Assembly (NCBI GenBank): GCA_030530145.1
Contig: JAUMVN010000004.1
Location: 1 to 64,000, forward strand
Reading direction: 5' to 3'
Source: Coriobacteriia bacterium
GTDB taxonomy: Bacteria > Actinomycetota > Coriobacteriia > Coriobacteriales > Atopobiaceae
DNA length: 64,000 nucleotides
Below the pieces are notes generated by a model. That model saw only the letters and a list, made by a program, of their open reading frames with translations, was not told the DNA's origin and made no database searches. The translations under genes and the position numbers were made by a program. Positions 1 to 64,000 of the stretch are shown here, piece by piece. Every line of letters starts with the position of its first letter. Position 1 is the first letter of the stretch.

Positions 1-1
1 C

Positions 2-175
2 GGCACGGACGGCGGCACGGGCGGCGGATCCGGCACGGAAGCCGGCGCGCCGGGCTCGCGGGGCGGCGGCCGGGTCCCCGCGACGGGCGACGAGGCCGGG
101 GCCGCCGCGATGGCCGCGGCGTTTCTCGGGGCGGGCGCGCTCGCGGCATCGGGCGCACTCGGGCTCGCGGGGTAA
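2..175 (+). CDS. C-terminal end of a surface protein with an LPXTG-like sorting signal (5' part outside window)
   Basis: An open frame runs in from the left edge and stops at TAA 173-175. The visible 57 residues are Gly/Ser/Thr-rich, then carry VPATG (codons at 74-88) followed by an acidic D-E and a hydrophobic, Ala/Gly/Leu-rich stretch to the stop. This is the layout of a sortase substrate: linker, LPXTG-like motif, membrane segment. Valine replaces the first leucine. No Arg/Lys tail follows the hydrophobic segment, which is unusual because a charged tail normally holds the protein for sortase. Function of the missing part cannot be told. Confidence 0.6.
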   Translation, partial: GTDGGTGGGSGTEAGAPGSRGGGRVPATGDEAGAAAMAAAFLGAGALAASGALGLAG

Positions 176-203
176 CTTTTCCCGGCGCTCGTCTTTTATG
201 GCA

Positions 204-263
204 ACCTACCCTGCCTTTAGAGTCACTTTTGGAGCCAAAAGTGACTCTAAAGGCAGGGTAGGT
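204..263. repeat. 60-bp near-perfect palindrome between convergent genes
   Basis: Arms 204-232 and 235-263 (29 bp each) are exact reverse complements with only two bases between them. It lies between the end of the plus-strand surface protein (175) and the stop of minus-strand ygiQ (309). A bidirectional terminator is the simplest reading, although no clear U-tract follows on either strand and the stem is far longer than needed. Confidence 0.85.
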
Positions 264-308
264 CCGGTCGCAGCCCCTTCTTTGCGAAGAAGCGCCTTGA
301 CCGCGGGG

Positions 309-2450
309 CTATCGGTGCCCGCGGCGGCTGTTCGCGCCCTGGCGACCCTGGCCCGCGCGGTTGCGCGCGGCCGCGTTCTGCGGCCGGCCTATGCCCTGCG
401 AGCCGCCCTTCTTCGCGCCGCCGCCTTTGTTGAAGCCGCTCTCTTTGCCGCCCCCGTTCCTTCCCTGGGGTTTCTTGCCCGCAGCGGCCTTCTTGCCGCC
501 CTTCCCCGCGGCGCCCGCGCCTTGCTGCTTGGGCGGGTAGGGGCGGATCAGACACTTCGGGTCGAAGCCGATGAGGTCGCGCCGGCCGGCGCGCTCGAGC
601 GCCTCGTGCACGAGCTTCCAGTTCTCGGGCTTGCGGTACTGGATGAGCGCGCGCTGCATCGCCTTCTCGTGCGGGTCGCGCGGCACGTAGATGGGCTGCA
701 TGTTGCGCGGGTCGAGGCCCGTGTAGAACATGCAGGTGCTCATCGTCGACGGGGTGGGGTAGAAGTCCTGGACCTGCTCGGGCATGTAGCCCATGTCGCG
801 CACGGCCTCGGCGAGCTCGACGGCCTCCTTCATCGTGGAGCCGGGGTGCGAGCTGATGAGGTAGGGCACGACGTACTGCTCGAGCCCGACGGCCTTGGTC
901 ACGCGCTCGAAGCGGCGGCAGAACGCGTCGTAGACGGCGCGCGACGGCTTGCCCATGGCGGCGAGCACCGTGTCGCTCACGTGCTCGGGCGCGAGGCGCA
1001 GCTGGCCGGAGACGTGGTGGCGGACGAGCTCGTCGAGGAACTTGTCGGACTTGTCGGCGAGGGTGTAGTCGAAGCGCACGCCGGAGCGGACGAAGACTTT
1101 CTTAACGCCCGGGAGCTGCCGCAGGTCGCGCAGCAGGTCGGCGTAGGAGTCTTCCTCGACCACCATGTTCGGGCAGATCTTCGGCCACATGCAGCGGCGG
1201 TTCGAGCAGACGCCGTGCTTGGCCTGCTTGTCGCAGGCGGGGCGGCCGAAGTTCGCGGTCGGGCCGCCCACGTCGGTGATGTAGCCCTTGAAGCTCGGGT
1301 CGCGCGTGAGCGACTCGGCCTCGCGCATGATGCTGTCGTGGCTGCGGACCTGCAGAACGCGCCCCTGGTGGAAGGTGATGGCGCAGAAGCTGCACTCGCC
1401 GAAGCAGCCGCGGTTGGCCGCGATGGAGAAGCGCACCTCGTCGAAGTCGAACGCCGGCACGCCGCCGGCCTCGTCGTAGTCGGGGTGCCAGCCGCGCGCG
1501 TAGGGCAGCTCGTAGACGGCGTCGAGCTCTTCGGTGGAAAGAGGCGCCGACGGCGGGTTCTGCACCACGTAGAGGTTGTCGGCGGGGTAGGGCTCGACAA
1601 GGCGCTTGGCCGTGATTGAGTCCATGTTCTCGTACTGGACGGCGAAGCTGCGGGCGTAGCTCGCGCGGTCGGCGCGCAACTCGTCGTATCCGGGAAGAAG
1701 CTCGTAGTCGTAGACGTCCGCGAGGTCGCGCGCCTTGTAGGCCGAGCCCGCGATCCACGTGACCTGGTCCACCGGCACGCCACCGTCGAGGGCGTCGGCC
1801 ATCTCGACGATGGAGCGCTCTCCCATGCCGTAGAGCAGCAGGTCAGCGCCGGAGTCGAGCAGGATCGAGCGCTTGAGGGAGTCCGACCAGTAGTCGTAGT
1901 GGGCGAGGCGCCGCAGGCTCGCCTCGATGCCGCCGAGCACGATGGGCTTGTGCTTGTAGGTGCGGCGGATGAGGTTGGAGTAGACGACGACGGCGTGGTC
2001 GGGGCGTGCGCCCATGCGGCCGCCGGGGGTGTAGAAGTCCTTCGAGCGGCGCTTCTTGGCGACGGTGTAGTGGTTGACCATGGAGTCCATGTTGCCGGCC
2101 GAGACGAGGAAGGCCAGGCGCGGCTCGCCGAGGACGTCGATGCTCGCCGGGTCGTGCCAGTCGGGCTGGCAGATGACGCCGACCTTGTAGCCGTGGGCCT
2201 CGAGCTCGCGGCCGATGATGGCCATCCCGAAGCTCGGGTGGTCGACGTAGGCGTCTCCGCAGACGTACACGAAGTCGCACTGGTCCCAGCCGCGGGCCTC
2301 CATGTCGGCACGCGTGGTGGGAAGAAACGCCTCGCGGCCCGGGCGGCCGGCGGGAACCTTGGCTGTGGGCTTGGCGGCGGCGCCGGGCTTGGCCGCGGCC
2401 TGTGTCGATGGCTTCTTGCCGGAGGCGTGCTTCTTCGTCTGTGCGCTCAT
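309..2450 (-). CDS. ygiQ: YgiQ family radical SAM protein
   Basis: 713 residues, the usual size of the UPF0313/YgiQ family. After a Lys/Ala-rich tail of about 40 residues comes the family N-terminal domain (about residues 45-330). The radical SAM motif RGCFGECSFCAI follows near residues 345-355 (CxxxCxxC, binding the 4Fe-4S cluster and SAM), then a TIM-barrel part and a basic, low-complexity Gly/Lys/Arg-rich C-terminus of about 60 residues, typical of actinobacterial copies. The substrate of the family is unknown. The start ATG at 2450 is preceded by GAAGGAG. It is transcribed alone; the next gene upstream on this strand ends at 2891, behind a hairpin. Confidence 0.93.
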   Translation of the reverse strand: MSAQTKKHASGKKPSTQAAAKPGAAAKPTAKVPAGRPGREAFLPTTRADMEARGWDQCDFVYVCGDAYVDHPSFGMAIIGRELEAHGYKVGVICQPDWHDPASIDVLGEPRLAFLVSAGNMDSMVNHYTVAKKRRSKDFYTPGGRMGARPDHAVVVYSNLIRRTYKHKPIVLGGIEASLRRLAHYDYWSDSLKRSILLDSGADLLLYGMGERSIVEMADALDGGVPVDQVTWIAGSAYKARDLADVYDYELLPGYDELRADRASYARSFAVQYENMDSITAKRLVEPYPADNLYVVQNPPSAPLSTEELDAVYELPYARGWHPDYDEAGGVPAFDFDEVRFSIAANRGCFGECSFCAITFHQGRVLQVRSHDSIMREAESLTRDPSFKGYITDVGGPTANFGRPACDKQAKHGVCSNRRCMWPKICPNMVVEEDSYADLLRDLRQLPGVKKVFVRSGVRFDYTLADKSDKFLDELVRHHVSGQLRLAPEHVSDTVLAAMGKPSRAVYDAFCRRFERVTKAVGLEQYVVPYLISSHPGSTMKEAVELAEAVRDMGYMPEQVQDFYPTPSTMSTCMFYTGLDPRNMQPIYVPRDPHEKAMQRALIQYRKPENWKLVHEALERAGRRDLIGFDPKCLIRPYPPKQQGAGAAGKGGKKAAAGKKPQGRNGGGKESGFNKGGGAKKGGSQGIGRPQNAAARNRAGQGRQGANSRRGHR

Positions 2451-2617
2451 GGGGCTCCTTCGCTACGTCGCCTTCCATGGTAGCAAGCGCGACGGGTTTG
2501 GCCTGCGTCGGGATTTGTGGCGCGCGCGTGGAGGGGAGATGGTGGGAATGTGTACCTGACCTGCGCGTGATTGAACATCCGCGCGACGGGAACAAAGTAA
2601 GTACCTTCTTTCCTTGT

Positions 2618-2649
2618 AGCCCCCGCCGCTCCCTTCCTCGGCGGGGGCT
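2618..2649. terminator. Intergenic GC-rich hairpin
   Basis: Perfect 11-bp arms 2618-2628 and 2639-2649 with a 10-base loop, followed on the plus strand by TCCTTT. It stands alone in the 440-bp gap 2451-2890, which holds no complete gene. On the minus strand it is followed by GGAAAGAAGG, the ribosome-binding sequence used elsewhere in this window, but no start codon follows at the right distance. Confidence 0.45.
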
Positions 2650-2699
2650 TCCTTTGTGCCGCGGCGCCCCTCGGCCCTTAAACCTCCAGCGAGCGTGCT

Positions 2700-2760
2700 C
2701 GACCATCGCGGCCTCGGCCACCACCGCGACCCTTAACGCCATGAGGGCCGCGGTGCCCGT
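2700..2760 (+). pseudogene. Remnant of a heavy-metal ATPase C-terminus, inverted relative to the intact gene
   Basis: Plus-strand bases 2717-2748 match the coding sequence of the last codons of the minus-strand ATPase (2907-2938) at about 28 of 32 positions. The translation here is TTATLNAMRAA; the intact protein has IIAILNAMRAM. The frame has no domain or start upstream. With the inverted repeat at 2780-2868 it forms an imperfect mirror image of the ATPase gene end, which suggests an inverted duplication or decay of a second ATPase gene. Confidence 0.45.
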
Positions 2761-2779
2761 AGCTTCGCCAACGACGCAG

Positions 2780-2868
2780 CGCGCCCTCCCGGGCTTCTCT
2801 TCATGCGAATCGCGTCAGCGAGCGAACGCAGTGAGCGCTGAGCGTGAAGAGAAGCCCGGGAGGGCGCG
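2780..2868. repeat. 24-bp inverted repeat with 41-base loop after the ATPase gene
   Basis: Arms 2780-2803 and 2845-2868 are exact reverse complements. The loop holds the smaller dyad-rich motif GCGAGCGAACGCAGTGAGCG. The structure begins about 20 bases past the stop of the minus-strand ATPase (2891) and could end its transcription; it is also the axis of the partial inverted duplication described at 2700-2940. Confidence 0.8.
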
Positions 2869-2890
2869 CGGGCAATCGGCAACCAGGCGT

Positions 2891-4840
<1,950 letters not shown>

Positions 4841-4857
4841 GTCCTCTCCTTTGAATG

Positions 4858-4876
4858 TATGAACAACCGCTCATAT
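4858..4876 (-). promoter_or_regulatory. ArsR-type operator upstream of the ATPase
   Basis: Read on the minus strand: ATATGAGCGGTTGTTCATA, an imperfect dyad nearly the same as the site in the repressor promoter at 5553-5571. It lies between the HMA terminator and the ATPase RBS, so the ATPase seems to have its own metal-controlled promoter. Confidence 0.75.
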
Positions 4877-4885
4877 GTAGGCAGG

Positions 4886-4910
4886 AAGAAAGCCCGCCGG
4901 CGCGGCGGGC
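4886..4910 (-). terminator. Rho-independent terminator after the HMA gene
   Basis: Minus-strand stem with arms 4892-4899 and 4903-4910 (8 bp, 3-base loop) followed by TTTCTTCC. It lies 12 bases past the HMA stop and upstream of the ATPase operator, separating the two transcription units at least in part. Confidence 0.65.
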
Positions 4911-4922
4911 GGGGTGATGCTG

Positions 4923-5141
4923 CTAACGGATGATCTCGCAGTCGGGCTCGGCCTCGGCCGTGAAGTCGACCACGCGCTCGAGGACCTCGTCGAACTCGGC
5001 GTCGTCGGCATCGAGGGTGAGCTTCTGGGTCATGAAGTTCACGGAGACGGACTTGACGCCGTCGAGCTTGGCCAACTCGTCCTGCAGCTCGCGCGCGCAG
5101 TTGGCGCAGTCGATCTCGTCGAGCTTGAATGCCTTCTTCAT
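4923..5141 (-). CDS. Free-standing heavy-metal-associated (HMA) domain protein
   Basis: 72 residues, one complete HMA fold: the metal-binding loop IDCANCARELQ gives CxxC at residues 12-15, followed by the expected beta-alpha-beta pattern with VKSVSVNFMTQKLTL. The acidic C-terminus (AEPDCEIIR) adds one more Cys. The ATPase encoded downstream lacks this domain, so this protein probably delivers metal to it or buffers metal in the cytoplasm. RBS AAAGGA precedes ATG 5141. It lies 45 bases downstream of the ArsR gene and probably shares its transcript. Confidence 0.88.
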   Translation of the reverse strand: MKKAFKLDEIDCANCARELQDELAKLDGVKSVSVNFMTQKLTLDADDAEFDEVLERVVDFTAEAEPDCEIIR

Positions 5142-5186
5142 GGTCGTTCCTTTCGGTCGGGGAGAGGCTCGCGGCCTGCTCCGCGC

Positions 5187-5522
5187 TTATTCGCAGATGT
5201 GGCTCATGCCCTGGTTGAGCATGGTGTACACGTGGTCGTCGGCGAGTGAGTAGAGGATGTTGCGGCCGTCTCGCTGGAACTTGACGAGATGCGCCTGCTT
5301 AAGCGTGCGCAGCTGGTGGGAGACGGCCGACTGGGTGGTCGCGGTCTCCTCGGCGATGTCGGCCACGCAGAGCTCGCGGCCCATGAGTGCGAAGAGAATC
5401 TTTATGCGCGTGGTGTCGCTGAAGACCTTGAACAGATCGGCGAGGTCGTAGAGCAGCTCCTCGTCGGGCAGCTCCTCGGGGGCGGTGCCCACGGGGATGG
5501 GGCCTTTTGTCTCTTCGCACAT
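5187..5522 (-). CDS. ArsR/SmtB family metal-sensing repressor
   Basis: 111 residues from ATG 5522 (MCEETKG), chosen because AGGAG stands at the right distance; a longer in-frame start at 5570 would lie inside the promoter. The winged helix is typical: LFKVFSDTTRIKILFAL, then ELCVADIAEE with the metal-ligand region of CadC/SmtB proteins, and recognition helix TTQSAVSHQLRTLKQA. The C-terminal helix ends DDHVYTMLNQGMSHICE, whose Asp/His residues suit an alpha-5 zinc site. It should repress its own promoter and that of the ATPase. Confidence 0.92.
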   Translation of the reverse strand: MCEETKGPIPVGTAPEELPDEELLYDLADLFKVFSDTTRIKILFALMGRELCVADIAEETATTQSAVSHQLRTLKQAHLVKFQRDGRNILYSLADDHVYTMLNQGMSHICE

Positions 5523-5549
5523 ATGGAGCTCCTTTCGAGTGTCCACTTG

Positions 5550-5577
5550 ATTATATGAGCATCCGTTCATACGTCAA
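5550..5577 (-). promoter_or_regulatory. arsR promoter with embedded operator
   Basis: Minus strand: -35 TTGACG (5572-5577), 16-bp spacer, -10 TATAAT (5550-5555). The dyad ATATGAGC-N3-CGTTCATA (5553-5571) fills the spacer and overlaps the -10, so a bound dimer would block RNA polymerase. The site matches the one at 4858-4876. Confidence 0.85.
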
Positions 5578-5638
5578 CTCAGAATTGCTTATAATTATGG
5601 CGAGACGCGCCATGGACCCCAGTGCGGGTGCCGTGCCG

Positions 5639-5800
5639 TGCAACTATTTTTCGGTTATGCGGCAAAAATCCGTCGTTTGGTTTAGTCTGAGCTCAGTTCG
5701 ACGGGCGTTACCTGCGGTTTTTGTAGGGAGACAGCCCTTTAGAGCGGCGATTACTCGGCATAAGGCCAAGAATCTGCCGCAGAGTCGTCATTTTGTTGCA
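5639..5800. repeat. Element A1: 162-bp element with terminal inverted repeats, 3' side of gene A
   Basis: Starts TGCAAC and ends GTTGCA. Both ends, read inwards, show the composite pattern TGCAAC(AAAA)-N9-TGCGGCA. A central block TTACCTGCGGTTTTT lies at 5708-5722, almost exactly mid-element. The same length and pattern recur in A2 (7018-7179), in the same orientation. The last 17 codons of gene A, with its stop, lie inside this element. Confidence 0.85.
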
Positions 5801-6881
5801 GGTCGATGCCGTCTAGCCGCTCGTCGAATCCAAAAATGCCGCCGTAATTGGTCAGCGGGGTGTCTATGAGTCTCATGAGCCTCACATGGAGCTGTGCCCT
5901 TTTCGTCTGGTGCTCGGTGGTGTCAAGCCGCTTGAGCCGCCGGCGCATCGGTGCGCCGAGCGACTCGGCCAACTTCGCCCCGATCTGTCGCCCGAGCAGC
6001 TCGGCCCTATCACTCGTGGATAGCGAGAGCTTGGTTGCCGAAATCACGGGTATGCCGATGGCCTGGATGTCGGCCACGCGCGCCTTGTCCTTCTCGACTT
6101 GGTCGCGCTCGTTGTGATAACCGCTGTCATATTCGACATCGAGCATTCCGTCCCAATAGATGTCGGGCATAAAGACGTCGCGCGCCGTGAGTCGTCGAAG
6201 GGACGCGGGGACGCATACCTCAACGTTGAGCACGGGTTTCGGGTATCCTCTGCCGCCGTACTGGGGTTTTAAGTACTGCTCGAGGGCGATGACCGCTTCG
6301 CGCGGTGAATAGGCGTTGTCGATGACCCATTGCGCCGCGGCTCGCGCTTGCTTTGATCCGAACATTCCGCTGGCTATTTCGATATGCGCGAGCAGCGAGT
6401 CACTGCTCGTAACGGGGTCGACGAGATACTCGCAGGTGGTCGACCCAACGCCTGGGTTTCGGTGGGCATATCTGCCGCAGAACTCCAAGCCGAGCAGAAC
6501 GAGTTGCTCGAAATCAAGCGACCGTGCCTTCTGGATGAAGTACTGCTCGAACGAGGGCACGAGGATATTGCCCGGAAGCTGCATAAGGGCCCCTGTCGGG
6601 AATTCCTGAGGGAACATGGAGAATTCGAACTCGCAGGAGCGTCCCCTGAGCTCGGGGGAGGTGACAGCGATTTGTAGCGGGTTGCTCGGAGTGATATCGA
6701 ATAGATGGGCGATAGGCCCGAAGTTAAAGCGGCGCAGGTCGGCAAGGCTGCTGACGCATGATTCGGGCGAAAGGGATCTCAAGTCGCAAGGCCGGGCGTA
6801 AAGGGAGCCTCCGCGTATTGCCCCCATTGCTATATCGAGGCTCTTCCCGGCGAGCATCACATATCTACCGTCCAAGTGCAC
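5751..6881 (-). CDS. Gene A: Vsr/DUF559-like (PD-(D/E)XK-type) nuclease-like protein, cassette A
   Basis: 376 residues from GTG 6881; the start aligns with that of homologue gene C (37595-38635), to which it is similar over nearly its whole length. N-terminal part (about 1-130) has no known domain; a middle part contains SLDFEQLVLLGLEFCGRYA. The C-terminal region has PDIYWDGMLDVEYDSGYHN followed by ERDQVEKDKAR and IPVISAT, the order of acidic and His residues seen in Vsr and DUF559 nucleases (D...VEYD..H...D..R). The last residues (from LQQNDD to the stop) are encoded by element A1. Base composition is visibly less GC-rich than neighbours, suggesting transfer. No partner gene is present. DNA cleavage is inferred from the motif only. 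Confidence 0.7.
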   Translation of the reverse strand: MHLDGRYVMLAGKSLDIAMGAIRGGSLYARPCDLRSLSPESCVSSLADLRRFNFGPIAHLFDITPSNPLQIAVTSPELRGRSCEFEFSMFPQEFPTGALMQLPGNILVPSFEQYFIQKARSLDFEQLVLLGLEFCGRYAHRNPGVGSTTCEYLVDPVTSSDSLLAHIEIASGMFGSKQARAAAQWVIDNAYSPREAVIALEQYLKPQYGGRGYPKPVLNVEVCVPASLRRLTARDVFMPDIYWDGMLDVEYDSGYHNERDQVEKDKARVADIQAIGIPVISATKLSLSTSDRAELLGRQIGAKLAESLGAPMRRRLKRLDTTEHQTKRAQLHVRLMRLIDTPLTNYGGIFGFDERLDGIDLQQNDDSAADSWPYAE

Positions 6882-7017
6882 CCCTCTCTATTATGTTTTG
6901 TGGGCGCAGTATGGCTTTGCGGGCGGTTGGCAGCGCAAGGAATTCGGCGGCGGTGCGGCGCGAATGCCATGAACGGGGCCGCCGTCTCGGAAATAGATGC
7001 CGTCCAGGATGGCTAGG
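6882..7017. other. Gene-less upstream region of gene A
   Basis: This stretch holds the upstream region of gene A. On the minus strand AATAGAGAGGGG lies directly before the GTG start, closer than a normal RBS. No terminator or clear promoter was found, so transcription of gene A may start in element A2 or just below it. Confidence 0.4.
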
Positions 7018-7179
7018 TGCAACAAAATTGCGGTTGTGCGGCAAAAATCTGTTGCTTTGTCGAGCCTAAGATTTGGTTAGCAAGACGCTACCTGCGGTTT
7101 TGTGGAGCCGCGGGCTTCCGGGGTGGTAATTACTCCGCATAGGTCTAGGAATTTGCCGCAGAAGCGTCGTTTTGTTGCA
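7018..7179. repeat. Element A2: 162-bp element with terminal inverted repeats, 5' side of gene A
   Basis: Same length and end pattern as A1: TGCAACAAAA-N9-TGCGGCAAA at the left, and its mirror image at the right end. Central block CTACCTGCGGTTTT at 7088-7101. Shared stretches with A1 include TGCGGCAAAAATC and the last 30 or so bases. Orientation is direct relative to A1. It contains no open frame of note. Confidence 0.85.
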
Positions 7180-7210
7180 CGCGGCATACTGAGGAGGCCG
7201 CCTGAGTAAG

Positions 7211-7234
7211 ACAAAAGCACCCCGAAGGGTGCTT
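7211..7234 (-). terminator. Rho-independent terminator of xpt
   Basis: Minus strand: AAGCACCC-TTCG-GGGTGCTT followed by TTGTCTT. Arms 7215-7222 and 7227-7234 with a UUCG tetraloop. It lies about 40 bases past the xpt stop. Confidence 0.88.
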
Positions 7235-7272
7235 GGAAGTGCCGTTATGGGATGCTCGTGTGGGGCGGGGCC

Positions 7273-7851
7273 CTACGCGAAGTCGATCTCGCCGGTCGCG
7301 GCGTCCATGCCGTTGACGATGGCGAGGGACTCGACCTGGTAGCCACGCTCGCGGAGCTGCTTGCCGCCGGGCTGGAAGCCCTTCTCGATGGCGATGCCGA
7401 TGCCCTCGACCACGACGCCGGCCTCCTCGCAGATCTCGAGCAGGCCGTTGAGCGCGCAGCCCATGGCCAGGAAGTCGTCGATGACGATGACGTGCTCGCC
7501 GCGCTCGAGGAAACGCTTGGCCACGATGACCTCGTAGATGCGGCCCTTGGTGTAGCTCTTGATCTGCGTGCGGTACTGGTCGCCGTCGAGGTTCTTGGAC
7601 TCGGTCTTGCGCGCGAAGACCACGGGGACGTCGCCGAAGTGGCGGGAGGCGACGCAGGCGATGCCGATGCCGGAGGACTCGATGGTCAGGATCTTGTCGA
7701 CCTGCTTGCCCTCGAAGAGGCGGGCCCACTCGGCGCCCATCTGGTCGTAAAGCGCGACGTCGCACTTGTGGTTGAGGAAGCTGTCGACCTTGAGGACGTT
7801 GCCCTCTCGAACAATTCCGTCCTTGCGAATACGGTCCTCGAGCTCCTTCAT
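7273..7851 (-). CDS. xpt: Xanthine phosphoribosyltransferase
   Basis: 192 residues, as expected for Xpt (about 190). It converts xanthine and PRPP to XMP in purine salvage. The PRPP-binding loop is [18 protein letters not shown] (VIDDFLA is the family signature); the N-terminus [12 protein letters not shown] and the motif [18 protein letters not shown] match Xpt rather than hypoxanthine enzymes. Start ATG 7851 chosen for the GGGAGG site just upstream; a longer in-frame reading to 8022 has no RBS. It has its own promoter (7904-7931) and terminator. I looked for a guanine riboswitch upstream and did not find one. Confidence 0.93.
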
Positions 7852-7903
7852 GCGCAACCTCCCAGGTGGCTTGGCGTGGGTGTCTGAAAAACGGTTGCAC
7901 TCC

Positions 7904-7931
7904 ATTATGCCGTGCAAAGCGCCGTTGCCAA
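7904..7931 (-). promoter_or_regulatory. Probable xpt promoter
   Basis: Minus strand: -35 TTGGCA (7926-7931), 16-bp spacer, -10 CATAAT (7904-7909). This gives a leader of about 45 bases before ATG 7851, too short for a purine riboswitch. Confidence 0.6.
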
Positions 7932-8044
7932 CCCAAAAAGCGCCGTTCGCCGACAATTCATGCAGAAGAGAAATTTCTCGCGGCATTTGAGCTGCGGAAA
8001 CGTTAGCCAAGCAAATAACCAACGCCTTCGCAACGTCAGTACGA

Positions 8045-8082
8045 TTAACGATAAACGATAATTAAGGATAAACTCTCGTTAA
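8045..8082 (+). promoter_or_regulatory. Promoter/operator region of the DUF2975-XRE pair
   Basis: TTAACGA (8045-8051) and TCGTTAA (8076-8082) form an inverted repeat around AT-rich CGATAA-type repeats, in sharp contrast to the GC-rich surroundings. TTAACG (8045-8050) with GATAAA (8067-8072) is a possible promoter. The downstream XRE protein is a candidate to bind the dyad. Confidence 0.4.
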
Positions 8083-8112
8083 GAAGAACCTTCCAGAGGG
8101 AGGAGGGCCGTC

Positions 8113-8739
8113 ATGTTCAAGCTGGGAAGAAGCTCGAAGCCTGAGCCGACGCGGGCCGAGGTGGCGGAGCGCATGCGCAAGTCGTGCGAGCACGTGCAGG
8201 GCTGGTTCATGTTCGGCGGCATCGCGTGCATCGTCCAGCTGTTCCTGTGTGCGTCGACGGTCAACTATTGCCTGCACGAGGCGGCAGCCACCTGCGGGAA
8301 CGACTGGTGGCTCGCCTTGTGGGCCACGGTCCAGGGGGTCGCCGGCTCAACGGACTCCAACGGCAACACCTGGGGCAACGCCATGACGACTATCGTGTCA
8401 GGGGGCTTCTCGGCGACGTTGATGTTCATCATCTGTGCCGAAGGGACGCGCTGCTTCAAGGCGATCGTCGAGGCGGGCACGCCCTTCACGCCGGCGGCGG
8501 TCAAGCACATGAAGGCCATAAAATGGCTCGTCATCGCCCTTGTCCTGTACCCGCTCGTACTGGCGCTGCCTGTGAACCTGTTGTGCCCTTCCAACGGAAC
8601 ATTCGCCCAGTTTGTGACCAACCAGGCCCATACGTACGGGACCCTCGACTTCATCGTGTTCCTCGTGGGGATGGCCGCGATGATCCATGTGTTCGAGTAC
8701 GGCTGTGTCCTGCAGCGCCAGGACGATGAGACGATCTGA
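8113..8739 (+). CDS. DUF2975 family membrane protein
   Basis: 208 residues. After a charged N-terminus there are four hydrophobic segments, near residues 35-55, 90-112, 138-158 and 175-195. The family signature is the stretch GTPFTP-AAVKHMKAIKWL before the third segment and the ending HVFEYGCVLQRQDDETI, which matches DUF2975 proteins (vFeyG..Lq...DeTl). The role is unknown; these proteins nearly always pair with a small XRE regulator, as here 9 bases downstream. GGAGGAGG precedes ATG 8113. Confidence 0.85.
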   Translation: MFKLGRSSKPEPTRAEVAERMRKSCEHVQGWFMFGGIACIVQLFLCASTVNYCLHEAAATCGNDWWLALWATVQGVAGSTDSNGNTWGNAMTTIVSGGFSATLMFIICAEGTRCFKAIVEAGTPFTPAAVKHMKAIKWLVIALVLYPLVLALPVNLLCPSNGTFAQFVTNQAHTYGTLDFIVFLVGMAAMIHVFEYGCVLQRQDDETI

Positions 8740-8748
8740 GGTGCTTGC

Positions 8749-8955
8749 ATGATTGTGCTTCGCCTCGACCGCATGCTCGCCGACAGAAAGATGCGCTCCA
8801 AGGACCTCGCCGAGAAGATCGGGCTCTCCGAGGTCAATCTCTCGCGCATAAAGACCGGCAAGGTGAGCGCCATTCGCTTCTCGACGCTGGACGCCATCTG
8901 CCGCGAGCTCGGCTGCCAGCCCGGCGACGTCCTCGAGTACGTCGAGGACGAGTAG
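8749..8955 (+). CDS. Small XRE-family regulator (YozG-like) paired with DUF2975 protein
   Basis: 68 residues, a single Cro/C1-type helix-turn-helix: LDRMLADRKMRSKDLAEKIG, then LSEVNLSRIKTGKVSAIRF and CRELGCQPGDVLEY, the YozG-like class. ATG 8749 follows GAGGTG, and the gap to the DUF2975 stop is only 9 bases, so the two are co-transcribed. It probably regulates its own operon. Confidence 0.88.
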   Translation: MIVLRLDRMLADRKMRSKDLAEKIGLSEVNLSRIKTGKVSAIRFSTLDAICRELGCQPGDVLEYVEDE

Positions 8956-8991
8956 GGGCTCGGGGCCGATGCCGCGTGGGCAAGAAGCCCT

Positions 8992-9894
8992 TTACAGGTG
9001 AGCCTCGATCCAGGTGGCGACGCCGTCGTCGAAGACCGAATCGGTGATGTCGTCGGCCACGGCCTTGACCTCGGGGCTTGCGTTGCCCATGGCCACGAAG
9101 GTGAGCTCGCGCCCGGTCATCGAGAGGTCGTTGCCGGAGTCACCGAACGCGACGGCGCGGGCCGGGTCGATGCCGAGGCGGCGGCAGAGCTCGGTCGTGG
9201 CGTCTCCCTTGGAGGCTGCGGCGCTCGTGAGCTCGAAGTTGATGGCGTTCAGGCGCGCGATGCCGACGCCGCCGAGCGCCTCGAGGCGCGCCACGAGCTC
9301 GTCTGCCGCTTCGGGGGTGGGGACTTTGCAGTCGACCTTGTCGAGCTGCTCGTCCGGTCGGGCGCGGAACGCCTCGACGGCAGAATCGACCGCGATGCCG
9401 CCGAAGGAGCTCAGGAGCTTGTCGATGGGGTTGTCGGGCAGCTGCTCGCCGACTTCCGCAGACTGCTTCTTGAAGTCGGACGCCATGTGGGTGAGGTGGC
9501 GGCGCTCCATGAGCGAGGCGCGGTTCGTGTGGATGCTCGCGCTGCCGCCGAGCTCGTCGAGGCAACGGAGGACCTCCTCCGCGAGCTCGCGCGAGAACCC
9601 GTGGGCGAAGTCGAGGTCGGAGCGGCGGTATCCCGAGACGCGCGTCCCGTTGCAGGTGATGGCCCAGTCCATCCAGGGGGCGGCGGGAATCTGCTGCCCG
9701 AGCATCCACGCGGGGCGGCCCGATGCGACGGCGATGGCGACGCCTGCGTCGTGGGCAGCCTGGAACGCGGAGCAGACGCGCGGGCTGATGACCTGGTTCG
9801 TCGGCGTGCCGAAGACGGTGCCGTCGAGGTCGAAGGCGATAAGGTCGAAGTTGCGGTCGGCGTGGGCGACGGTCGCCTGGTCGGGTGTGCTCAA
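8992..9894 (-). CDS. HAD superfamily (Cof-type) phosphatase
   Basis: 300 residues. Motif I FDLDGTVFG near residue 20, motif II in VASGR, a Cof-type C2 cap (about residues 95-200), Lys of motif III in ASKGDA and motif IV GDSGNDLSM. Such proteins hydrolyse sugar phosphates, FMN or PLP in the cytoplasm; the substrate cannot be told. It starts at TTG 9894, supported by AAGGAG eight bases upstream and MSTPDQ in frame. It lies downstream of a decayed regulator (10050-10259) and is transcribed towards the DUF2975/XRE pair. Confidence 0.88.
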   Translation of the reverse strand: MSTPDQATVAHADRNFDLIAFDLDGTVFGTPTNQVISPRVCSAFQAAHDAGVAIAVASGRPAWMLGQQIPAAPWMDWAITCNGTRVSGYRRSDLDFAHGFSRELAEEVLRCLDELGGSASIHTNRASLMERRHLTHMASDFKKQSAEVGEQLPDNPIDKLLSSFGGIAVDSAVEAFRARPDEQLDKVDCKVPTPEAADELVARLEALGGVGIARLNAINFELTSAAASKGDATTELCRRLGIDPARAVAFGDSGNDLSMTGRELTFVAMGNASPEVKAVADDITDSVFDDGVATWIEAHL

Positions 9895-10049
9895 GTGCGG
9901 GACTCCTTCTGCGCGTGTTTTCCGCAGTCGATTATGCCGCGCGCGCGTAAGCCGCGGCCACGGCGCCCGTCAACCCGGCGAAAGTTTTCAGATTTGGGTT
10001 TCGCGCAAGGTCGGGGCCGGTAAGGGTTTATTGCTCGCCAAACGGCGAC

Positions 10050-10259
10050 CTCGCCGGTGCAGCGGGCAAGAAGGGCCTCGCGGTCGAGGATCTCGACCCA
10101 GCCGCGGTGCGTGGTCACGACGCCGGCCTCGGCGAGCTTGCCCATGAGGCGCGCGGCGCTCACGCGCTGTGCTCGAGGTGGTGCCACCTCGGCGAGAAAT
10201 GCCTCGATGTGGTGCGAAAACCCATAGAATAACGCTCCAGGTGGTGCTTTGAACACCAC
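10050..10259 (-). pseudogene. Remnant of a Crp/Fnr-type regulator (C-terminal helix-turn-helix)
   Basis: The minus-strand reading frame contains IEAFLAEVAPP, RVSAARLMGKLAEAGVVTT and HRGWVEILDREALLARC. The last parts copy the recognition helix and the wing (rGri-ILDreaL) of Crp/Fnr C-termini, but the cyclic-nucleotide domain is absent and the frame begins next to a hairpin. After residue 70 the frame turns into Arg-rich noise up to 9891. I read it as the tail of a lost regulator gene. The 398-bp gap 9895-10292 holds nothing else but the terminator at 10233-10267. Confidence 0.5.
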
Positions 10260-10267
10260 CTGGAGCG
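10233..10267 (-). terminator. Terminator hairpin after the SDR gene
   Basis: Perfect 14-bp arms 10233-10246 and 10254-10267 with a 7-base loop. It starts 26 bases past the SDR stop (10293) on the minus strand and is followed by TTATTCTATG. Confidence 0.75.
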
Positions 10268-10292
10268 CTTTACGGTTCTGGGACGAGGGTCG

Positions 10293-11117
10293 TTATCGTC
10301 TTGCTGGCACCGAGGGACCCTCTCGCAACGTGAAGAGAAGGTCCTGTGCGCGCAGCATGACTTCGCTCGGAAGGACCTTGGAGAGCGCGTAGGCCGCGCG
10401 CATGTCGGCGGAGGTGATGCAGACGGCGCGGCCCTTCTTTGCGGCGGCGATGCCGCGGGAGACGGCGCGGCCCACGTCCTCGAAGCCGATGCTCGTCATG
10501 CGGCGGACGGCCTGGGGCTCGCCTGCATGATCGAGGAAGTGCGTGTCCATGAACTTGGGGCAGAGCGCCGTGGCGTGGATACCGGTGCCGCGCAGCTCGT
10601 AGTCGAGCGTGCGCGTGAGGTCGAAGACGAAGCTCTTGGTCGCGCAGTAGACGGAGAGCTCGGGCTGCGGCATGAGGCCCGCGACCGAGGCGAGGTTGAC
10701 GATGCGCGAGCCGGACCCCATGTAGGGGAGGGCGGCGGAGATAAGCGCCGTGAGCGCGACGCAATTGAGGCGCACCATGGCCACGTTCTCCTCGCGCCCG
10801 ATGTCCCAAAGGCGCCCGAAGCGACCGAAGCCGGCGGAGTTGACGAGCCAGGTGACCTGGGCGTCGTTCTCGTCGGCAAGGGCGCTGGCAAGAAGGTCTA
10901 CGGAAGCGTCGTCGGTGAGGTCCAAGGGGAAGACGCGGGTGGCGTGCGCGCACGCCGCGGCGACTTCGACGAGGCGGTCGGCCGACCGCGCGACGAGCCA
11001 CAGCTCGTCGATCTCGCCGCCCGCGCCTGCGTCGAGCTGACGGGCGAACTCGCGCCCCACGCCCGAGGACGCGCCCGTGATAATGGCGATTTTCTTCTTG
11101 CCGTCGATGCCGCCCAT
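10293..11117 (-). CDS. Short-chain dehydrogenase/reductase
   Basis: 274 residues. Rossmann motif TGASSGVG near the N-terminus (residues 13-20) for NAD(P)H, NSAG motif, catalytic Ser in NLASVAG and YCATK (Tyr-x-x-x-Lys). The pattern resembles the DltE/YqjQ-like SDRs acting on small lipophilic or sugar substrates, but the substrate is not predictable. ATG 11117 has GGGAGAG upstream; a longer frame to 11171 lacks one. Monocistronic, ended by the hairpin at 10233-10267. Confidence 0.88.
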   Translation of the reverse strand: MGGIDGKKKIAIITGASSGVGREFARQLDAGAGGEIDELWLVARSADRLVEVAAACAHATRVFPLDLTDDASVDLLASALADENDAQVTWLVNSAGFGRFGRLWDIGREENVAMVRLNCVALTALISAALPYMGSGSRIVNLASVAGLMPQPELSVYCATKSFVFDLTRTLDYELRGTGIHATALCPKFMDTHFLDHAGEPQAVRRMTSIGFEDVGRAVSRGIAAAKKGRAVCITSADMRAAYALSKVLPSEVMLRAQDLLFTLREGPSVPARR

Positions 11118-11218
11118 GTTTCTCTCCCGCCTGCTCGTCATCCCAACAGAAAGGCGCCCCGCGCTGAGCACGAGGCGCCTTCGATGGTAGCGCCTCCGCC
11201 CCGCCCCGCTCCTTCTCC

Positions 11219-11247
11219 CTCAAGTTCGGAAGGCTTCCAAACTTGAG
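11219..11247. repeat. Dyad AGTTyGGAAGsCTTCCrAACT, copy 1
   Basis: 29-base imperfect palindrome with CTCAAGTT and AACTTGAG at the ends and GGAAGGCTTCC at the centre. A related half-motif (GAGAAGCCTTCTGAACTC) follows at once, and a second complete copy lies at 11319-11353. May be a terminator or a protein-binding site between the envelope operon and the SDR. Confidence 0.65.
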
Positions 11248-11296
11248 AAGCCTTCTGAACTCTAGTTGGATAACGTATATTAGCAGGTAAGAAGGT

Positions 11297-11318
11297 CGAC
11301 CAGGATTCGCACCTGGTC
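11297..11318 (-). other. tRNA T-arm-like stem-loop (no tRNA found)
   Basis: Minus strand: CCAGG-TGCGAAT-CCTGG, a 5-bp stem with a 7-base loop that resembles a T-arm. No acceptor stem, D-arm or anticodon arm can be built around it. It lies between the two dyads at 11219 and 11319. A tRNA fragment left by a lost mobile element is possible but unproved. Confidence 0.25.
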
Positions 11319-11353
11319 CCCTCCGAGTTTGGAAGGCTTCCGAACTTGGAGGG
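11319..11353. repeat. Dyad copy 2, downstream of the envelope operon
   Basis: 35-base imperfect palindrome (CCCTCCgAGTTTGGAAG / CTTCCGAACTTGGAGGG) sharing the central 20 bases or so with copy 1. It starts 18 bases after the last stop of the minus-strand operon and could be its terminator. Confidence 0.65.
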
Positions 11354-11370
11354 GGAGGCGGGGATTAGCC

Positions 11371-11463
11371 TCAGGACAGAACGGAGTTGTTCAACCAGAA
11401 GAAAACGATGATGGCGACGATGGCGACCACGATGATCGCGACGGCTTTGCCCGAGAGTTTCAT
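11371..11463 (-). CDS. 30-residue single-span membrane peptide
   Basis: MKLSGKA, then a hydrophobic run rich in Val, Ile and Ala (about residues 8-24), and the ending LNNSVLS. This is one membrane helix with a positive N-terminus. Eight bases separate it from the stop of the DUF4230 gene (11472), so translation is probably coupled; the RBS (AGGGG) is weak. As the last gene of a surface-protein operon it may be a real small subunit. No homologue is recognised. Confidence 0.5.
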   Translation of the reverse strand: MKLSGKAVAIIVVAIVAIIVFFWLNNSVLS

Positions 11464-11471
11464 TTCGGCCC

Positions 11472-12143
11472 CTATTCCGTCGCCTCGCGCCAGTTGAACT
11501 CAATCGCGTAGGAATCGCCGAGCGCCGAGTTGAACATGTTCCGAATGTTGTCCTCGGTGTTTTGCTTTGCCTCGTCGTAGATGCCGCCCTCGACGATCTC
11601 CTCCTCGCTTTTCTCGACGCACTTACGTATGAACGCGTCGACGTCCTCGACGTGGATCGGGTTGAGAAGATTGTTGTTCTCCTCAAGCACGCCTGACTTA
11701 TCCATGTCGGGCGTGTTCGAGATGATGTAAGGCTGGTCAAGCGCGATCGTGATGGTCCTGCCGTCCGTAGAGGTGTCGTAGCTTGCCTTCGATAGATCGA
11801 CGCCGACCTTGATGGTGCCGCAGTAGCGGTACCAGAAGCTGTTCTCGGTAAAGGGAATGTGGATGATGTCGAACAGCGTGTTGTCGTCGACGGACTTGTC
11901 CACGATCGAGTATTGCTGCGTGGCGCTCACCATCTCGTTGCTCGACACGATGCGCGAGAACACGATTGACGGGCTGAGCGTGTTCGCCTGACGGTAGCGC
12001 TGCTCGCCGGCGTGGAAGAGGCTCGAGATGCCCACGATGCCCACGACCAGGCCCACGACGATGCCGTAGACAAGAATCTTCGGTTTGGTCAGAAAGAAGC
12101 TGAGCTTCTTGTTCATGAGTGCCTTGGTTTTACTTGAATCCAT
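11472..12143 (-). CDS. DUF4230 family membrane-anchored protein
   Basis: 223 residues. One membrane segment near residues 27-45 (LVYGIVVGLVVGIVGISSL), then an extracytoplasmic domain in which TIKVGVDLSKASYDTS and ITIALDQPYIISNTPD match the DUF4230 pattern (aGiDlsk ... i.LP.p.I). Function unknown. RBS GAGGAGC before ATG 12143. Third structural gene of the minus-strand operon that follows merR. Confidence 0.75.
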   Translation of the reverse strand: MDSSKTKALMNKKLSFFLTKPKILVYGIVVGLVVGIVGISSLFHAGEQRYRQANTLSPSIVFSRIVSSNEMVSATQQYSIVDKSVDDNTLFDIIHIPFTENSFWYRYCGTIKVGVDLSKASYDTSTDGRTITIALDQPYIISNTPDMDKSGVLEENNNLLNPIHVEDVDAFIRKCVEKSEEEIVEGGIYDEAKQNTEDNIRNMFNSALGDSYAIEFNWREATE

Positions 12144-12174
12144 GATGCTCCTCGCTTTGATAATCTTGCTCTGC

Positions 12175-12885
12175 CTAGGCTACGGTGACCCCGCCGATGG
12201 CTTGCATGATGAAGTCGCTGCCGGTATCGAAGGCGATATCTTTTGCAGCCTCACCGACGTCACCGTTGTCGAAAATGGCGATCGCGGTGCTTGCGGCCAT
12301 CAACGCTATGTGCGCTTGGTTCGCGGTGATGGCGCCCGCGGTTGGGCCCGTGCAGGCTACGAGCGCGGTCACCGGCGCTCCGCCGGTGACGCACAGGATG
12401 GTCACACTGATGAGAATCACGCCGGTCCCCACAAGGGCAACTTTCGTGACTTGGTCAAAGGTGTCGTCGAAATCGTCGACGGCGTGACAGACCGTCTTGC
12501 CGTTCTCGTCGATGTCGAAGACGTACTTCTGGTCGCCGAACCTCGCCTCGAGCTCGCCGAGCGTGCTGCCGAAGAACTTGGTCTCCTTGGAGTTGAACGA
12601 GTACTGCTCGATGTACTCCTTAGAAAGATAAACGGCCTTAACCTCCTGGACTTCGAGCTGCTGTGTGTTGCCGTTCTTGTCGAGGTCGTCGACGATGAGG
12701 TCGTAGACGCTGTCCTGCAGGTTCGCCACGAAGCCCGCGTCCGAGATCTTTCGGTTGTCCTCGGTTGTTTGGGTGGTTTCCTGCGTCGACGGCTCCTCGC
12801 CGGTGGTCGAGCTCTGTGCGGGAATCCCGCAGCCCTGAAGAACGAGCGCGAAGCAGAGGGGGAAGGCAACGAGCTTATTCTTCAT
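12175..12885 (-). CDS. Lipoprotein of unknown function
   Basis: 236 residues. Type II signal peptide with lipobox LQGC (Cys at about residue 19), then a Ser/Thr/Glu-rich linker and a soluble part including LIVDDLDKNGNTQQLEV. A long Gly/Ala/Val/Ile-rich stretch follows (about 145-230: VALVGTGVILISVTILCV and on) that may insert in the membrane; this glycine-rich tail resembles bacteriocin or glycine-zipper segments, without clear homology. Its ATG overlaps the end of the upstream gene by 11 bases, with AGGAG inside it, so the two are translationally coupled. Confidence 0.7.
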   Translation of the reverse strand: MKNKLVAFPLCFALVLQGCGIPAQSSTTGEEPSTQETTQTTEDNRKISDAGFVANLQDSVYDLIVDDLDKNGNTQQLEVQEVKAVYLSKEYIEQYSFNSKETKFFGSTLGELEARFGDQKYVFDIDENGKTVCHAVDDFDDTFDQVTKVALVGTGVILISVTILCVTGGAPVTALVACTGPTAGAITANQAHIALMAASTAIAIFDNGDVGEAAKDIAFDTGSDFIMQAIGGVTVA

Positions 12886-14125
12886 CCGTGATCTCCTTGC
12901 TCTCCGAAGGCGCTACGGCCGTTTCTGTTTGCTTCAGGTGCTTGGCGGCGATAAAGGCCACTGCGGCGATGACGACTAGGACAACGATGACGGGCAGGAT
13001 GGGGAGGCCGCCGCCCTTCTCTTCGGTTGCAGCTTCCGCGGCCGTGCTCTCTGTCGAGGCCTCTTGGGTCTCCGCTTGCGGCCAGACGATCGTGCCGTCC
13101 TCGGCGACCGTGGCTCCCTGGGTAAGCATGTCCTGGATCTGCTCAAGCGTGTAACCGGTAATGGCATAGGCCTTGAGCAGCGGATCGTTGCCAACATAGA
13201 CGATCTTCTCGGTCGTCTGGTTGGTGCTCGGGTTGGTTGCGGTGATGGTATAGATGCCGGGGTCCGTGTACGCCTTGCCGTCGCTTGCCGGCTCGTTCGA
13301 GCGAACGTCAACGAGCTCGCTGCCGTTGTCGGAAAGAACCGAGCGCTTCACGTAGATGTTCAGGTAGTGTGACTTGGCGAAATCGACGGTGAAACCGTTC
13401 TCGGTCACGGCGCTGTTGGTGAGCTCGGATCCGGTGCTGGAGTCGAGAAGGAACACCATGGCGTCGCCGTTGCGGACCGAGAACTTGAAGCGAATGGTGT
13501 AGTTGCTGTACTCGGGAAGGATGGAGAGGCTTGGGATCGGGCCGAAGCCGGGGGTCTGGCGGGCGTCGTTCTTGACCTCGTAATCGAGCGCCACCTCGTA
13601 GTCGCCCTCGGCGAATGAAGACACGTCCGTCTCTGCGCCCAGCTCAAGGCCCGCAAGGTAGTTCACATAGACCTGCGGGGCGGACTCGTCGTTCGTGTAG
13701 TCGATCTGCTTGATGATAAGCGCGCCGCGGCCAAGCCCTGTGTCCGATTTGGTGGTGCCGAAGCGCTGGTCGTAGCCGTTCTTGTCGTCGTTGATGGTGA
13801 GGGCGCTGTTGCCGTTGAGGCAATCGATGTCCTGGTCGAGGCGGAACTTCAGCTTGATATCGTCGCCCGTGGTCTTAAGGAAGGTCACTTGGCCGTCCTC
13901 GCGTTGCACGGTGGTGAAGCCCGTGGCATAGAAGCGCCCGAGGCTCCAACCGTAGTGGGCGTCCTTCTCGGTGAGGGCATCGCTGTTCGCGTAGCCGGTG
14001 TCGGTGCCTGCATTGACGGTCGAGCCGAGGTAGTACACCTGCTCCTCCGCAAGGGCGGCGGCGGGGGAGAAGAGCGCGGCGAGTAAGGCCGCTGCCAGAA
14101 GGAGCTTTCGTGCGGGTCCATGCAT
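12875..14125 (-). CDS. Secreted, membrane-anchored surface protein of unknown function
   Basis: 416 residues from ATG 14125 (AAGAAGG upstream). Signal peptide MHGPARKLLLAAALLAALF with an ALA-type cleavage site, a large extracellular region (about 30-360) rich in Asp/Thr/Asn and beta-type sequence, one C-terminal membrane segment (ILPVIVVLVVIAAVAFIAA, about 375-395) and a short charged tail. No family recognised. First gene after merR (28-base gap), coupled to the lipoprotein downstream. Confidence 0.75.
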   Translation of the reverse strand: MHGPARKLLLAAALLAALFSPAAALAEEQVYYLGSTVNAGTDTGYANSDALTEKDAHYGWSLGRFYATGFTTVQREDGQVTFLKTTGDDIKLKFRLDQDIDCLNGNSALTINDDKNGYDQRFGTTKSDTGLGRGALIIKQIDYTNDESAPQVYVNYLAGLELGAETDVSSFAEGDYEVALDYEVKNDARQTPGFGPIPSLSILPEYSNYTIRFKFSVRNGDAMVFLLDSSTGSELTNSAVTENGFTVDFAKSHYLNIYVKRSVLSDNGSELVDVRSNEPASDGKAYTDPGIYTITATNPSTNQTTEKIVYVGNDPLLKAYAITGYTLEQIQDMLTQGATVAEDGTIVWPQAETQEASTESTAAEAATEEKGGGLPILPVIVVLVVIAAVAFIAAKHLKQTETAVAPSESKEITDEE

Positions 14126-14153
14126 GGTGTTTACCTTCTTTCCTGGAAAGGTT

Positions 14154-14735
14154 TCAAAGCTGGTCTTGGATGCGTACGCGCAGGCGGTCGGCGGCACCGG
14201 GGTCGTGCGCGAGGTCGATTGCGAGGGCGAGGCCGGGGTCGTCGAGGGCCTCGACGGCGGCTTTGAGCGTGTGCTCGTTCGCGGGAAGAGCTGCGTCCGC
14301 AGTGCCGAGGGCCGTGTCGATAAGCTCGGGCGCGATGCGTTGCCCGACGATCTGCTCGAGGTCCTCGTCGCCTTTGCCGTTCACGGCGAGGAGCGCTTTT
14401 GCGCCGAGCAGCAGTGTCTCGAGCTGCTCGATCCGCTCGGCGGTGCGCTCCGCGTAATCGCGCAGCAGCTCGGCGTCCGTCTTGCCGCCGTCCTCGGCCT
14501 GTTCGAGCGCGCGCCTCGCCTCGGGCAGGCTCATGCCGTCGGCCTTCATGCGCGCGACGATGAAGAGGCGCGCGAGGTCGTCGGCGGTGTAAGTGCGCCG
14601 GCCCCACTTGCTGTCCTCGGGCGAGAGGATGCCGACGCCGCCCTTGCCTTCGTAGCAGCAACGCTGGATGTCTCGCCGAGACAGCCCGATAAGCGCTTCT
14701 ACCTGTGAAATCGTCCAGCCTTGTTGCGACGCCAT
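14154..14735 (-). CDS. MerR family regulator
   Basis: 193 residues. N-terminal winged helix: WTISQVEALIGLSRRDIQRCCYEGKGG, then WGRRTYTADDLARLFIVARMKADGMSLPEARRAL, the MerR pattern; a long dimerisation helix with ERIEQLETLLLGAKALL follows. The C-terminal half has no Cys metal site and may sense an organic ligand. It is first in the operon with the surface protein, lipoprotein and DUF4230 genes, which it probably controls. Start ATG 14735 with GGGGGTGAGGG upstream. Confidence 0.85.
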   Translation of the reverse strand: MASQQGWTISQVEALIGLSRRDIQRCCYEGKGGVGILSPEDSKWGRRTYTADDLARLFIVARMKADGMSLPEARRALEQAEDGGKTDAELLRDYAERTAERIEQLETLLLGAKALLAVNGKGDEDLEQIVGQRIAPELIDTALGTADAALPANEHTLKAAVEALDDPGLALAIDLAHDPGAADRLRVRIQDQL

Positions 14736-14763
14736 GCCCTCACCCCCTTTTCATAAACCTTTT

Positions 14764-14782
14764 CTGTTCAACCGTTGAACAG
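14764..14782 (-). promoter_or_regulatory. Dyad upstream of merR
   Basis: CTGTTCAAC-C-GTTGAACAG, 9-bp perfect arms around one base, 29 bases before the merR start; a good autoregulatory operator candidate. A second small hairpin (CCGTGCG-TT-CGCACGG, 14786-14801) follows. Confidence 0.55.
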
Positions 14783-14935
14783 CAACCGTGCGTTCGCACG
14801 GCGCCGCTACAAGAGGGGATGCGGGATTCGCGTGCCGGCGGTCTAGGCACGGAGCGGGGTGAAAGGGGTGTGTGTGTGGGGCGCCTGTCGGAGACCAGCC
14901 CATCGGAATACAGCCTAGGCAAACACTTGTATGGG

Positions 14936-14944
14936 TGGTATAAT
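14936..14944 (+). promoter_or_regulatory. Extended -10 promoter of higBA
   Basis: TGG-TATAAT (TATAAT at 14939-14944), an extended -10 without a good -35. It would give a leader of about 70 bases before higB. The rest of 14736-15020 holds the merR operator and no gene. Confidence 0.6.
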
Positions 14945-15020
14945 AGAACAAAGGTTTCTAGCAATGGAAAGAAGGAAATAACTATAGTCACGCTTGACGA
15001 TAGTAATGCGAGGCGATACT

Positions 15021-15302
15021 ATGATTGCAAGTTACCGTAATGCCAACACGTACAATCTCGCCCATGGAATTAGGGTCACGGAGTTCTTGCCATTCGAACG
15101 CATTGCGCTTCGTAAGATTCGACAGCTTCAGGCCGCGTCGTGCCTCAGCGATCTTCGCGTGCCCCCTGGGAACCGCCTCGAGTTGCTCAAGGGCGACAGG
15201 GATGGGCAATACAGTATTCGCGTTAATGACCGCTATCGCGTGTGCTTTGAGTGGGAGGATGGCTTCGCGAGCAACGTCGAGATTGTCGATTATCACAAGT
15301 GA
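15021..15302 (+). CDS. higB: HigB-type toxin (RelE/ParE superfamily)
   Basis: 93 residues from ATG 15021. Family marks are the basic helix ALRKIRQLQAASCLSDL, PPGNRLELLKGDRDGQYSIRVND and YRVCFEWEDG near the C-terminus, the layout of HigB ribosome-dependent mRNA interferases. It lies just before higA with a 9-base gap: toxin-first order, as in higBA loci. A longer in-frame start at 14994 is possible but has no RBS. Confidence 0.88.
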   Translation: MIASYRNANTYNLAHGIRVTEFLPFERIALRKIRQLQAASCLSDLRVPPGNRLELLKGDRDGQYSIRVNDRYRVCFEWEDGFASNVEIVDYHK

Positions 15303-15311
15303 GGTGTGATT

Positions 15312-15620
15312 ATGAATACACGCATTACGCCCGTTACTCCAGGAGAGCTCCTTAAGGAAGAGTTTCTCGAGCCTATGGGCATCACTCAGTATCGCCTGGC
15401 CAAGGAAACGGGCATCCCGGCGCAGCGCATCGGTCAGATTGTGCTCGGAAATCGAAGGGTGACGGCGGATACCGACTTGCGTCTATGCAGGTTCTTCGGA
15501 CTTGCGGATGGGTATTGGCTGCGTGCCCAGGCCGCTTATGACACGGACGTGGCCAAGCGTGAGCTGGCATCCGAGCTCGCCAAGATTCGGCCTTGGGATA
15601 GTGCTGTGGCCGCGCTCTAG
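15312..15620 (+). CDS. higA: HigA-type antitoxin (XRE family)
   Basis: 102 residues. Typical VapI/HigA start (ITPVTPGELLKEEFLEPMGI), helix-turn-helix YRLAKETGIPAQRIGQIVLGNRR and the ending FGLADGYWLRAQAAYD. It neutralises HigB and represses the operon. ATG 15312 chosen because GAGGTG lies seven bases upstream; GTG 15306 is the alternative. Confidence 0.9.
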   Translation: MNTRITPVTPGELLKEEFLEPMGITQYRLAKETGIPAQRIGQIVLGNRRVTADTDLRLCRFFGLADGYWLRAQAAYDTDVAKRELASELAKIRPWDSAVAAL

Positions 15621-15642
15621 CCCGCGATGCCGAACGCCCTTC

Positions 15643-16578
15643 TTATAGCAGCACCTGGTTGCGCAACGGCTCGCCGGCCGCCAGGTGTGCGAGGTTCTCG
15701 GCGGCGATGCCCACGATGTTGTCGAGCGTCACGGGCAGGTGATAGAAGCCGCTGATGTGGGGCGTGAGCAGCAGGTTCGGCGCGTCCCAGAGCGCGTCGC
15801 CGGCGGGCAGGGGCTCCGGCGAGCACACGTCGAGCGCCGCTCCCGCAAGGTGCCCCGACTCGAGCGCGGCGATAAGGGCCGCCTGGTCGACGAGGCTGCC
15901 GCGCCCGGCGTTGCCGAAGTAGGCGCCCGGCTTCATCGCGGCGAAGAACGCGCTGTCGGCGAGGCCGGTCGTCTCGGGCGTGCTCGGGAGCACGGAGCAG
16001 ACGACGTCCGCCTGGGGCAGCAGCTCGGCGAGCTCGTCCATGGTCGCCATGCGCTCGAACGGCGCCTCGGCGGCGACCGCACGCCTCCGCAAGCCCGTCA
16101 CGCGCGCGCCGACCGCGGCGAAGAGCCCCGCCAGGTGCGTGCCGATGTCGCCCGCGCCGAGCACGAGGACGTTGGCGCCGGCGGGCGTGGCCACCTCGCC
16201 GAGGTCGCCCCACTCGTGGGCCCGCTGCAGGTCGCGGTACCCGTGGAGCTTCTTCATAAGGCAGAGCACGCTCGTAAAGAGATGCTCCGAGACGGCCTGG
16301 CCGTAGGCGCCGGTCGCGCAGCACAGGGCGCATCCCGTGGGCACGATTCCGGGCGCGGCGTATCGGTCGTAGCCGGCGGAGTTGAGCTGCAGCAGGCGCA
16401 GCTCGCCCGCCTCGCGCAGGAGCTCGGTGCGCACGTTGCCGAAGACGACGTCGGCCTTGGCCACAAGCTCCTCGTCGACGGCCTCAGGTGAGGAATACGT
16501 GAAGGCGGCTCCGGGCGCCGCGGCCTCGAGGCGCTTCTTCTGATCGTCGTTTACCGGCGGCAATACCAGGACGTTCAT
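15643..16578 (-). CDS. D-2-hydroxyacid dehydrogenase
   Basis: 311 residues. NAD(P)-binding GAGDIGTHLA near residue 140; catalytic Arg in NAGRGSLVD, Glu in CSPEPLP and His in TPHISG, the three residues of the family, all present. It reduces or oxidises 2-keto acids or D-2-hydroxy acids; the substrate is not predictable. GGGAGGAACC precedes ATG 16578. Convergent with higBA. Confidence 0.9.
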   Translation of the reverse strand: MNVLVLPPVNDDQKKRLEAAAPGAAFTYSSPEAVDEELVAKADVVFGNVRTELLREAGELRLLQLNSAGYDRYAAPGIVPTGCALCCATGAYGQAVSEHLFTSVLCLMKKLHGYRDLQRAHEWGDLGEVATPAGANVLVLGAGDIGTHLAGLFAAVGARVTGLRRRAVAAEAPFERMATMDELAELLPQADVVCSVLPSTPETTGLADSAFFAAMKPGAYFGNAGRGSLVDQAALIAALESGHLAGAALDVCSPEPLPAGDALWDAPNLLLTPHISGFYHLPVTLDNIVGIAAENLAHLAAGEPLRNQVLL

Positions 16579-16769
16579 GGTTCCTCCCGAATGCGCTCGC
16601 GTTTATGCGCCGTTGTGTCCGGCCCGTTGCGAAGGATCGTTAATATGCGGCCACCGCCTGCGCGCCGTGCCGCTCTTGGGCATGATGGTACTCGATGCGT
16701 TCGCGCTGTCCACGCGTCGTCACGTTTCCGGCGAAAGGTCCTTCTCGCTTGCTCCGACTCCTGCGCTTC

Positions 16770-17804
16770 ATGCTCTCGTTCCTGCGGTCCTACTCCGCGA
16801 GCTTCTCCGTCGCCCTCGCGCTGTGGCCGATCGCCTCGCTCGTGCTCACCCTGCCCATCCTCGCGATCCTCTATCACCGGGAGGGGCGCCTGCGTATCTG
16901 GTCCGCGGTCGGCTGCTACGTCGTCGTGTTCTATTTCCTCGGGCTCGCATGCATGACCGTCTACCCGCTGCCCGACGGTACCTCGGGCCTGGGCATCACG
17001 TACGGCACGACACCGGGCCTGAACCCATTACGCTTCCTCAGCGTGATCAGGCACCCGACGGGCTTCGGGGTCTTCGAGCTCACGGCCAACGTCGCGCTCT
17101 TCGTCCCGCTCGGCTTCATCGTGGCCCGAGGCCTCGGCTGGGGTCCCGTGCGCAGCGTCCTCGCGGGCTTCGCCGTGTCGCTGCTTGTCGAGACGACCCA
17201 GCTCACGGGCGACTGGGGCCTCTATCCCTATGCGTACCGGACCTTCGACGTCGAGGACCTGGTCATGAATACCTTTGGCGCCTTCATCGGCTGGATGGGC
17301 GCCGCGGTCCTCGGGCACTTTGCCCCGAGGCGGATCGATCCCGAGGCCCTCGTGCCGACGAGAAACCCCGGCCTTGTCCGGAGGACCGTGGCCTTTGTCC
17401 TTGACCTCGTCCTCGTCTGGGTATTCGCGACGGTGTTCGTCGCCGCGGCCCAGTTCGCGCTGCGCCGTTACTTCGTGGAATGGGCCTATTTCTCCCGCGT
17501 GCTCGGCCTCGTCTCGCGGTGGTCGCTGAGGGGGTCGCTCGCCCTCTTCGAGCTGGTTGTGCCCCTTGTGCGCGGAGGAAAGACGCCCGGCGGCTCCTTC
17601 GTGCGCATGACCTGCGAGTCGAGGGACCGACGCGGGATCGCGCGCTTGGTGTTCTTCTGCCTGCGGTTCGCGGCGATCTGCGCGGTCCTCGCCTGGCCGC
17701 TCTACGCCGCCCCTGCGCTCGCCGTGTGGTGGGCCGTGTTCCGCGCCATGCCCTACGACGCGCTGCCGGGGGAGAGAAACGCCCGGGGCGCGGGGACGCG
17801 CTGA
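16770..17804 (+). CDS. VanZ-like / RDD two-domain membrane protein
   Basis: 344 residues from ATG 16770. The first half has VanZ features: several membrane spans, NPLRFLSV, ELTANVALFVPLGFIV, ETTQL and RTFDVEDLVMNTFGAFIG. The second half begins NPGLVRRTVAFVLDLVLVW, the RDD pattern, with further spans to the C-terminus. The VanZ family includes a teicoplanin-resistance protein, but most members have unknown roles. An in-frame ATG at 16695 would add an Arg-rich tail; neither start has a strong RBS, so the 5' end is uncertain. Confidence 0.78.
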   Translation: MLSFLRSYSASFSVALALWPIASLVLTLPILAILYHREGRLRIWSAVGCYVVVFYFLGLACMTVYPLPDGTSGLGITYGTTPGLNPLRFLSVIRHPTGFGVFELTANVALFVPLGFIVARGLGWGPVRSVLAGFAVSLLVETTQLTGDWGLYPYAYRTFDVEDLVMNTFGAFIGWMGAAVLGHFAPRRIDPEALVPTRNPGLVRRTVAFVLDLVLVWVFATVFVAAAQFALRRYFVEWAYFSRVLGLVSRWSLRGSLALFELVVPLVRGGKTPGGSFVRMTCESRDRRGIARLVFFCLRFAAICAVLAWPLYAAPALAVWWAVFRAMPYDALPGERNARGAGTR

Positions 17805-17849
17805 GCTCGGGGCACGGACCCCGGGGCGGGGGCGCGTCGAGCTCCTCGC

Positions 17850-18386
17850 CTACAGCTCGACGAAGGCGACCTCGTGGCCGGCCTCGCCCAGAAGGGCGAG
17901 AAGGTCGTCCGTGCGCACATGGACGCTCGCGGTGTTCGAGCAGGGATGGCAGCCGATCTGCCCCCACCGGCGGAAGTCCGCGTCGAGCGCCACGTGGATG
18001 CTGCCGGGCTCGGCGTTAAGGGCGGCGAAGGGCGTGACGGCCCCGGGGTAGATGCCGATCTTCTCGGCCAGGTCTTCGGCGGAAGCGAACGAGAGGCGCT
18101 TGCTGCCCAGCTGCGCCTGCAGCTCCTTGAGGTCGACTTTCTTGTGGTCGGGCACCGTGACCAGGTAATACTCGCGATGCTTGGGGTCTCGCAGGAAGAA
18201 GTTCTTGGCCTCGTGCCCGGCGAAGGGGAGCTTGGCCAGGGCGTCCGCCTCCTCCACGGTAAAGACGGGCGGGTGCTCGACGGCCTCATAGGCCATGCCG
18301 TGCGCATCGAGAAGGTCGTAGATGTCCTGCTTGGCGAGGGCGCCGGGGATGGCGTGCGCGTCTTGCCAGGTCTTCTTCTCCGTCAT
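17850..18386 (-). CDS. YbaK/EbsC-type prolyl-tRNA deacylase (ProX-like)
   Basis: 178 residues. The free-standing editing domain: MAYEAVEHPPVFTVEEAD, the catalytic-Lys region GHEAKNFFLRD, HREYYLVTVPDHKKVDLKEL, LGSKRLSFASAEDL and PGAVTPFAALN, which match ProX/PrdX proteins that hydrolyse Ala-tRNA(Pro). ATG 18386 has GCAGGAAACG upstream. Transcribed alone, divergent from the hydratase. Confidence 0.88.
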   Translation of the reverse strand: MTEKKTWQDAHAIPGALAKQDIYDLLDAHGMAYEAVEHPPVFTVEEADALAKLPFAGHEAKNFFLRDPKHREYYLVTVPDHKKVDLKELQAQLGSKRLSFASAEDLAEKIGIYPGAVTPFAALNAEPGSIHVALDADFRRWGQIGCHPCSNTASVHVRTDDLLALLGEAGHEVAFVEL

Positions 18387-18619
18387 CGTTTCCTGCTTTC
18401 GCTTCGAGCCCCGGCGGCCGCCGGCGCCCGCGGGCGCGGCCCTTGTCCGGCCGCCGCCCTTCTCGCCGTGTTTTTCCGTCGGAATCGTAGCGCATCCGTC
18501 GCGTGACCCGTTCGGAAACGCGCACGCAAAGTCGCCGTGGATAATGGAGTCCCACAACAGACGACGCATGTCGTGTCCCTACGTCCCGGGGAAGGGCCCG
18601 GGGGAGAGCGGGGTCTTGA

Positions 18620-20908
18620 ATGGTAAAGCTGTACGACGAGGGTATCTACCTGCGCAACGGCAGGGAGGTCATCCCTGCGAGCGAGGCCGCCGCGGCCGGC
18701 ATCGACGCCGCGCCCGCCGACGCCAAGCGCGGCACCATCGCCTATTCCATCCTGCAGGCGCACAACACCTCGGGCGACCCGGACATGCTCAAGGTCCGCT
18801 TCGACGCCATGGCCAGTCACGACATCACCTTCGTCGGCATCATCCAGACGGCTCGCGCCTCGGGCATGGAGAAGTTCCCGCTGCCCTACGTGCTCACCAA
18901 CTGCCACAACTCGCTGTGCGCCGTCGGCGGCACCATCAACGAGGACGACCACGTCTTCGGCCTCTCCGCCGCGAAGAAGTACGGCGGCATCTTCGTCCCG
19001 CCCCACATCGCCGTCATCCACTCCTTCATGCGCGAGAACTTCGCCGGCTGCGGAAAGATGATCCTCGGCTCCGACTCCCACACCCGCTACGGCGCGCTCG
19101 GCACCATGGCTGTGGGCGAGGGCGGCGGCGAGCTCGCCAAGCAGCTCCTGCGCGACACCTACGACGTGGCCTACCCCGGCGTCGTCGCCATCTACCTCGA
19201 GGGCGCGCCGCGTCCCGGCGTCGGCCCGCATGACGTGGCCCTCGCCATCATCGGCGCCGTCTTCAAGTCCGGTTACGTGAAGAACAAGGTCATGGAGTTC
19301 GTCGGCCCCGGCATCGCGTCCATGACGACCGATTACCGCAACGGCGTCGACGTCATGACCACCGAGACCACGTGCCTCTCCTCCATCTGGGCGACGGACG
19401 AGGACACCCATGCCTTCCTCGCCGAGCACGGCCGCGGTGACGAGTACAAGAAGCTCGCGCCCGCCGACGTCGCGTATTACGACGGCTGCGTCCGCGTGGA
19501 CCTCTCGGCCATCAAGCCGATGATCGCGCTGCCGTTCCACCCGTCCAACACCTACACCATCGAGGAGCTGAACGACAACCTCGAGGACATCCTGCGCACG
19601 GTGGAGGTCGAGGCGGCCCGCATCGGCGGCGAGAAGGTCAATTTCTCCCTGCTCGACAAGGTCAAGGACGGCAAGCTCCACGTCCAGCAGGGCGTGATCG
19701 CCGGCTGCTCCGGCGGCAACTACGACAGCGTGGTCCAGGCGGCCCGCGCGCTCAAGGGCGCGAACACCGGCTGCGGCGAGTTCAGCCTGGCCGTCTACCC
19801 CACGAGCCAGCCCGTGGCCCTCGAGCTCACGCGCCGCGGCTACGTCTACGACCTCATGGAGGCGGGCGCTATCGTGCGCACGGCCTTCTGCGGCCCCTGC
19901 TTCGGCGCCGGCGACACGCCCGCCAACAACGGCCTCTCCATCCGCCACACCACGCGCAACTTCCCCAACCGCGAGGGCTCCAAGCCCGGCAACGGCCAGC
20001 TCTCGGCCGTCGCGCTCATGGACGCGCGCTCCATCGCCGCCACGGCGGCGAACGGCGGCGTCCTCACCCCGGCGACCGACCTGCCGGACGAGACCTGGGA
20101 CGAGGCCTGCGAGTACCGCTTCGACTCCGCGCCCTACGACAAGCGCGTCTACTGGGGCTACGGCAAGGCCGACACCGCCTCCGAGCTGGTCGAGGGCCCG
20201 AACATCAAGCCGTGGCCCGCGATGGAGCCCCTCGGCGAGAACATCCTGCTCAAGGTCTGCTCCAAGATCATGGACCCGGTGACCACCACCGACGAGCTCA
20301 TCCCTTCCGGCGAGACGTCCTCCTTCCGCTCCAACCCGCTCGGCCTCGCCGAGTTCACCCTGAGCCGCCGCGACCCCGACTACGTCGGCCGCTCCAAGGC
20401 CGTGGACGCCGTCGAGAAGAAGCGCGTGGCCGGCCAGTCCCTGACCGAGGCCGACCCGGCGCTCGCCGAGGTCTTCTCGGCGCTTGCGGGCGCGGGCGTG
20501 GCGGCCGATGCCGCGAGCGTCGAGTACGGCAGCATGGTCTACGCCGTCAAGCCCGGCGACGGCTCCGCCCGCGAGCAGGCGGCGAGCTGTCAGCGCGTCA
20601 TCGGCGGCCTGGCGAACATCGTCTCCGAGTACGCGACCAAGCGCTACCGCTCGAACGTGATGAACTGGGGCATGGTGCCCTTCCAGATGGAGGGCGAGCC
20701 CTGCTTCGAGGTCGGTGACTACGTCTACGTGCCCGGCATTCGCTCGGCCATGGACGGCGACCTCTCCGAAATCGCGGCCTACGTGGTCCGCGCCGGCGGC
20801 GCGGTCGAGCAGGTCAAGCTCTACGTGGCGGACATGACGCCCGAGGAGCGCGCCATCGTCAAGGCCGGCTGCCTCATCAACTTCAACCGCGCGAAGGCGG
20901 CCAAGTAG
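18620..20908 (+). CDS. Aconitase-family hydratase (YbhJ-like)
   Basis: 762 residues, the length of the monomeric aconitase-like hydratases without the full mitochondrial extension. [16 protein letters not shown] and [20 protein letters not shown] are aconitase-like. Three Cys candidates for the 4Fe-4S cluster are [10 protein letters not shown] and FCGPCFGAG. The C-terminal swivelling domain includes SSFRSNPLG. The substrate is unclear: the sequence resembles E. coli YbhJ rather than AcnA/AcnB. No citrate-cycle genes are nearby, so the role is open. Followed by a strong terminator. Confidence 0.82.
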
Positions 20909-20936
20909 GAAGAGGCGGCGCAAGCTGCTCGAAGGG

Positions 20937-20966
20937 GGCGCGGGCCGGCGGGGCCCGCGCCTTTTT
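20937..20966 (+). terminator. Rho-independent terminator of the hydratase
   Basis: GGCGCGGGCC (20937-20946), 5-base loop, GGCCCGCGCC (20952-20961), then TTTTT. Confidence 0.92.
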
Positions 20967-21126
20967 CGTGCCGACCGGCGCCTGTCCGCCGGTCTTCTCC
21001 CCATGCCCCGACGGTGTCGGGGATCGTCAAATTATGCGGAAGTTCGCTCCTGCGCCCGGCCCCGCCGGGTTCCTGGGGGTAAGGTAAATCCATCTTTGGC
21101 TACGCGCCAAGCCTTTAAACGATGAC

Positions 21127-21141
21127 CATCTCTGGGAGATG
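21127..21141 (+). promoter_or_regulatory. Hairpin covering the RBS of the NlpC/P60 gene
   Basis: CATCTC-TGG-GAGATG: the Shine-Dalgarno GGGAG is in the loop and 3' arm, eight bases before ATG 21147. Another small hairpin (CTTTGGC / GCCAAG) lies about 25 bases upstream. Together they could limit translation. I see no known riboswitch consensus in 20967-21146. Confidence 0.45.
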
Positions 21142-21146
21142 TATAT

Positions 21147-22298
21147 ATGAACTTTCGCACGTCCGTCGTGTCCGCAGGCCTTGCGGGCAGCCTTCTTCTT
21201 GCCGCGTGCGCGACGCCCGCCTACGCGGTGACCCAGTCGGAGGTCGACGAGGCCTCCGCCAAGCTCGCCGAGCTCGGCGACCAGCTCACGAGCATCCAGA
21301 CCGACCTCGAGTCGGCGACGCAGGACGTCGAGGAGACGTCCTACAGGATCGGCGAGAAGAGCTCTGAGGTGGAGGACGCCCAGGCCGACCTCGCCCAAAA
21401 GAGGGACGACCTCTCCGAGCTCATGCGCTCGGTGTATAAGCAGGGCTCGAGCAGCATGCTCGACTACATCCTCGGCTCCACGAGCCTCGACGACTTCGTG
21501 AGCCGCGTCATCTACCTCGACAAAGTCTCCAAGCAGCGCTCTGAGAAGATCGCGTCGGTCAAGAGCGCCGAGGAGGCGCTCAAGCAGGAACAGTCCGAGC
21601 TCGAGGCGCGCCAGGCTGAGCAGAGCGACAAGGTCGCGAGCCTCCAGTCGCAGGCCGAGGAATACTACTCGCGCGTGAGCGAGGCCGCGAGCTACTACAG
21701 CTCCCTCGACGCCGAGCTGCAGGCGCAGGTCGCCGCGGCGGCGGCCGAGCAGCAGAACAGCGCGGTGAGCGCCGCCGTGCAGGTCGCGCAGGACACGACG
21801 GCGCAGGCCGCCGCGCAGGCCGCGGCCGAGGACGCCGCTGCTGAGGACGAGGCGACCGAGCAGCCGTCCCGGGACCAGTCGGGCTCCTCGGCCGACAGCG
21901 GGTCCTCAAAGTCCGATTCCGGCTCCGGCTCGAGCTCCGGCGGCACGTCGAACATCGTGTCGGGCGGCGGCGTCGCCGCTGCGCTCGCGGCCGCCGAGGC
22001 GGGCGCGCCCTACGTCTACGGCGCCACCGGCCCCGACTCCTTCGACTGCTCCGGTCTCGTGTGCTACTGCTACGGCTATGCCCGCGGCCGCACCACCTAC
22101 CAAATGATCGACTCGCTGCAGTCTACCGGCAGCTGGAAGACCAGCATGAGCGAGCTCGAGTACGGCGACCTGTGCTTTACGAGCGAGGGCCATGTGGGCA
22201 TTTACCTCGGCAACGGCCAGATGGTCCATGCCCCGAGCCCCGGCAGGAGCGTCTGCGTGACGACCGTCTGGGCCTGCATCGGAGGCGGCACTTACTAG
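21147..22298 (+). CDS. Secreted NlpC/P60 peptidoglycan hydrolase with coiled coil
   Basis: 383 residues. Signal peptide (about 1-27, ending ATPAYA), long coiled coil (about 30-215), a Ser/Gly/Asp-rich linker and a C-terminal NlpC/P60 domain (about 270-383). Catalytic Cys in FDCSGLV, His in EGHVGIYL, third residue His in MVHAP. Cleaves D-iGlu-meso-Dap-type peptide bonds in the wall; the coiled coil resembles that of PcsB/RipA proteins controlled by FtsEX-type complexes. The RBS lies in a hairpin. Confidence 0.92.
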   Translation: MNFRTSVVSAGLAGSLLLAACATPAYAVTQSEVDEASAKLAELGDQLTSIQTDLESATQDVEETSYRIGEKSSEVEDAQADLAQKRDDLSELMRSVYKQGSSSMLDYILGSTSLDDFVSRVIYLDKVSKQRSEKIASVKSAEEALKQEQSELEARQAEQSDKVASLQSQAEEYYSRVSEAASYYSSLDAELQAQVAAAAAEQQNSAVSAAVQVAQDTTAQAAAQAAAEDAAAEDEATEQPSRDQSGSSADSGSSKSDSGSGSSSGGTSNIVSGGGVAAALAAAEAGAPYVYGATGPDSFDCSGLVCYCYGYARGRTTYQMIDSLQSTGSWKTSMSELEYGDLCFTSEGHVGIYLGNGQMVHAPSPGRSVCVTTVWACIGGGTY

Positions 22299-22302
22299 CC
22301 CC

Positions 22303-22361
22303 GGGCCTTCTTGCCGCCGCTCGGCCGGGGCATGCCGGCGCCGCGGCGGCGAGAAGGGCCT
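22303..22361 (+). terminator. Hairpin after the NlpC/P60 gene
   Basis: Arms 22303-22320 and 22343-22361 pair over about 17 bases (one mismatch, one bulge) and are followed by CTGTTT. Probable terminator or attenuator before the LOG gene. Confidence 0.45.
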
Positions 22362-22391
22362 CTGTTTCGTGCACCAAGCGAAGGGACGCGT

Positions 22392-23093
22392 ATGGGCAAG
22401 ACGACAGCACCCGGCGACTCGAGCAGGATCGAGCGCCAGACGTTCGACTCCAGCGAGTCGGCCAGCCTGTTCCAAGGCTACCTGCGTCGCCTCGTGCGCA
22501 TCCAGTCCGAGTTCGTCGACGGCTTCTGCAAGCTCTCCGACGTCGGTCCCGCCGTCTCGGTCTACGGTTCTGCGCGGGCCAAGGAGGGCGAGCCCGCCTA
22601 CGAGGCCGCGCGCCTTGCGGGCAGGCTCCTCGCCGAGCGGGGCGTCGCCGTCGTCACGGGCGGCGGCCCCGGCATCATGCAGGCGGCCAACCGCGGCGCC
22701 GCGGAGGCCGACGGGCGCTCCGTCGGGCTCGCCATCCAGCTGCCGTTCGAGGAGGAGCCGAACCCGTGGCTCGACGTCGAGCTCAACTTCCGGTACTTCT
22801 TCGTGCGCAAGGCCATGTTCACCTGGTACTCGCGCGGCGTGATCGTCTTCCCGGGCGGCATCGGGACCCTCGACGAGGTGTTCGAGCGCCTCACGCTCAT
22901 GCAGACGGGCAAGATCGACCCGGAGCGTGTGGTGCTCTACGGGCGCGACTATTGGGGCGGCATGCTCGACTGGCTGCGCTCCTCGCCGCTGGCAGAGGGC
23001 TATATCCACGAGGAGGACCTGGACCGGATCCTGCTCACCGACGACGTCGAGGAAGCGGTGGCGGCCGTGTGCGGCGCCATCGCGGCAGACTAG
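22392..23093 (+). CDS. LOG family protein (cytokinin riboside 5'-monophosphate phosphoribohydrolase type)
   Basis: 233 residues from ATG 22392 (GAAGGGA upstream). Contains GGGPGIMQAANRGA and the LOG signature PGGIGTLDE, with Arg and Glu of the active site. Bacterial LOG proteins hydrolyse nucleotide 5'-monophosphates to base and ribose 5-phosphate; the physiological role is unclear. The first 50 residues form an extra helical N-terminus common in actinobacterial LOGs. Confidence 0.88.
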   Translation: MGKTTAPGDSSRIERQTFDSSESASLFQGYLRRLVRIQSEFVDGFCKLSDVGPAVSVYGSARAKEGEPAYEAARLAGRLLAERGVAVVTGGGPGIMQAANRGAAEADGRSVGLAIQLPFEEEPNPWLDVELNFRYFFVRKAMFTWYSRGVIVFPGGIGTLDEVFERLTLMQTGKIDPERVVLYGRDYWGGMLDWLRSSPLAEGYIHEEDLDRILLTDDVEEAVAAVCGAIAAD

Positions 23094-23229
23094 TCCCTAG
23101 GGGCGGCTTCACGGCTGTAGCGGGCTTCTTTCCCGGTCGGGCTCCTTAACCGGCCGGCTTATCTCCTGGCCCGGGTTCCATTTGCTATCCTCTAGTCGCT
23201 GTGCAAGAGCGAGCGGGGGAGAGAAGACC

Positions 23230-24018
23230 ATGATCAAGGCCGCGTTTTTCGACGTCGACGGCACGCTGCTGAGCTTCCGGACGCACCTGATGCCCGAGTC
23301 CACCAAGGCGGCGCTCGTCGAGCTGCGGCGGCGCGGGGTCAAGTGCTTCGTCGCCACGGGGCGCCTGAAGAAGCAGCTTCCCCCGTGCGTGCGCGACGGT
23401 TTCGAGGATTTCGACGGGTTCGACGCCTACGTGACGCTCTCTGGCTCGTACTGCTATGCGGCTGGCGGCGAGCCGTATTTCGAGGTGCCGATAGAGGCCG
23501 ACGACGTCGCGCACGTGGTCGAGCAGGTGCGCGCGGGCCTCTACGAGGTGATCGCCATGGACGCCGAGCACGACTTCGTGAGCGCGAAGACGCCCGAGAT
23601 CCGCGAGGTCGAGCGCATGGCGAACCTGGATTACGAAGTCGGCGACATCGACTACGCGCTGTCGCACAAGATCTTCCAGTTCTGCGGCTTCGTTCCGCCC
23701 GAGCGCGAGCACATCATCACCGACGGGCACCCGGGGATCATGACGACGCGCTGGACGGACCTTTTCTGCGACGTCGTGCCCGCGCGCAGCGGCAAGCCCG
23801 AGGGCGTTCGCGCGACGCTCGAGCGCTTCGGCATCGGCGTCGAGGAGTCCATCGCGTTCGGCGACGGCGGCAACGACGCGACGATGCTCGAGGCATGCGG
23901 GATCGGGGTCGCGATGGGCAACGGCACCGAGTCGTGCCGGGCGGCCGCCGACTACGTGACCGACGACGTGGACCACGACGGCATCGCGGGCGCGCTCAGG
24001 CATTTCGGGGTTATTTAG
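23230..24018 (+). CDS. HAD superfamily (Cof-type) phosphatase
   Basis: 262 residues from ATG 23230 (GGGGGAGAG upstream). FFDVDGTLLSF, VATGR and GDGGNDATML give HAD motifs I, II and IV; the middle is a C2B cap. Substrate unknown. A separate paralogue of the proteins at 8992-9894 and 58086-58916. Convergent with the HPr-like gene. Confidence 0.88.
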   Translation: MIKAAFFDVDGTLLSFRTHLMPESTKAALVELRRRGVKCFVATGRLKKQLPPCVRDGFEDFDGFDAYVTLSGSYCYAAGGEPYFEVPIEADDVAHVVEQVRAGLYEVIAMDAEHDFVSAKTPEIREVERMANLDYEVGDIDYALSHKIFQFCGFVPPEREHIITDGHPGIMTTRWTDLFCDVVPARSGKPEGVRATLERFGIGVEESIAFGDGGNDATMLEACGIGVAMGNGTESCRAAADYVTDDVDHDGIAGALRHFGVI

Positions 24019-24080
24019 GCGCTGGTTCCCGGCGGCCCGTCGCTCCGGTTGGCCGGGGAGCCGGCAGACCCCGCCGTCGG

Positions 24081-24335
24081 CTACCAGTGGCGCGCCAGGC
24101 GCGAGATGGCCTCGGCGGCTGTTTCCTCGTCGGTGCCCTCCACGCTCACGACGACGGCCTCCCCGGTCCGCACGCCCATGGAAAGAAGCGCCATCAGGTC
24201 CGAGGCGTCGGCGGCGCGCCCCTCGTGCTCGAAGGTCACGCGGCTGCGCCATCTTTGGGCCTCGCCGGCGAGAAGCACGGCGAGCTGGATATGGAACCCC
24301 AACGGGTCTGTGATCTGGCGCACGATCTTGCGCAT
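24081..24335 (-). CDS. HPr-like phosphocarrier with altered active-site and regulatory residues
   Basis: 84 residues, a full HPr fold. The phospho-accepting His is present in GFHIQLAV (usual GlHARPAa), but Arg17 and Pro18 are replaced by Gln and Leu. The regulatory Ser46 position is Asp (ASDLMALLSMGV against KSIMGVMSLGI). GAGAGGTG precedes ATG 24335. It lies downstream of scrK behind a terminator, so it may be transcribed separately or by readthrough. It could serve the sucrose PTS or have become a regulatory variant. Confidence 0.82.
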   Translation of the reverse strand: MRKIVRQITDPLGFHIQLAVLLAGEAQRWRSRVTFEHEGRAADASDLMALLSMGVRTGEAVVVSVEGTDEETAAEAISRLARHW

Positions 24336-24387
24336 GCCGCACCTCTCTACACGCAACTAGCCGAAAAATAGCAGTACGGGCCGCGCA

Positions 24388-24426
24388 AGAAAAGAGGGGA
24401 GTCGGCAAGCGTCGTGCCGGCTCCCC
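24388..24426 (-). terminator. Terminator after scrK
   Basis: Minus strand: arms 24415-24426 and 24396-24407 (12 bp, one G-T pair, 7-base loop) followed by TCTTTTCTTG. Separates the sucrose operon from the HPr-like gene. Confidence 0.85.
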
Positions 24427-24478
24427 CTTAGAGGCAACAGGTGTATTCGATTAAGCTGATGATGTCTGCGAAGGCTCG

Positions 24479-25435
24479 CTACGCCTCGGCGAGAAGCGCC
24501 TCGACCGCCTCGCGCGACGGCATCGAGGGAATGCCCCCGCGCCCGCGCACGCACAGCGACGCCACGGCGTTGCCGAAGCGGACATAGCCCGCGGCCTCGT
24601 CGAGCGTCACCTCGGCGGGGCGCTTCTCGCCCTCGACGAGTGCGCAGAGGAAGCCGCCCCAGAAGGAGTCGCCCGCACCCGTGGTATCGACCGCGTCGGC
24701 GCGGAAGCTCGGGACCAAGCGCGAGCCCTCGCGCGTGGCCACGAGGGCGCCCTCGGCGTCGAGCGTGACGACCACGACCGAGGGTCCCTGGGAGAGGAGC
24801 AGCGCCGCGGCCTTCTCCGCGTCGGCCTCCCCGGTCAGGAGCGCGCACTCCTCGGCCGAGAGCTTCATCACGTCCATGTGCTCGACGACCTCGCGCATCC
24901 GCTCGCAGGCCTCCCGCTCGCTTTCCCACAGGTTGGCGCGGTAGTTCGGGTCGTAGGAGAGGACGCAGCCGGCGGCCTTGGCGCGGGCGAGCGCCAACAT
25001 GGTCGCGCTGCGGGCCGGCTCGTCGGTGAGCGAGAGGGACCCGACGTGGAAGACGCGGCTCTCCTCGATGAGGGCGCGGTCGACCTCGCCGCTGCGCAGG
25101 CGCGTGTCCGCCCCCGGCTTGCGCGCGAAGCTGAAGCTCCTCTCGCCGTCCGCGGAGAGCGCGACGAAGGCGAGCGTGGTGAAGGCATCGGGGTCCGTGA
25201 CGAGGTTGCGCGTGTCCACGCCCTCGTCGTCGAGGACCCCGCGCAGGAACTCGCCGTGCATGTCGGCCCCGACCTTGCCGATGACGGCGGCGGTGCGGCC
25301 GAGCCGGCGCAGGGCCACGAGCACGTTCGCGGGGGCGCCGCCGGGGTTGCGCTCGAAGAGCTTCTGGCCGCCATCCGAGGTTCCCGCGTCGGTGAAGTCG
25401 ATGAGCACCTCTCCGAGCGCCGTGACGTCGATCAT
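24479..25435 (-). CDS. scrK: Fructokinase (PfkB/ribokinase family)
   Basis: 318 residues. GEVLIDF start, NPGGAPANVLVAL substrate region and DTTGAGDSFWGGF (anion hole and catalytic Asp) are typical of PfkB fructokinases. It phosphorylates the fructose freed by ScrB from sucrose 6-phosphate. Third gene of the minus-strand scrA-scrB-scrK operon, 114 bases after scrB with a GC hairpin between them; terminated at 24388-24426. Confidence 0.9.
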   Translation of the reverse strand: MIDVTALGEVLIDFTDAGTSDGGQKLFERNPGGAPANVLVALRRLGRTAAVIGKVGADMHGEFLRGVLDDEGVDTRNLVTDPDAFTTLAFVALSADGERSFSFARKPGADTRLRSGEVDRALIEESRVFHVGSLSLTDEPARSATMLALARAKAAGCVLSYDPNYRANLWESEREACERMREVVEHMDVMKLSAEECALLTGEADAEKAAALLLSQGPSVVVVTLDAEGALVATREGSRLVPSFRADAVDTTGAGDSFWGGFLCALVEGEKRPAEVTLDEAAGYVRFGNAVASLCVRGRGGIPSMPSREAVEALLAEA

Positions 25436-25549
25436 GTGCGTTTCCTTTCTGCCGCGGCTCGCGGGCGCGGCGTGTTTCTTTGCAAAGTGCGGCGTGGGGA
25501 CGGGGCCGCGGCGAATGCGGCGGGGCGGCCCCGGCTGGTGTTTCGCCGC

Positions 25550-26956
25550 TTAGTAGAGACCCGCCATAACGTCGTCCATCGGATAGGCGACGCCCTTCTC
25601 AAAAGAGCCCTCAACAACAACGCTGAGCTGCTCGTTTACAGGGAACCAACGCGTCGAGAAGACCATGCGCCCGCCGTTGCCGAAGACCTCGACCACAGAC
25701 GCGTCCACGAGCACGCGCAGGTCGGTGAGGCCCTCGAGCTCGATGCGGCGAGAAGTGCGCCCGCAGGCCACGTCCTTGTCCGAAAAGGCGATCTCGCAGC
25801 CGTCCTCGTTGCCGCGAATCGTGAGCGCGTCGTCGAGCGTCAGCGCAAAGGTGCCCTCGATGCCCGAGAACACGAGGTCCGCGCGGCGCTCATCCAGCAC
25901 GGCCTTCTTGCCGTCCGCCAGCGCAACGCCTTCCCCGCGCAGCTCCTCGAGCTCGGCGGCCGGCCGCTGGGCGATGCGCCCGTCCTCGCAGCGGGTGAGC
26001 ACGCGCGGCACCGTGAGGCAGTGGATCCAGTCGAGGCTCTCGGGCTGCCCGGCCCAGGTGGCCTCGGGCATGCCGACCCAGCCCACGAGCATGGTGCGGC
26101 CGGACTCGTCGGTAAAGCTCTGCGGCGCGTAGAACTCGAAGCCGTGGTCCCAACGGATGAAGCCGGCCGCGCGCACGGTCGCGTCGCCGTCGACCACGCG
26201 CGAGCCCTCCGGGACCGGGAAGTACCCGCTGTGGTCGTCGATGCCGTCCGACCAGGAAAAATCCGCCACGCCCTGCGGGCAGCAGGACACGTACTCGTGG
26301 CCGTCGAGCTCGATGCGGTCGGGGCACTCCCACATGTAGCCAACGGGCTCGTCGCTTCTCACCGTGCCGTCGAACTGCCAGGAACGGCCGTCGTCGCTGC
26401 GGTACACGAGCATCATGCCGAGGTCGTCGCGGGTGCGCGCGCCCAGCAGCATGCGATAGACGCCGTCCTCGCGCCAGACCTTGGGGTCGCGCACGTGGCA
26501 GCTGCAGTAGTCGGGGTAGTCGGCGTTGGTGAGAAGGGTCTGCTTGGGGCCGAGCTCGAAGCCGTCCTCGGTCTCGACCAGGATCTCGTTGGCGCCGCGT
26601 CCCTCGTAGACGTAGTCGTAGTCGCCGGGGTGCTTGACGTTGCCCGTGTAGTAGAGGCGTAGCAGGTCGCCGCCGTCCGCGGCCGCGCCGGGCACCACGA
26701 CGGCGCCGCCGGAGTAGGCGCCGTTCGCGTCGTCGGGGGTGTCCTGGTCGAGGACCATGCCGTGGTGGTGCCAGTGGATGAGGTCCTCGCTCGAGTAGTG
26801 GCCCCAGCCGCGGCGGGCGTGCGGGGTCGGCCACTCGGGGCTCCACTGGTGGAAGAAGTGGTAGGTGCCCCGGAACTGGCAGAGGCCGTTGGGGTCGTTC
26901 AGCCAGCCGGCAGGCGGCATGAGGTGGAAGCCCATTCTCCAGGTGTCGGCGGTCAT
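25550..26956 (-). CDS. scrB: Sucrose-6-phosphate hydrolase (GH32)
   Basis: 468 residues from ATG 26956. GH32 motifs: WLNDPNGL (Asp nucleophile), the RDPKV stabilising Asp, and ECPD (acid/base Glu). The C-terminal beta-sandwich is shorter than in levanases, and no signal peptide is present, so it is cytoplasmic. It splits sucrose 6-phosphate, the product of the PTS, into glucose 6-phosphate and fructose. A long hairpin (27030-27059) lies between scrA and scrB. Confidence 0.92.
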   Translation of the reverse strand: MTADTWRMGFHLMPPAGWLNDPNGLCQFRGTYHFFHQWSPEWPTPHARRGWGHYSSEDLIHWHHHGMVLDQDTPDDANGAYSGGAVVVPGAAADGGDLLRLYYTGNVKHPGDYDYVYEGRGANEILVETEDGFELGPKQTLLTNADYPDYCSCHVRDPKVWREDGVYRMLLGARTRDDLGMMLVYRSDDGRSWQFDGTVRSDEPVGYMWECPDRIELDGHEYVSCCPQGVADFSWSDGIDDHSGYFPVPEGSRVVDGDATVRAAGFIRWDHGFEFYAPQSFTDESGRTMLVGWVGMPEATWAGQPESLDWIHCLTVPRVLTRCEDGRIAQRPAAELEELRGEGVALADGKKAVLDERRADLVFSGIEGTFALTLDDALTIRGNEDGCEIAFSDKDVACGRTSRRIELEGLTDLRVLVDASVVEVFGNGGRMVFSTRWFPVNEQLSVVVEGSFEKGVAYPMDDVMAGLY

Positions 26957-27029
26957 GGGGAGGTTCCTCTCTTTATACGGGTGGCCCGGGCGGGGGAAGG
27001 CGCGCCGGGCCGAGGGGGATTTCTGGGGT

Positions 27030-27059
27030 GGCCGGGGACCCTCTGGCTGGTCCCCGGCC
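27030..27059 (-). other. Intercistronic hairpin scrA-scrB
   Basis: Perfect 11-bp arms 27030-27040 and 27049-27059 with an 8-base loop and no U-tract. Likely a processing or stability element that sets scrA and scrB levels. Confidence 0.5.
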
Positions 27060-27093
27060 GGTAAGGAAAGGCTTGTTCGTGCGGGGTTTCTCG

Positions 27094-28488
27094 CTACTCC
27101 GCGGTCTCGGGGTCCTTGTAGAGGATGTAGGAGAGGACGAAGGCCACGGCGGCGGTCACGACGAACATGATCACGTACTGGACCGGCTGGGAGAGGCACA
27201 GCAGGATGCCGAAGATGCCGGTGACGCCCGTGCCGGAAGCGGCGAGGGAGGTCATGGCGCAGATCCAGGCGCCGACGCCCGCACCGGCGCAGCCGGCGAT
27301 GAAGGGCTTGAAGAAGCGCAGGTTCACGCCGAAGATCGCGGGCTCGGTGATGCCCATGAAGGCGGAGAGGGCGGCGGGGGTGGCGAGGCCCTTGGTCTTG
27401 GCGTCCTTGGTCTTGAGGGCCACGGCGAGGCAGGCGCCGCCCTGGCCGATGTTGGCGGCCGACGCGATGGGCAGCCAGTAGGTCACGCCGTACTGGGCGA
27501 GCTGGCCGAGGTCGATGGCGGTGTACATCTGGTGCAGGCCGGTGACGACGGTCGGGGCATAGAGGCAGCCGATGACGGCGGAGCCGATGCCCAGGGGCAG
27601 GGTGAGCAGGAACTGGATGCCGCCGAGGATGGCGTTCTCGAGGTAGACGAAGATCGGACCGACGGCACAGATGGTCACGAGGGCGGTCACGAAGACGGAC
27701 ACGAGCGGGGTCACGAAGAGGTCGAACATGTCGGGGACGACCTTGTGGAGCTGCTTCTCGATAACGGACAGGATGAGGGCGGCGATGACGATGGGGATGA
27801 CGTGGCCCTGGTAGCCGATGAGCTCGATGTTGTAGATGCCGAAGACCGAGAGGTACTTCTCGACGCCGTTGGAGGCGACGGTGTAGGCGCTCTGGAGGCT
27901 CGGGTTGATCAGGATGCCGCCGACGACCGCGCCGAGGTAGGGGTTGGCGCCGAAGACCTTGGCGGCCGAGTAGCCGATGAGGATCTGCAGGAAGGTGAAC
28001 GCGGTGCCGGAGACGAGGTCGGCGATCACGTAGATGGTGGAGTTCGTGTCGACGGTGATGATGCCGCTCGTGTTCATGAAGCTGATGGCGCTCATGATGC
28101 CGAGGAGCAGGCCGGAGGCGACGATGGCCGGGATGATGGGCACGAAGATGTCGCCGAGGACCTTGATGGCCTTCATGAACGGGTTCTGCTTGTCCGCGGC
28201 GGCCTCCTTGGCCTCCTCCTTGGAGGCGGCGGTGATGTTGCCGAGGGAGATGAACTCGTCGTAGACCTTGTTCACGGTGCCGGTGCCGTAGATGACCTGC
28301 AGCTGGCCGGCGGCCTTGAAGTTGCCCTTGGCGCCGGTGGCGTTGTCGACCTTCGCCTGGTCGACCTTGGAGTCGTCGGCGAGGACGAGGCGCAGGCGCG
28401 TGGCGCAGTGGGCCGCGGAGACGACGTTCTCGGCGCCGCCGATGGCGTCGAGGATCTCCTGGGCTGCCTGACGGTGGTCAAGTGCCAT
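27094..28488 (-). CDS. scrA: PTS sucrose-specific EIIBC component
   Basis: 464 residues from ATG 28488 (GGAAAGAAGG upstream). EIIB domain about 1-90 with phospho-Cys in AAHCATRLRL (residue 28), linker, then an EIIC membrane domain of about ten spans with GITEPAIFGVNLRF (the GITEP motif). No EIIA domain is fused, so an EIIA must come from elsewhere; an orphan EIIA gene is at 40593-41048. It takes up sucrose as sucrose 6-phosphate. Controlled by LacI-type operators at 28530-28592. Confidence 0.92.
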   Translation of the reverse strand: MALDHRQAAQEILDAIGGAENVVSAAHCATRLRLVLADDSKVDQAKVDNATGAKGNFKAAGQLQVIYGTGTVNKVYDEFISLGNITAASKEEAKEAAADKQNPFMKAIKVLGDIFVPIIPAIVASGLLLGIMSAISFMNTSGIITVDTNSTIYVIADLVSGTAFTFLQILIGYSAAKVFGANPYLGAVVGGILINPSLQSAYTVASNGVEKYLSVFGIYNIELIGYQGHVIPIVIAALILSVIEKQLHKVVPDMFDLFVTPLVSVFVTALVTICAVGPIFVYLENAILGGIQFLLTLPLGIGSAVIGCLYAPTVVTGLHQMYTAIDLGQLAQYGVTYWLPIASAANIGQGGACLAVALKTKDAKTKGLATPAALSAFMGITEPAIFGVNLRFFKPFIAGCAGAGVGAWICAMTSLAASGTGVTGIFGILLCLSQPVQYVIMFVVTAAVAFVLSYILYKDPETAE

Positions 28489-28529
28489 GTTTGCCTTCTT
28501 TCCGAGTAGGCCTTGATTCCACAATGCTG

Positions 28530-28592
28530 TGTGGAATCGTTCTCACAACACGTAGTAAAGCGCTTTTGGATATGTGTGGGAACGTTCCCATA
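28530..28592 (-). promoter_or_regulatory. Two LacI-type operators and a cre-like site upstream of scrA
   Basis: TGTGGAATCGTTCTCACA (28530-28547) and TGTGGGAACGTTCCCATA (28575-28592) are two versions of one palindrome, centres 45 bp apart. Between them AAAGCGCTTT (28557-28566) is a third short palindrome of the LacI/cre class. The sites should bind the ScrR-like repressor at 30154-31149, possibly with looping or helical phasing (about 4 turns). Confidence 0.78.
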
Positions 28593-28695
28593 AGGCTTCA
28601 ACCACGAGCGGCATAAAATCATCGGTGAACGGTATGTGGCTAGGTGAGTGGCTGGGCTAATGAGAATGCCGGCGCGCTGGTGAATCATCAAATCA

Positions 28696-28821
28696 CGTAA
28701 GTGAACATCTTGTTGTGGGAGTGACGAGTATCTAGAAACGTCGCATCACGTTTACCTGGGGTTTTACAGAGTGGGATGATGCTGCTGGGCGACCCCGATC
28801 GAATTAAGATGTTCACTTACG
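28696..28821. repeat. Element B1: 126-bp element with terminal inverted repeats, 3' side of gene B
   Basis: Perfect 16-bp terminal repeats CGTAAGTGAACATCTT (28696-28711) and its complement (28806-28821). Central block TTTACCTGGGGTTTTACA at 28751-28768. The stop of gene B (28813-28815) lies in the right repeat. B2 (30032-30160) shares TAAGTGAACATCTT ends and, in inverted orientation, the centre. Confidence 0.88.
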
Positions 28822-29982
28822 CGAGATTACGTCGGGGAGCGCCGACCAATCGACGAAAATCTCGGATCTGAGCCGCTTGGTCGCGTCAATCTGCTTATCG
28901 GTCTTGGGTTTGCGTTTGATATCGCGGGCAAGCGCGACCGCGTCGCAAAAGGCGTCGAATCGAGCGGGGTCTGTTAGCTGCGCATGCGTGAGCGGCAAGA
29001 CGCTGACGCCCATGAGCTGCAGCGCGGCTGCCCGCTCGGCATCCGAAAGAAAGCCGTCGAGGTTGTCGTGGTACTGCGCGCTTTGGCATTCGACGTCGAG
29101 CCCGTCCGGCCAATAGATGTCGCAGTAGCAGCACTGCCGCTGCCCGACGAGCTTGGCATCGCGGCTGAGTTCGACCTTCTCATTGTGCGAAAGGCCGTCG
29201 AATCCCTCGCCGCCCAAGTGTCGAGGAAGCCCAAGCAGTAAGCCAGCTTGCGTCTCGAAAGGCGAGGCCGCCAGGGGGACAACGGTCTCGGCCACCTTTC
29301 GAAGCGTGGCCGCGCCGCGATGGCCTTCCGCCGCTGCGGCCATCGCTCCAAGCTCTTCCGGCGTCGTTAGGGGGCCTCGCTGCCAAAGATCGGTTACCCT
29401 GCCTTCGCCGTCCAGGCAGGGCCTCCATCCCAGGAAGGACTTGAGCCTGCCGCGCGAGGCGATGCGCTGTAGCAGGAAGCGTATCGGCTCAGGCGCAGGA
29501 TAGACGGCGTAGCTCCCGCAGAGTTCCGAGGCGAGCAGCAACGCTTTGGTGAAGCCCTCCTGCGCAGCCATTTGCACCATGGTGAATGCGGGAGTCGTAA
29601 CCTCGAGGTCATCGGTCACGTCGCTGGTGGCCTCAAAGGGCAGCCCGCCGTTCCAGAATGTCGTGGAAATCAGGCCGGAAGAGCGCCTGGCCCCGCGTTC
29701 CTGCGCGAGGACGTCGAGTGGAAAAGTCGCCGACGGCGCGAGCAGCCACTGAGCGTCGCGGATATCCTTGGCGGCTTGGCTGACGTTTCGCCAAGAAGTC
29801 CCGGAACACTCGCGCATGAAAGGCAGTCTTTCTGCAAGTTCTGCCCTAAAAGCAAGGATTTCGTCTTCTCGGACGAATTTACGCAAAGCAGCGCTGTCCG
29901 CTGGCGCAGCGGCTAGGTGCAGGACTATCGGCGGTGTGCGCCAATAGCGGTAGGCAGTTGCTCCACAAAGCACGGTTTCCAT
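28813..29982 (-). CDS. Gene B: Vsr/DUF559-like nuclease-like protein, cassette B
   Basis: 389 residues from ATG 29982; there is no clear RBS. N-terminus METVLCGATAYRYWRTPPIV is of a type I recall from a large Coriobacteriia family with unknown function. A middle part has TPAFTMVQMAAQEGF and LLLASELCGSYA, parallel to SFEQYFIQKARSLDF and LLGLEFCGRYA of gene A. The nuclease-like core is DIYWPDGLDVECQSAQYHDN followed by SDAERAAALQLMGVSVLPLT; the Glu and His are kept, but the Asp of VEYD is replaced, so activity may be changed. It lies with its elements between scrR and scrA, and base composition is lower in GC than the operon around it. Confidence 0.68.
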   Translation of the reverse strand: METVLCGATAYRYWRTPPIVLHLAAAPADSAALRKFVREDEILAFRAELAERLPFMRECSGTSWRNVSQAAKDIRDAQWLLAPSATFPLDVLAQERGARRSSGLISTTFWNGGLPFEATSDVTDDLEVTTPAFTMVQMAAQEGFTKALLLASELCGSYAVYPAPEPIRFLLQRIASRGRLKSFLGWRPCLDGEGRVTDLWQRGPLTTPEELGAMAAAAEGHRGAATLRKVAETVVPLAASPFETQAGLLLGLPRHLGGEGFDGLSHNEKVELSRDAKLVGQRQCCYCDIYWPDGLDVECQSAQYHDNLDGFLSDAERAAALQLMGVSVLPLTHAQLTDPARFDAFCDAVALARDIKRKPKTDKQIDATKRLRSEIFVDWSALPDVISRK

Positions 29983-30031
29983 GGATAGACGTTACCACGG
30001 GGATGATGCGCGTTGGCTGGTGACGGTAAAT

Positions 30032-30160
30032 TCGATAAGTGAACATCTTGCCGTGGGACACCGCACTATAGAAGGTTTAGCGACTTACAAAACCGCAGTT
30101 CAACGAGTTGGCTAAATCGTGGATACTCGGCAGTCTCGAATTAAGATGTTCACTTATCGA
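30032..30160. repeat. Element B2: 129-bp element with terminal inverted repeats, 5' side of gene B
   Basis: Perfect 18-bp terminal repeats TCGATAAGTGAACATCTT (30032-30049) and complement (30143-30160). Centre 30085-30101 reads, on the minus strand, AACTGCGGTTTTGTAAG, so B2 is inverted relative to B1. The stop codon of scrR (30154-30156) lies in its right repeat. Confidence 0.88.
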
Positions 30161-31149
30161 TTTTTGGCCGAGCGGGTGGAGTTTCGGGCCACAACTTCGT
30201 AGCTCATGCGCACCTCGCGGCGGGTCGCGTCGCCGGCGAGCTGCTCGCAGAGCATGCGCGCGGCCTCGGCGCCCGAGGTCTTGTAGTGGTGGTGCACCGT
30301 GGTTAGCGTCGGCGTGACTATCTGGCTCAGTTCGGCGTCGCCGACGCCTGTGACCTGCACGTCCTCGGGCACGCGGCGCCCGTACTCGCGCAAGCAGGTC
30401 ATGGCGCCGAACGCGATGGAGTCCGTCGCGCACACGATGGTGTCGACCTCGGGGTAGACGTCGAGCAGCTGCTCGGCGGCCGTGTACCCCGCGTCCACGG
30501 TGAAGTCGGCGATCATCTGCGCGCGCCCGGGCACCTCGATGCCGGCCGCCTCGCACGCGTCGAGGAATCCCAGGTGGCGGTCGCGGCCGGCGGACGCGTC
30601 CTCCTCGAGGACGCCGATGTAGGCGGGGTGCTCCGACGTCCTCAGCGCACCCGCCGTGATGTCGCGCAGCGCGCCGCGGTCGCTCTGGTACACGCACGAG
30701 CGGCCGGGCAGGTCCTGGTCGAGCACGACGAGCGGCAGCGACATGTCGTCCATCGCGGCGAAGTGCGCCTCGGAGAAGACCGTCGCCACGAGCACGACGC
30801 CGTCGACCTGTCGCCGCTCCTCGAAGAGCCGCAGGTAGGACACCTCGCGCGCCGCGTCGTTGTCTGTGTTGGCAAGAAGCACCTGGTAGCCGCGCTCGGC
30901 GAAGACGGGCGTCATGCCGGCGACCATGCGGCTCACCGAGGCGGAGTTGATCTTTGGGATGATGACGCCGACGGTGTTCGACTTGCCGGTGCGCAGGCTC
31001 TTGGCGTGCTGCGACGGGGAGTACCCGGTCGCCTTTACCACGGCGCGGATGCGGTCGCGCTTCTCTTGGCTCACGTAGCCGTCGTTGAAGTAGCGCGAGA
31101 CCGTGGCGCGGGAGACCCCCGCCATCTGCGCGATCTGGTTGATGTCCAT
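30154..31149 (-). CDS. scrR: LacI family repressor of the sucrose operon
   Basis: 331 residues. N-terminal helix-turn-helix NQIAQMAGVSRATVSRYFNDGYVS and hinge (GYSPSQHAKSLRTGKS), then the periplasmic-binding-protein-like effector domain; the C-terminus ends RSAKNR inside element B2. The LacI-type operators before scrA (28530-28592) and the sucrose operon on the same strand make sucrose regulation likely. The role is inferred from context; the effector may be sucrose, fructose or their phosphates. Confidence 0.88.
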   Translation of the reverse strand: MDINQIAQMAGVSRATVSRYFNDGYVSQEKRDRIRAVVKATGYSPSQHAKSLRTGKSNTVGVIIPKINSASVSRMVAGMTPVFAERGYQVLLANTDNDAAREVSYLRLFEERRQVDGVVLVATVFSEAHFAAMDDMSLPLVVLDQDLPGRSCVYQSDRGALRDITAGALRTSEHPAYIGVLEEDASAGRDRHLGFLDACEAAGIEVPGRAQMIADFTVDAGYTAAEQLLDVYPEVDTIVCATDSIAFGAMTCLREYGRRVPEDVQVTGVGDAELSQIVTPTLTTVHHHYKTSGAEAARMLCEQLAGDATRREVRMSYEVVARNSTRSAKNR

Positions 31150-31194
31150 TGCCGTCCTTCCGAGTGCCCGCGGCAGACCCTGCAGCAGGATACT

Positions 31195-31803
31195 CTACCC
31201 CACGAGGTCGATCGGGCGGACGTCCTTGGCGGCCACGATCATGCGCGCGACCTCCTCGGGGGTCTCGACGCCGCCGCGCTCCAGCCACAGGTTGATGATG
31301 CTCATGACGTGGCTTATGGTGAGCTCGCGCGCATACTCGTAGGGGAATCGGTCGCACTTGACCTGGGAATGGGTGAGCTCGAGCCCCTGGTCGAGCAGGC
31401 CGCTGATGACCGATTTGAGGCGCGAGTGGAACTCCGGGTCGCCGCCCTTGCCCGAGATGGCCGCCACGAAGTCGAAATCGGCGGCGACGATCGTGAGCGC
31501 CTGCAGCAGCAGGGGATAGGGGAACATGTCGCACGCGTTTTGAGCCTCGCGCGCCGCGTCGGGGTGGACGAGCGCTTCCCTCAGGTTCGAGATGAGCTCG
31601 TCCTCGAGCTGCTCGAGCGCGTCGAATTTGTCGACGAAATGCAGGTAGAAAGTGCCGCGGTTGACGCCCGCGCGCCGCGTGAGGTCGCTTACCGTGAGGG
31701 CGTCGAAACCCTTCTCGACGATGAGCTCGGTGAGCGCCCGGCGGATCTTCGCTCGGGTCCGGGTGTTTCGGCGCGCCTTGTCGCCGCTGCTGGCCGTATT
31801 CAT
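31195..31803 (-). CDS. TetR family repressor of the adjoining ABC/FtsX exporter
   Basis: 202 residues from ATG 31803 (GAGGGAATCCC upstream). N-terminal TetR helix-turn-helix: IRRALTELIVEKGFDALTVSDLTRRAGVNRGTFYLHFVDKFD. The C-terminal ligand domain is unspecific and resembles the Streptococcus-type repressors placed beside MacB/FtsX-like transporters. Divergent from the ABC ATPase, with two inverted copies of one 24-base sequence in the shared region as probable operators. Confidence 0.88.
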   Translation of the reverse strand: MNTASSGDKARRNTRTRAKIRRALTELIVEKGFDALTVSDLTRRAGVNRGTFYLHFVDKFDALEQLEDELISNLREALVHPDAAREAQNACDMFPYPLLLQALTIVAADFDFVAAISGKGGDPEFHSRLKSVISGLLDQGLELTHSQVKCDRFPYEYARELTISHVMSIINLWLERGGVETPEEVARMIVAAKDVRPIDLVG

Positions 31804-31825
31804 GGGATTCCCTCGAACCTCTTCT

Positions 31826-31849
31826 CTTAAATGAACAACCTGTTGACTA
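31826..31849. promoter_or_regulatory. TetR operator, copy 1
   Basis: Contains AAATGAACAACCTGTTGACT. The reverse complement of the copy at 31897-31920 differs from it at one position only. Located 23 bases before the tetR start; a half-site GTTCAT follows at 31851-31856. Confidence 0.8.
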
Positions 31850-31896
31850 TTGTTCATGGTAAACCGCTGCTACAAGGGTATACTGCCCACTGGTAT

Positions 31897-31920
31897 TAGT
31901 CAACACGTTGTTCATTTAAG
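31897..31920. promoter_or_regulatory. TetR operator, copy 2
   Basis: Contains AGTCAACACGTTGTTCATTT, in inverted orientation to copy 1, with 71 bp from start to start. On the minus strand it holds TTGACT, a possible -35 for tetR. TATACT at 31879-31884 is a plausible -10 for the ABC operon. Confidence 0.8.
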
Positions 31921-31951
31921 ATTGAGCAGCAAATCGAAGGGAGCTACCCTC

Positions 31952-32653
31952 GTGTCCTACATCGAGGTCATCCACGAGTACAAGCGCTACCAATCGGGCG
32001 CGACCGAGATCCTGGCCAACAACGACGTCAACTTCACCTGCGAGAAGGGCGAGCTCATCGTCATCCTCGGCTCTTCGGGTGCGGGCAAATCCACGATGCT
32101 CAACATCCTCGGCGGCATGGACACCGCGAGCGAGGGCCAGGTCATCATCGACGGCAACGACATCGCCCAGTACAACTCCCATCAGCTCACCGACTACCGC
32201 CGCACCGACGTCGGCTTCGTCTTCCAGTTCTACAACCTGGTGAGCAACCTCACGGCCAAGGAGAACGTCGAGCTCGCCTCCGAGATCGTGCGCGACGCGG
32301 CCGACCCCGAGGAGGTCCTGCGCAACGTCGGGCTCGCAGACCGCATGGCCAACTTCCCCGCGCAGCTCTCCGGCGGCGAGCAGCAGCGCGTCGCCATCGC
32401 CCGCGCCGTGGCCAAGAACCCGAAGATCCTGCTGTGCGACGAGCCTACGGGCGCCCTCGACTACCGCACGGGCAAGCAGGTCCTCGGCATCCTCGAGGAC
32501 ATGAGCCGCGAGCAGGGGGCGACCGTGATTATCGTCACGCACAACGCCGCCATCGCGCCCATCGCCGACCGCGTGATCCACATGCACGACGCGCGCGTTC
32601 AGTCCATCGACGTCAACGCCAAGCCGACGCCCATCGCCGACATCGAGTGGTAG
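31952..32653 (+). CDS. ABC transporter ATP-binding protein (MacB/LolD type)
   Basis: 233 residues from GTG 31952 (AAGGGAG upstream). Walker [10 protein letters not shown], signature LSGGEQQR, Walker [13 protein letters not shown], the His-switch VTHNA. The MacB/LolD class, which works with FtsX-type permeases by mechanotransmission or export from the outer leaflet. Only 11 bases separate it from the giant permease gene, with which it forms one operon under TetR. Confidence 0.92.
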
Positions 32654-32664
32654 GGGAGAGAAGA

Positions 32665-35600
32665 ATGTCGAACCGCAGGAAACCCACCCCGCGCGAGGGC
32701 GCGGCGCGGCCGGTCGCCGCCCGCGCGTCGGGGGCCTCTTACCCGAAGAACGGCAAGACAGCGCTCTGGAAGGACGTGTGGCGCTCGATCGCCCACTCCA
32801 AGGGACGCTTCGTGTCCATCATGCTGCTCATGGCGCTCGGCTCGTTCGCGCTCGTCGGCCTCTTCGTAGCCGGCCCGGACATGCGCGCCACGGGCGAGGC
32901 CTACTTCGGCGAGTATTCGCTCGCCGACCTCACCGTTCTGAGCGACTATGGCCTCGATGACGACGACGTCGCCGCCATCAACCAGGCGAGCGGCACGACG
33001 GCCATCGAATACGGTTACTTCAAGGACGTCACCGTCGACGGCTCCACGGACGCCGTGCGCGTGATGAGCATGCCCGACGAGGTCTCCCAGCTCGAGCTCG
33101 TCGACGGCCGCATGCCCGAGCGCGCCGGCGAGATCGCCGTCGACACCAACGTCGGCGAGCAGTACGCCATCGGCTCAACCATCCGCGTGAGCGAGAAGGC
33201 CAACGCCATCAGCGACGAGACCTGCTTAAACGACACCGAGTACACCGTGGTCGGCCACGTCCACACGCCCGAGATCATCTCCATCGTGAACATGGGCCAG
33301 TCGACGGCCGGCACGGGCAGCCTCAAGGGCTATGCCGTCGTCGTGGACGACGAGTTCGACTCCGACGTCTACATGACCGCGCGCATGACCTTCGAGGACA
33401 CCGAGGGCCTCGACCCCTACTCGAACGAGTACCGCGACCGCGTCCAGGACCACAAGTCCGAGGTCGAGGGGCTTATCGCCGATCGCCCGGCGGCGCGCCT
33501 CGCCACGGTCGTGGCCGACGCGCAGGTCTCCATCGACGACGGCCAGGCGGAGGTCGACGACGCCAAGCAGCGGCTCGCCGACGCCAAAGAGACTCTGGAC
33601 GACGCCGCCCAGACGCTCGCCGACGCCGCGGAGCAGCTCGCCGACGGCCAGGCCGAGATCGACGACGCCGAGGCGCGGATAACGGACGGCGAGGCGCAGA
33701 TCGCCGATGCCCAGGGCCAGATCGACGAGAGCCAGGCCACCCTAGATGCCGCCGCGGCGACAATCGCCGACGGCGAGGCGCAGCTCGCCGCCAAGGCCGG
33801 CGACCTCAGGTCCGCCGAGTCCCGGCTGACGGCCGCGAAGTCCCAGCTCGACGCCGCCAAGGCGACGCTCGACGAGAAGGCCCCGCAGGTCGCGGCGGCC
33901 GAGGCTCAGCTGCCCGCCGCCAAGCAGCGGCTCGCCGAGGGCCAGCGCGCCTATGACGAGGGCGCCGCCCAGCTCGAGGAGGCGAAGGCCCAGGTCCAGG
34001 CCTATGACGACGGCAGGGCGCAGCTCGACGCGGCCTACGCCGAGCTCGACGCCGGGCAGGCCGAGGTCGACGCCGGCCGCGCAGAGCTCGCCGAGAAGAC
34101 CGCCGAGCTCGACGCGGTGGCCGACCAGGCCGAGGCCGCCCGCGCCATGCTCGAGAAGCTCGACGACGCCGTGGCCTCCGCAACCCAGCAGGTGAGCGAG
34201 TCCGAGGCGCGGGTCGTCTCTCTCCAGGAGCAGATCGCCGCCGAGACCAACCCCGTGAAGAAGGCCGCTCTCGAGGCCGAGCTCGTGGCCGCTCAGGCCA
34301 AGCTCCAGGCCCAGCAGGCCTACCTGGCGCAGCTCCAGGCCAAGGCGGCCACCGACGAGGTGACCTCGGCCCGCGAGCAGGTCGCCCGGTACGACGCCGG
34401 TCGTGCGTCGGTCGCCGAGGCCACGGCCCGTCTCGACGAGGCGCAGCGGGGGATCGACGCCGGCCGCGCCGAGGCCGACGAAAAGAAGGCCCAGCTCGAC
34501 GCCGTTGCCGAGCAGGTCGAGGCCGGCCGTGCGGCGATTCCCCAGAAGGAGCAGGAGCTCGCCGCGGCAAAGGAGCAGCTCGACGCCGCGGCCGCGCAGA
34601 TAGCCGCCGCGGAGGCGGGAATCGCTTCTTACTATGAGGGGATCGCCACCTACCAGCAGGGCCTCGCGACCTATGCTGAGGGCTTGCAGTCCTACGAGAC
34701 CGGCCGCGCCGCGTTCAACGCCGCCGCCGACCAGCTCGCCTCGGGCAAGGCTGAGTACGCCTCCGGCGCCGCGACCCTCGCCGCCGCCCGCGAGACCCTC
34801 GCCTCCAAGGTCGACGAGCTTGCTTCCGCCAAGACCCAGGTGGCCGAAGCCAAGCAGACCCTCGCCGAGAAGCTCGCCGAGTACAACGATGGCCTCTCCG
34901 AGTACGAGGACGGCCTCGCCGAGTACAACGACGAGCTGCCCGATGCGCAGCGGAAGATCGCCGACGGCGAGTCCGACCTCGCCGACGCCCGCGCCCGCCT
35001 GGCCAAGCTCTCCACGCCCGTCTACGAGGCGGACACGCGCCGCGAGACCCTGGGGTCGGAGGCGTACAAGACCTACGACACCGTCTCCGAGATCATCGAC
35101 TCGCTGGCGACCGTCTTCCCCGTGCTTCTCTATCTCGTGGCCGCGTTCGTCACGCTCTCGACCATCACCCGCATGGTCGAGGAGGAGCGCATCAACTCCG
35201 GCACGCTCAAGGCGCTCGGCTACCGCGACGGCGACGTCGCCCTCAAGTTCGTGCTCTACGGCGCGCTCGCCGGCGGCATCGGCTCGGTCGCGGGCATCGC
35301 GCTCGGCCACACCCTGCTGCCCTACATCGTGTACAACGCCTACGGCGCCAAGTTCACGCTGCCCCCGATCCACCTCGGCTTCTACCCGGTGATCACCCTG
35401 GTCGCCATCGTGCTTGCCGGCCTGTGCGCGGTCCTTCCCGCGGGCGTCGCCGTTCGCCGCGAGCTCGGCGAGAAACCCGCCGCGCTGCTTCTTCCCAAGC
35501 CTCCCTCGGGCGGCTCGAAGATCATGCTCGAGCGCATCGCCCCGCTGTGGAGCCGCATGAGCTTCACCCACAAGGTCACGGCGCGCAATCTCTTCCGCTA

Positions 35601-36705
35601 CAAGCAGCGCATGCTCATGACCATCCTCGGCGTGGCCGGCGCCACCTGCATGCTCGTCGCGGGCTTCGGCGTCCAGCACTCCATCCAGGAGATGGCCTCC
35701 AAGCAGTTCGGCGCCATCCTCAAGTACGACATGATCGTGGCGCAGAACTCGACCGCCACTGACGACCAGCTCGCCGAGCTCGACGACGCGCTCGCCGGAG
35801 ACGAGGTGGCCTCCGAGGTCGCGCTTCACTACGAGTCCGTGAGCCTTACCGCCGGCGCGAACAACGACAAGCAGGAGATCACCCTGCTCGTGCCGGAGCA
35901 GTCCTCCGACCTCGATGAGTATCTCGACCTGCACGACCGCAAGAGCGGCGAGAAGCTCGAGCTCGAAGGCGACGGCGCCGTGATCAGCGAGCGCCTGGCC
36001 ACTCTGCTCGGCGTGGGCGTGGGCGACGAGGTCGAGTTCACCGCCTCCGACGGCAGCTCTCGCACCGTCCGCGTCTCCGGTGTGTGCGAGATGTACATGG
36101 GCCACTTCATGGTCATGAGCCATGAGGCGTACGAGTCCTGCTACGGGGAGGGCTTCGAGGCCAACGCCGCCATGGTCAGGCTGAAGGACGGCACGCTCTC
36201 CTCGGTCGAGAACGCGGCTTCCGGCTTCATGGAGCTCAAGGGCGTCAAGTCCGTGGTCCAGAACACGACTCTGCAGTCCCAGGTCGACACGGTCGTGACC
36301 TCGCTCAACAAGATCATGGGCATCCTGATCCTCGTCGCCAGCATGCTCGCCGTGGTCATCATGTACAACCTGACGAACATCAACGTCTCCGAGCGCATGC
36401 GCGAGCTCTCGACCATCAAGGTCCTCGGTTTCCACTCCAACGAGACCACGATGTACATCTACCGCGAGACGATCATCCTCACGGCTCTCGGCCTCGTCGC
36501 GGGCTGGCTGCTGGGCATCGCGCTGCACCAGTACATCCTGAACGTCGTCCCGCCCGACAACGTCATGTTCAACCCGGCGCTGGCCCCGATCGAGTTCATC
36601 GTGCCCGCCGTCGTCATCAGCGCGATCACCGTGGTGCTCTACTTCGTCGAGCTCCGCCGCCTCTCGACGGTGGACATGCTCGAAGCGCTGAAGTCCGTGG
36701 AGTAA
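32665..36705 (+). CDS. Giant FtsX-type ABC permease with a large extracellular coiled coil
   Basis: 1346 residues from ATG 32665 (GGGGAGAGAAGA upstream). A charged N-terminus and first span (about 48-70) lead to an extracellular domain, then a coiled coil from about 275 to 780 made of variants of the pattern AQLDAAYAELDAGQAEVDAG. Two FtsX domains follow (spans near 815-960 and 983-1340). Members with such coils are typical of Firmicutes and Actinobacteria (YfhG/SalY-like), where the extracellular part is thought to reach through the wall. Substrate unknown. Encoded with the ATPase at 31952-32653. Confidence 0.9.
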   Translation: MSNRRKPTPREGAARPVAARASGASYPKNGKTALWKDVWRSIAHSKGRFVSIMLLMALGSFALVGLFVAGPDMRATGEAYFGEYSLADLTVLSDYGLDDDDVAAINQASGTTAIEYGYFKDVTVDGSTDAVRVMSMPDEVSQLELVDGRMPERAGEIAVDTNVGEQYAIGSTIRVSEKANAISDETCLNDTEYTVVGHVHTPEIISIVNMGQSTAGTGSLKGYAVVVDDEFDSDVYMTARMTFEDTEGLDPYSNEYRDRVQDHKSEVEGLIADRPAARLATVVADAQVSIDDGQAEVDDAKQRLADAKETLDDAAQTLADAAEQLADGQAEIDDAEARITDGEAQIADAQGQIDESQATLDAAAATIADGEAQLAAKAGDLRSAESRLTAAKSQLDAAKATLDEKAPQVAAAEAQLPAAKQRLAEGQRAYDEGAAQLEEAKAQVQAYDDGRAQLDAAYAELDAGQAEVDAGRAELAEKTAELDAVADQAEAARAMLEKLDDAVASATQQVSESEARVVSLQEQIAAETNPVKKAALEAELVAAQAKLQAQQAYLAQLQAKAATDEVTSAREQVARYDAGRASVAEATARLDEAQRGIDAGRAEADEKKAQLDAVAEQVEAGRAAIPQKEQELAAAKEQLDAAAAQIAAAEAGIASYYEGIATYQQGLATYAEGLQSYETGRAAFNAAADQLASGKAEYASGAATLAAARETLASKVDELASAKTQVAEAKQTLAEKLAEYNDGLSEYEDGLAEYNDELPDAQRKIADGESDLADARARLAKLSTPVYEADTRRETLGSEAYKTYDTVSEIIDSLATVFPVLLYLVAAFVTLSTITRMVEEERINSGTLKALGYRDGDVALKFVLYGALAGGIGSVAGIALGHTLLPYIVYNAYGAKFTLPPIHLGFYPVITLVAIVLAGLCAVLPAGVAVRRELGEKPAALLLPKPPSGGSKIMLERIAPLWSRMSFTHKVTARNLFRYKQRMLMTILGVAGATCMLVAGFGVQHSIQEMASKQFGAILKYDMIVAQNSTATDDQLAELDDALAGDEVASEVALHYESVSLTAGANNDKQEITLLVPEQSSDLDEYLDLHDRKSGEKLELEGDGAVISERLATLLGVGVGDEVEFTASDGSSRTVRVSGVCEMYMGHFMVMSHEAYESCYGEGFEANAAMVRLKDGTLSSVENAASGFMELKGVKSVVQNTTLQSQVDTVVTSLNKIMGILILVASMLAVVIMYNLTNINVSERMRELSTIKVLGFHSNETTMYIYRETIILTALGLVAGWLLGIALHQYILNVVPPDNVMFNPALAPIEFIVPAVVISAITVVLYFVELRRLSTVDMLEALKSVE

Positions 36706-36735
36706 AGGCCCCGGCAAAGCGTGCCTGGTCCAAGG

Positions 36736-36768
36736 CCCCGTTCCCGGCGACTCGGGGGCGGGGCCTCC
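36736..36768 (+). terminator. GC hairpin after the permease gene
   Basis: GGCCCCG near 36748 pairs with CGGGGCC near 36762, with a further partial stem between them. No U-tract follows, so it may be only a weak terminator. Confidence 0.35.
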
Positions 36769-36894
36769 CGCCGCCGCTGCCCGCTCGGCCGTCTGCGACG
36801 GCGGAAACCGAAAGTTGCGCGATAGTTGCTGGCCGCAACCGCGCAGGTGGGGGATAGTGTCCATAACGGTACGGGCCGGGCAAGGAGGGTCGTC

Positions 36895-37260
36895 ATGGTC
36901 TTTGGGCTGGGTTGGCCGGAGCTCATCGTCATGCTCGTGGTGTACGGCGTCAGGCTGGTTATCCCGGTTCTGGCCATCGTCGCCTTGGTGCTGTTCATCC
37001 GCAGGCTGCTGAGCGAAGAGCGGGCGCAGAAGACGCCCGAGGCGGTGCAGGAGCGCGCGAGCCTCGGCGAGGTCATCCGGCGGCACCGCGAGGCGTGCGG
37101 CATGACGCAGGAGCTCGTGGCCCAGAAGCTCGGGCTGAGTAGGCAGGCCGTGAGCAAGTGGGAGTCCGGCAAGGCTGAGCCCAGCACGACGAGCCTGCTC
37201 TCGCTCTGCGACCTCTTCGGCGTCGACGTCGCCGACCTCCTGCGCGAGGTCAAGCGGTAG
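36895..37260 (+). CDS. Membrane-anchored XRE-type regulator
   Basis: 121 residues from ATG 36895 with AAGGAGG upstream. An N-terminal membrane segment (about 8-40: LIVMLVVYGVRLVIPVLAIV) comes before the Cro/C1-type helix-turn-helix GEVIRRHREACGMTQELVAQ and GLSRQAVSKWESGKAEPSTTSL. This order, membrane part first, is unusual; most such proteins carry membrane spans after the DNA-binding domain. It may sense a membrane signal. Confidence 0.85.
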   Translation: MVFGLGWPELIVMLVVYGVRLVIPVLAIVALVLFIRRLLSEERAQKTPEAVQERASLGEVIRRHREACGMTQELVAQKLGLSRQAVSKWESGKAEPSTTSLLSLCDLFGVDVADLLREVKR

Positions 37261-37298
37261 ACCTCGTGAGCACAGACGGCCGATGCCTGCTCGAAAAC

Positions 37299-37442
37299 TC
37301 GAGGTCCTGCGTATGCTGTTTAATAGTTGATGGCCCTGCGCGCATATGCCAACTGGGAAAACGTCGCTCATGCGACCATCTGCGAGCCTCTGTCCGTCGC
37401 TGATACTCGGGTGGATGCCCGAAATCCCACGCAGAATCTCGA
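37299..37442. repeat. Element C1: 144-bp element with terminal inverted repeats, 5' side of gene C
   Basis: Left end TCGAGGTCCTGCG and right end CGCAGAATCTCGA pair at 11 of 13 positions. The reverse complement of C2 (38689-38832) lines up with it, with shared blocks GCGCAT, GCCAAC and GCAGAATCT and the same length. AATAATGATCA adjoins its right end, and the mirror sequence adjoins C2. Together with the hairpin below, it fills the 334-bp gap before gene C. Confidence 0.68.
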
Positions 37443-37455
37443 AATAATGATCAAG

Positions 37456-37495
37456 GCGGGCCCTTGGGCGCCGAACACGGCGCCCAAGGGCCCGC
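37456..37495. terminator. Long hairpin between element C1 and gene C
   Basis: Perfect 17-bp arms 37456-37472 and 37479-37495 with a 6-base loop. No U-tract on the plus strand; on the minus strand it is followed by TTGATCATTATTTC and then C1. It insulates gene C from upstream transcription or marks the cassette border. Confidence 0.7.
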
Positions 37496-37594
37496 TTAAC
37501 GTGCGTATGCGATCCTCCCCGCGTCGCTTGGCGAATCTTCGCGTCCCGCAGAGCTCCGCGTGCTAAAGTCGGCCTCCACGAGAAAGGGGGCCCG

Positions 37595-38635
37595 ATGACG
37601 GAGAAGGTGCTGGTACTCGCCGGAAAGACGCTCGACAAGGTGATGCCCGCTATAAGGTTGGGGCGACTGCGCGCGGAGCCGACGGACCTTCGCCGCCTCG
37701 ACCCGGGGTCCTGCGCCTGCAGGGTCGAGGACGTCCTCTCCATCAATCTCGGCCCCCTTGCGTACTTTTGCGACGCGAGCGAGTCGGATCCGCTGCATGT
37801 CGCGGTGAGCGCCCCCGGGCTGAGGCGCGACCTGCGCGGGTTCGAGTTCTCGCTCTTTCCAGAGGAGTTCCCGGCGGGGACGCTCATGGCCATCAGCCCG
37901 AATATCCTCGTCCCCTCGTTCCCCGCGTACTTCATGCTCAAGGCCCGGGACCTTGACTTCGAGGAGCTGCTGCTCCTTGGAATGGAGCTTTGCGGAACCT
38001 ATGCTCATGACTCGTATACGCGCGCCGACGGGCGCTGCGAGTTCCTTGTGGAGCCGGCGCTCGAGGCTGACGACCTGCGTGGATACCTCGAGGAAGCGAC
38101 CGGCATCAAGGGAGTCAACCCTGCGAAGACGGCCGCCTCCTGGATATTGGACAACTCCTACTCTCCACAGGAGACCATTCTTGCGCTTGAGCAGTATCTC
38201 AAGCCGATGCGAGGTGGTCGTGGCTACCCGAAGCCGCGGCTTAACCCCGAGATCGAGGTGCCGCGTGAGTTTCGGCGCCTAACGGCCCGGGATACCTTCA
38301 AGCCCGACATCTATTGGGAGGGGATGCTCGATCTCGAGTACGACAGCGCCTATCACAGCGACCCCGCGCAGGTGGAGCGGGACAAAGCCCGCGCGTCCGA
38401 TGTACAGGCCCTCGGCATTCCTGTCATTCAGGCGACCGGCCTCTCGCTTTCCACCTGTGAGAGGGCGGAGCTCCTCGGCCGTCAGATAGGCAAAGCCCTT
38501 GAGACTGGGATGGGGCGCCCTATGACTATGCGGCTGCGCCGGCTCTATGCGCCCGAGCTGCAGGAGCGCCGCGACCGACTTCACCTTAAGCTCCGGAGGC
38601 TGAGCGGGCTCGACGGCGGGCGCCGTGCACGTTAG
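37595..38635 (+). CDS. Gene C: Vsr/DUF559-like nuclease-like protein, cassette C
   Basis: 346 residues from ATG 37595 with AAAGGGGG upstream. Similar to gene A along its length: VLVLAGKTLDKVMPAIRLG, FEFSLFPEEFPAGTLM, NILVPSFPAYFMLKARDLDF, LGMELCGTYAHD, SYSPQETILALEQYLKPMRG. The nuclease-like core PDIYWEGMLDLEYDSAYHSD is complete (D, E, D, H), followed by VERDKARASDVQALGIPVIQAT. Ends before C2 and a small terminator, unlike A and B. GC content is nearer to that of neighbours, which may point to an older insertion. Confidence 0.72.
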   Translation: MTEKVLVLAGKTLDKVMPAIRLGRLRAEPTDLRRLDPGSCACRVEDVLSINLGPLAYFCDASESDPLHVAVSAPGLRRDLRGFEFSLFPEEFPAGTLMAISPNILVPSFPAYFMLKARDLDFEELLLLGMELCGTYAHDSYTRADGRCEFLVEPALEADDLRGYLEEATGIKGVNPAKTAASWILDNSYSPQETILALEQYLKPMRGGRGYPKPRLNPEIEVPREFRRLTARDTFKPDIYWEGMLDLEYDSAYHSDPAQVERDKARASDVQALGIPVIQATGLSLSTCERAELLGRQIGKALETGMGRPMTMRLRRLYAPELQERRDRLHLKLRRLSGLDGGRRAR

Positions 38636-38654
38636 CAGGCGCCGAACAGGGCTC

Positions 38655-38675
38655 GGAAGCCCGATTTGGGCTTCC
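38655..38675 (+). terminator. Hairpin after gene C
   Basis: GGAAGCCC-GATTT-GGGCTTCC (38655-38662, 38668-38675), 20 bases past the stop, followed by GGTGATCATTATTTC, which adjoins element C2. Confidence 0.7.
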
Positions 38676-38688
38676 GGTGATCATTATT

Positions 38689-38832
38689 TCTAGATTCTGC
38701 TTGCCAAAACGGGCCCTTTAGAGGGTACTGGCCCGCCCTCTGAGTCGCCAATAGCGGTCGTGCGTGGAGTTTGCCCTGTTGGCGATTGGGATGCGCTGTA
38801 TCAAAACCTGAATAAGGCAAGCAGAATCTCGA
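38689..38832. repeat. Element C2: 144-bp element with terminal inverted repeats, 3' side of gene C
   Basis: TCTAGATTCTGCTTGCC (38689-38705) and its near-perfect complement (38816-38832), 16 of 17 positions. It is inverted relative to C1. Interior includes a partial dyad (TCGCCAA / TTGGCGA). TGATCATTATT adjoins its left end, mirroring AATAATGATCA beside C1. Confidence 0.78.
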
Positions 38833-38918
38833 TTTTTTGAGCACGGGGACGCTCCAAGCGACCGTCGGCCGCGGGCGGGTGGATACAATTGCCGTATCCC
38901 CACGAGAAAGGACGAGCC

Positions 38919-39446
38919 ATGAACGAAACCATCGCCTCTATGATCGACCGCCGCAGCTGCCGCAAGTTCGCTGACCGGATGCCGTCGGCCGCGGACATAG
39001 ACGCCGTCGTCGAGGCCGGCCTCTACGCGGCCTCCGGCATGGGCCGTCAGTCCACCATCGTCATCAAGGTGACGAGCAAGGAGCTTCGCGACCGCATCAG
39101 CCGCATGAACGCCCGGATCATGGGCAAGGGCCTCGAGTTCGACCCCTTCTACGGCGCGCCTGCCATGCTCATCGTGCTGGCGGACCGCTCCGTTGCCACC
39201 CACGTCTACGACGGCGCGCTCACCATGGGCAACCTCATGGTCGCCGCAGAGTCCCTTGGCCTCGCGAGCATCTGGATCCACCGCGCCAAGGAGGAGTTCG
39301 ACTCCGAGGAGGGCAAGGCCATCCTCGCCGACCTTGGCATCGAGGGCGACTACGAGGGCATCGGCCACTGCGCCCTCGGCTATTGGGACGGCGCCAAGCC
39401 CGAGCCGCCCGCTCGCCGCGAGGGCCGCGTTTTCTGCGCCGAATAG
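38919..39446 (+). CDS. Nitroreductase family protein
   Basis: 175 residues from ATG 38919 (GAAAGGA upstream). FMN-binding family pattern: IDRRSCRKFADRMPSAADID (Arg motif), AASGMGRQSTIVI, TMGNLMVAAESLGLASIWIHR and GHCALGYWDG. It probably reduces nitro compounds, quinones or flavins with NAD(P)H; the true substrate cannot be told. Own terminator at 39492-39521. Confidence 0.9.
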   Translation: MNETIASMIDRRSCRKFADRMPSAADIDAVVEAGLYAASGMGRQSTIVIKVTSKELRDRISRMNARIMGKGLEFDPFYGAPAMLIVLADRSVATHVYDGALTMGNLMVAAESLGLASIWIHRAKEEFDSEEGKAILADLGIEGDYEGIGHCALGYWDGAKPEPPARREGRVFCAE

Positions 39447-39491
39447 GCCCCGCCCGCGGCCCCGTGCCGCGCGCATCTGCTAGCCTTGAAG

Positions 39492-39521
39492 GCCGCGCGC
39501 CCCGCCTGGCGCGCGGCTTTT
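39492..39521 (+). terminator. Terminator after the nitroreductase gene
   Basis: GCCGCGCGCC (39492-39501), 6-base loop, GGCGCGCGGC (39508-39517), then TTTT. It stands 28 bases before the next gene. Confidence 0.85.
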
Positions 39522-39548
39522 CCCATATACGAGCGCAAAGGGAGCCCC

Positions 39549-40508
39549 ATGGACCTGAGCCAAGCTATAGACTGCGCGAGCGCCATCGCGCTGCCGTTCT
39601 TCCTGGACGACGCCGCCTTGACCGCGGAGCGCCAGAAGAACGAGGAGGCGCTCAAGGTCCTGCTCGACGCCTGGAAGGGCGCCCCGGCGGGCGCCGAGCC
39701 CTTCGGCTTCGACCTCGTGCTCTCGCTCGTCGACCGCAACCGCGGGATCTGCGACATGATCGGCGCGGACAAGCTGCGAGACGTCTCGCCGAGCGCCCTT
39801 GCGCGCAAGCTCCCCGACGCCGATCTCGTCCGCGCCGTGGCCCGCATGCAGCACCGCCCCGACACCGAGGTCGCCGCCATCGCGGGCCCCGGCCTCGAGG
39901 ACCTGAACATCGCCTACGTGGACGCGCCGGTCTCCGGGATGGTCATGGGCATCGACATCGAGACGACCGATCGCGACCCGGCCCGCGGCTACGTGGTCAA
40001 CATCGGCCTGGAGTTCATGGACCTCGCCGCCGACGCCGAGCCCCACGACGCCTTCGCCGGCTACTGCGGCATCCCCGAGATGTACGCAGAGAAGGGCGTT
40101 CCCCTCGAGTTCATCCACCACATAACCTGGGACGACCTCAAGGACTCCCGCCCGCTGCGCGAGAACGCCGCCATGCAGGGCGCTCTGTTGGAGGCCATGT
40201 GCGCCTACCCCTTCATGGCCCACAACGCCGCCTTCGAGGATTCCTGGTTCATGCTGAACATCGCGGGCTACGCCGAGGCGCGCAAGGCCGGCCGCATCAC
40301 CGTCATCGACTCGCGCGACATCTGCCGGCGCGTGGACCCCGAGGTCCGCACCCTCCCGCGCGAGAGCCGCCCGGCGACCCTCGAGAACTGGGCGCGGCGC
40401 CGCGGCACGCTTGCGGCGGGGGAGTCCGAGGTGCACCTGGGCCTCGACGACGTCGAGCTCATGCTGCGCACCGTCCAGGCCGAGTTCAACGAGCGGAACA
40501 TGTTCTAG
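39549..40508 (+). CDS. DnaQ-like 3'-5' exonuclease superfamily protein
   Basis: 319 residues from ATG 39549 (AAAGGGAG upstream). A family-unknown N-terminal part (about 1-130) precedes the exonuclease fold: ExoI GIDIETTDRDPARGYVVNIG, ExoII MAHNAAFEDSWF. The third motif is atypical, HLGLDDVEL in place of H-x-A-x-x-D. The fold acts on DNA or RNA 3' ends, if catalytic. No neighbour points to a specific role. Confidence 0.75.
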   Translation: MDLSQAIDCASAIALPFFLDDAALTAERQKNEEALKVLLDAWKGAPAGAEPFGFDLVLSLVDRNRGICDMIGADKLRDVSPSALARKLPDADLVRAVARMQHRPDTEVAAIAGPGLEDLNIAYVDAPVSGMVMGIDIETTDRDPARGYVVNIGLEFMDLAADAEPHDAFAGYCGIPEMYAEKGVPLEFIHHITWDDLKDSRPLRENAAMQGALLEAMCAYPFMAHNAAFEDSWFMLNIAGYAEARKAGRITVIDSRDICRRVDPEVRTLPRESRPATLENWARRRGTLAAGESEVHLGLDDVELMLRTVQAEFNERNMF

Positions 40509-40592
40509 GTGTTTCGGCTCCGCTCCGGACGGCTCCGCCCGCGCCCCTTTCGGCTATAGTTGCGCTCGACAAAGCCGATCGAAAGGAACCAC

Positions 40593-41048
40593 GTGAGCGA
40601 TTTCATCAAGGCCGAGAACGTGATGCTGGGCCAGCGCGCCGCCACGCGCGAGGATGCCCTGCACTTAATTGCCGAGCAGGCCGAGCGCCTCGGCGTCACC
40701 GACGACGTCGAGTCCCTGTACCAGGCCTTCCTCACGCGCGAGAGCATGGGCGAGACGGGCATGACCGACGGCTTCGCCATTCCCCACGCCAAGTGCGCGG
40801 CGGTCAAGAAGGCCTCCGTCGTCGTGCTGAAGAACGAGGAGCCCCTCGACTGGCCGAGCTTCGACGAGAAGCCCGTGACCTGCGCCATCGCGCTTCTCGT
40901 CCCGGACGCCGAGGCCGGCACCGAGCACATCCGCCTGCTCTCGAAGACGGCCGTCCTGCTCATGGACGAGGGCTTCAAGCGCCTCGTCCGTGGCAGCGAC
41001 GACCCCGACGAGATCGCGGGCGCCGTCAACAAGGGCATCGAGGGGTAG
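40593..41048 (+). CDS. Orphan PTS EIIA component (fructose/mannitol type)
   Basis: 151 residues from GTG 40593, with AAAGGA upstream. EIIA-2 (Ntr/fructose) pattern: phospho-His in GFAIPHAKCAAV, helix ending GSDDPDEIAGAV. No cognate EIIB/EIIC is nearby, so it either feeds another PTS or acts as a regulatory EIIA. As scrA lacks EIIA, this protein is a candidate donor, but sucrose systems mostly use glucose-type EIIA, so this is doubtful. Followed 8 bases later by the DJ-1 gene. Confidence 0.85.
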   Translation: MSDFIKAENVMLGQRAATREDALHLIAEQAERLGVTDDVESLYQAFLTRESMGETGMTDGFAIPHAKCAAVKKASVVVLKNEEPLDWPSFDEKPVTCAIALLVPDAEAGTEHIRLLSKTAVLLMDEGFKRLVRGSDDPDEIAGAVNKGIEG

Positions 41049-41056
41049 GGGTCGCC

Positions 41057-41644
41057 ATGGCGTTCAAGCAGCTCACCGACAAGCGCGTCGCGGTCTTCTT
41101 CGCAGACGGGTTCGAGGAGGTCGAGGCCATCGCCGTCGTCGACCTGCTCTTCCGCGCGGGCATCCCGTGCGACATGGTCTCCGTGAGCGACAACCTCGCG
41201 GTCACCTCCTCGCGCGAGGTCACCGTGGTCGCGGACCGAACGGTCGCCGACGAGGGCTTCGACTTCGACGAATACGACATGCTGGTCCTGCCGGGCGGCA
41301 TCCCCGGCATGCCGAACCTCAAGGCCTGCGAGCCGCTCTGCGACGCGCTGGTCAAGCACGCCGCCGACGAACGCGGCGTGGCCGCCATCTGCGCCTCGCC
41401 CTCGATCCTGGCCGAGCTCGGCATCCTCGAGGGCAAGCGCGCGACGGCCAACCCACACTTCCAGGATGTGCTCGTGGAGCACGGCGCCCTGCTCGAGGCC
41501 GGTGAGAAGGCCGTCACCGACGGCAACGTGATCACGAGCCAGGGCATGGCCACGGCGACCTGGTTCGGGCTCGAGATCGTCAAGCGCTACGTGCCCGCTG
41601 AGGTCGTCGAGCGCGTCAAGGAGGGCATCGTCCTCATGGACTAG
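41057..41644 (+). CDS. DJ-1/PfpI family protein
   Basis: 195 residues, the size of the DJ-1/YajL family. FADGFEEVEAIAVVDLL holds the conserved Glu; the nucleophile Cys is in AICASPSILAELG; MLVLPGGIPGMPNL matches the family pattern. Likely roles are glyoxalase III/deglycase-type repair or chaperone activity. Probably co-transcribed with the EIIA gene. Confidence 0.88.
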   Translation: MAFKQLTDKRVAVFFADGFEEVEAIAVVDLLFRAGIPCDMVSVSDNLAVTSSREVTVVADRTVADEGFDFDEYDMLVLPGGIPGMPNLKACEPLCDALVKHAADERGVAAICASPSILAELGILEGKRATANPHFQDVLVEHGALLEAGEKAVTDGNVITSQGMATATWFGLEIVKRYVPAEVVERVKEGIVLMD

Positions 41645-41651
41645 TCGAGGG

Positions 41652-41685
41652 CGGGGCACGGGCGCTTGCCGGCCCCCGTTTCTTG
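41652..41685 (+). terminator. Probable terminator after the DJ-1 gene
   Basis: CGGGGC (41652-41657) pairs with GCCCC (41672-41676), with an inner ACGGG / CCCGT option; followed by GTTTCTTG. Confidence 0.5.
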
Positions 41686-41716
41686 TGTCATGTAGATGAC
41701 CGATTGCGCGTGCTCG

Positions 41717-41753
41717 TTGACACATGGCGGCGGGCGCGCGTAATTTTTATTCA
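41717..41753 (+). promoter_or_regulatory. argC promoter with ArgR box
   Basis: -35 TTGACA (41717-41722) with an 18-bp spacer to TAATTT (41741-41746). TAATTTTTATTCA (41741-41753) is close to an ArgR half-box pair (TGAATWWWWATTCA), reading TGAATAAAAATTA on the minus strand. Arginine-bound ArgR would cover the -10. The regulator is not in this window. Confidence 0.6.
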
Positions 41754-41821
41754 CATGGCTTTTTTGAGCCTTTTCAGCGATACAAGAGCCGCCGCGGCGG
41801 TGAGCATAGGAGAAGCACGAG

Positions 41822-42898
41822 ATGGACAGCATCAAGGTTTGCGTCGTCGGATCCACCGGTTATGCGGGAATCGAGGTGTGCCGCCTCGTGCTGGCCAACC
41901 CCCACATGGAGCTCGTCATGGCGACCGACCGCAAGGAGGCCGGCACCAAGCTCTCCGATATCTACCCGAGCTTCGCGGGCGTGACCGATATCGTGCTGTC
42001 GCTTCCCGATCCCGAGGTCATCGCCGAGGTGGCCGACGTCGCGTTCCTCGCCGTGCCCCACACCGCCTCGCTCGCCCTCACCCCGCAGCTGCTCGCCGCC
42101 GGCGTGACCGTGCTCGACCTCTCCGCCGACTACCGCATCCACGACGCCGAGGTCTACGAGGCCTGGTACAACACGCCGCACACGAGCCCCGAGCTTCTTT
42201 CCCAGACCGTCTACGGCCTTCCCGAGCTCAACCGCGAGGGGCTTCTCGGCCTTGCGAAGAAGCGCGCCGCCGGCGAGGCCGTCCTCGTTGCCGTCCCCGG
42301 CTGCTACCCGACGGCCACGGCGCTCGCCGCCACGCCCGCCCTCGCCGCGGGCCTCGCCAAGGGCGACCTCGTCATCTCCGACGCCATCTCCGGCGTCTCC
42401 GGCGCGGGCCGCGGCTGCAACGCGCGCACCCACTACTGCCACGCCAACGAGTCCGTCGAGGCCTACGGCGTCGCCAAGCACCGCCACACCCCCGAGATCG
42501 AGCAGACGCTCTCCGAGGTCGCCGGTCAGCCGATGAACGTCGTCTTCACCCCGCACCTCGCGCCGCTGACCCGCGGGCTTCTTGCCACCGTGTACATCGA
42601 GGCCGCCGACGGCGTCACCGCCGACCAGGTCCAGGCCGCCTACGAGCAGCGCTTCGCCGACGAGCCCCTGGTCACCGTCCTGCCGGCGGGCTCCATGCCT
42701 CAGACGAGCTCGGTCTTCGGCACCGGCCGCGCCCAGGTGGGCGTCGCCCTCGACGCGCGACGACGTAGCATGATCGTCGCCTCCTGCGCCATCGACAACC
42801 TCGGCAAGGGCGCCGCAGCCCAGGCCATGCAGTGCGCCAACATCGTGCTGGGCCTCCCCGAGACGTGCGCCGTGGATCCCGCGGCCCCGCTGGTCTAA
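41822..42898 (+). CDS. argC: N-acetyl-gamma-glutamyl-phosphate reductase
   Basis: 358 residues. NADPH-binding VVGSTGYAGIEVCRLV at the N-terminus and catalytic Cys in VPGCYPTA, with ISGVSGAGRGC and TPHLAPLTRGLLAT typical of ArgC. It reduces N-acetylglutamyl phosphate to the semialdehyde, step three of arginine synthesis. AGGAGAA precedes ATG 41822. First gene of argC-argJ-argB-argD. Confidence 0.96.
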   Translation: MDSIKVCVVGSTGYAGIEVCRLVLANPHMELVMATDRKEAGTKLSDIYPSFAGVTDIVLSLPDPEVIAEVADVAFLAVPHTASLALTPQLLAAGVTVLDLSADYRIHDAEVYEAWYNTPHTSPELLSQTVYGLPELNREGLLGLAKKRAAGEAVLVAVPGCYPTATALAATPALAAGLAKGDLVISDAISGVSGAGRGCNARTHYCHANESVEAYGVAKHRHTPEIEQTLSEVAGQPMNVVFTPHLAPLTRGLLATVYIEAADGVTADQVQAAYEQRFADEPLVTVLPAGSMPQTSSVFGTGRAQVGVALDARRRSMIVASCAIDNLGKGAAAQAMQCANIVLGLPETCAVDPAAPLV

Positions 42899-42976
42899 GC
42901 AGGTTGACGACGGTCTTTCCCATGCTCGCCGTCCGCCCCGGGCCCTCGCGCCCACCATTCGATGAGGAACAAGAAC

Positions 42977-44269
42977 ATGAACGACTTCGCACCCCTTGAG
43001 GTCCCGACCCCGGCCGACACGCCCGAGGCCTTCGGCTTCGCGCCCTGTGAGGGAGGCGTGTGCGCCGCCGTCGGCATCAAGGCCGCGGGCGTCCACGCCG
43101 GCTTCCGCCGCGACCCCAACCGCCTCGATATGGCGCTCGTCGTCGCCGACGAGAAGTCCGTCGCCGCGGGCACCTTCACCACGAACCGCTTCTGCGCCGC
43201 GCCCGTGACCGTCTCGCGCGAGCACGTGGCCGACGGCGCCGCCCGCGCCGTCATCCTGAACTCCGGCAACGCCAACGCCGCCACGGGCGAGCCCGGCCTC
43301 GCCACCGCGCGCCAGACCTGCGACTTCCTTGCCGAGAAGCTCGGCTGTGACGCCGCCGACGTGCTCGTGTGCTCCACCGGCGTCATCGGCCAGGAGCTCG
43401 ACTTCGAGCCGTACGTCGAGGGCGTCCCCGCCGCGCTCGAGGCCCTCGCGGCCACGCCCGAGGCGGCCCACAACGCCGCCGTGGCCGTCATGACCACCGA
43501 CACCGTCCCCAAGGAGGCCTCCTTCGCCGGCGAGGTGACGGCCGCCGACGGCGCCGCCTACACCGTCCACGTGGGCGGCTTCGTCAAGGGCTCCGGCATG
43601 ATCCAGCCCAACATGGCGACCATGCTCTGCGTCATGTCCACCGACGCTGCGCTCACCGAGGAGGCTGCGCACGAGGCGCTTCTCGCCGCTGTGAAGCAGA
43701 CCTTCAACAAGGTGACCGTCGACTCCGACACCTCGACGAACGACACCGCGATTCTTCTGGCCACGGGCGCCGCGGCCCCGGCCGGCGAGAAGATCGGCCT
43801 CGACTTGCCCGCCTACCCGGCCTTCGCCGCCGCGCTCAAGGCCGTCTGCGGCGAGCTCGCGCGCAAGATCGCGGCGGACGGCGAGGGCTCGACCAAGCTG
43901 GTCACCGTAAACGTCCTGGGCGCCAGCGACGACGGCGCGGCCGACACGGTGGCCCGCTCCATCGCCAACTCGCCGCTGGTCAAGACCGCCATCTTCGGCC
44001 ACGACGCCAACTGGGGCCGCGTGGCCGCCGCCGCCGGCAAGTGCGGCGTGCCCTTCGACCAGACGCGCGTGGACATCGACTTCATGGGCGTGCCCGTGTG
44101 CCGCGCCGGCCTCACCGTCCCCATGGACGAGGACGATATGCTGCGCCGCTTCGAGGCTCCCGAGATCGACATCGTCGTCGATCTCCATGACGGCGACGCG
44201 ACCTGCCGCGTGTGGACCTGCGACCTCACGCACGACTACGTGACCATCAACGGCGACTATCGTACGTAG
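42977..44269 (+). CDS. argJ: Bifunctional ornithine acetyltransferase/N-acetylglutamate synthase
   Basis: 430 residues from ATG 42977 (GAGGAAC upstream). The self-cleavage site is in GMIQPNMATMLC (Thr of ATML), dividing alpha and beta chains. NSGNANAATGEPG, TGVIGQEL and HDANWGRVAAAAG are ArgJ signatures. It recycles the acetyl group from N-acetylornithine to glutamate, so a separate ArgE or ArgA is not needed. A 95-bp imperfect palindrome follows before argB. Confidence 0.96.
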   Translation: MNDFAPLEVPTPADTPEAFGFAPCEGGVCAAVGIKAAGVHAGFRRDPNRLDMALVVADEKSVAAGTFTTNRFCAAPVTVSREHVADGAARAVILNSGNANAATGEPGLATARQTCDFLAEKLGCDAADVLVCSTGVIGQELDFEPYVEGVPAALEALAATPEAAHNAAVAVMTTDTVPKEASFAGEVTAADGAAYTVHVGGFVKGSGMIQPNMATMLCVMSTDAALTEEAAHEALLAAVKQTFNKVTVDSDTSTNDTAILLATGAAAPAGEKIGLDLPAYPAFAAALKAVCGELARKIAADGEGSTKLVTVNVLGASDDGAADTVARSIANSPLVKTAIFGHDANWGRVAAAAGKCGVPFDQTRVDIDFMGVPVCRAGLTVPMDEDDMLRRFEAPEIDIVVDLHDGDATCRVWTCDLTHDYVTINGDYRT

Positions 44270-44274
44270 ACGGC

Positions 44275-44369
44275 TTTCCCTGGCACCCCATCTGGGGGCT
44301 CCAACCCTCGTCGCGTACCTAAGTACGCGTCCTCGGGATTGTCGCACCCCAGCTGGGGCACCAGGAAAA
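44275..44369. repeat. 95-bp imperfect palindrome between argJ and argB
   Basis: Outer arms CTGGCACCCCATCTGGGG and CCCCAGCTGGGGCACCAG pair with few mismatches; the centre is GCGTAC-CTAA-GTACGC. It begins five bases past the argJ stop. A terminator or attenuator inside the operon is possible; there is no long U-tract. Confidence 0.7.
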
Positions 44370-44417
44370 CCCGTCCTTGGACCCGGGCACTCCGTCAAGG
44401 TGCTCCAACCCTCGTCG
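44298..44417 (+). repeat. 16-bp direct repeat GCTCCAACCCTCGTCG
   Basis: Copies at 44298-44313 and 44402-44417, the first in the palindrome's left arm and the second 24 bases before the argB start. They allow alternative pairing with the sequences between them. Meaning unknown. Confidence 0.7.
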
Positions 44418-44441
44418 TATGGATTAATTGAAAGGCACCAC

Positions 44442-45317
44442 ATGAAGAAGCGCGATATCCAGCAGCGCAACGCCGCGGCCGCGAAGGCCGAGACCCTCAT
44501 CGAGGCGCTGCCCTGGATCAACAAGATGAACGGCAAGACGTTCGTCATCAAGTACGGCGGCTCGGCCATGGAGGACAAGGAGCTCTGCCAGCGCGTCGTC
44601 GCGGACATCGAGCTCATGAAGCTCATGGGCGTGCGCGTGGTCCTCGTCCACGGCGGCGGCAAGGCCATCAACGCCCTGCTCACCCGCCTCAACGTCCCCG
44701 TCAAGTTCAAGGACGGCCTGCGCGTGACCGACGACGACACCATGGAGGCCGTGCGCGAGGTGCTCGTGGGCAAGGTCAACCAGGAGCTGGTCTGGGCCCT
44801 GAACGAGTACGGCCACAACGCCGTGGGCATCTCGGGCGCGGACGGCAAGACCCTGAAGGCCGAGGTCATCGACCCCGAGCTCGGCCGCGTCGGCCGTATT
44901 CGCGAGGTGGACACGAACCTGATCAACACCATCTTGGACGACGGCTACATCCCCGTGGTGGCCTCCGTGGGCTGCGCCCCGGACGGCTTCCTCAACATCA
45001 ACGCCGACGTGGCCGCGGGCAAGATCGCCGAGGCCATGGGCGCCGACAAGCTCATCTACCTCACCGACGTCGACGGCCTGCTCGAGGACGTGTCCGATCC
45101 GGACAGCCTCATCGCGCAGATGACGCGCACCGAGACCCACGAGCTTCTTGCCTCCGGCAAGCTCGACGGCGGCATGATCCCGAAGATCCGCTCCGTGGCC
45201 GAGGCCCTCGACGCCGGCGTCCAGCAGGTCGTCATCGTCAACGGCAAGGCCGACCACTCGCTGCTGCTCGAGATCTTCACCGACGCGGGCTGCGGCACCA
45301 TGTTCACCCAGGACTAA
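44442..45317 (+). CDS. argB: Acetylglutamate kinase
   Basis: 291 residues from ATG 44442 (GAAAGG upstream). KYGGSAM and VLVHGGGKAIN are the ATP and substrate loops; KFKDGLRVTDDDTME, GHNAVGISGADG and INADVAAGKIAEAMGADKLIYLTDVDG are typical. It phosphorylates N-acetylglutamate. The N-terminal helix (about 1-25) is the extension seen in arginine-sensitive, hexameric enzymes, so feedback inhibition by arginine is likely. Confidence 0.96.
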   Translation: MKKRDIQQRNAAAAKAETLIEALPWINKMNGKTFVIKYGGSAMEDKELCQRVVADIELMKLMGVRVVLVHGGGKAINALLTRLNVPVKFKDGLRVTDDDTMEAVREVLVGKVNQELVWALNEYGHNAVGISGADGKTLKAEVIDPELGRVGRIREVDTNLINTILDDGYIPVVASVGCAPDGFLNINADVAAGKIAEAMGADKLIYLTDVDGLLEDVSDPDSLIAQMTRTETHELLASGKLDGGMIPKIRSVAEALDAGVQQVVIVNGKADHSLLLEIFTDAGCGTMFTQD

Positions 45318-45391
45318 CGAAGGGCGTCCGCCCCGTCTGCGCCGACGCGACCGGCCGCGTCGCGGGGCGCCCCACGCGAAAGGATTTGCGC

Positions 45392-46651
45392 ATGTCTGAC
45401 TTCTCAACCGTCCCCGCCGAGGTCAAGGCCCTCGACGAGCAGTACCTGATGCCCACGTACGGCCGCCTGCCCGTCGAGTTCGTCCGCGGCTCGGGCGCCG
45501 TCCTCACCGACTCCGAGGGCAACGACTACCTCGACTTCCTCGGCGGCATCGGCTGCGCCTCCCTCGGCCACGCGAACCCCGTGGTTGCCGCCGCGCTGAA
45601 GGAGCAGGCCGACAAGGTCTGGCAGGTCGGCAACTACTACTACGTCGAGAACCGCGGCGAGCTTGCCAACGGCCTCTCGACCCTGCTCTCCCGCATCACC
45701 GACGAGTCCGGCCACGACACCGGCTCCACGGGCACCAAGTGGAAGACCTTCTTTACCAACTCCGGCCTCGAGGCCAACGAGGGCGCCATCAAGCTGGCGC
45801 GTCGCTGGGGCGAGCTGAACCTCGACGGCGCCTACGGCGTCGTCAGCGCCAAGAAGTCCTTCCACGGCCGCTCCCTCGCGACGTTGGCCGCCACCGGCCA
45901 GGATGCCTTCCACGCCACCTTCCGACCGATGCCCCAGGGCTTCGCCTCCGTGCCCCTGAACGACATCGACGCGCTGCGCTCCTTCGTCGAGAGCCCGAGC
46001 GAGGAGTGCGGCCCCGTGTGCGCCGTCATCCTCGAGTGCGTCCAGGGCGAGGGCGGCGTGTGGCCGGCCGACTACGACTACCTGCGCGACGTTCGCGACC
46101 TCTGCGACGAGAAGGGCCTTCTCCTCATCATCGACGAGGTCCAGACCGGCTTCTATCGCTGCGGCTCCCCGTTCTGCTTCCAGCGCTCCGGCATCGTGCC
46201 CGACATCGTGAGCATGGCCAAGGGCATCGCCGACGGCTTCCCGATGGGCGCCTTCGCGGCGCGCGCCGAGATTGCCGACCTGCTTCACCCCGGCGACCAC
46301 GGCTCCACCTTCGGCGGCAACGCGCTCGCCGTCGCGGCTGCCCGCGCCACCGTCGACGAGCTGCGCGCGCAGGACATGGGCGAGCACGTCATCGCCGTGG
46401 GCAAGCACCTGCGCCACCGCCTGCAGGCCATGCCGCACGTCGTCGAGGTCCGCGGCCGCGGCCTTCTGCGCGGCGCCCAGCTCGATGTGCCTATTGCCAA
46501 CGAGCTCGTGGAAGAGGGCCTGGCCTGCGGCCTCGTGCTCAACCACATCGGCGACTCCATCATCCGCCTCCTCCCGCCGCTGGTCATTACCCGCGAGCAG
46601 ATCGACGAGGGCATGGACACGTTCGAGGCGCTTATCAACAAGCTGGCGTAG
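45392..46651 (+). CDS. argD: Acetylornithine aminotransferase
   Basis: 419 residues from ATG 45392 (AAAGGA upstream). A class III PLP aminotransferase: GGIGCASLGHANP, TNSGLEANEGAIKLAR, LLIIDEVQTGFYRCG (Asp for PLP) and SMAKGIADGFPMGAF (PLP Lys). It makes N-acetylornithine. An insertion of about eight residues near TDESGHDTGSTGTKWKT lengthens it beyond most ArgD. Last arg gene here; a strong terminator follows. argF, argG and argH are not in the window. Confidence 0.95.
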   Translation: MSDFSTVPAEVKALDEQYLMPTYGRLPVEFVRGSGAVLTDSEGNDYLDFLGGIGCASLGHANPVVAAALKEQADKVWQVGNYYYVENRGELANGLSTLLSRITDESGHDTGSTGTKWKTFFTNSGLEANEGAIKLARRWGELNLDGAYGVVSAKKSFHGRSLATLAATGQDAFHATFRPMPQGFASVPLNDIDALRSFVESPSEECGPVCAVILECVQGEGGVWPADYDYLRDVRDLCDEKGLLLIIDEVQTGFYRCGSPFCFQRSGIVPDIVSMAKGIADGFPMGAFAARAEIADLLHPGDHGSTFGGNALAVAAARATVDELRAQDMGEHVIAVGKHLRHRLQAMPHVVEVRGRGLLRGAQLDVPIANELVEEGLACGLVLNHIGDSIIRLLPPLVITREQIDEGMDTFEALINKLA

Positions 46652-46758
46652 GGCGCCGAGAAGCGCTTCTTCGCTCTATCGCACATGGAAAGAAGGGCCC
46701 GGCTCTTTGCTGGGCTCTTCTTGTTCGGCAATGGGTCGCTGCCGTCATGACCACATAC

Positions 46759-46808
46759 AACAGGCCCGCCCGTACGTCCCCCAACATACGGGCGGGCCTG
46801 TTTTGTTA
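46759..46808 (+). terminator. Terminator of the arg operon
   Basis: Perfect 16-bp arms 46759-46774 and 46787-46802, 12-base loop, then TTGTT. A smaller hairpin (AGAAGGGCCC / GGGCTCTTCT, near 46691-46725) lies upstream. Confidence 0.88.
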
Positions 46809-47102
46809 AAGCGAGGCTGTCTGCAACGCAGCTGTGGGGGCGAGTTGTGTTGACTCTGTGAAGAAGCGTCGCGCGCGGGCGGAGGTGCCCGGCGCCCCGG
46901 CTTCCCGCGCCCGCAGGTTTTCTACTTCGCTGCCCGCGGTGCCGCGCCCGGCCGTCGGTGTCGTGCCCGCAGCGCGTCGGGGTCCCGTCGGCCAAGCGTC
47001 GGCGTTCCGGAAGTTTGGCCTGCTACCCTCATGAGCCCACGCGCCCGCCGCCCGGCTTCGGCGCGTGTCCCGCGAAAGTCCAAGTCGGAGAGAGGGGCGC
47101 GG
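46809..47102. other. Gene-less stretch before the phosphatase gene
   Basis: GC-rich sequence with no plausible gene in any frame. TTGACT at 46849-46854 lacks a -10 partner. GGAGAGAGGGG just before 47103 is the RBS of the next gene. Confidence 0.5.
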
Positions 47103-48023
47103 ATGTACCGGTTGGCGGGCAGCTCCTTCGTCGGGGCGCGCAAGAGCGTGAACCAGGACGCGTACTGCGCGCTCTGTGCCCGCACCCCACACGGCGACGC
47201 TGCCCTCGTCGCCGTGTGCGACGGCGTGGGCGGCCTCTCGAGCGGCGAGCTCGCGAGCTCGGCCGCTGTTCGCGAGCTATCTCGCTGGTTCGAGCATGAC
47301 CTCGCGGCGATCGTGGCCGGCGGCCCCGCGGGGCCCGCGCCGCGCGACGAGTCCTGGGCAGTCGACGCGCAGGCGTCCTTAGCGGCTCTCATCGGGGACC
47401 TCAATGCACGGATGCGCCGCTACGGCGCCGACCTCAACGTGAGGCTCGGCACCACCTTGACGGCGCTCGTCGCCCACCGGGGGCGTTTTCTGGTCGCGCA
47501 CGTGGGAGACTGCCGCGCCTATCGCTCGGGCGAGAAGGGCGCGGAGCAGCTCACGCGCGACCAGACGCTCATCCAGGAAGAGGTCGACGCGGGGCGGATC
47601 GGCGCCCGCGAGGCCTTGACGCACCCTAAGGGGTCGGTGATCCTGCAGGCTGTGGGGGCATGCGACGAGGTGGCCCCGGTGTTCACGCACGGTGCGTGCC
47701 GCGGTGGAGAGATCTTCCTCGTGTGTTCCGACGGGCTCTACCGGAGACAGGGGGAGGGTGTCATCGGGTCGGCGCTCGCGCGCGCCGGCGCGGACGTGTC
47801 CGAGGAGGGGCTTCTCGACGCGCTGGGCGACCTCACGGCGGCGGCGCTCGACGCGGGCGAGAACGACAACATCACCGGAGTGCTTCTCTACGCCGAGGGG
47901 CCCCGCGACGCTGGCGTGCCAGCTGGGGCGTTCCCTGCTCCCACCGGCGCCTGGCCTGCGGCTTTCTCATCGGCCCTTCTCGCCGACGACGAGCCGACGC
48001 TCGCCTTGGGCGGGGGCGAGTAG
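47103..48023 (+). CDS. PP2C-type Ser/Thr protein phosphatase
   Basis: 306 residues from ATG 47103 (GGAGAGAGGGG upstream). Metal-ligand motifs VNQDAYC, VCDGVGG, LGTTLTALV, VGDCRAYRSG, FLVCSDGLYR and NDNITGVLL are all present. It dephosphorylates proteins marked by the kinase encoded one base downstream (48025-49815), a pairing like Stp1/PknB. No membrane segment: cytoplasmic. The C-terminal 50 residues are low complexity. Confidence 0.93.
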   Translation: MYRLAGSSFVGARKSVNQDAYCALCARTPHGDAALVAVCDGVGGLSSGELASSAAVRELSRWFEHDLAAIVAGGPAGPAPRDESWAVDAQASLAALIGDLNARMRRYGADLNVRLGTTLTALVAHRGRFLVAHVGDCRAYRSGEKGAEQLTRDQTLIQEEVDAGRIGAREALTHPKGSVILQAVGACDEVAPVFTHGACRGGEIFLVCSDGLYRRQGEGVIGSALARAGADVSEEGLLDALGDLTAAALDAGENDNITGVLLYAEGPRDAGVPAGAFPAPTGAWPAAFSSALLADDEPTLALGGGE

Positions 48024-48024
48024 C

Positions 48025-49815
48025 GTGGCGGCGATCGGAGAGCTCATCGACGGGAAGTACGAGATTCTCTCGCTCGTCGGCGAGGGCGGCATGTCGCGCG
48101 TTTACCTGGCCCGCGACCGGCGCCTGAACAAGCTATGGGCCGTCAAGGAGGTCAACCGCGCCGCGGACGGCCCGGGCGGGGAGGTCGTGTCGCAGAGCCT
48201 CGTGGCGGAGGCGAACCTGCTCAAGCGCCTCGATCACCCCATGCTGCCGCGGATCGTCGACATCGTGGAGGATAACCGCACCGTCCTCATCGTCATGGAT
48301 TACGTGGAGGGCAAGTCGCTGAGGCGGGTCCTTCGCGAGACGGGCCGCCCGATGGAGGAGCGCGCCGTCATCGACGTGGGCGCGCAGCTCTGCGACGTCC
48401 TCGAGTATCTGCACACGAGGAACCCGCCGATCGTCTATAGGGACATGAAGCCCGGCAACGTCATGCTGCGCGAGGACGGCGCGGTCAAGCTCATAGACTT
48501 CGGCATAGCGCGCGAATACAAGGAGAGCGCCCTCGCGGACACGAGCATCCTCGGCACGCGCGGCTACGCGGCGCCCGAGCAGCTCGCCCGCGGCGCGCAG
48601 ACGGACGCCCGCTCCGATATCTATTCGCTCGGCGTGACGCTCTATGCGCTCGCGACGGGCCGTTCGCCGGCCGACGAGGCGTTCCTCAGGCCGCTCCGCG
48701 AGGTCGACCCGCGGCTCTCGGAGGGGCTCGAGCTCATCGTCGCCAAGGCCACGCGCGCGAACCCGGGCGAGCGCTACCAGAGCTGCGCCCAGATGCGCCA
48801 TGACCTTTTGAACCACGAGAAGCTCACCGAGGGATATCGGCGGGGGCTGAGGCGCAGGCTCCGGCGCTTCAACCTGCTGCGGGGCCTCGCCGCAGCGCTC
48901 GGCGCGGCGGCCGTCGCGTGCCTGGCCTCGTCGTTCGCGCTCAAGCGGGCCACCTACGAGGCCAGGCTCGCGGACGCGCGGGCCGCGAGCGCCGTCTCGG
49001 AGGCGGGCGGCGAGTCCGAGGCCGAGAGAAGATGCCTGCTCGCCATCGATGCCGACCCGGCGAGGCCGGAGGCGTACGCCGAGCTCGTCGGCAACGTGTA
49101 CAAGGCGGACCAGCGCTTCTCGATGGAGGAGGCCGCGCGCCTGCAGGCGCTCATGGACCGGCGCCGTGTGAGCATCCGGCGCTCGCCCGCCTACGCGAAG
49201 CTCTGCTACGACGTCGGGATCCTGTACTACGTCTACTTCGAGCAGACGGGGGAGGGCGAGGCGCGCGCCTACGCCGCGAGCGCCGGCGCCCAGGCGGCCC
49301 AGTGGTTCAGGCTTGCCGCGGACGCCTACGACGAGCGCGCGGCGACCGGCGCGGCCTGCACGCTCACGCCCTCGGAGAGAAGGGCGGCCGAGGCCTATGT
49401 GGTCATCGGGGAGTTTTACCGGAGGCTCTCGCAAGCGACGCTCGAGGGAAATGAGGGGCTGGCCTACGAAGAATATTGGGACTCGCTCGAGGGCGCCTTC
49501 CGGTGCCTGTCCGACGACGACCCCGCGATAGTCCGCCTGCGGCTCTGCGCGCTCATCCAAGGCGCGGTCTCGTCGCCCACCTATCTCGGCGGGTTCCGCC
49601 GCGCGGGCGTGGGCCGCGAGGCCGCGGAGGCGCTCCTCAAGGGGGCGGTCGGCACGGCGCGCTCGCTCGCCGAAGAGGCGGCGTCCAGCGAGACGGCCTG
49701 CGTTCTCTGCGACTCGGTCGTCTCGGGCGAGGGGAGCGCCATGGCCGCTATAGAGGCGGTCTACGGCGGCGCCGGCGCGCGGGCGCGGGGCGCCCAAGGC
49801 GGCGAGGCGCCGTGA
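48025..49815 (+). CDS. Membrane Ser/Thr protein kinase with a TPR-like extracellular region
   Basis: 596 residues from GTG 48025, one base after the phosphatase stop. Kinase domain about 10-265: GEGGMSRVYLARD (P-loop), VKEV (ATP Lys), IVYRDMKPGNVML (catalytic loop with Tyr for His), LIDFGIA (DFG), APE. One membrane span near 285-308 leads to an outer region of about 290 residues, helical and TPR-like (RRCLLAIDADPARPEAYAEL). No PASTA repeats, so the ligand differs from that of PknB. Coupled to the small gene downstream. Confidence 0.9.
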   Translation: MAAIGELIDGKYEILSLVGEGGMSRVYLARDRRLNKLWAVKEVNRAADGPGGEVVSQSLVAEANLLKRLDHPMLPRIVDIVEDNRTVLIVMDYVEGKSLRRVLRETGRPMEERAVIDVGAQLCDVLEYLHTRNPPIVYRDMKPGNVMLREDGAVKLIDFGIAREYKESALADTSILGTRGYAAPEQLARGAQTDARSDIYSLGVTLYALATGRSPADEAFLRPLREVDPRLSEGLELIVAKATRANPGERYQSCAQMRHDLLNHEKLTEGYRRGLRRRLRRFNLLRGLAAALGAAAVACLASSFALKRATYEARLADARAASAVSEAGGESEAERRCLLAIDADPARPEAYAELVGNVYKADQRFSMEEAARLQALMDRRRVSIRRSPAYAKLCYDVGILYYVYFEQTGEGEARAYAASAGAQAAQWFRLAADAYDERAATGAACTLTPSERRAAEAYVVIGEFYRRLSQATLEGNEGLAYEEYWDSLEGAFRCLSDDDPAIVRLRLCALIQGAVSSPTYLGGFRRAGVGREAAEALLKGAVGTARSLAEEAASSETACVLCDSVVSGEGSAMAAIEAVYGGAGARARGAQGGEAP

Positions 49816-50207
49816 GCGGCCCGGAGATCCTCAGGTCCGCGGGCGTCGTCCTGGCGGTGCTCTCGGCCGCCTGCGCGGCCCTCGCTGCGCGCGCCTACCG
49901 CCTGCTGGACATACGGGGCGTGCGCGCGGACCTCGCCGGGCACGAGAGGGCCTGTGAGGGCTCGGCCGCGGAGGCGGGGAGATCGGCTTTCCCGGGGCTC
50001 CGCCGACTCCCGGGCCCGCGGGGGCCGGCAGGCAAGCTCGGCGCCGGGCGGGCCTGCGCCCGCACGGGGCCGCCGGCCGACGGCGGTCCTTCCCCGGGAG
50101 AGGGGGCGACCGGCGGCGGGGGCGCCCCTGCGCGCTTCGTCGTCACGCACAGGGAGATCGTCGCGAGCTGCGACGGGGATTTGGAGGACATGCGCCATGG
50201 GAACTAA
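49812..50207 (+). CDS. Small membrane protein of unknown function (131 aa)
   Basis: Starts at GTG 49812, overlapping the kinase stop (GTGA), and ends 11 bases into the next gene. One membrane span (about 8-28: SAGVVLAVLSAACAALAARA), then a Gly/Pro/Ala-rich linker and FVVTHREIVASCDGDLEDM at the end. The overlaps at both sides indicate translational coupling. No family known; it may link the kinase to the surface protein. Confidence 0.65.
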   Translation: MSGPEILRSAGVVLAVLSAACAALAARAYRLLDIRGVRADLAGHERACEGSAAEAGRSAFPGLRRLPGPRGPAGKLGAGRACARTGPPADGGPSPGEGATGGGGAPARFVVTHREIVASCDGDLEDMRHGN

Positions 50208-53200
50208 GAGAAACCGGAATACCGACGCCCGGGCCGCGCTCGCGCCGGTGCTCCTCGCCGTCGTGCTCCTCATGTCGGCATGGATCGCCGCGCCGGCCCT
50301 CGCGGCGCCGATTTCGGCGGGTCACGATGCCGAGGGCTCTGCCGGCCAGGGCGCTTCCGGCCAGGAGGGCGCCGATCAGCCCCCGTTCGCGCCCGTGATA
50401 GCGTTCGACTACGGCCCCGACGACCCCGAGCCGAGCAACGGCTCCTACTACGCGGCGGCCCGGTCCGCGACCGTCGAGGTCGCGGCCGACGGGTTCGATG
50501 CGGGGCGCGCCCGCATCCAGACGACGGGCAGCGTTCAGGCGGGCGCCGACGGCTCGGTATGGGAGCGGAGGGGTTCGAGCTTCTTCGCGACCGTGGCGTT
50601 TTCCGGCGACGGACGGCACTCGCTGCGCGTCTCGGCGCGCGACGCCGCGGGCCACGAGGTCTTCAAGATGGACTCCTTTGTCATCGACGCCACGGCGCCC
50701 GAGATGACGGTCGCCTTCGGGGACGACGCCCGGGCGGGCACATACCACGACCGCGAGCGGACGGCCGTCGTCACGGTGCGCGACGCGAACTTCGACGAGC
50801 GCCTCGTGCGGGTCTCGGACGCCGGCGACGAGGGCTCGGTCTCCGACATCAGGTGGGCGGCCGGCGAGGGGGATGAGCACACAGGCACCTTGACCTTCAG
50901 GAACTCGGCGGCGGCCCACCGCCTGGTCGTCGAGGCGGCGGACCTCGCGGGCAACCGCGCCCGCGTCCTCGACGGGCAGGGAGGGGAGTCGACGCGCTAC
51001 GACTCGGGTGCGTTCTACGTCGACACTGTCGACCCGTCGGTGGAGATAACCCAGGATAAGTCGGCAGTCAACGTCCACGAGGGCGTCGAGTACTTCAACG
51101 AGGGGGTCACGGTGAGCGTGGCCATCGTGGACGACCACCTGGACCCTGAGCGCTCCCGGCTCGAGCTCACGGGCTCCTGCTCCCAGACGGAGTGGGAGCG
51201 CGACGGGGCCGACGCGCGACGATGGGTGAAGAAGGTCTCCTTCGCCGAAGGCGCCGGCAACCGCGTGGGCGTCGTGGCGGTCGACAAAGCGGGGAGGACG
51301 GCGCGCTCGGGCTGCTCGTACGGGCCCTTTACCGTCGACGCGACCGCTCCTGAGGTCACGGGCGCCCGCATGAGCTCCGACCCCGCGAGAAGCTACGAGG
51401 ACGGCTTCTGGTTCTACGCGCGCCCCGCGGCGCTTTCCGTGGACGTCTCCGACGAGGCCGGCCTCTGGTCCGTGGACGTCGTCGACGCCGGCGACGGGTT
51501 CTATAGCCGCAGCGTGCTCTCGCCCGCCGACGCCGTCGCGGGCCGGGCGAGAAGGACGGCGACCGTCGAGCTCGCCGAGGGCCGCGCGATCGACCGGGAC
51601 GTCTATATCCGGGTCGTCGACCTTGCCAAGAACGAGCGTCTCTGGAGCCTCTCGCCGCGCGGAACGGCGCGCGTCGTGTCCGAGGCCGAGGTCGAGAACG
51701 CGTCGATCCTCCCCGCGCAGAAGGCCCATCCCGAGGCGCTGCTGCTTGACGCCTCGGCCCCGGCCGTCGAGCTCTCGGGCGCCGACGAGGGGGCGTACTA
51801 CAACGCCGCCCGCACCGTCTCGCTCTCGGTGGACGAGCTGAACCTGCCGTTTCTTCTGGGGCACGACCCGGGCCAGGCGGTCCTGAGCGTCCAGAGGCTC
51901 GCCGGGGACTCTGGGGGCGCCGCGTCCTCATGGAGCCGCCCGGCCCGGGAGCTCTCGGTCACGGGCCTGGATGCCCTAACGTTCACCGATTCCCGGGGAG
52001 GGCGCGTCGCGTACAGCCGCTACGGCTTGACGGAGACCCTCGCCGAAGACGGGCACTACGCGGTCGAGGCGCGCGTGGCCGACCCGGCGGGCAACGTGGG
52101 CGCCGCCCGCATCGGGGAGTTCACCATCGACGCGACGCCCCCGACCGTGCAGGTGAGCTTCGACAACGAGGACGTGCGCAACGGAAAGTACTATCGGGCC
52201 CCGCGCACGGCGACCGTCAGGGTGGTCGAGCACAACTTCGACGCGGGCCTCATGGAGGTCGAGACGAACGGGGCAGTCGGCACGTGGTCGGACGACGGCG
52301 ACGTCCATGCCCTCGAGGTCGCCTTCGCGGCCGACGGGGCGTATCGACTCCGCGTCGCCGGCAAGGACAAGGCGGGCAATGCCCTCGAGCCGTACCAGGC
52401 CGACGAGTTCGTGGTCGACCTGACGCCGCCGACCGTGGCGATATCCGGAGTCGAGGACTCATGCGCCTACAACGGGGAGGCGGCCCCGCGGATCGACTTC
52501 GCCGACGAGGCGAACTTCGACGCGGACGGGGCCTCGTGGCAGGTCGTCGGCAGCAGGAACGGGGAGGTTTCCTGGCCGGGCGAGGTCGCCTCCGAGGGTT
52601 CCTCGGGGACGGCGCGGCTCGTCGACCTCGCTCACGAGGAGGCCTCCGACGACATCTACACCTTGACGGCCCATGCGGTCGACCTGGCCGGCAACGAGGC
52701 CGAGGCCGAGGTCACGTTCTCCGTCAACCGCTTCGGCTCGACGTTCCGCGTGGCGGACGCCGACGCGCTCGCGGAAAACGGCGGCTACCTTTCCGAGCCA
52801 CGGCCTGTCGTCTTCGAGGAGATCAACGTCTCGGGCGCGGGAACGGAGGCCCGTGCGGTCGTCGTCACCTGCGGGGCCCAGGTACATGAGCTCCTTCGGA
52901 CCGAGGGGCCGGGCCCCACGGGCTATACCATCGAGGAAGGGGTCTCGGGCGACGACGCCACGCGCGGCTGGAGCGTGTGCCGCTACACCGTAGCCGCGGG
53001 CAACTTCGCGCGCGACGGGCGCTACCACGTGAGCGTCCGGTCCCGCGACCGCGCCGGCAACGTCAACTCGAGCTCAGACTTCTTCGACAGGGGGCAGGGG
53101 ACCGGTTCCTCTGCGGAGGCCGAGTTCGTCATCGACACCGTCGGGCCGTCCATCCTGGGCCTGAGCATCGGCGACGGCGACGTCATCGAGGCATCGGAGT

Positions 53201-53550
53201 GCCGGGGGACCTTCAAGGTCGTCGACAACATCGGCGTCCGCAGCGTCGAGGTCTTCGTTGACGGGCGCGAGGCGGAGGCCGTCGACGACGGGTACGGGAA
53301 CTACGCCTTCAGCATCGAGGCGAAGCCCCGGGCCGAGCGCGAGCTCGCCGTCGTCGCCATCGACCTCGCCGGGCACGTCACGCGGGCGGAGGCGAAGGGC
53401 TTTCGCGTGACCACCGACGTCCTCGAGCTTCATTTCGGACAGGTGATCGGCATTGCCGTGGCCGCTGCCGCCCTTCTCGCCGCCTTACTCGCCCTGGACC
53501 GGCGACGACGGAGAGAGGCCCGCGTGAGCGACCCTCGGGGACGGCCCTGA
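50197..53550 (+). CDS. Large surface protein of Ig-like repeats with C-terminal membrane anchor
   Basis: 1117 residues. Signal peptide about 1-40 (ALAPVLLAVVLLMSAWIAAPALA-type core), then a Ser/Gly/Gln-rich linker and about eight Ig-like repeats starting near APEMTVAFGDD, PSVEITQD, PEVTGARM, PAVELSGAD, PTVQVSFD, PTVAISGVED and PSILGLSIGD; each ends in a D-x-A-G-N or D-K-A-G-type loop. One membrane span (about 1084-1104) and an Arg-rich tail close it. It overlaps the 131-residue gene by 11 bases. An adhesin or stalk regulated by the PP2C/kinase pair is an inference. Confidence 0.82.
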   Translation: MGTKRNRNTDARAALAPVLLAVVLLMSAWIAAPALAAPISAGHDAEGSAGQGASGQEGADQPPFAPVIAFDYGPDDPEPSNGSYYAAARSATVEVAADGFDAGRARIQTTGSVQAGADGSVWERRGSSFFATVAFSGDGRHSLRVSARDAAGHEVFKMDSFVIDATAPEMTVAFGDDARAGTYHDRERTAVVTVRDANFDERLVRVSDAGDEGSVSDIRWAAGEGDEHTGTLTFRNSAAAHRLVVEAADLAGNRARVLDGQGGESTRYDSGAFYVDTVDPSVEITQDKSAVNVHEGVEYFNEGVTVSVAIVDDHLDPERSRLELTGSCSQTEWERDGADARRWVKKVSFAEGAGNRVGVVAVDKAGRTARSGCSYGPFTVDATAPEVTGARMSSDPARSYEDGFWFYARPAALSVDVSDEAGLWSVDVVDAGDGFYSRSVLSPADAVAGRARRTATVELAEGRAIDRDVYIRVVDLAKNERLWSLSPRGTARVVSEAEVENASILPAQKAHPEALLLDASAPAVELSGADEGAYYNAARTVSLSVDELNLPFLLGHDPGQAVLSVQRLAGDSGGAASSWSRPARELSVTGLDALTFTDSRGGRVAYSRYGLTETLAEDGHYAVEARVADPAGNVGAARIGEFTIDATPPTVQVSFDNEDVRNGKYYRAPRTATVRVVEHNFDAGLMEVETNGAVGTWSDDGDVHALEVAFAADGAYRLRVAGKDKAGNALEPYQADEFVVDLTPPTVAISGVEDSCAYNGEAAPRIDFADEANFDADGASWQVVGSRNGEVSWPGEVASEGSSGTARLVDLAHEEASDDIYTLTAHAVDLAGNEAEAEVTFSVNRFGSTFRVADADALAENGGYLSEPRPVVFEEINVSGAGTEARAVVVTCGAQVHELLRTEGPGPTGYTIEEGVSGDDATRGWSVCRYTVAAGNFARDGRYHVSVRSRDRAGNVNSSSDFFDRGQGTGSSAEAEFVIDTVGPSILGLSIGDGDVIEASECRGTFKVVDNIGVRSVEVFVDGREAEAVDDGYGNYAFSIEAKPRAERELAVVAIDLAGHVTRAEAKGFRVTTDVLELHFGQVIGIAVAAAALLAALLALDRRRRREARVSDPRGRP

Positions 53551-53622
53551 GTTTTGTGGCGATGGCCGAATACCATCCAAGTATGGTGGTCTGCCCGACG
53601 AGGTTGCTCGACCCTTTTCCTC

Positions 53623-53883
53623 ATGCCGAAGAGAAGGAACATAACCGACGCGGAGATCGAGCTCTCGCTCAAGCTCGGGGCCCGCCTGAGGGACCTGCGC
53701 TGCGAGTGCGGGCTCACCCAGGAGGAGGTCGCCTCGCGCGCGGGCATCGCGACCTTCACGTACCAGAAGTACGAGAAGGGCGAGAGCCGCCCCGGAACGC
53801 CGATGAACCCCGAGCTCTACACGCTCAACGCCCTCTCCGACGTCTTCGACGTGGAGCTCTCGGTGCTCCTCGATTTTCGGTAG
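53623..53883 (+). CDS. XRE family regulator
   Basis: 86 residues from ATG 53623. Helix-turn-helix: LGARLRDLRCECGLTQEEVA, SRAGIATFTYQKYEKGESRPG, then TLNALSDVFDVELSVLLDF. No partner domain. No strong RBS upstream; the dyad ACCAT-N6-ATGGT (53571-53586) is a possible operator. Near the surface-protein gene, but there is no evidence that they are linked. Confidence 0.82.
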   Translation: MPKRRNITDAEIELSLKLGARLRDLRCECGLTQEEVASRAGIATFTYQKYEKGESRPGTPMNPELYTLNALSDVFDVELSVLLDFR

Positions 53884-53925
53884 GGGCGAGGCCGGGACAC
53901 AGCCGCCTCTTGCGCAGGCAGACAA

Positions 53926-53968
53926 AACGGGGCCGCGGCCGGGACATGACCCGGGCCGCGGCCCCGTT
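53926..53968. terminator. Bidirectional terminator
   Basis: Perfect 15-bp arms 53926-53940 and 53954-53968, 13-base loop. Minus-strand side followed by TTTGTCTG, plus-strand side by CTTCTC. Serves the XRE gene and the MFS gene, which converge here. Confidence 0.85.
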
Positions 53969-53993
53969 CTTCTCGCGCGCGAGGAGTGTCGCG

Positions 53994-55223
53994 TCAGGCG
54001 CTTGCCCCGTCGGGGACTTTGAGCATGACGAGGAAGCCGACGACGAAGAGGATGGCGATGCTCATCACGCCGAGGCTCGAGTTGTCGGTGAGGGCGGTGA
54101 AGGTGCCCACGAGGAACGTGCCGAGGATGGCGGCGTACTTGCCGAAGATGTCGAAGAAGCCGAAGTACTCGTTGGAGCGCTCCTTGGGGCAGAGCTTGCC
54201 GAACTCGGAGCGCGAGAGCGCCTGGATGCCGCCCTGGAACATGCCGACCATGATGGCGAGGATCCAGAACTCGGTGGCGGTGCGCAGGAAGAGCGCCGCG
54301 AAGAGCGTGATGCCGAAGTAGGCCGCGATGGCGATGAGGAGCATCTTGCGCGTGCCGTGCTTGGCGGAGAGGCGCCCGTAGATGATGGCCGACGGGAAGG
54401 CGACGAACTGCGTGACGAGAAGCGCCAGCACGAGCTGCGTGGAGTCGATGCCGAGGTCGGTGCCGTAGCTCGTGGAGAGCTTGATGATGGTGTGGACGCC
54501 GTCGATGTAGAAGAAGTAGGCGATCATGTAGTACTTGATGGCCTTGTTCGCCCACATCTCCTTGAGCGTGGCGCCGATGCCGGTTACGGCCTTCCTGATG
54601 GCGTGCTTCTCGCGGGGCTTGAAGTGGCGCTGCTGGATGTGGCGCAGCATCGGGATGGTGAAGGCGAGCCACCAGCCGGCGGTGATGACGAAGGCGATCT
54701 GCATGGCGTTCTGCAGGCTGATGCCGAGCTTGCCGTAGTTGAGCACCACGAGCAGGCAGGCGATGAAGGGCACGCAGCTGCCGATGTAGCCCCAGGCGTA
54801 GCCCAGGCTCGAGATCTCGTCCATGCGCTCGTCCTTGGTGGTGTCGATGAGCAGCGCGTCATAGAAGACCATGGACGAGTTGAGGGCGACCGAGCTGATC
54901 ACGTAGATGACGAGGAAGGCCATCGCGTTCGTGGGGATGCCGAGGGCGACCGTGGCCACGACGCCCGTGCCGACGCAGCCCGCGATGAACTTCTTCTTCA
55001 TGCCCTCCATGTCGGCGATGGAGCCGAGGATGGGCATGAGCAGGGCGATGATCAGCGAGGCGACGGTCTCGGCGTAGCTCCAGGCCACGACGGTGTCGCC
55101 GTCCGGCGAGAGCGAGCTGAAGTAGATGGGGATCACGCTCGTGGCGAGAAGGACGAGGGCGGAGTTGCCCACGTCGTACATGATCCAGGTCCGCTCGGCA
55201 TGGGTTACTTTGTGTCGGGACAT
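53994..55223 (-). CDS. MFS transporter (UMF1/BtlA-like family)
   Basis: 409 residues from ATG 55223, chosen for the start MSRHKVTHAERTWIMYDVGNSAL; GGAG stands upstream. About 11 to 12 membrane spans. WIMYDVGNSA at the start and FGKLCPKERSNEYFGFFDIFGKYAAI (a family stretch) match the UMF1/Atg22-like MFS group. The substrate in bacteria is unknown. The terminator at 53926-53968 ends it. Confidence 0.85.
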   Translation of the reverse strand: MSRHKVTHAERTWIMYDVGNSALVLLATSVIPIYFSSLSPDGDTVVAWSYAETVASLIIALLMPILGSIADMEGMKKKFIAGCVGTGVVATVALGIPTNAMAFLVIYVISSVALNSSMVFYDALLIDTTKDERMDEISSLGYAWGYIGSCVPFIACLLVVLNYGKLGISLQNAMQIAFVITAGWWLAFTIPMLRHIQQRHFKPREKHAIRKAVTGIGATLKEMWANKAIKYYMIAYFFYIDGVHTIIKLSTSYGTDLGIDSTQLVLALLVTQFVAFPSAIIYGRLSAKHGTRKMLLIAIAAYFGITLFAALFLRTATEFWILAIMVGMFQGGIQALSRSEFGKLCPKERSNEYFGFFDIFGKYAAILGTFLVGTFTALTDNSSLGVMSIAILFVVGFLVMLKVPDGASA

Positions 55224-55431
55224 CGCATCTCCGTCTCTCGCAAGAAGGCCCGTCTCTGTGTCCGGGCAATAATAAGACAACGTTACCCCCGCGCGCCGCG
55301 CTCGGGCGCCCAATCGCCGTAAGGGTTGGGTAAACGCCCGCAAATGGCGAGGATTCGCGCCGGCCCTCCGTCGGAGGCGCCGCTCGCTGGGGCATAATCG
55401 GATGCAGCACATCCGTCGAAGGGACCCCACG

Positions 55432-56403
55432 ATGCCCGCGATCCTCACGCACGATTTCTTCGGGAAGAGCGTCGAAGACGACGTCTCGCAGCTCCTCGGC
55501 TTTACCACCGAGGACGAGAGGCGCGCCTTCCTGCTGGGCAACCAGGGGCCCGACCCCCTGTTCTTCCTGTGCATCGACCCCCTGATGGGCAAGTGGGAGC
55601 CGCTCGGCAACGTGATGCACGAGTCGCGCCCCGCCCGCCTGGTCTTCGCCATGCGCGAGGCGGCCGAGCGCCTGGAGGGGATCGACCGCATGGTCGCCCG
55701 CGCCTACGTCGCCGGCTTCGTGTGCCACTACCTGCTCGATCGGTCCGTCCACCCGCTCGTGTACCACTGGCAGGAAGGGCTCACCTCGGCGGGCGTCGAG
55801 GGTCTGGGCCCCGAGTCCGCCTCGGTCGTCCACGCGGAGATCGAGCGCGACATCGACGAGGCGGTCCTGTGGGGCACCGAGCACAAGACGATCCGCGAGT
55901 ACAGGCCTTACGCCGAGGTCCTCAGGGCGTCCTCCCGCGTGCTCGCGGCCGTCGACAAGGTCTACTTCTACGTCGCGCTGTGGGCCTACGGGCGCGCTAT
56001 CGACCCGCGGACCTTCTCGACCGCGGTCCACGAGTTCCGCCTGGTCCAGCGCGCGTTCTACTCGCCGGGCGGCAAGAAGGCCGCGGTCATGGCCCTTATC
56101 GAGCGGCGGGTCAGCGCCCACGGCCACTCGCGCGTCGCCGCGATGGCGCACCGCGTGCGCGCCGAGGCCGTGAGCGACTTCGACAACCGGTGGCACGGGC
56201 CGTGGACGAACCCCTTCACCGGCGACGCCTCCACCGAATCGTTCGCCGACCTCTTCGAGTCGGCGCGCGCCTGCGTGCTGCCCGCCTTGGCGGAGGTCTT
56301 CTCCTGCGGCTTCGACGAGGCGGCGAGCGAGGAGCTCACCGGCAACCTCAACTTCGAGGGAGCCCCCGCGTCGCCCGACGGCCCCGTGGGCTGGAAGGCC
56401 TGA
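55432..56403 (+). CDS. Zinc-dependent phospholipase C family protein
   Basis: 323 residues from ATG 55432 (GAAGGGA upstream). Family pattern: PAILTHDFFGKSV, FLLGNQGPDPLFF, then AYVAGFVCHYLLDRSVHPLVYHW, whose His and Asp ligands match the PLC/P1-nuclease-like zinc site. No signal peptide, which suggests a cytoplasmic location, unlike secreted phospholipases. Substrate not known. Confidence 0.85.
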   Translation: MPAILTHDFFGKSVEDDVSQLLGFTTEDERRAFLLGNQGPDPLFFLCIDPLMGKWEPLGNVMHESRPARLVFAMREAAERLEGIDRMVARAYVAGFVCHYLLDRSVHPLVYHWQEGLTSAGVEGLGPESASVVHAEIERDIDEAVLWGTEHKTIREYRPYAEVLRASSRVLAAVDKVYFYVALWAYGRAIDPRTFSTAVHEFRLVQRAFYSPGGKKAAVMALIERRVSAHGHSRVAAMAHRVRAEAVSDFDNRWHGPWTNPFTGDASTESFADLFESARACVLPALAEVFSCGFDEAASEELTGNLNFEGAPASPDGPVGWKA

Positions 56404-56512
56404 CTTTTCCGGTTTGCTACCGTTCGGCACGCCGCTGGGGTTTCTCGCCGCCCCGGCGTGGGGCTGCAGGTAACCTAGCATGTTGGATTGAACGGCGGCT
56501 CAAGGGGGCGAG

Positions 56513-57313
56513 ATGGCCACATATGTATTCTCTGATGTCCATGGGCACGCGGCGCCCCTTGCCCGCGCGCTCGAGCGGACCGAACCGTCGGAGGGCGACG
56601 CCTACTACTGCCTCGGCGACATGATCGACCGCGGCCCCGACCCCCTCGGCGTCATCTCGCTCGTGAGGGGCCTGCCGGGCTCCCACGTGCTCATGGGCAA
56701 CCACGAGGACCTGATGATGGCCTGCATGAGGGAGCCCGATAACACCCTGAACGCCGCCAACTGGGGCATGAACGGGGGCATCGTCACCTCCGAGGCCCTG
56801 GCTTCCCTCTCCGAGGAGGAGGCCGACGAGGTCGTCGCCTGGGTGGCGGGCCTGCCTCTGTGCGCCCACGTCGAGGTGGCGGGGCGCTCGTATGTCCTCG
56901 CGCACGCGGGCATCAACCCTGAGCGCGTGGGGGAGGGGCCTTGGGACACCCCCGAGCGGCTCGACGCGCTTCTCGCCGCCCAGCGCCCCGATGACCTCAT
57001 GTGGATCCGCGAGGACTTCTGGTCGCGCCACACCGGCCTCGTCGACGAGAGGGGCGAGGGACCCGTCGTCATCGCGGGCCACACGCCCACGCCGTACCTG
57101 GGCATGGTCACGGGCGAGGGGGCTGACCTCGGCCGCGACGAAGAGGGCCGCGCCTGCCTCGTGCGCCTGGGGGCCGACGGCTCGACGGGCGGCGTCGCCG
57201 ACCGCTGGGACATCGACGCCGGTGCGGCGGGCGGCCACGGCTTCGGGCGCGTGCTCGTGCTGCGCCTGGACGACGGCCGGGAGTTCTACGAGGACATCGC
57301 CGAGGACGAGTAG
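56513..57313 (+). CDS. Metallophosphatase (PrpE / bis(5'-nucleosyl)-tetraphosphatase-like)
   Basis: 266 residues. The calcineurin-type motifs are SDVHGHAAPL, LGDMIDRGPD, GNHEDLMM, HAGINPERV and AGHTPT, in the PPP-family order. Substrates of close families include phosphoproteins and Ap4A. AAGGGGGCGAG precedes ATG 56513. Confidence 0.9.
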   Translation: MATYVFSDVHGHAAPLARALERTEPSEGDAYYCLGDMIDRGPDPLGVISLVRGLPGSHVLMGNHEDLMMACMREPDNTLNAANWGMNGGIVTSEALASLSEEEADEVVAWVAGLPLCAHVEVAGRSYVLAHAGINPERVGEGPWDTPERLDALLAAQRPDDLMWIREDFWSRHTGLVDERGEGPVVIAGHTPTPYLGMVTGEGADLGRDEEGRACLVRLGADGSTGGVADRWDIDAGAAGGHGFGRVLVLRLDDGREFYEDIAEDE

Positions 57314-57383
57314 GCGCGTCCGCTGGCAGGGCCGGGGAATAAGGCCGCGCCGCAGCCCAGAGCCGACGGGGCCCTGACGGGGG

Positions 57384-58010
57384 CTAGCGCGCCGACGCGA
57401 AGTCCTCGGGATTCGTGGCGAGCGCGGGCTCATAGATGTCGACGAGCGAGAAGGTCCGGGCCTGCCCGTCGAACTCGTAGGTATAGAGGCTGCAGTTGGC
57501 CAGGTGGCGCGGCGGTTCCACGCGCTGGAGGCGCGCCCAGCGGTTGCGGAAGATGCGCCCGCACGTGCCGTGGGAGACGGCGAGCACGTCGTGCGCGTCT
57601 TCCGCGAGCATGATGCGCTCGAGCGCGGCGCAGACGCGCCCCTCGACCTCGTCCTCCGACTCGCCGCCCAGGGCGACGAAGCTGTCGCGGAAGGGGCTCT
57701 GCGGCTCGCCGGCCCGGTGCTTCTTGCCGTCCAGGGAGCCGAAGCCGATCTCCACGAGTCCCGGCTCGAGCTCGTAGGCGCCGCGGGCGTAGACGCCCGG
57801 CAGCGCGCAGGCGAGCGTCTCGACGACGCGCCCTTTCGGCGAGCAGTACACGTGGTCGGGCGCGATCGACGCCTCCGCCATGTGCGCCCCGGCCTCGGCG
57901 GCCTGCCTCCGCCCGAGCTCGGTCAAGGGGGAGTCGGCGCGCCCCTGCCAGCAGTCGGCGACGTTCAGCTCGGTTGCGCCGTGCCTCATGAAGCGCAGAT
58001 ACTTGGTCAT
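57384..58010 (-). CDS. Histidine phosphatase (phosphoglycerate mutase-like)
   Basis: 208 residues from ATG 58010 (GAGAGGACC upstream). MRHGATELN holds the phospho-His (RHG), WQGRADSPLTELGRRQA follows, and AVSHGTCGR the second His. Glu in GLVEIGFGSLDG. Likely a broad phosphatase; a true dPGM would be larger. Convergent with the metallophosphatase. Confidence 0.9.
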   Translation of the reverse strand: MTKYLRFMRHGATELNVADCWQGRADSPLTELGRRQAAEAGAHMAEASIAPDHVYCSPKGRVVETLACALPGVYARGAYELEPGLVEIGFGSLDGKKHRAGEPQSPFRDSFVALGGESEDEVEGRVCAALERIMLAEDAHDVLAVSHGTCGRIFRNRWARLQRVEPPRHLANCSLYTYEFDGQARTFSLVDIYEPALATNPEDFASAR

Positions 58011-58085
58011 CGAGGGTCCTCTCGTTCGCTTGTGGCGCGCCTAGTATAGACTTGCGTGCGCGTACTCTATATAAGGAGAAACACT

Positions 58086-58916
58086 GTGATCAACAAAGAC
58101 CAGGTAAAGCTCGTGGTCGTCGACGAGGACGGCACGTTTTTGGATCAGGGCGGGGAGGATTTCTCGCGCGATCGCTTCCGCGCGGTGTTCGGCAGGATGC
58201 GCGAGGCGGGCTGCCGCTTCGCCGTCGCCACGAGCAACCAGAGCTTCCAGGTCGAGGAGATCTTCGCGGATATGGCGCCGCGCATCTCCATCATCGCCTC
58301 CAACGGGGCCTTCGTCCGCCCCGAGGGAAACGAGCCGCAGCTCAGCGTAGCCGCGCCGGAGGCCGTCGACCGCCTGCTCGCGGCACACGCCGCCCATCCG
58401 GCGATCCCCCTGTGCGCCGTCTGCGCGCAGGGCGCCTTCGTCGAGCCCGGCGCCGACGCGAGCTTCGTCGACGAGATGACTATGTACTCCCACAACATGC
58501 ACGCGGTGGGCTCTCTTGCCGATGAGGCGGCGCGCACGGACGTGCTCATGTACTGGTCGCGTGTCGGCGCCCCCGAGCTCCCCGGCTCGGTCGAGCTGCT
58601 GCGCCGCGCGCTCGCAGGCTCCATGGACGTCGTCGACTCCGGCGTGGACGGGGGGTTCGGCTACCTCGACGTCGTGCAGAGCGGCGTCTCCAAGGCCACG
58701 GGCGTCCGCGCGCTCATGGACACCTTCGGAATCAACGCGTCGCAGGTCATGGCCTTCGGCGACGCCGGCAACGATATCGAGATGCTGCGCTTGGCGGGCA
58801 TGGGCGTGGCCATGGGCAACGCCTCGGACGAGGTCAAGGCCGCCGCGGACCTCGTCTGCGCGCCGTGCCGCGAGCAGGGGGTCCTCAAGGTGCTCGAGGA
58901 AGTCTTCGGGAGGTAG
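58086..58916 (+). CDS. HAD superfamily (Cof-type) phosphatase with DEDGTF motif
   Basis: 276 residues from GTG 58086, supported by AAGGAGA seven bases upstream. Motif I is VVVDEDGTFLD: both Asp residues are kept but the middle residue is Glu, and the usual Leu is Phe. VATSNQ (motif II, usually VATGR), SKATGV and GDAGNDIEML follow. The change of Gly-Arg to Ser-Asn-Gln in motif II is also unusual. Forms an operon with the SGNH gene 3 bases downstream. Confidence 0.88.
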   Translation: MINKDQVKLVVVDEDGTFLDQGGEDFSRDRFRAVFGRMREAGCRFAVATSNQSFQVEEIFADMAPRISIIASNGAFVRPEGNEPQLSVAAPEAVDRLLAAHAAHPAIPLCAVCAQGAFVEPGADASFVDEMTMYSHNMHAVGSLADEAARTDVLMYWSRVGAPELPGSVELLRRALAGSMDVVDSGVDGGFGYLDVVQSGVSKATGVRALMDTFGINASQVMAFGDAGNDIEMLRLAGMGVAMGNASDEVKAAADLVCAPCREQGVLKVLEEVFGR

Positions 58917-58919
58917 CGC

Positions 58920-59993
58920 ATGGACGTCACGGTAAGGACGGACGCCTCCGCCCTCCTGCGCGGCGCCCTGCGCGTCGACGCCTCGGCCGACGGCTGGGCG
59001 CGCCCCTCGCGCTTCACGGCCGCGCAGCTCGCTGAGGTCGGCGGCATCGCCGCCTGGCACCCGCGGCTCTATCGCCAGATGGCTGCCTGCACGTCGGGGA
59101 TCTGCCTCGACTTCGTGACGGACTCCGCCCACGTGGCGCTCGAGGTCGAGGTCGACCCCCTGCCGTCGGGGTCCGCCGCCATGGTCGCCGACCTCGTGCG
59201 CAACGACCCCTCCGCGCGCCCCCCCTTCGACGGCCTCTCGCTCGTCTGCGAGGGCAAGCGCCTGGGCGGCGCGCGCGTCCCGGGCGGCGACGGCGGGCTC
59301 ATCTTCGCCCTCGGTTTCGCCCCCGGCAAGAAGCGCCGCGCCCGCATCTGGCTGCCGTGCCTTACGGGCTGCCGGCTGCGCGGCGTCTACGGGGACGGTT
59401 CCTTCATCGAGCCGGCGCCGGCCCCCGAGGGGACCCTCCTCGTCCTCGGCGACTCGATCGCGCAGGGCTTCACCGCCTGCGACCCGGCGCTGTCCTGGCC
59501 TGCCCTGCTCGCCTCGGACCTCGGCCTCGGGCTCGTCAACCAGGGTATCGGCGGCCAGGTGTTCCAGCCGGGTTCCGTCGCGGACGCGCCGCGCGCCGTG
59601 TCGCCCTCGCTCGTCGTCGTCGAGCTCGGCGCCAACTACCGCTTCGAGCCCTGCCGCGCGGAGGCCGTCGAGCGCGACGCGCGCGCCTATTTCTCGGAGG
59701 TGTGCCGCGCCTGGCCGGGCGTCCCCGTGCTCGCGCTCACGCCGTTGTTCCACACCGAGGCCCTCTACCCGACCCATCCCCAGAGCTGCTTCGCCGACGT
59801 GGCGCGGATCGTCCGGGAGGCGGCCGCCCCGCACGGCCAGGTTTGGCTGGTCGAGGGGGATGGAATCCTTCCCGCAGACCCGGCGCTGCTGGCCGACGGC
59901 TCCGACCACCCGGGGCCCGAGGGACAGCGTGTCCTCTGCGAAAAATTGAAGGAAAGAATTTCGTTTCTGGCGCGTAAAGCCGCAGGTGAATGA
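58920..59993 (+). CDS. SGNH/GDSL-family hydrolase
   Basis: 357 residues. An N-terminal beta domain of about 165 residues leads to the SGNH domain: LVLGDSIAQGF (block I, Ser), NQGIGGQVF (block II, Gly), ELGANYRF (block III, Asn), DGSDHPGPEG (block V, Asp and His). No signal peptide. Probably a carbohydrate esterase or acyl-hydrolase; the N-terminal domain is like those of SGNH_hydro-type sugar esterases. GGGAGGTAGC precedes ATG 58920. Confidence 0.85.
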   Translation: MDVTVRTDASALLRGALRVDASADGWARPSRFTAAQLAEVGGIAAWHPRLYRQMAACTSGICLDFVTDSAHVALEVEVDPLPSGSAAMVADLVRNDPSARPPFDGLSLVCEGKRLGGARVPGGDGGLIFALGFAPGKKRRARIWLPCLTGCRLRGVYGDGSFIEPAPAPEGTLLVLGDSIAQGFTACDPALSWPALLASDLGLGLVNQGIGGQVFQPGSVADAPRAVSPSLVVVELGANYRFEPCRAEAVERDARAYFSEVCRAWPGVPVLALTPLFHTEALYPTHPQSCFADVARIVREAAAPHGQVWLVEGDGILPADPALLADGSDHPGPEGQRVLCEKLKERISFLARKAAGE

Positions 59994-60058
59994 GGTCTTC
60001 AATCGTTTTACCTCCACAAGGCGCCCACAAAGTGAACGAATGAAAGCAAACGAGCTTC

Positions 60059-60086
60059 TTGCCAGGCGCGGCAAAACGGCTACAAT
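60059..60086 (+). promoter_or_regulatory. Promoter of the ATP-grasp-like gene
   Basis: -35 TTGCCA (60059-60064), 16-bp spacer, -10 TACAAT (60081-60086), giving a leader of about 65 bases. Confidence 0.7.
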
Positions 60087-60158
60087 GCCGTGCCGTTCCG
60101 GTGAGCGTTGATTTTCTACCGTTCGCCGAAAAGACGACCCCTCATTTTGGAGGTAAAA

Positions 60159-61298
60159 ATGGCGCAATCCCCCTGTGCCCTCGAGCGCGAGTTCGCCGAC
60201 ATCGTCGCCGCCCTTCCCGAGGACGACGCGAGCGTCGCCAAGGCCGACCGCTACCTCGCGACGACCCACGCCGCCCACCGCTCCGGATCGCTTCCCTGGT
60301 CCGCCACTCCCCGCATTCTCAACGCCGGGCAGGTCCAGATCCTCTCGGCCGCGGCCGAGACCTGCGGCGCGATCATGGACAAGGTGGCCGGGCTCTACCT
60401 CAAGGACCCCTCCTTCCGCTCCCGCTTCGGCTTCGATCCCGAGGTCGAGCAGCTCTCCCTCGTCCCGACCGGCTACGACGCCATGGTCCCGCTGGCGCGC
60501 GTCGACGTCGATTTCTGCGGCCGCACCGGCGCGCTGCAGGTCCGCGGCATCTCGGTGGACGGCTTCACGGGCATGACCGCCACCGTTGAGGTCACCCGCG
60601 CCGAGCAGATGACCGACGCCTACCGAGAGTTCGCCGCCTCCCATGCCGGCATCGAGTCCTTCGACTCCGTCGGCGCCCTCGTCGAGACCCTGCGCTCCAC
60701 CTACCGCACCTGGGCGAACGCCGGCGCCGGCACCCACCACGCCGAGAGCCCCGCCGTGGGCATCGTGGGCTATCCCGAGGAGGCCGACCTCGACGAGGTG
60801 GCCGACATCTGCGAGCGCATGTCCGAGCAGGGCATCTTCGCGCGCTTCGTCGACATCTGCAGCCTGCGCGTCGAGGACGCCTGCGGCCAGAGCCGCCTCG
60901 TCGACGACGACGGCCCTATCGCCTGCGTCTACCGCCTGGCCTCCACCGCAGAGATCGCGCGGCGCCCGTGCCCCGGCACGAAGGCGCTCGTCGAGGCCGC
61001 CCGCCGCGGCCTGGCCTGCGTCATCGGCGGTTTCTCGACCTGGAGCTGCGCCACCGACGCGCTCTTCGGCGCGCTGCGCGCCCCCGAGGCCATGAGCTGC
61101 CTTTCCGACGACGAGATGGCCTTCGTCGAGGCGCACGTCCCCGCGCCGGGCTCCGAGTCCTCCGTGGCCGGCGAGCGCCTCGGCCTCTACGTCTTCGGCG
61201 GCAAGCTCGCCGGGGTCTTTCCCGCCGGCGCCGATAAGGACATAATGGGCGAGTGCCGCGACCACGTGTACCGCGGCTGCCTCGTCGTCCGCGACTAG
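60159..61298 (+). CDS. Glutathionylspermidine-synthase-like (circularly permuted ATP-grasp) protein, truncated
   Basis: 379 residues from ATG 60159 (TGGAGG upstream). Text resembling the N-terminal part of circularly permuted ATP-grasp proteins: PRILNAGQVQILS, VPLARVDVDFCGRTGALQVR, then VGIVGYPEEADLDEVADICERM and ACVYRLASTAEI. Near 325 the pattern ends with CLSDDEMAFVEAHVPAP. The expected ATP-binding lysine loop and Gly-rich segment after it are missing, since only about 50 residues follow. It may be a truncated paralogue or a distinct class. Identification is tentative. Confidence 0.4.
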   Translation: MAQSPCALEREFADIVAALPEDDASVAKADRYLATTHAAHRSGSLPWSATPRILNAGQVQILSAAAETCGAIMDKVAGLYLKDPSFRSRFGFDPEVEQLSLVPTGYDAMVPLARVDVDFCGRTGALQVRGISVDGFTGMTATVEVTRAEQMTDAYREFAASHAGIESFDSVGALVETLRSTYRTWANAGAGTHHAESPAVGIVGYPEEADLDEVADICERMSEQGIFARFVDICSLRVEDACGQSRLVDDDGPIACVYRLASTAEIARRPCPGTKALVEAARRGLACVIGGFSTWSCATDALFGALRAPEAMSCLSDDEMAFVEAHVPAPGSESSVAGERLGLYVFGGKLAGVFPAGADKDIMGECRDHVYRGCLVVRD

Positions 61299-61335
61299 CG
61301 CGGGCGAGTGCGCCGCGCGAGAGGTCTTCGAGCCC

Positions 61336-62580
61336 ATGCTTCAGGTGAACAAACTCGCTCCGGGACTGACCGGGGAGCTCTCGGCCGAGGCCGCCCGAGC
61401 GGTGCGCGATCGCATCGCCTCCGGCGGCCTCGCGCCGTTCGCCTGTAAGAACGCCTCCGCCATCCGGCGCAGCTCGGCCGAGCGCGACCGCGACACGCAG
61501 GTCCGCCCCGCCTTCGTCCGCGACGCCGAGAAGATCGTGCACCTGCCGGCCTACAACCGCATGTCCGGAAAGACGCAGGTCTTCTCCTTCAGGGCCAACG
61601 ACGACCTGACGCGCCGGGGCCTCCATGTGCAGCTCGTCGCCCGCGTGGCGCGCGACATCGGGCGCGCGCTCGGCCTCAACCTCGACCTCATCGAGGCCAT
61701 CGCCCTGGGACACGACATCGGGCACACGCCCTTCGGGCACGCCGGCGAGCACTTCCTGAACGACGCTTTCCACCGCAGGACCGGCCGCTGGTTCTTCCAC
61801 AACGTGCAGTCGGTCCGCGTGATCGACGTGCTCGGCGGCCGCAACGTGAGCCTCCAGGCCCTCGACGGCTGCCTCACCCACAACGGCGAGTTCGAGCAGC
61901 AGGTCTTCGAGACGAGCGGACTGGCCGAGTTCGGCACCTTCGACCGCGTGGTCGCCTCCTGCTGGGAGACCGGCGAGAACGCCATCGGGCACCTGCGGCC
62001 CATGACGCTCGAGGGGTGCGTCGTGCGCGTCTCGGATATCATCGCCTACGTGGGCAAGGACCGGCAGGACGCCGTGCGCGCGGGGCTTCTTTCCGAGGAC
62101 GCCTTCGACGACGGCCTCGGCGGCGGCTACAACGCCTGGGCCCTCGCCGCGTTCGTGGCCGACGTGGTCGAGAACAGCGTCGGCCGCGGGCACATCGCCA
62201 TGAGCGAGGAGGGCTTCGCCGAGCTCAAGCGCGCCAAGCGCGAGAACTACGAGAAGATCTACGGCGCCGGGGAGGTCTCGAGCGGCCTCGGGCGCGAGAT
62301 GGCGCAGCTCTTCGACAGGCTCTACGAGCACGAGCTCGAGGCCCTGCGCGCGGGCGACGAGTCGTCGGCCATCTTCCGCCAGCATATCCGCGGCTGCGAG
62401 CGGCGCCTGGCGCACTACGGCCGCGAGTACGACTGGGAGGACGATCCCGACCAGACCGTGGTGGACTTCATCTCGTCGATGACCGACGACTACTTCATGG
62501 CCACCTGCGAGGCGGTCTTCCCTGAGTCGGCGTCGCTGTTCCCGCTGCGCGGCTACTTCGGCGACGGCGTGAGGCCGTAG
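61336..62580 (+). CDS. dgt: dGTPase-like HD-domain triphosphohydrolase
   Basis: 414 residues from ATG 61336. RHRSL-like RDRDTQVRPAFVRDAEKIVHLPAYNRMSGKTQVF; HVQLVARVARDIGRALGLN holds the first His; ALGHDIGHTPFGHAGE is the HD motif; THNGEFEQQV and the later Asp in VVRVSDIIAYVGKD complete the metal site. It cleaves dGTP (or other dNTPs) to the nucleoside and triphosphate. The gap of 37 bases to the gene upstream fits an operon, but the link is not functional. Confidence 0.88.
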   Translation: MLQVNKLAPGLTGELSAEAARAVRDRIASGGLAPFACKNASAIRRSSAERDRDTQVRPAFVRDAEKIVHLPAYNRMSGKTQVFSFRANDDLTRRGLHVQLVARVARDIGRALGLNLDLIEAIALGHDIGHTPFGHAGEHFLNDAFHRRTGRWFFHNVQSVRVIDVLGGRNVSLQALDGCLTHNGEFEQQVFETSGLAEFGTFDRVVASCWETGENAIGHLRPMTLEGCVVRVSDIIAYVGKDRQDAVRAGLLSEDAFDDGLGGGYNAWALAAFVADVVENSVGRGHIAMSEEGFAELKRAKRENYEKIYGAGEVSSGLGREMAQLFDRLYEHELEALRAGDESSAIFRQHIRGCERRLAHYGREYDWEDDPDQTVVDFISSMTDDYFMATCEAVFPESASLFPLRGYFGDGVRP

Positions 62581-62658
62581 GGGCTGGGCGCGCCGCCGAT
62601 GCCGAGAGGCGCCGCCCGGCCGGGCGGCCCTGCCGGCCGCGCGCGGCCACGAATGTAG

Positions 62659-62664
62659 TACAAT
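62659..62664 (+). promoter_or_regulatory. -10 element for rarA, suggesting a leaderless transcript
   Basis: TACAAT (62659-62664) with only seven bases to ATG 62672 and no Shine-Dalgarno sequence between. With a start site about seven bases past the -10, the mRNA would begin at or next to the AUG. Confidence 0.45.
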
Positions 62665-62671
62665 CGTTCTC

Positions 62672-64000
62672 ATGGATACCTTGTTCACGCGCATAGAGAC
62701 GAGCCGGCGCAACGACAACGCGCCGCTCGCGGCCCGCATGCGCCCGCGCACGCTCGACGGCTACTTCGGCCAGGAGCAGGCGGTGGGCGAGGGCTCGTGG
62801 CTGCGCCGCGCCATCGAGCACGACACCCTCTCGTCGGTCATCCTCTACGGCCCCGCGGGCACGGGCAAGACGACCCTCGCCCGCATCGTCGCCAACACCA
62901 CGCACGCCGAGTTCGTCGAGGTGAGCGCCATCACCGGCACGGTCAAGGACCTCCGGCGCGAGATCGAGGCCGCCGAGAGCCGCCTGCTCACGCAGGGCCG
63001 GCGCACCATCCTCTTCGTGGACGAGATCCACCGCTTCAACCGCAGCCAGCAGGACGCGCTGCTGCACGCCGTGGAGGACCGCACCGTCGTGCTCGTGGGC
63101 GCCACGACCGAGAACCCCTACTTCGAGGTCAACTCCGCGCTCATCAGCCGCAGCAGGATCGTCGAGCTGAGGCCGCTCGACGACGACTCGATCGGGAGCA
63201 TGCTCGACCACGCGGTCGCGGCCCCCGAGGGCCTCGCCGGCGCCTTCTCCCTCACGCCCGGCGCGAAGGCCGAGATCGTCAAGCTCGCCGGGGGAGACGG
63301 GCGCTCGGCCCTCACCTCGCTCGAGCTCGCGAGCCAGATGGCCGCGCCGGCCGATCCCGGCGCCCCGGCCCCCTCGCCGGAGTCGCCTGTGGACATCACC
63401 GCCGAGCACGTGCTGGAGGCCAACCCCCGCCGCGGGCTTCCCTACGACAAGTCCGGCGACATGCACTACGACGTCATCAGCGCCTTCATCAAGTCGATGC
63501 GCGGAAGCGACCCGGACGCCGCCCTCTACTGGCTCGCGCGCATGCTCGACGCCGGCGAGGACCCCAAGTTCATCGCGCGGCGCATCATGATCGCCGCCTC
63601 CGAGGACATCGGCAACGCCGACCCGCAGGCCCTTCTCGTCGCCGAGTCGGCTTTCCGGGCGGTCGAGGTCATCGGCATGCCCGAGTGCCGCATCAACCTC
63701 GCGCAGGCGGCCCTCTATAACGCCCTCGCGCCCAAGAGCAACGCCGCCGAGGCGGGCATCGACGCCGCGATGGCCGAGGTGAGGCAGGGCCCGCGACGCG
63801 AGGTCCCCAACTACCTGCGCGACCGCCACCGCCCCGGATCCGAGGAGTACGGCGCCTATCTCTACCCCCACAACTACCCGGGCGGCTGGGTCGAGCAGCG
63901 CTACCTTCCCGAGGGCCTCGAACGGGGCGCCTTCTACGCGCCGAGCCCGCGCGGCTGGGAGGCCTGGCGCGTGGACGCCCTCGGGCGCGACGTGGCCGAG
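62672..64000 (+). CDS. rarA: Replication-associated recombination protein A (RarA/MgsA), 3' end outside window
   Basis: 443 residues visible, from ATG 62672; the gene runs past the edge. AAA+ ATPase of the clamp-loader clade: RMRPRTLDGYFGQEQAVG, Walker A YGPAGTGKTT, Walker B ILFVDEIHRFNRSQQDALL, sensor 1 GATTENPYFEVNSALISRS, and the tetramerisation helix set with MRGSDPDAALYWLARMLDAGEDP and SEDIGNADP. It acts at stalled replication forks. Only a short piece at the C-terminus is missing. No Shine-Dalgarno; see the -10 element. Confidence 0.93.
   Translation, partial: MDTLFTRIETSRRNDNAPLAARMRPRTLDGYFGQEQAVGEGSWLRRAIEHDTLSSVILYGPAGTGKTTLARIVANTTHAEFVEVSAITGTVKDLRREIEAAESRLLTQGRRTILFVDEIHRFNRSQQDALLHAVEDRTVVLVGATTENPYFEVNSALISRSRIVELRPLDDDSIGSMLDHAVAAPEGLAGAFSLTPGAKAEIVKLAGGDGRSALTSLELASQMAAPADPGAPAPSPESPVDITAEHVLEANPRRGLPYDKSGDMHYDVISAFIKSMRGSDPDAALYWLARMLDAGEDPKFIARRIMIAASEDIGNADPQALLVAESAFRAVEVIGMPECRINLAQAALYNALAPKSNAAEAGIDAAMAEVRQGPRREVPNYLRDRHRPGSEEYGAYLYPHNYPGGWVEQRYLPEGLERGAFYAPSPRGWEAWRVDALGRDVAE

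Follow-up and report, generated by a model that had tools for sequence, protein, structure and literature searches.

Predicted Vsr/EDxHD-fold nucleases and their matched palindromic elements in Coriobacteriales

Comparison of Coriobacteriales genomes shows, as far as can be judged from sequence, a recurrent partnership between a family of predicted Vsr/EDxHD-fold nucleases and families of dispersed palindromic elements: the nuclease gene has a flanking pair of elements, solo elements occur together with the cognate gene, the TIRs of the elements change along with the protein, the arms of the solos carry the variant of the resident gene, and the putative catalytic core of the protein is conserved. 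The reading that we consider probable is that a resident nuclease recognizes, homogenizes and in all likelihood also spreads its own palindromic family, in a manner reminiscent of the REPIN-RAYT systems, to which it is unrelated. From the patterns described below, we infer the activities that this would involve: DNA binding, a nick or cut at the site, recombination among the copies and, now and then, a new insertion. This nuclease-palindrome partnership looks like an undescribed 'selfish-element' system, whose enzyme, active by prediction, is unlike that of any known one. The initial annotation of this DNA knew of no such nuclease-element family, and our literature search of open-access PMC papers (most subscription journals being outside its scope) likewise found no description of one.

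Three cassettes of this kind were found in the window, i.e. the whole 64-kb stretch of DNA that was analyzed: cassette A (5639-7179), cassette C (28698-30156) and cassette B (37288-38843). Their features are listed in Table 1. The two elements of cassette A are of exactly equal length, as originally noted, and 65% identical in an ungapped comparison, whereas the identity of 162-mers drawn from the window in 5000 random pairs averages 28% and is 47.5% at most. They also have the reported common center, AAAACCGCAGGTA. The window has four copies of the motif TGCAAC-N13-TGCGGCA, one at each end of A1 and of A2; the chance expectation is 0.06 occurrences per window, and a count of four was reached in none of 100 shuffles. 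The initial annotation had described these ends more narrowly as TGCAAC(AAAA)-N9-TGCGGCA: TGCAAC and TGCGGCA are indeed found at all four, but AAAA follows TGCAAC in only three, the left arm of A1 having TATT instead. It had also placed gene A between the elements, which is correct insofar as A1 and A2 flank it, but the last 50 nt of the gene lie inside A1. The pattern of cassette A is not a product of chance, because the window also holds cassettes B and C, which are similarly built but have other end sequences.

Table 1. Coordinates of the elements and nuclease genes of the three cassettes in the window.
Feature	Start	End	Strand	Description
Element A1	5639	5800	.	162 bp; TIR TGCAAC-N13-TGCGGCA; includes the 3' end of gene A
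Gene A	5751	6881	minus	376 aa (376-codon ORF); predicted Vsr/EDxHD-fold nuclease
Element A2	7018	7179	.	162 bp; same TIR and same direction as A1
Element C1	28698	28819	.	122 bp; TIR TAAGTGAACATCTT
Gene C	28813	29982	minus	389 aa; gene A family; mean pLDDT 92; C-terminal Vsr/EDxHD fold (model)
Element C2	30036	30156	.	121 bp; TIR TAAGTGAACATCTT
Element B1	37288	37453	.	166 bp; TIR about TGMTCR...TCGAGATTCTGCG; solos of equal length exist
Gene B	37595	38635	plus	346 aa; 56% identity to gene A
Element B2	38678	38843	.	166 bp

These cassettes are part of a larger set. The host genome (2.47 Mb) has 14 genes of the nuclease family (15 matches, two of them within one ORF), and at least 12 of the 14 lie within a matched palindromic pair of elements of ~70-200 bp; ten of these pairs were recognized by a palindrome-pair score, and inspection added those of L014 and of L015, the latter with tandem arrays. 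Of the two genes that remain, one is located at a contig end and one has no pair. Each pair has a TIR sequence and a length peculiar to its gene. An element search in the same genome retrieved one solo of the A type, at least four of the B type (165-166 bp) and three of the C type, as well as seven of the L009 type (139-140 bp), two or three of the L006 type, five of the L003 type (~116 bp) and one of the L014 type. Within a type, solos are of constant length and stand in unrelated flanks, as exemplified by the seven L009-type copies. The window also contains tandem 21-bp-periodic repeats (33512-34642) in an ORF for a permease-like protein with a coiled-coil region (32434-36705), which are an ordinary protein repeat.

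The structure model of the gene A product has a mean pLDDT of 81 (that of gene C, 92) and ends in a low-confidence tail of ~33 residues. Its C-terminal domain (about residues 190-310) matches the EDxHD homing endonuclease I-Bth0305I (3r3p) with a Z score of 10.4, 3hrl with 9.7, and Vsr with 8.7 (1cw0, Vsr-DNA) and 7.7 (1vsr); the corresponding domain of gene C reaches 10.1 with 3r3p, 8.1 with 3hrl, 8.6 with 1cw0 and about 7 with TnsA. Judged by these models, the C-terminal domain is a PD-(D/E)XK nuclease fold of the Vsr/EDxHD kind with a conserved E/D/H/D core, as the initial annotation had proposed in calling the protein Vsr-like. The D...VEYD..H...D..R core on which that proposal was based is present in gene A, and E195, D240, E250, H256, D265 and R268 (gene A numbering) are invariant or nearly so in the family. 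As to the accompanying label 'DUF559-like', Pfam DUF559 matches one of 13 members (9e-6) and MTES_1575 three (best 7e-4); neither matches gene A. When a family profile was compared with the PDB (hmmsearch), 3r3p was the sole match at E<0.001 (E 5.6e-4), whereas an NCBIfam search returned nothing usable. In the fold searches, the matches listed were taken up by the nuclease domain; the fold assignment is for the C-terminal part of the protein.

The closest structural relatives differ from these proteins in context. I-Bth0305I shares the catalytic fold and the E..D..H..D residues, and it is reported to bind as a dimer to DNA over almost 60 bp (PMC3943268), a mode that would suit long inverted half-sites, as in the long palindromes described here; the present nucleases, by contrast, are not intron-borne, and have dispersed elements around them that match them. 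The Vsr mismatch endonuclease has the same fold, but the present genes come without a mismatch-repair context, encode a large N-terminal region and form a multi-copy family. Likewise, TnsA of Tn7 (1f1z, 1t0f) has a similar nuclease fold and uses it in transposition, but its TnsB/C partners and Tn7 ends were not seen here.

Across types, the elements have a common build: their TIRs are type-specific and ~20-28 nt long, many of them have GAGTAG...CTACTC as an inner pair, and a center akin to AAAACCGCAGGT is located near the midpoint. At least ten of the 12 positions of this center are matched in 29% of 48 elements and in 1.6% of shuffles, a descriptive comparison rather than an independent test, since the motif was picked from the same 48 elements. 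In the flank of L051 (G000:C31 near 31729), an L009-type solo is adjoined by yet another type of element, whose ends are AACTCCTGAGAATGTACGATTG and which also has these GAGTAG boxes. In the genome G088, all but one of the 20 solos have a length of exactly 142 bp, with 24-nt TIRs that are mostly 95-100% conserved and a GAGTAGAC box at positions 39-46; no target duplication was seen at their flanks. Several of the G088 solos (L156, L165, L166, L168, L172 and L174) lie inside a larger common flank (CAGTAACAGTGGGTTACT...GTCAGA / TCTCCCGACGG), as though they were part of another repeat or had been duplicated along with it.

In the variable regions of 19 G088 copies, the one element type for which this comparison was made, arm pairing within elements (0.59/0.45/0.29) is no higher than across elements (0.62/0.52/0.50), and no compensatory changes between the arms were found. 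With arms that do not covary, the sites therefore look as if they are read as duplex DNA half-sites and not selected as hairpins. This bears on the idea of an RNA-level system, either a type III toxin-antitoxin or an RNA-guided one, in which the elements would be transcribed structured RNAs. While the long palindromes adjoin and overlap the gene and their conserved center would fall into the loop of such an RNA, the lack of covariation, the resemblance of the conserved blocks to duplex half-sites and an Rfam scan without a match make this, in our estimate, the most improbable of the alternatives considered here.

Hairpins are also central to a second alternative, in which the elements would be REPINs in disguise, moved as single-stranded DNA by a RAYT, i.e. 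a HUH tyrosine transposase, with the nuclease gene as a passenger. The layout of a gene with flanking palindromes, the single Y1_Tnp gene of the host genome and the GAGTAG box, which recalls the GTAG tags of REP sequences, are all in keeping with this; but G077 and G174 have both cassettes and elements, with no Y1_Tnp (PF01797) match, a single Y1 gene hardly explains at least ten types of TIR, arm pairing is not elevated within elements, and the TIR follows the nuclease. We thus regard a RAYT as a very improbable mover. What stands of the comparison with REP sequences and RAYTs made in the initial annotation is the analogy; another enzyme is at work here, and it recognizes its sites in another way. 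In both cases, a resident, vertically inherited single gene is flanked by elements, dispersed non-autonomous palindromes are tied to the presence of the gene, and the ends are conserved while the middle is variable, with no target duplication seen. Two features that define REPIN-RAYT differ, however: the partner is a Vsr/EDxHD-fold nuclease here and a HUH Y1 transposase in the RAYT case, and the elements here appear free of a hairpin constraint (as far as the G088 type is concerned). They also measure ~70-200 bp, with type-specific TIRs of 20-28 nt and an internal box. REP units span 20-40 nt with a GTAG/CGTC tag at the foot; in the present elements, GTAG is seen inside the internal GAGTAG box. 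Lastly, each genome here contains many paralogous pairs with 1-25+ copies each.

The link between elements and genes is also apparent across genomes. A search of 20 genomes for the elements of five cassettes showed that four of the five families are clearly present in multiple copies, in each case solely in the genome that has the cognate gene, with full-length solos numbering at least about 25 in G088 (L087), 15 in G142 (L099), 13 in G249 (L117) and 6 in G054 (L088); the fifth family, L092 (G142), has at most one solo. Among the other genomes of this search, three gave one weak match each and 13 gave none. The initial annotation had suggested looking for the elements outside the cassette, and elements of these families are indeed found elsewhere, both as solos and beside homologs of the gene in many genomes. 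Over 34 cassettes, the more alike the proteins are, the more similar are their TIRs (rho 0.21, Mantel p 0.0007), a coupling over the whole family that is significant but modest, and both the N-terminal (rho 0.14) and the C-terminal (rho 0.25) parts of the protein correlate with the TIR. For instance, an Olsenella gene with 42% identity to L009 has nearly the same TIR as L009.

The evidence is strongest within one genus, where this coupling can be followed in finer steps and in which five of nine species have a nuclease ortholog in the same gene neighborhood, at 62-98% identity between that of G260 and those of the other four. All five keep the flanking pair, and in their TIRs GCA-N-CAAACTCCG precedes a stretch that varies with the species, namely CGCGA in G174, G260 and G313, CGATA in G308 and CGTTA in G309, a graded set of variants over these syntenic orthologs. 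The solos carry mostly the variant of the resident gene: CGCGA is found in 24 of 24 solo arms in G174, 17 of 20 in G260 and 18 of 24 in G313 (a set that includes two copies adjoining the gene), and CGATA in 16 of 18 in G308. These sets were gathered with each species' own query, a bias that reciprocal searches limit but do not remove; a CGCGA-type query gave at most one weak match in G308, and a CGATA-type query none in G174 and one weak match in G260. G309 has the gene and almost no solos.

Orthologous solo sites are especially instructive. A solo between scpB and rluB, which lies directly past the scpB stop codon and is clearly intergenic, is shared by four species (G174, G260, G313 and G308) and missing from at least four others (G309, G312, G307 and G310). 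At this site and at L191, G308 and G313 have orthologous copies with middles that are 79% and 77% identical, while both arms differ jointly; the arms in G308 are of the resident variant, whereas those in G313 are CGCCA and CAGTA and not the resident CGCGA, as if these two old copies had not yet been replaced by it. Given that both arms change in parallel and that most copies share the resident variant, the TIRs therefore undergo concerted evolution, either via conversion or via selection for binding. That the nuclease recognizes its own elements, as the initial annotation had inferred, is in our view well supported by sequence comparison, namely by the covariation of TIR and protein and by the species-matched variants at orthologous solos.

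The same data speak to a third alternative, that the elements are MITEs of an unrecognized DDE-type transposon which captured the gene as cargo, in the manner of a mobile insertion cassette. Short, dispersed TIR elements of 110-165 bp that are paired round a gene would be expected from such an origin. However, every type is paired with the same gene family, the pairing holds across species at 62-98% identity, the nuclease covaries with its TIR, target duplications are not seen (G088 flanks), no parental DDE transposon was seen (the transposase search having covered Y1), and the cassette position is fixed while solos vary (the L111-type cassette is at an unchanged position across five species), so that we consider a cargo gene highly unlikely.

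Differences between genomes extend to whole cassettes. A comparison with relatives lacking cassette A, which had been proposed as a check, found the arsR-xpt junction without it in G077, which has a solo of the same build but of another type there, and in the congener G296, which has a different palindrome; the arsR-xpt gap may therefore be an insertion hot spot. The palindrome in G296 (L126, G296:C1:603213-603535; CGCAAATTGGGGACGTGTTC...GAACACGTCCCCAATTTGCG) is unrelated and perhaps a RAYT-linked REPIN. Likewise, both G077 and G300 lack cassette C at the syntenic junction. No exact empty site bearing a target duplication was recovered at the compared interspecies junctions, where intergenic sequences have diverged too far for the cassette boundaries to show.

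Species-matched TIRs could also be explained by selection for binding, without mobility or conversion. This leads to the main rival explanation, a binding-site regulon: a regulatory or defense nuclease with cognate sites that serve as operators, terminators, decoys or self-marks and are kept by selection, not spread by the nuclease. Several observations are compatible with it. Some elements are clearly intergenic, such as the scpB-rluB solo; the distance from the gene to its flanking copies is in many cases about 0-230 bp, which would suit autoregulation; each genome has many paralogs; and relatives elsewhere in Actinomycetota match mainly in the C-terminal nuclease part. On the other hand, constant-length copies in unrelated flanks and their presence or absence at orthologous sites demand a copying process, copy number and sites differ from genome to genome, and a PADLOC scan for anti-phage defense gave no match (best E 0.04). 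While this makes a regulon without mobility unlikely in our judgment, it deserves more weight than any of the other alternatives. The suggestion of the initial annotation that the protein moves or maintains its elements thus receives indirect support from the dispersed constant-length copies, their presence and absence and their concerted evolution, whereas nicking and transposition would be predicted activities.

To assess how widespread the family is, we sampled 296 Actinomycetota genomes. Strong, near-full-length homologs occur only in the order Coriobacteriales, usually several per genome, and the remaining Actinomycetota of the sample yield weaker matches, chiefly to the C-terminal nuclease part. 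At a threshold score of ≤16, 25 of 54 family genes have a matched element pair, compared to none of 29 control ORFs, all taken from this window; about half of the tested family genes are thus without a detectable pair. Of the named loci, 6 of 21 have pairs, including Thermophilibacter provencensis and Olsenella, while none of the Collinsella and Enorma loci tested does. No family match was found in phage records, and two Collinsella entries among the plasmid records contain part of the gene. One circular Collinsella record of 1785 bp (NZ_OY725722.1) was considered as an excised circle and rejected, as it contains a truncated gene and an IS21-like-looking fragment, with no matched elements.

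In the mechanism that we favor, that of a resident nuclease acting on its own palindromes, the protein, probably a dimer, would bind duplex DNA at the inverted pair of half-sites that its element contains, with the bound site comprising the TIR of about 24 nt and the internal GAGTAG box, in elements with a AAAACCGCAGGT-type center. It would then nick or cut at the element, and repair and recombination with other copies would homogenize the elements and occasionally put new copies into intergenic DNA. Binding at the flanking copies may also control the nuclease gene. More broadly, we lean toward the view that Vsr/EDxHD nucleases of the homing-endonuclease type act as in-trans mobility and homogenization factors of duplex-recognized palindromes throughout Coriobacteriales, with about a dozen orthogonal enzyme-site pairs in one genome, and that whole element populations are rewritten as enzyme specificity drifts; we hold this with somewhat less confidence than the reading for the single nuclease and its family.

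If true, the REPIN-RAYT partnership would not be unique, as a second, unrelated fold would have evolved the same combination of a resident enzyme and dispersed palindromes, and a class of dispersed intergenic repeats in Coriobacteriales genomes would be explained. The hosts are abundant human-gut bacteria, in which the genes of this nuclease family have no functional name. With many natural enzyme-site pairs and solos that track the local enzyme, such systems make protein-DNA co-evolution directly testable, and they would also supply an existing panel of orthogonal nucleases with long sites, which may find practical use.

Three further observations concern individual loci. In the genus of G174, nuclease orthologs of different species (L220-L223) have ~69% DNA identity, whereas the adjoining flank on one side is 95-97% identical between those species; the gene therefore diversifies unusually fast for its locus. 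The pairs at L117 (G249) and L087 (G088) are inverted copies with 89-90% identity, whereas the pair of cassette A is direct, and since these flanking copies are near-identical and inverted, inversion of the intervening gene is conceivable. Finally, tandem half-site arrays, made for example of repeated GACGGTTGCAGCA or GCCACAAA units, replace the single palindromes at L015, L012, L100, L101 and L109, possibly as a different state of the same nuclease-element system.
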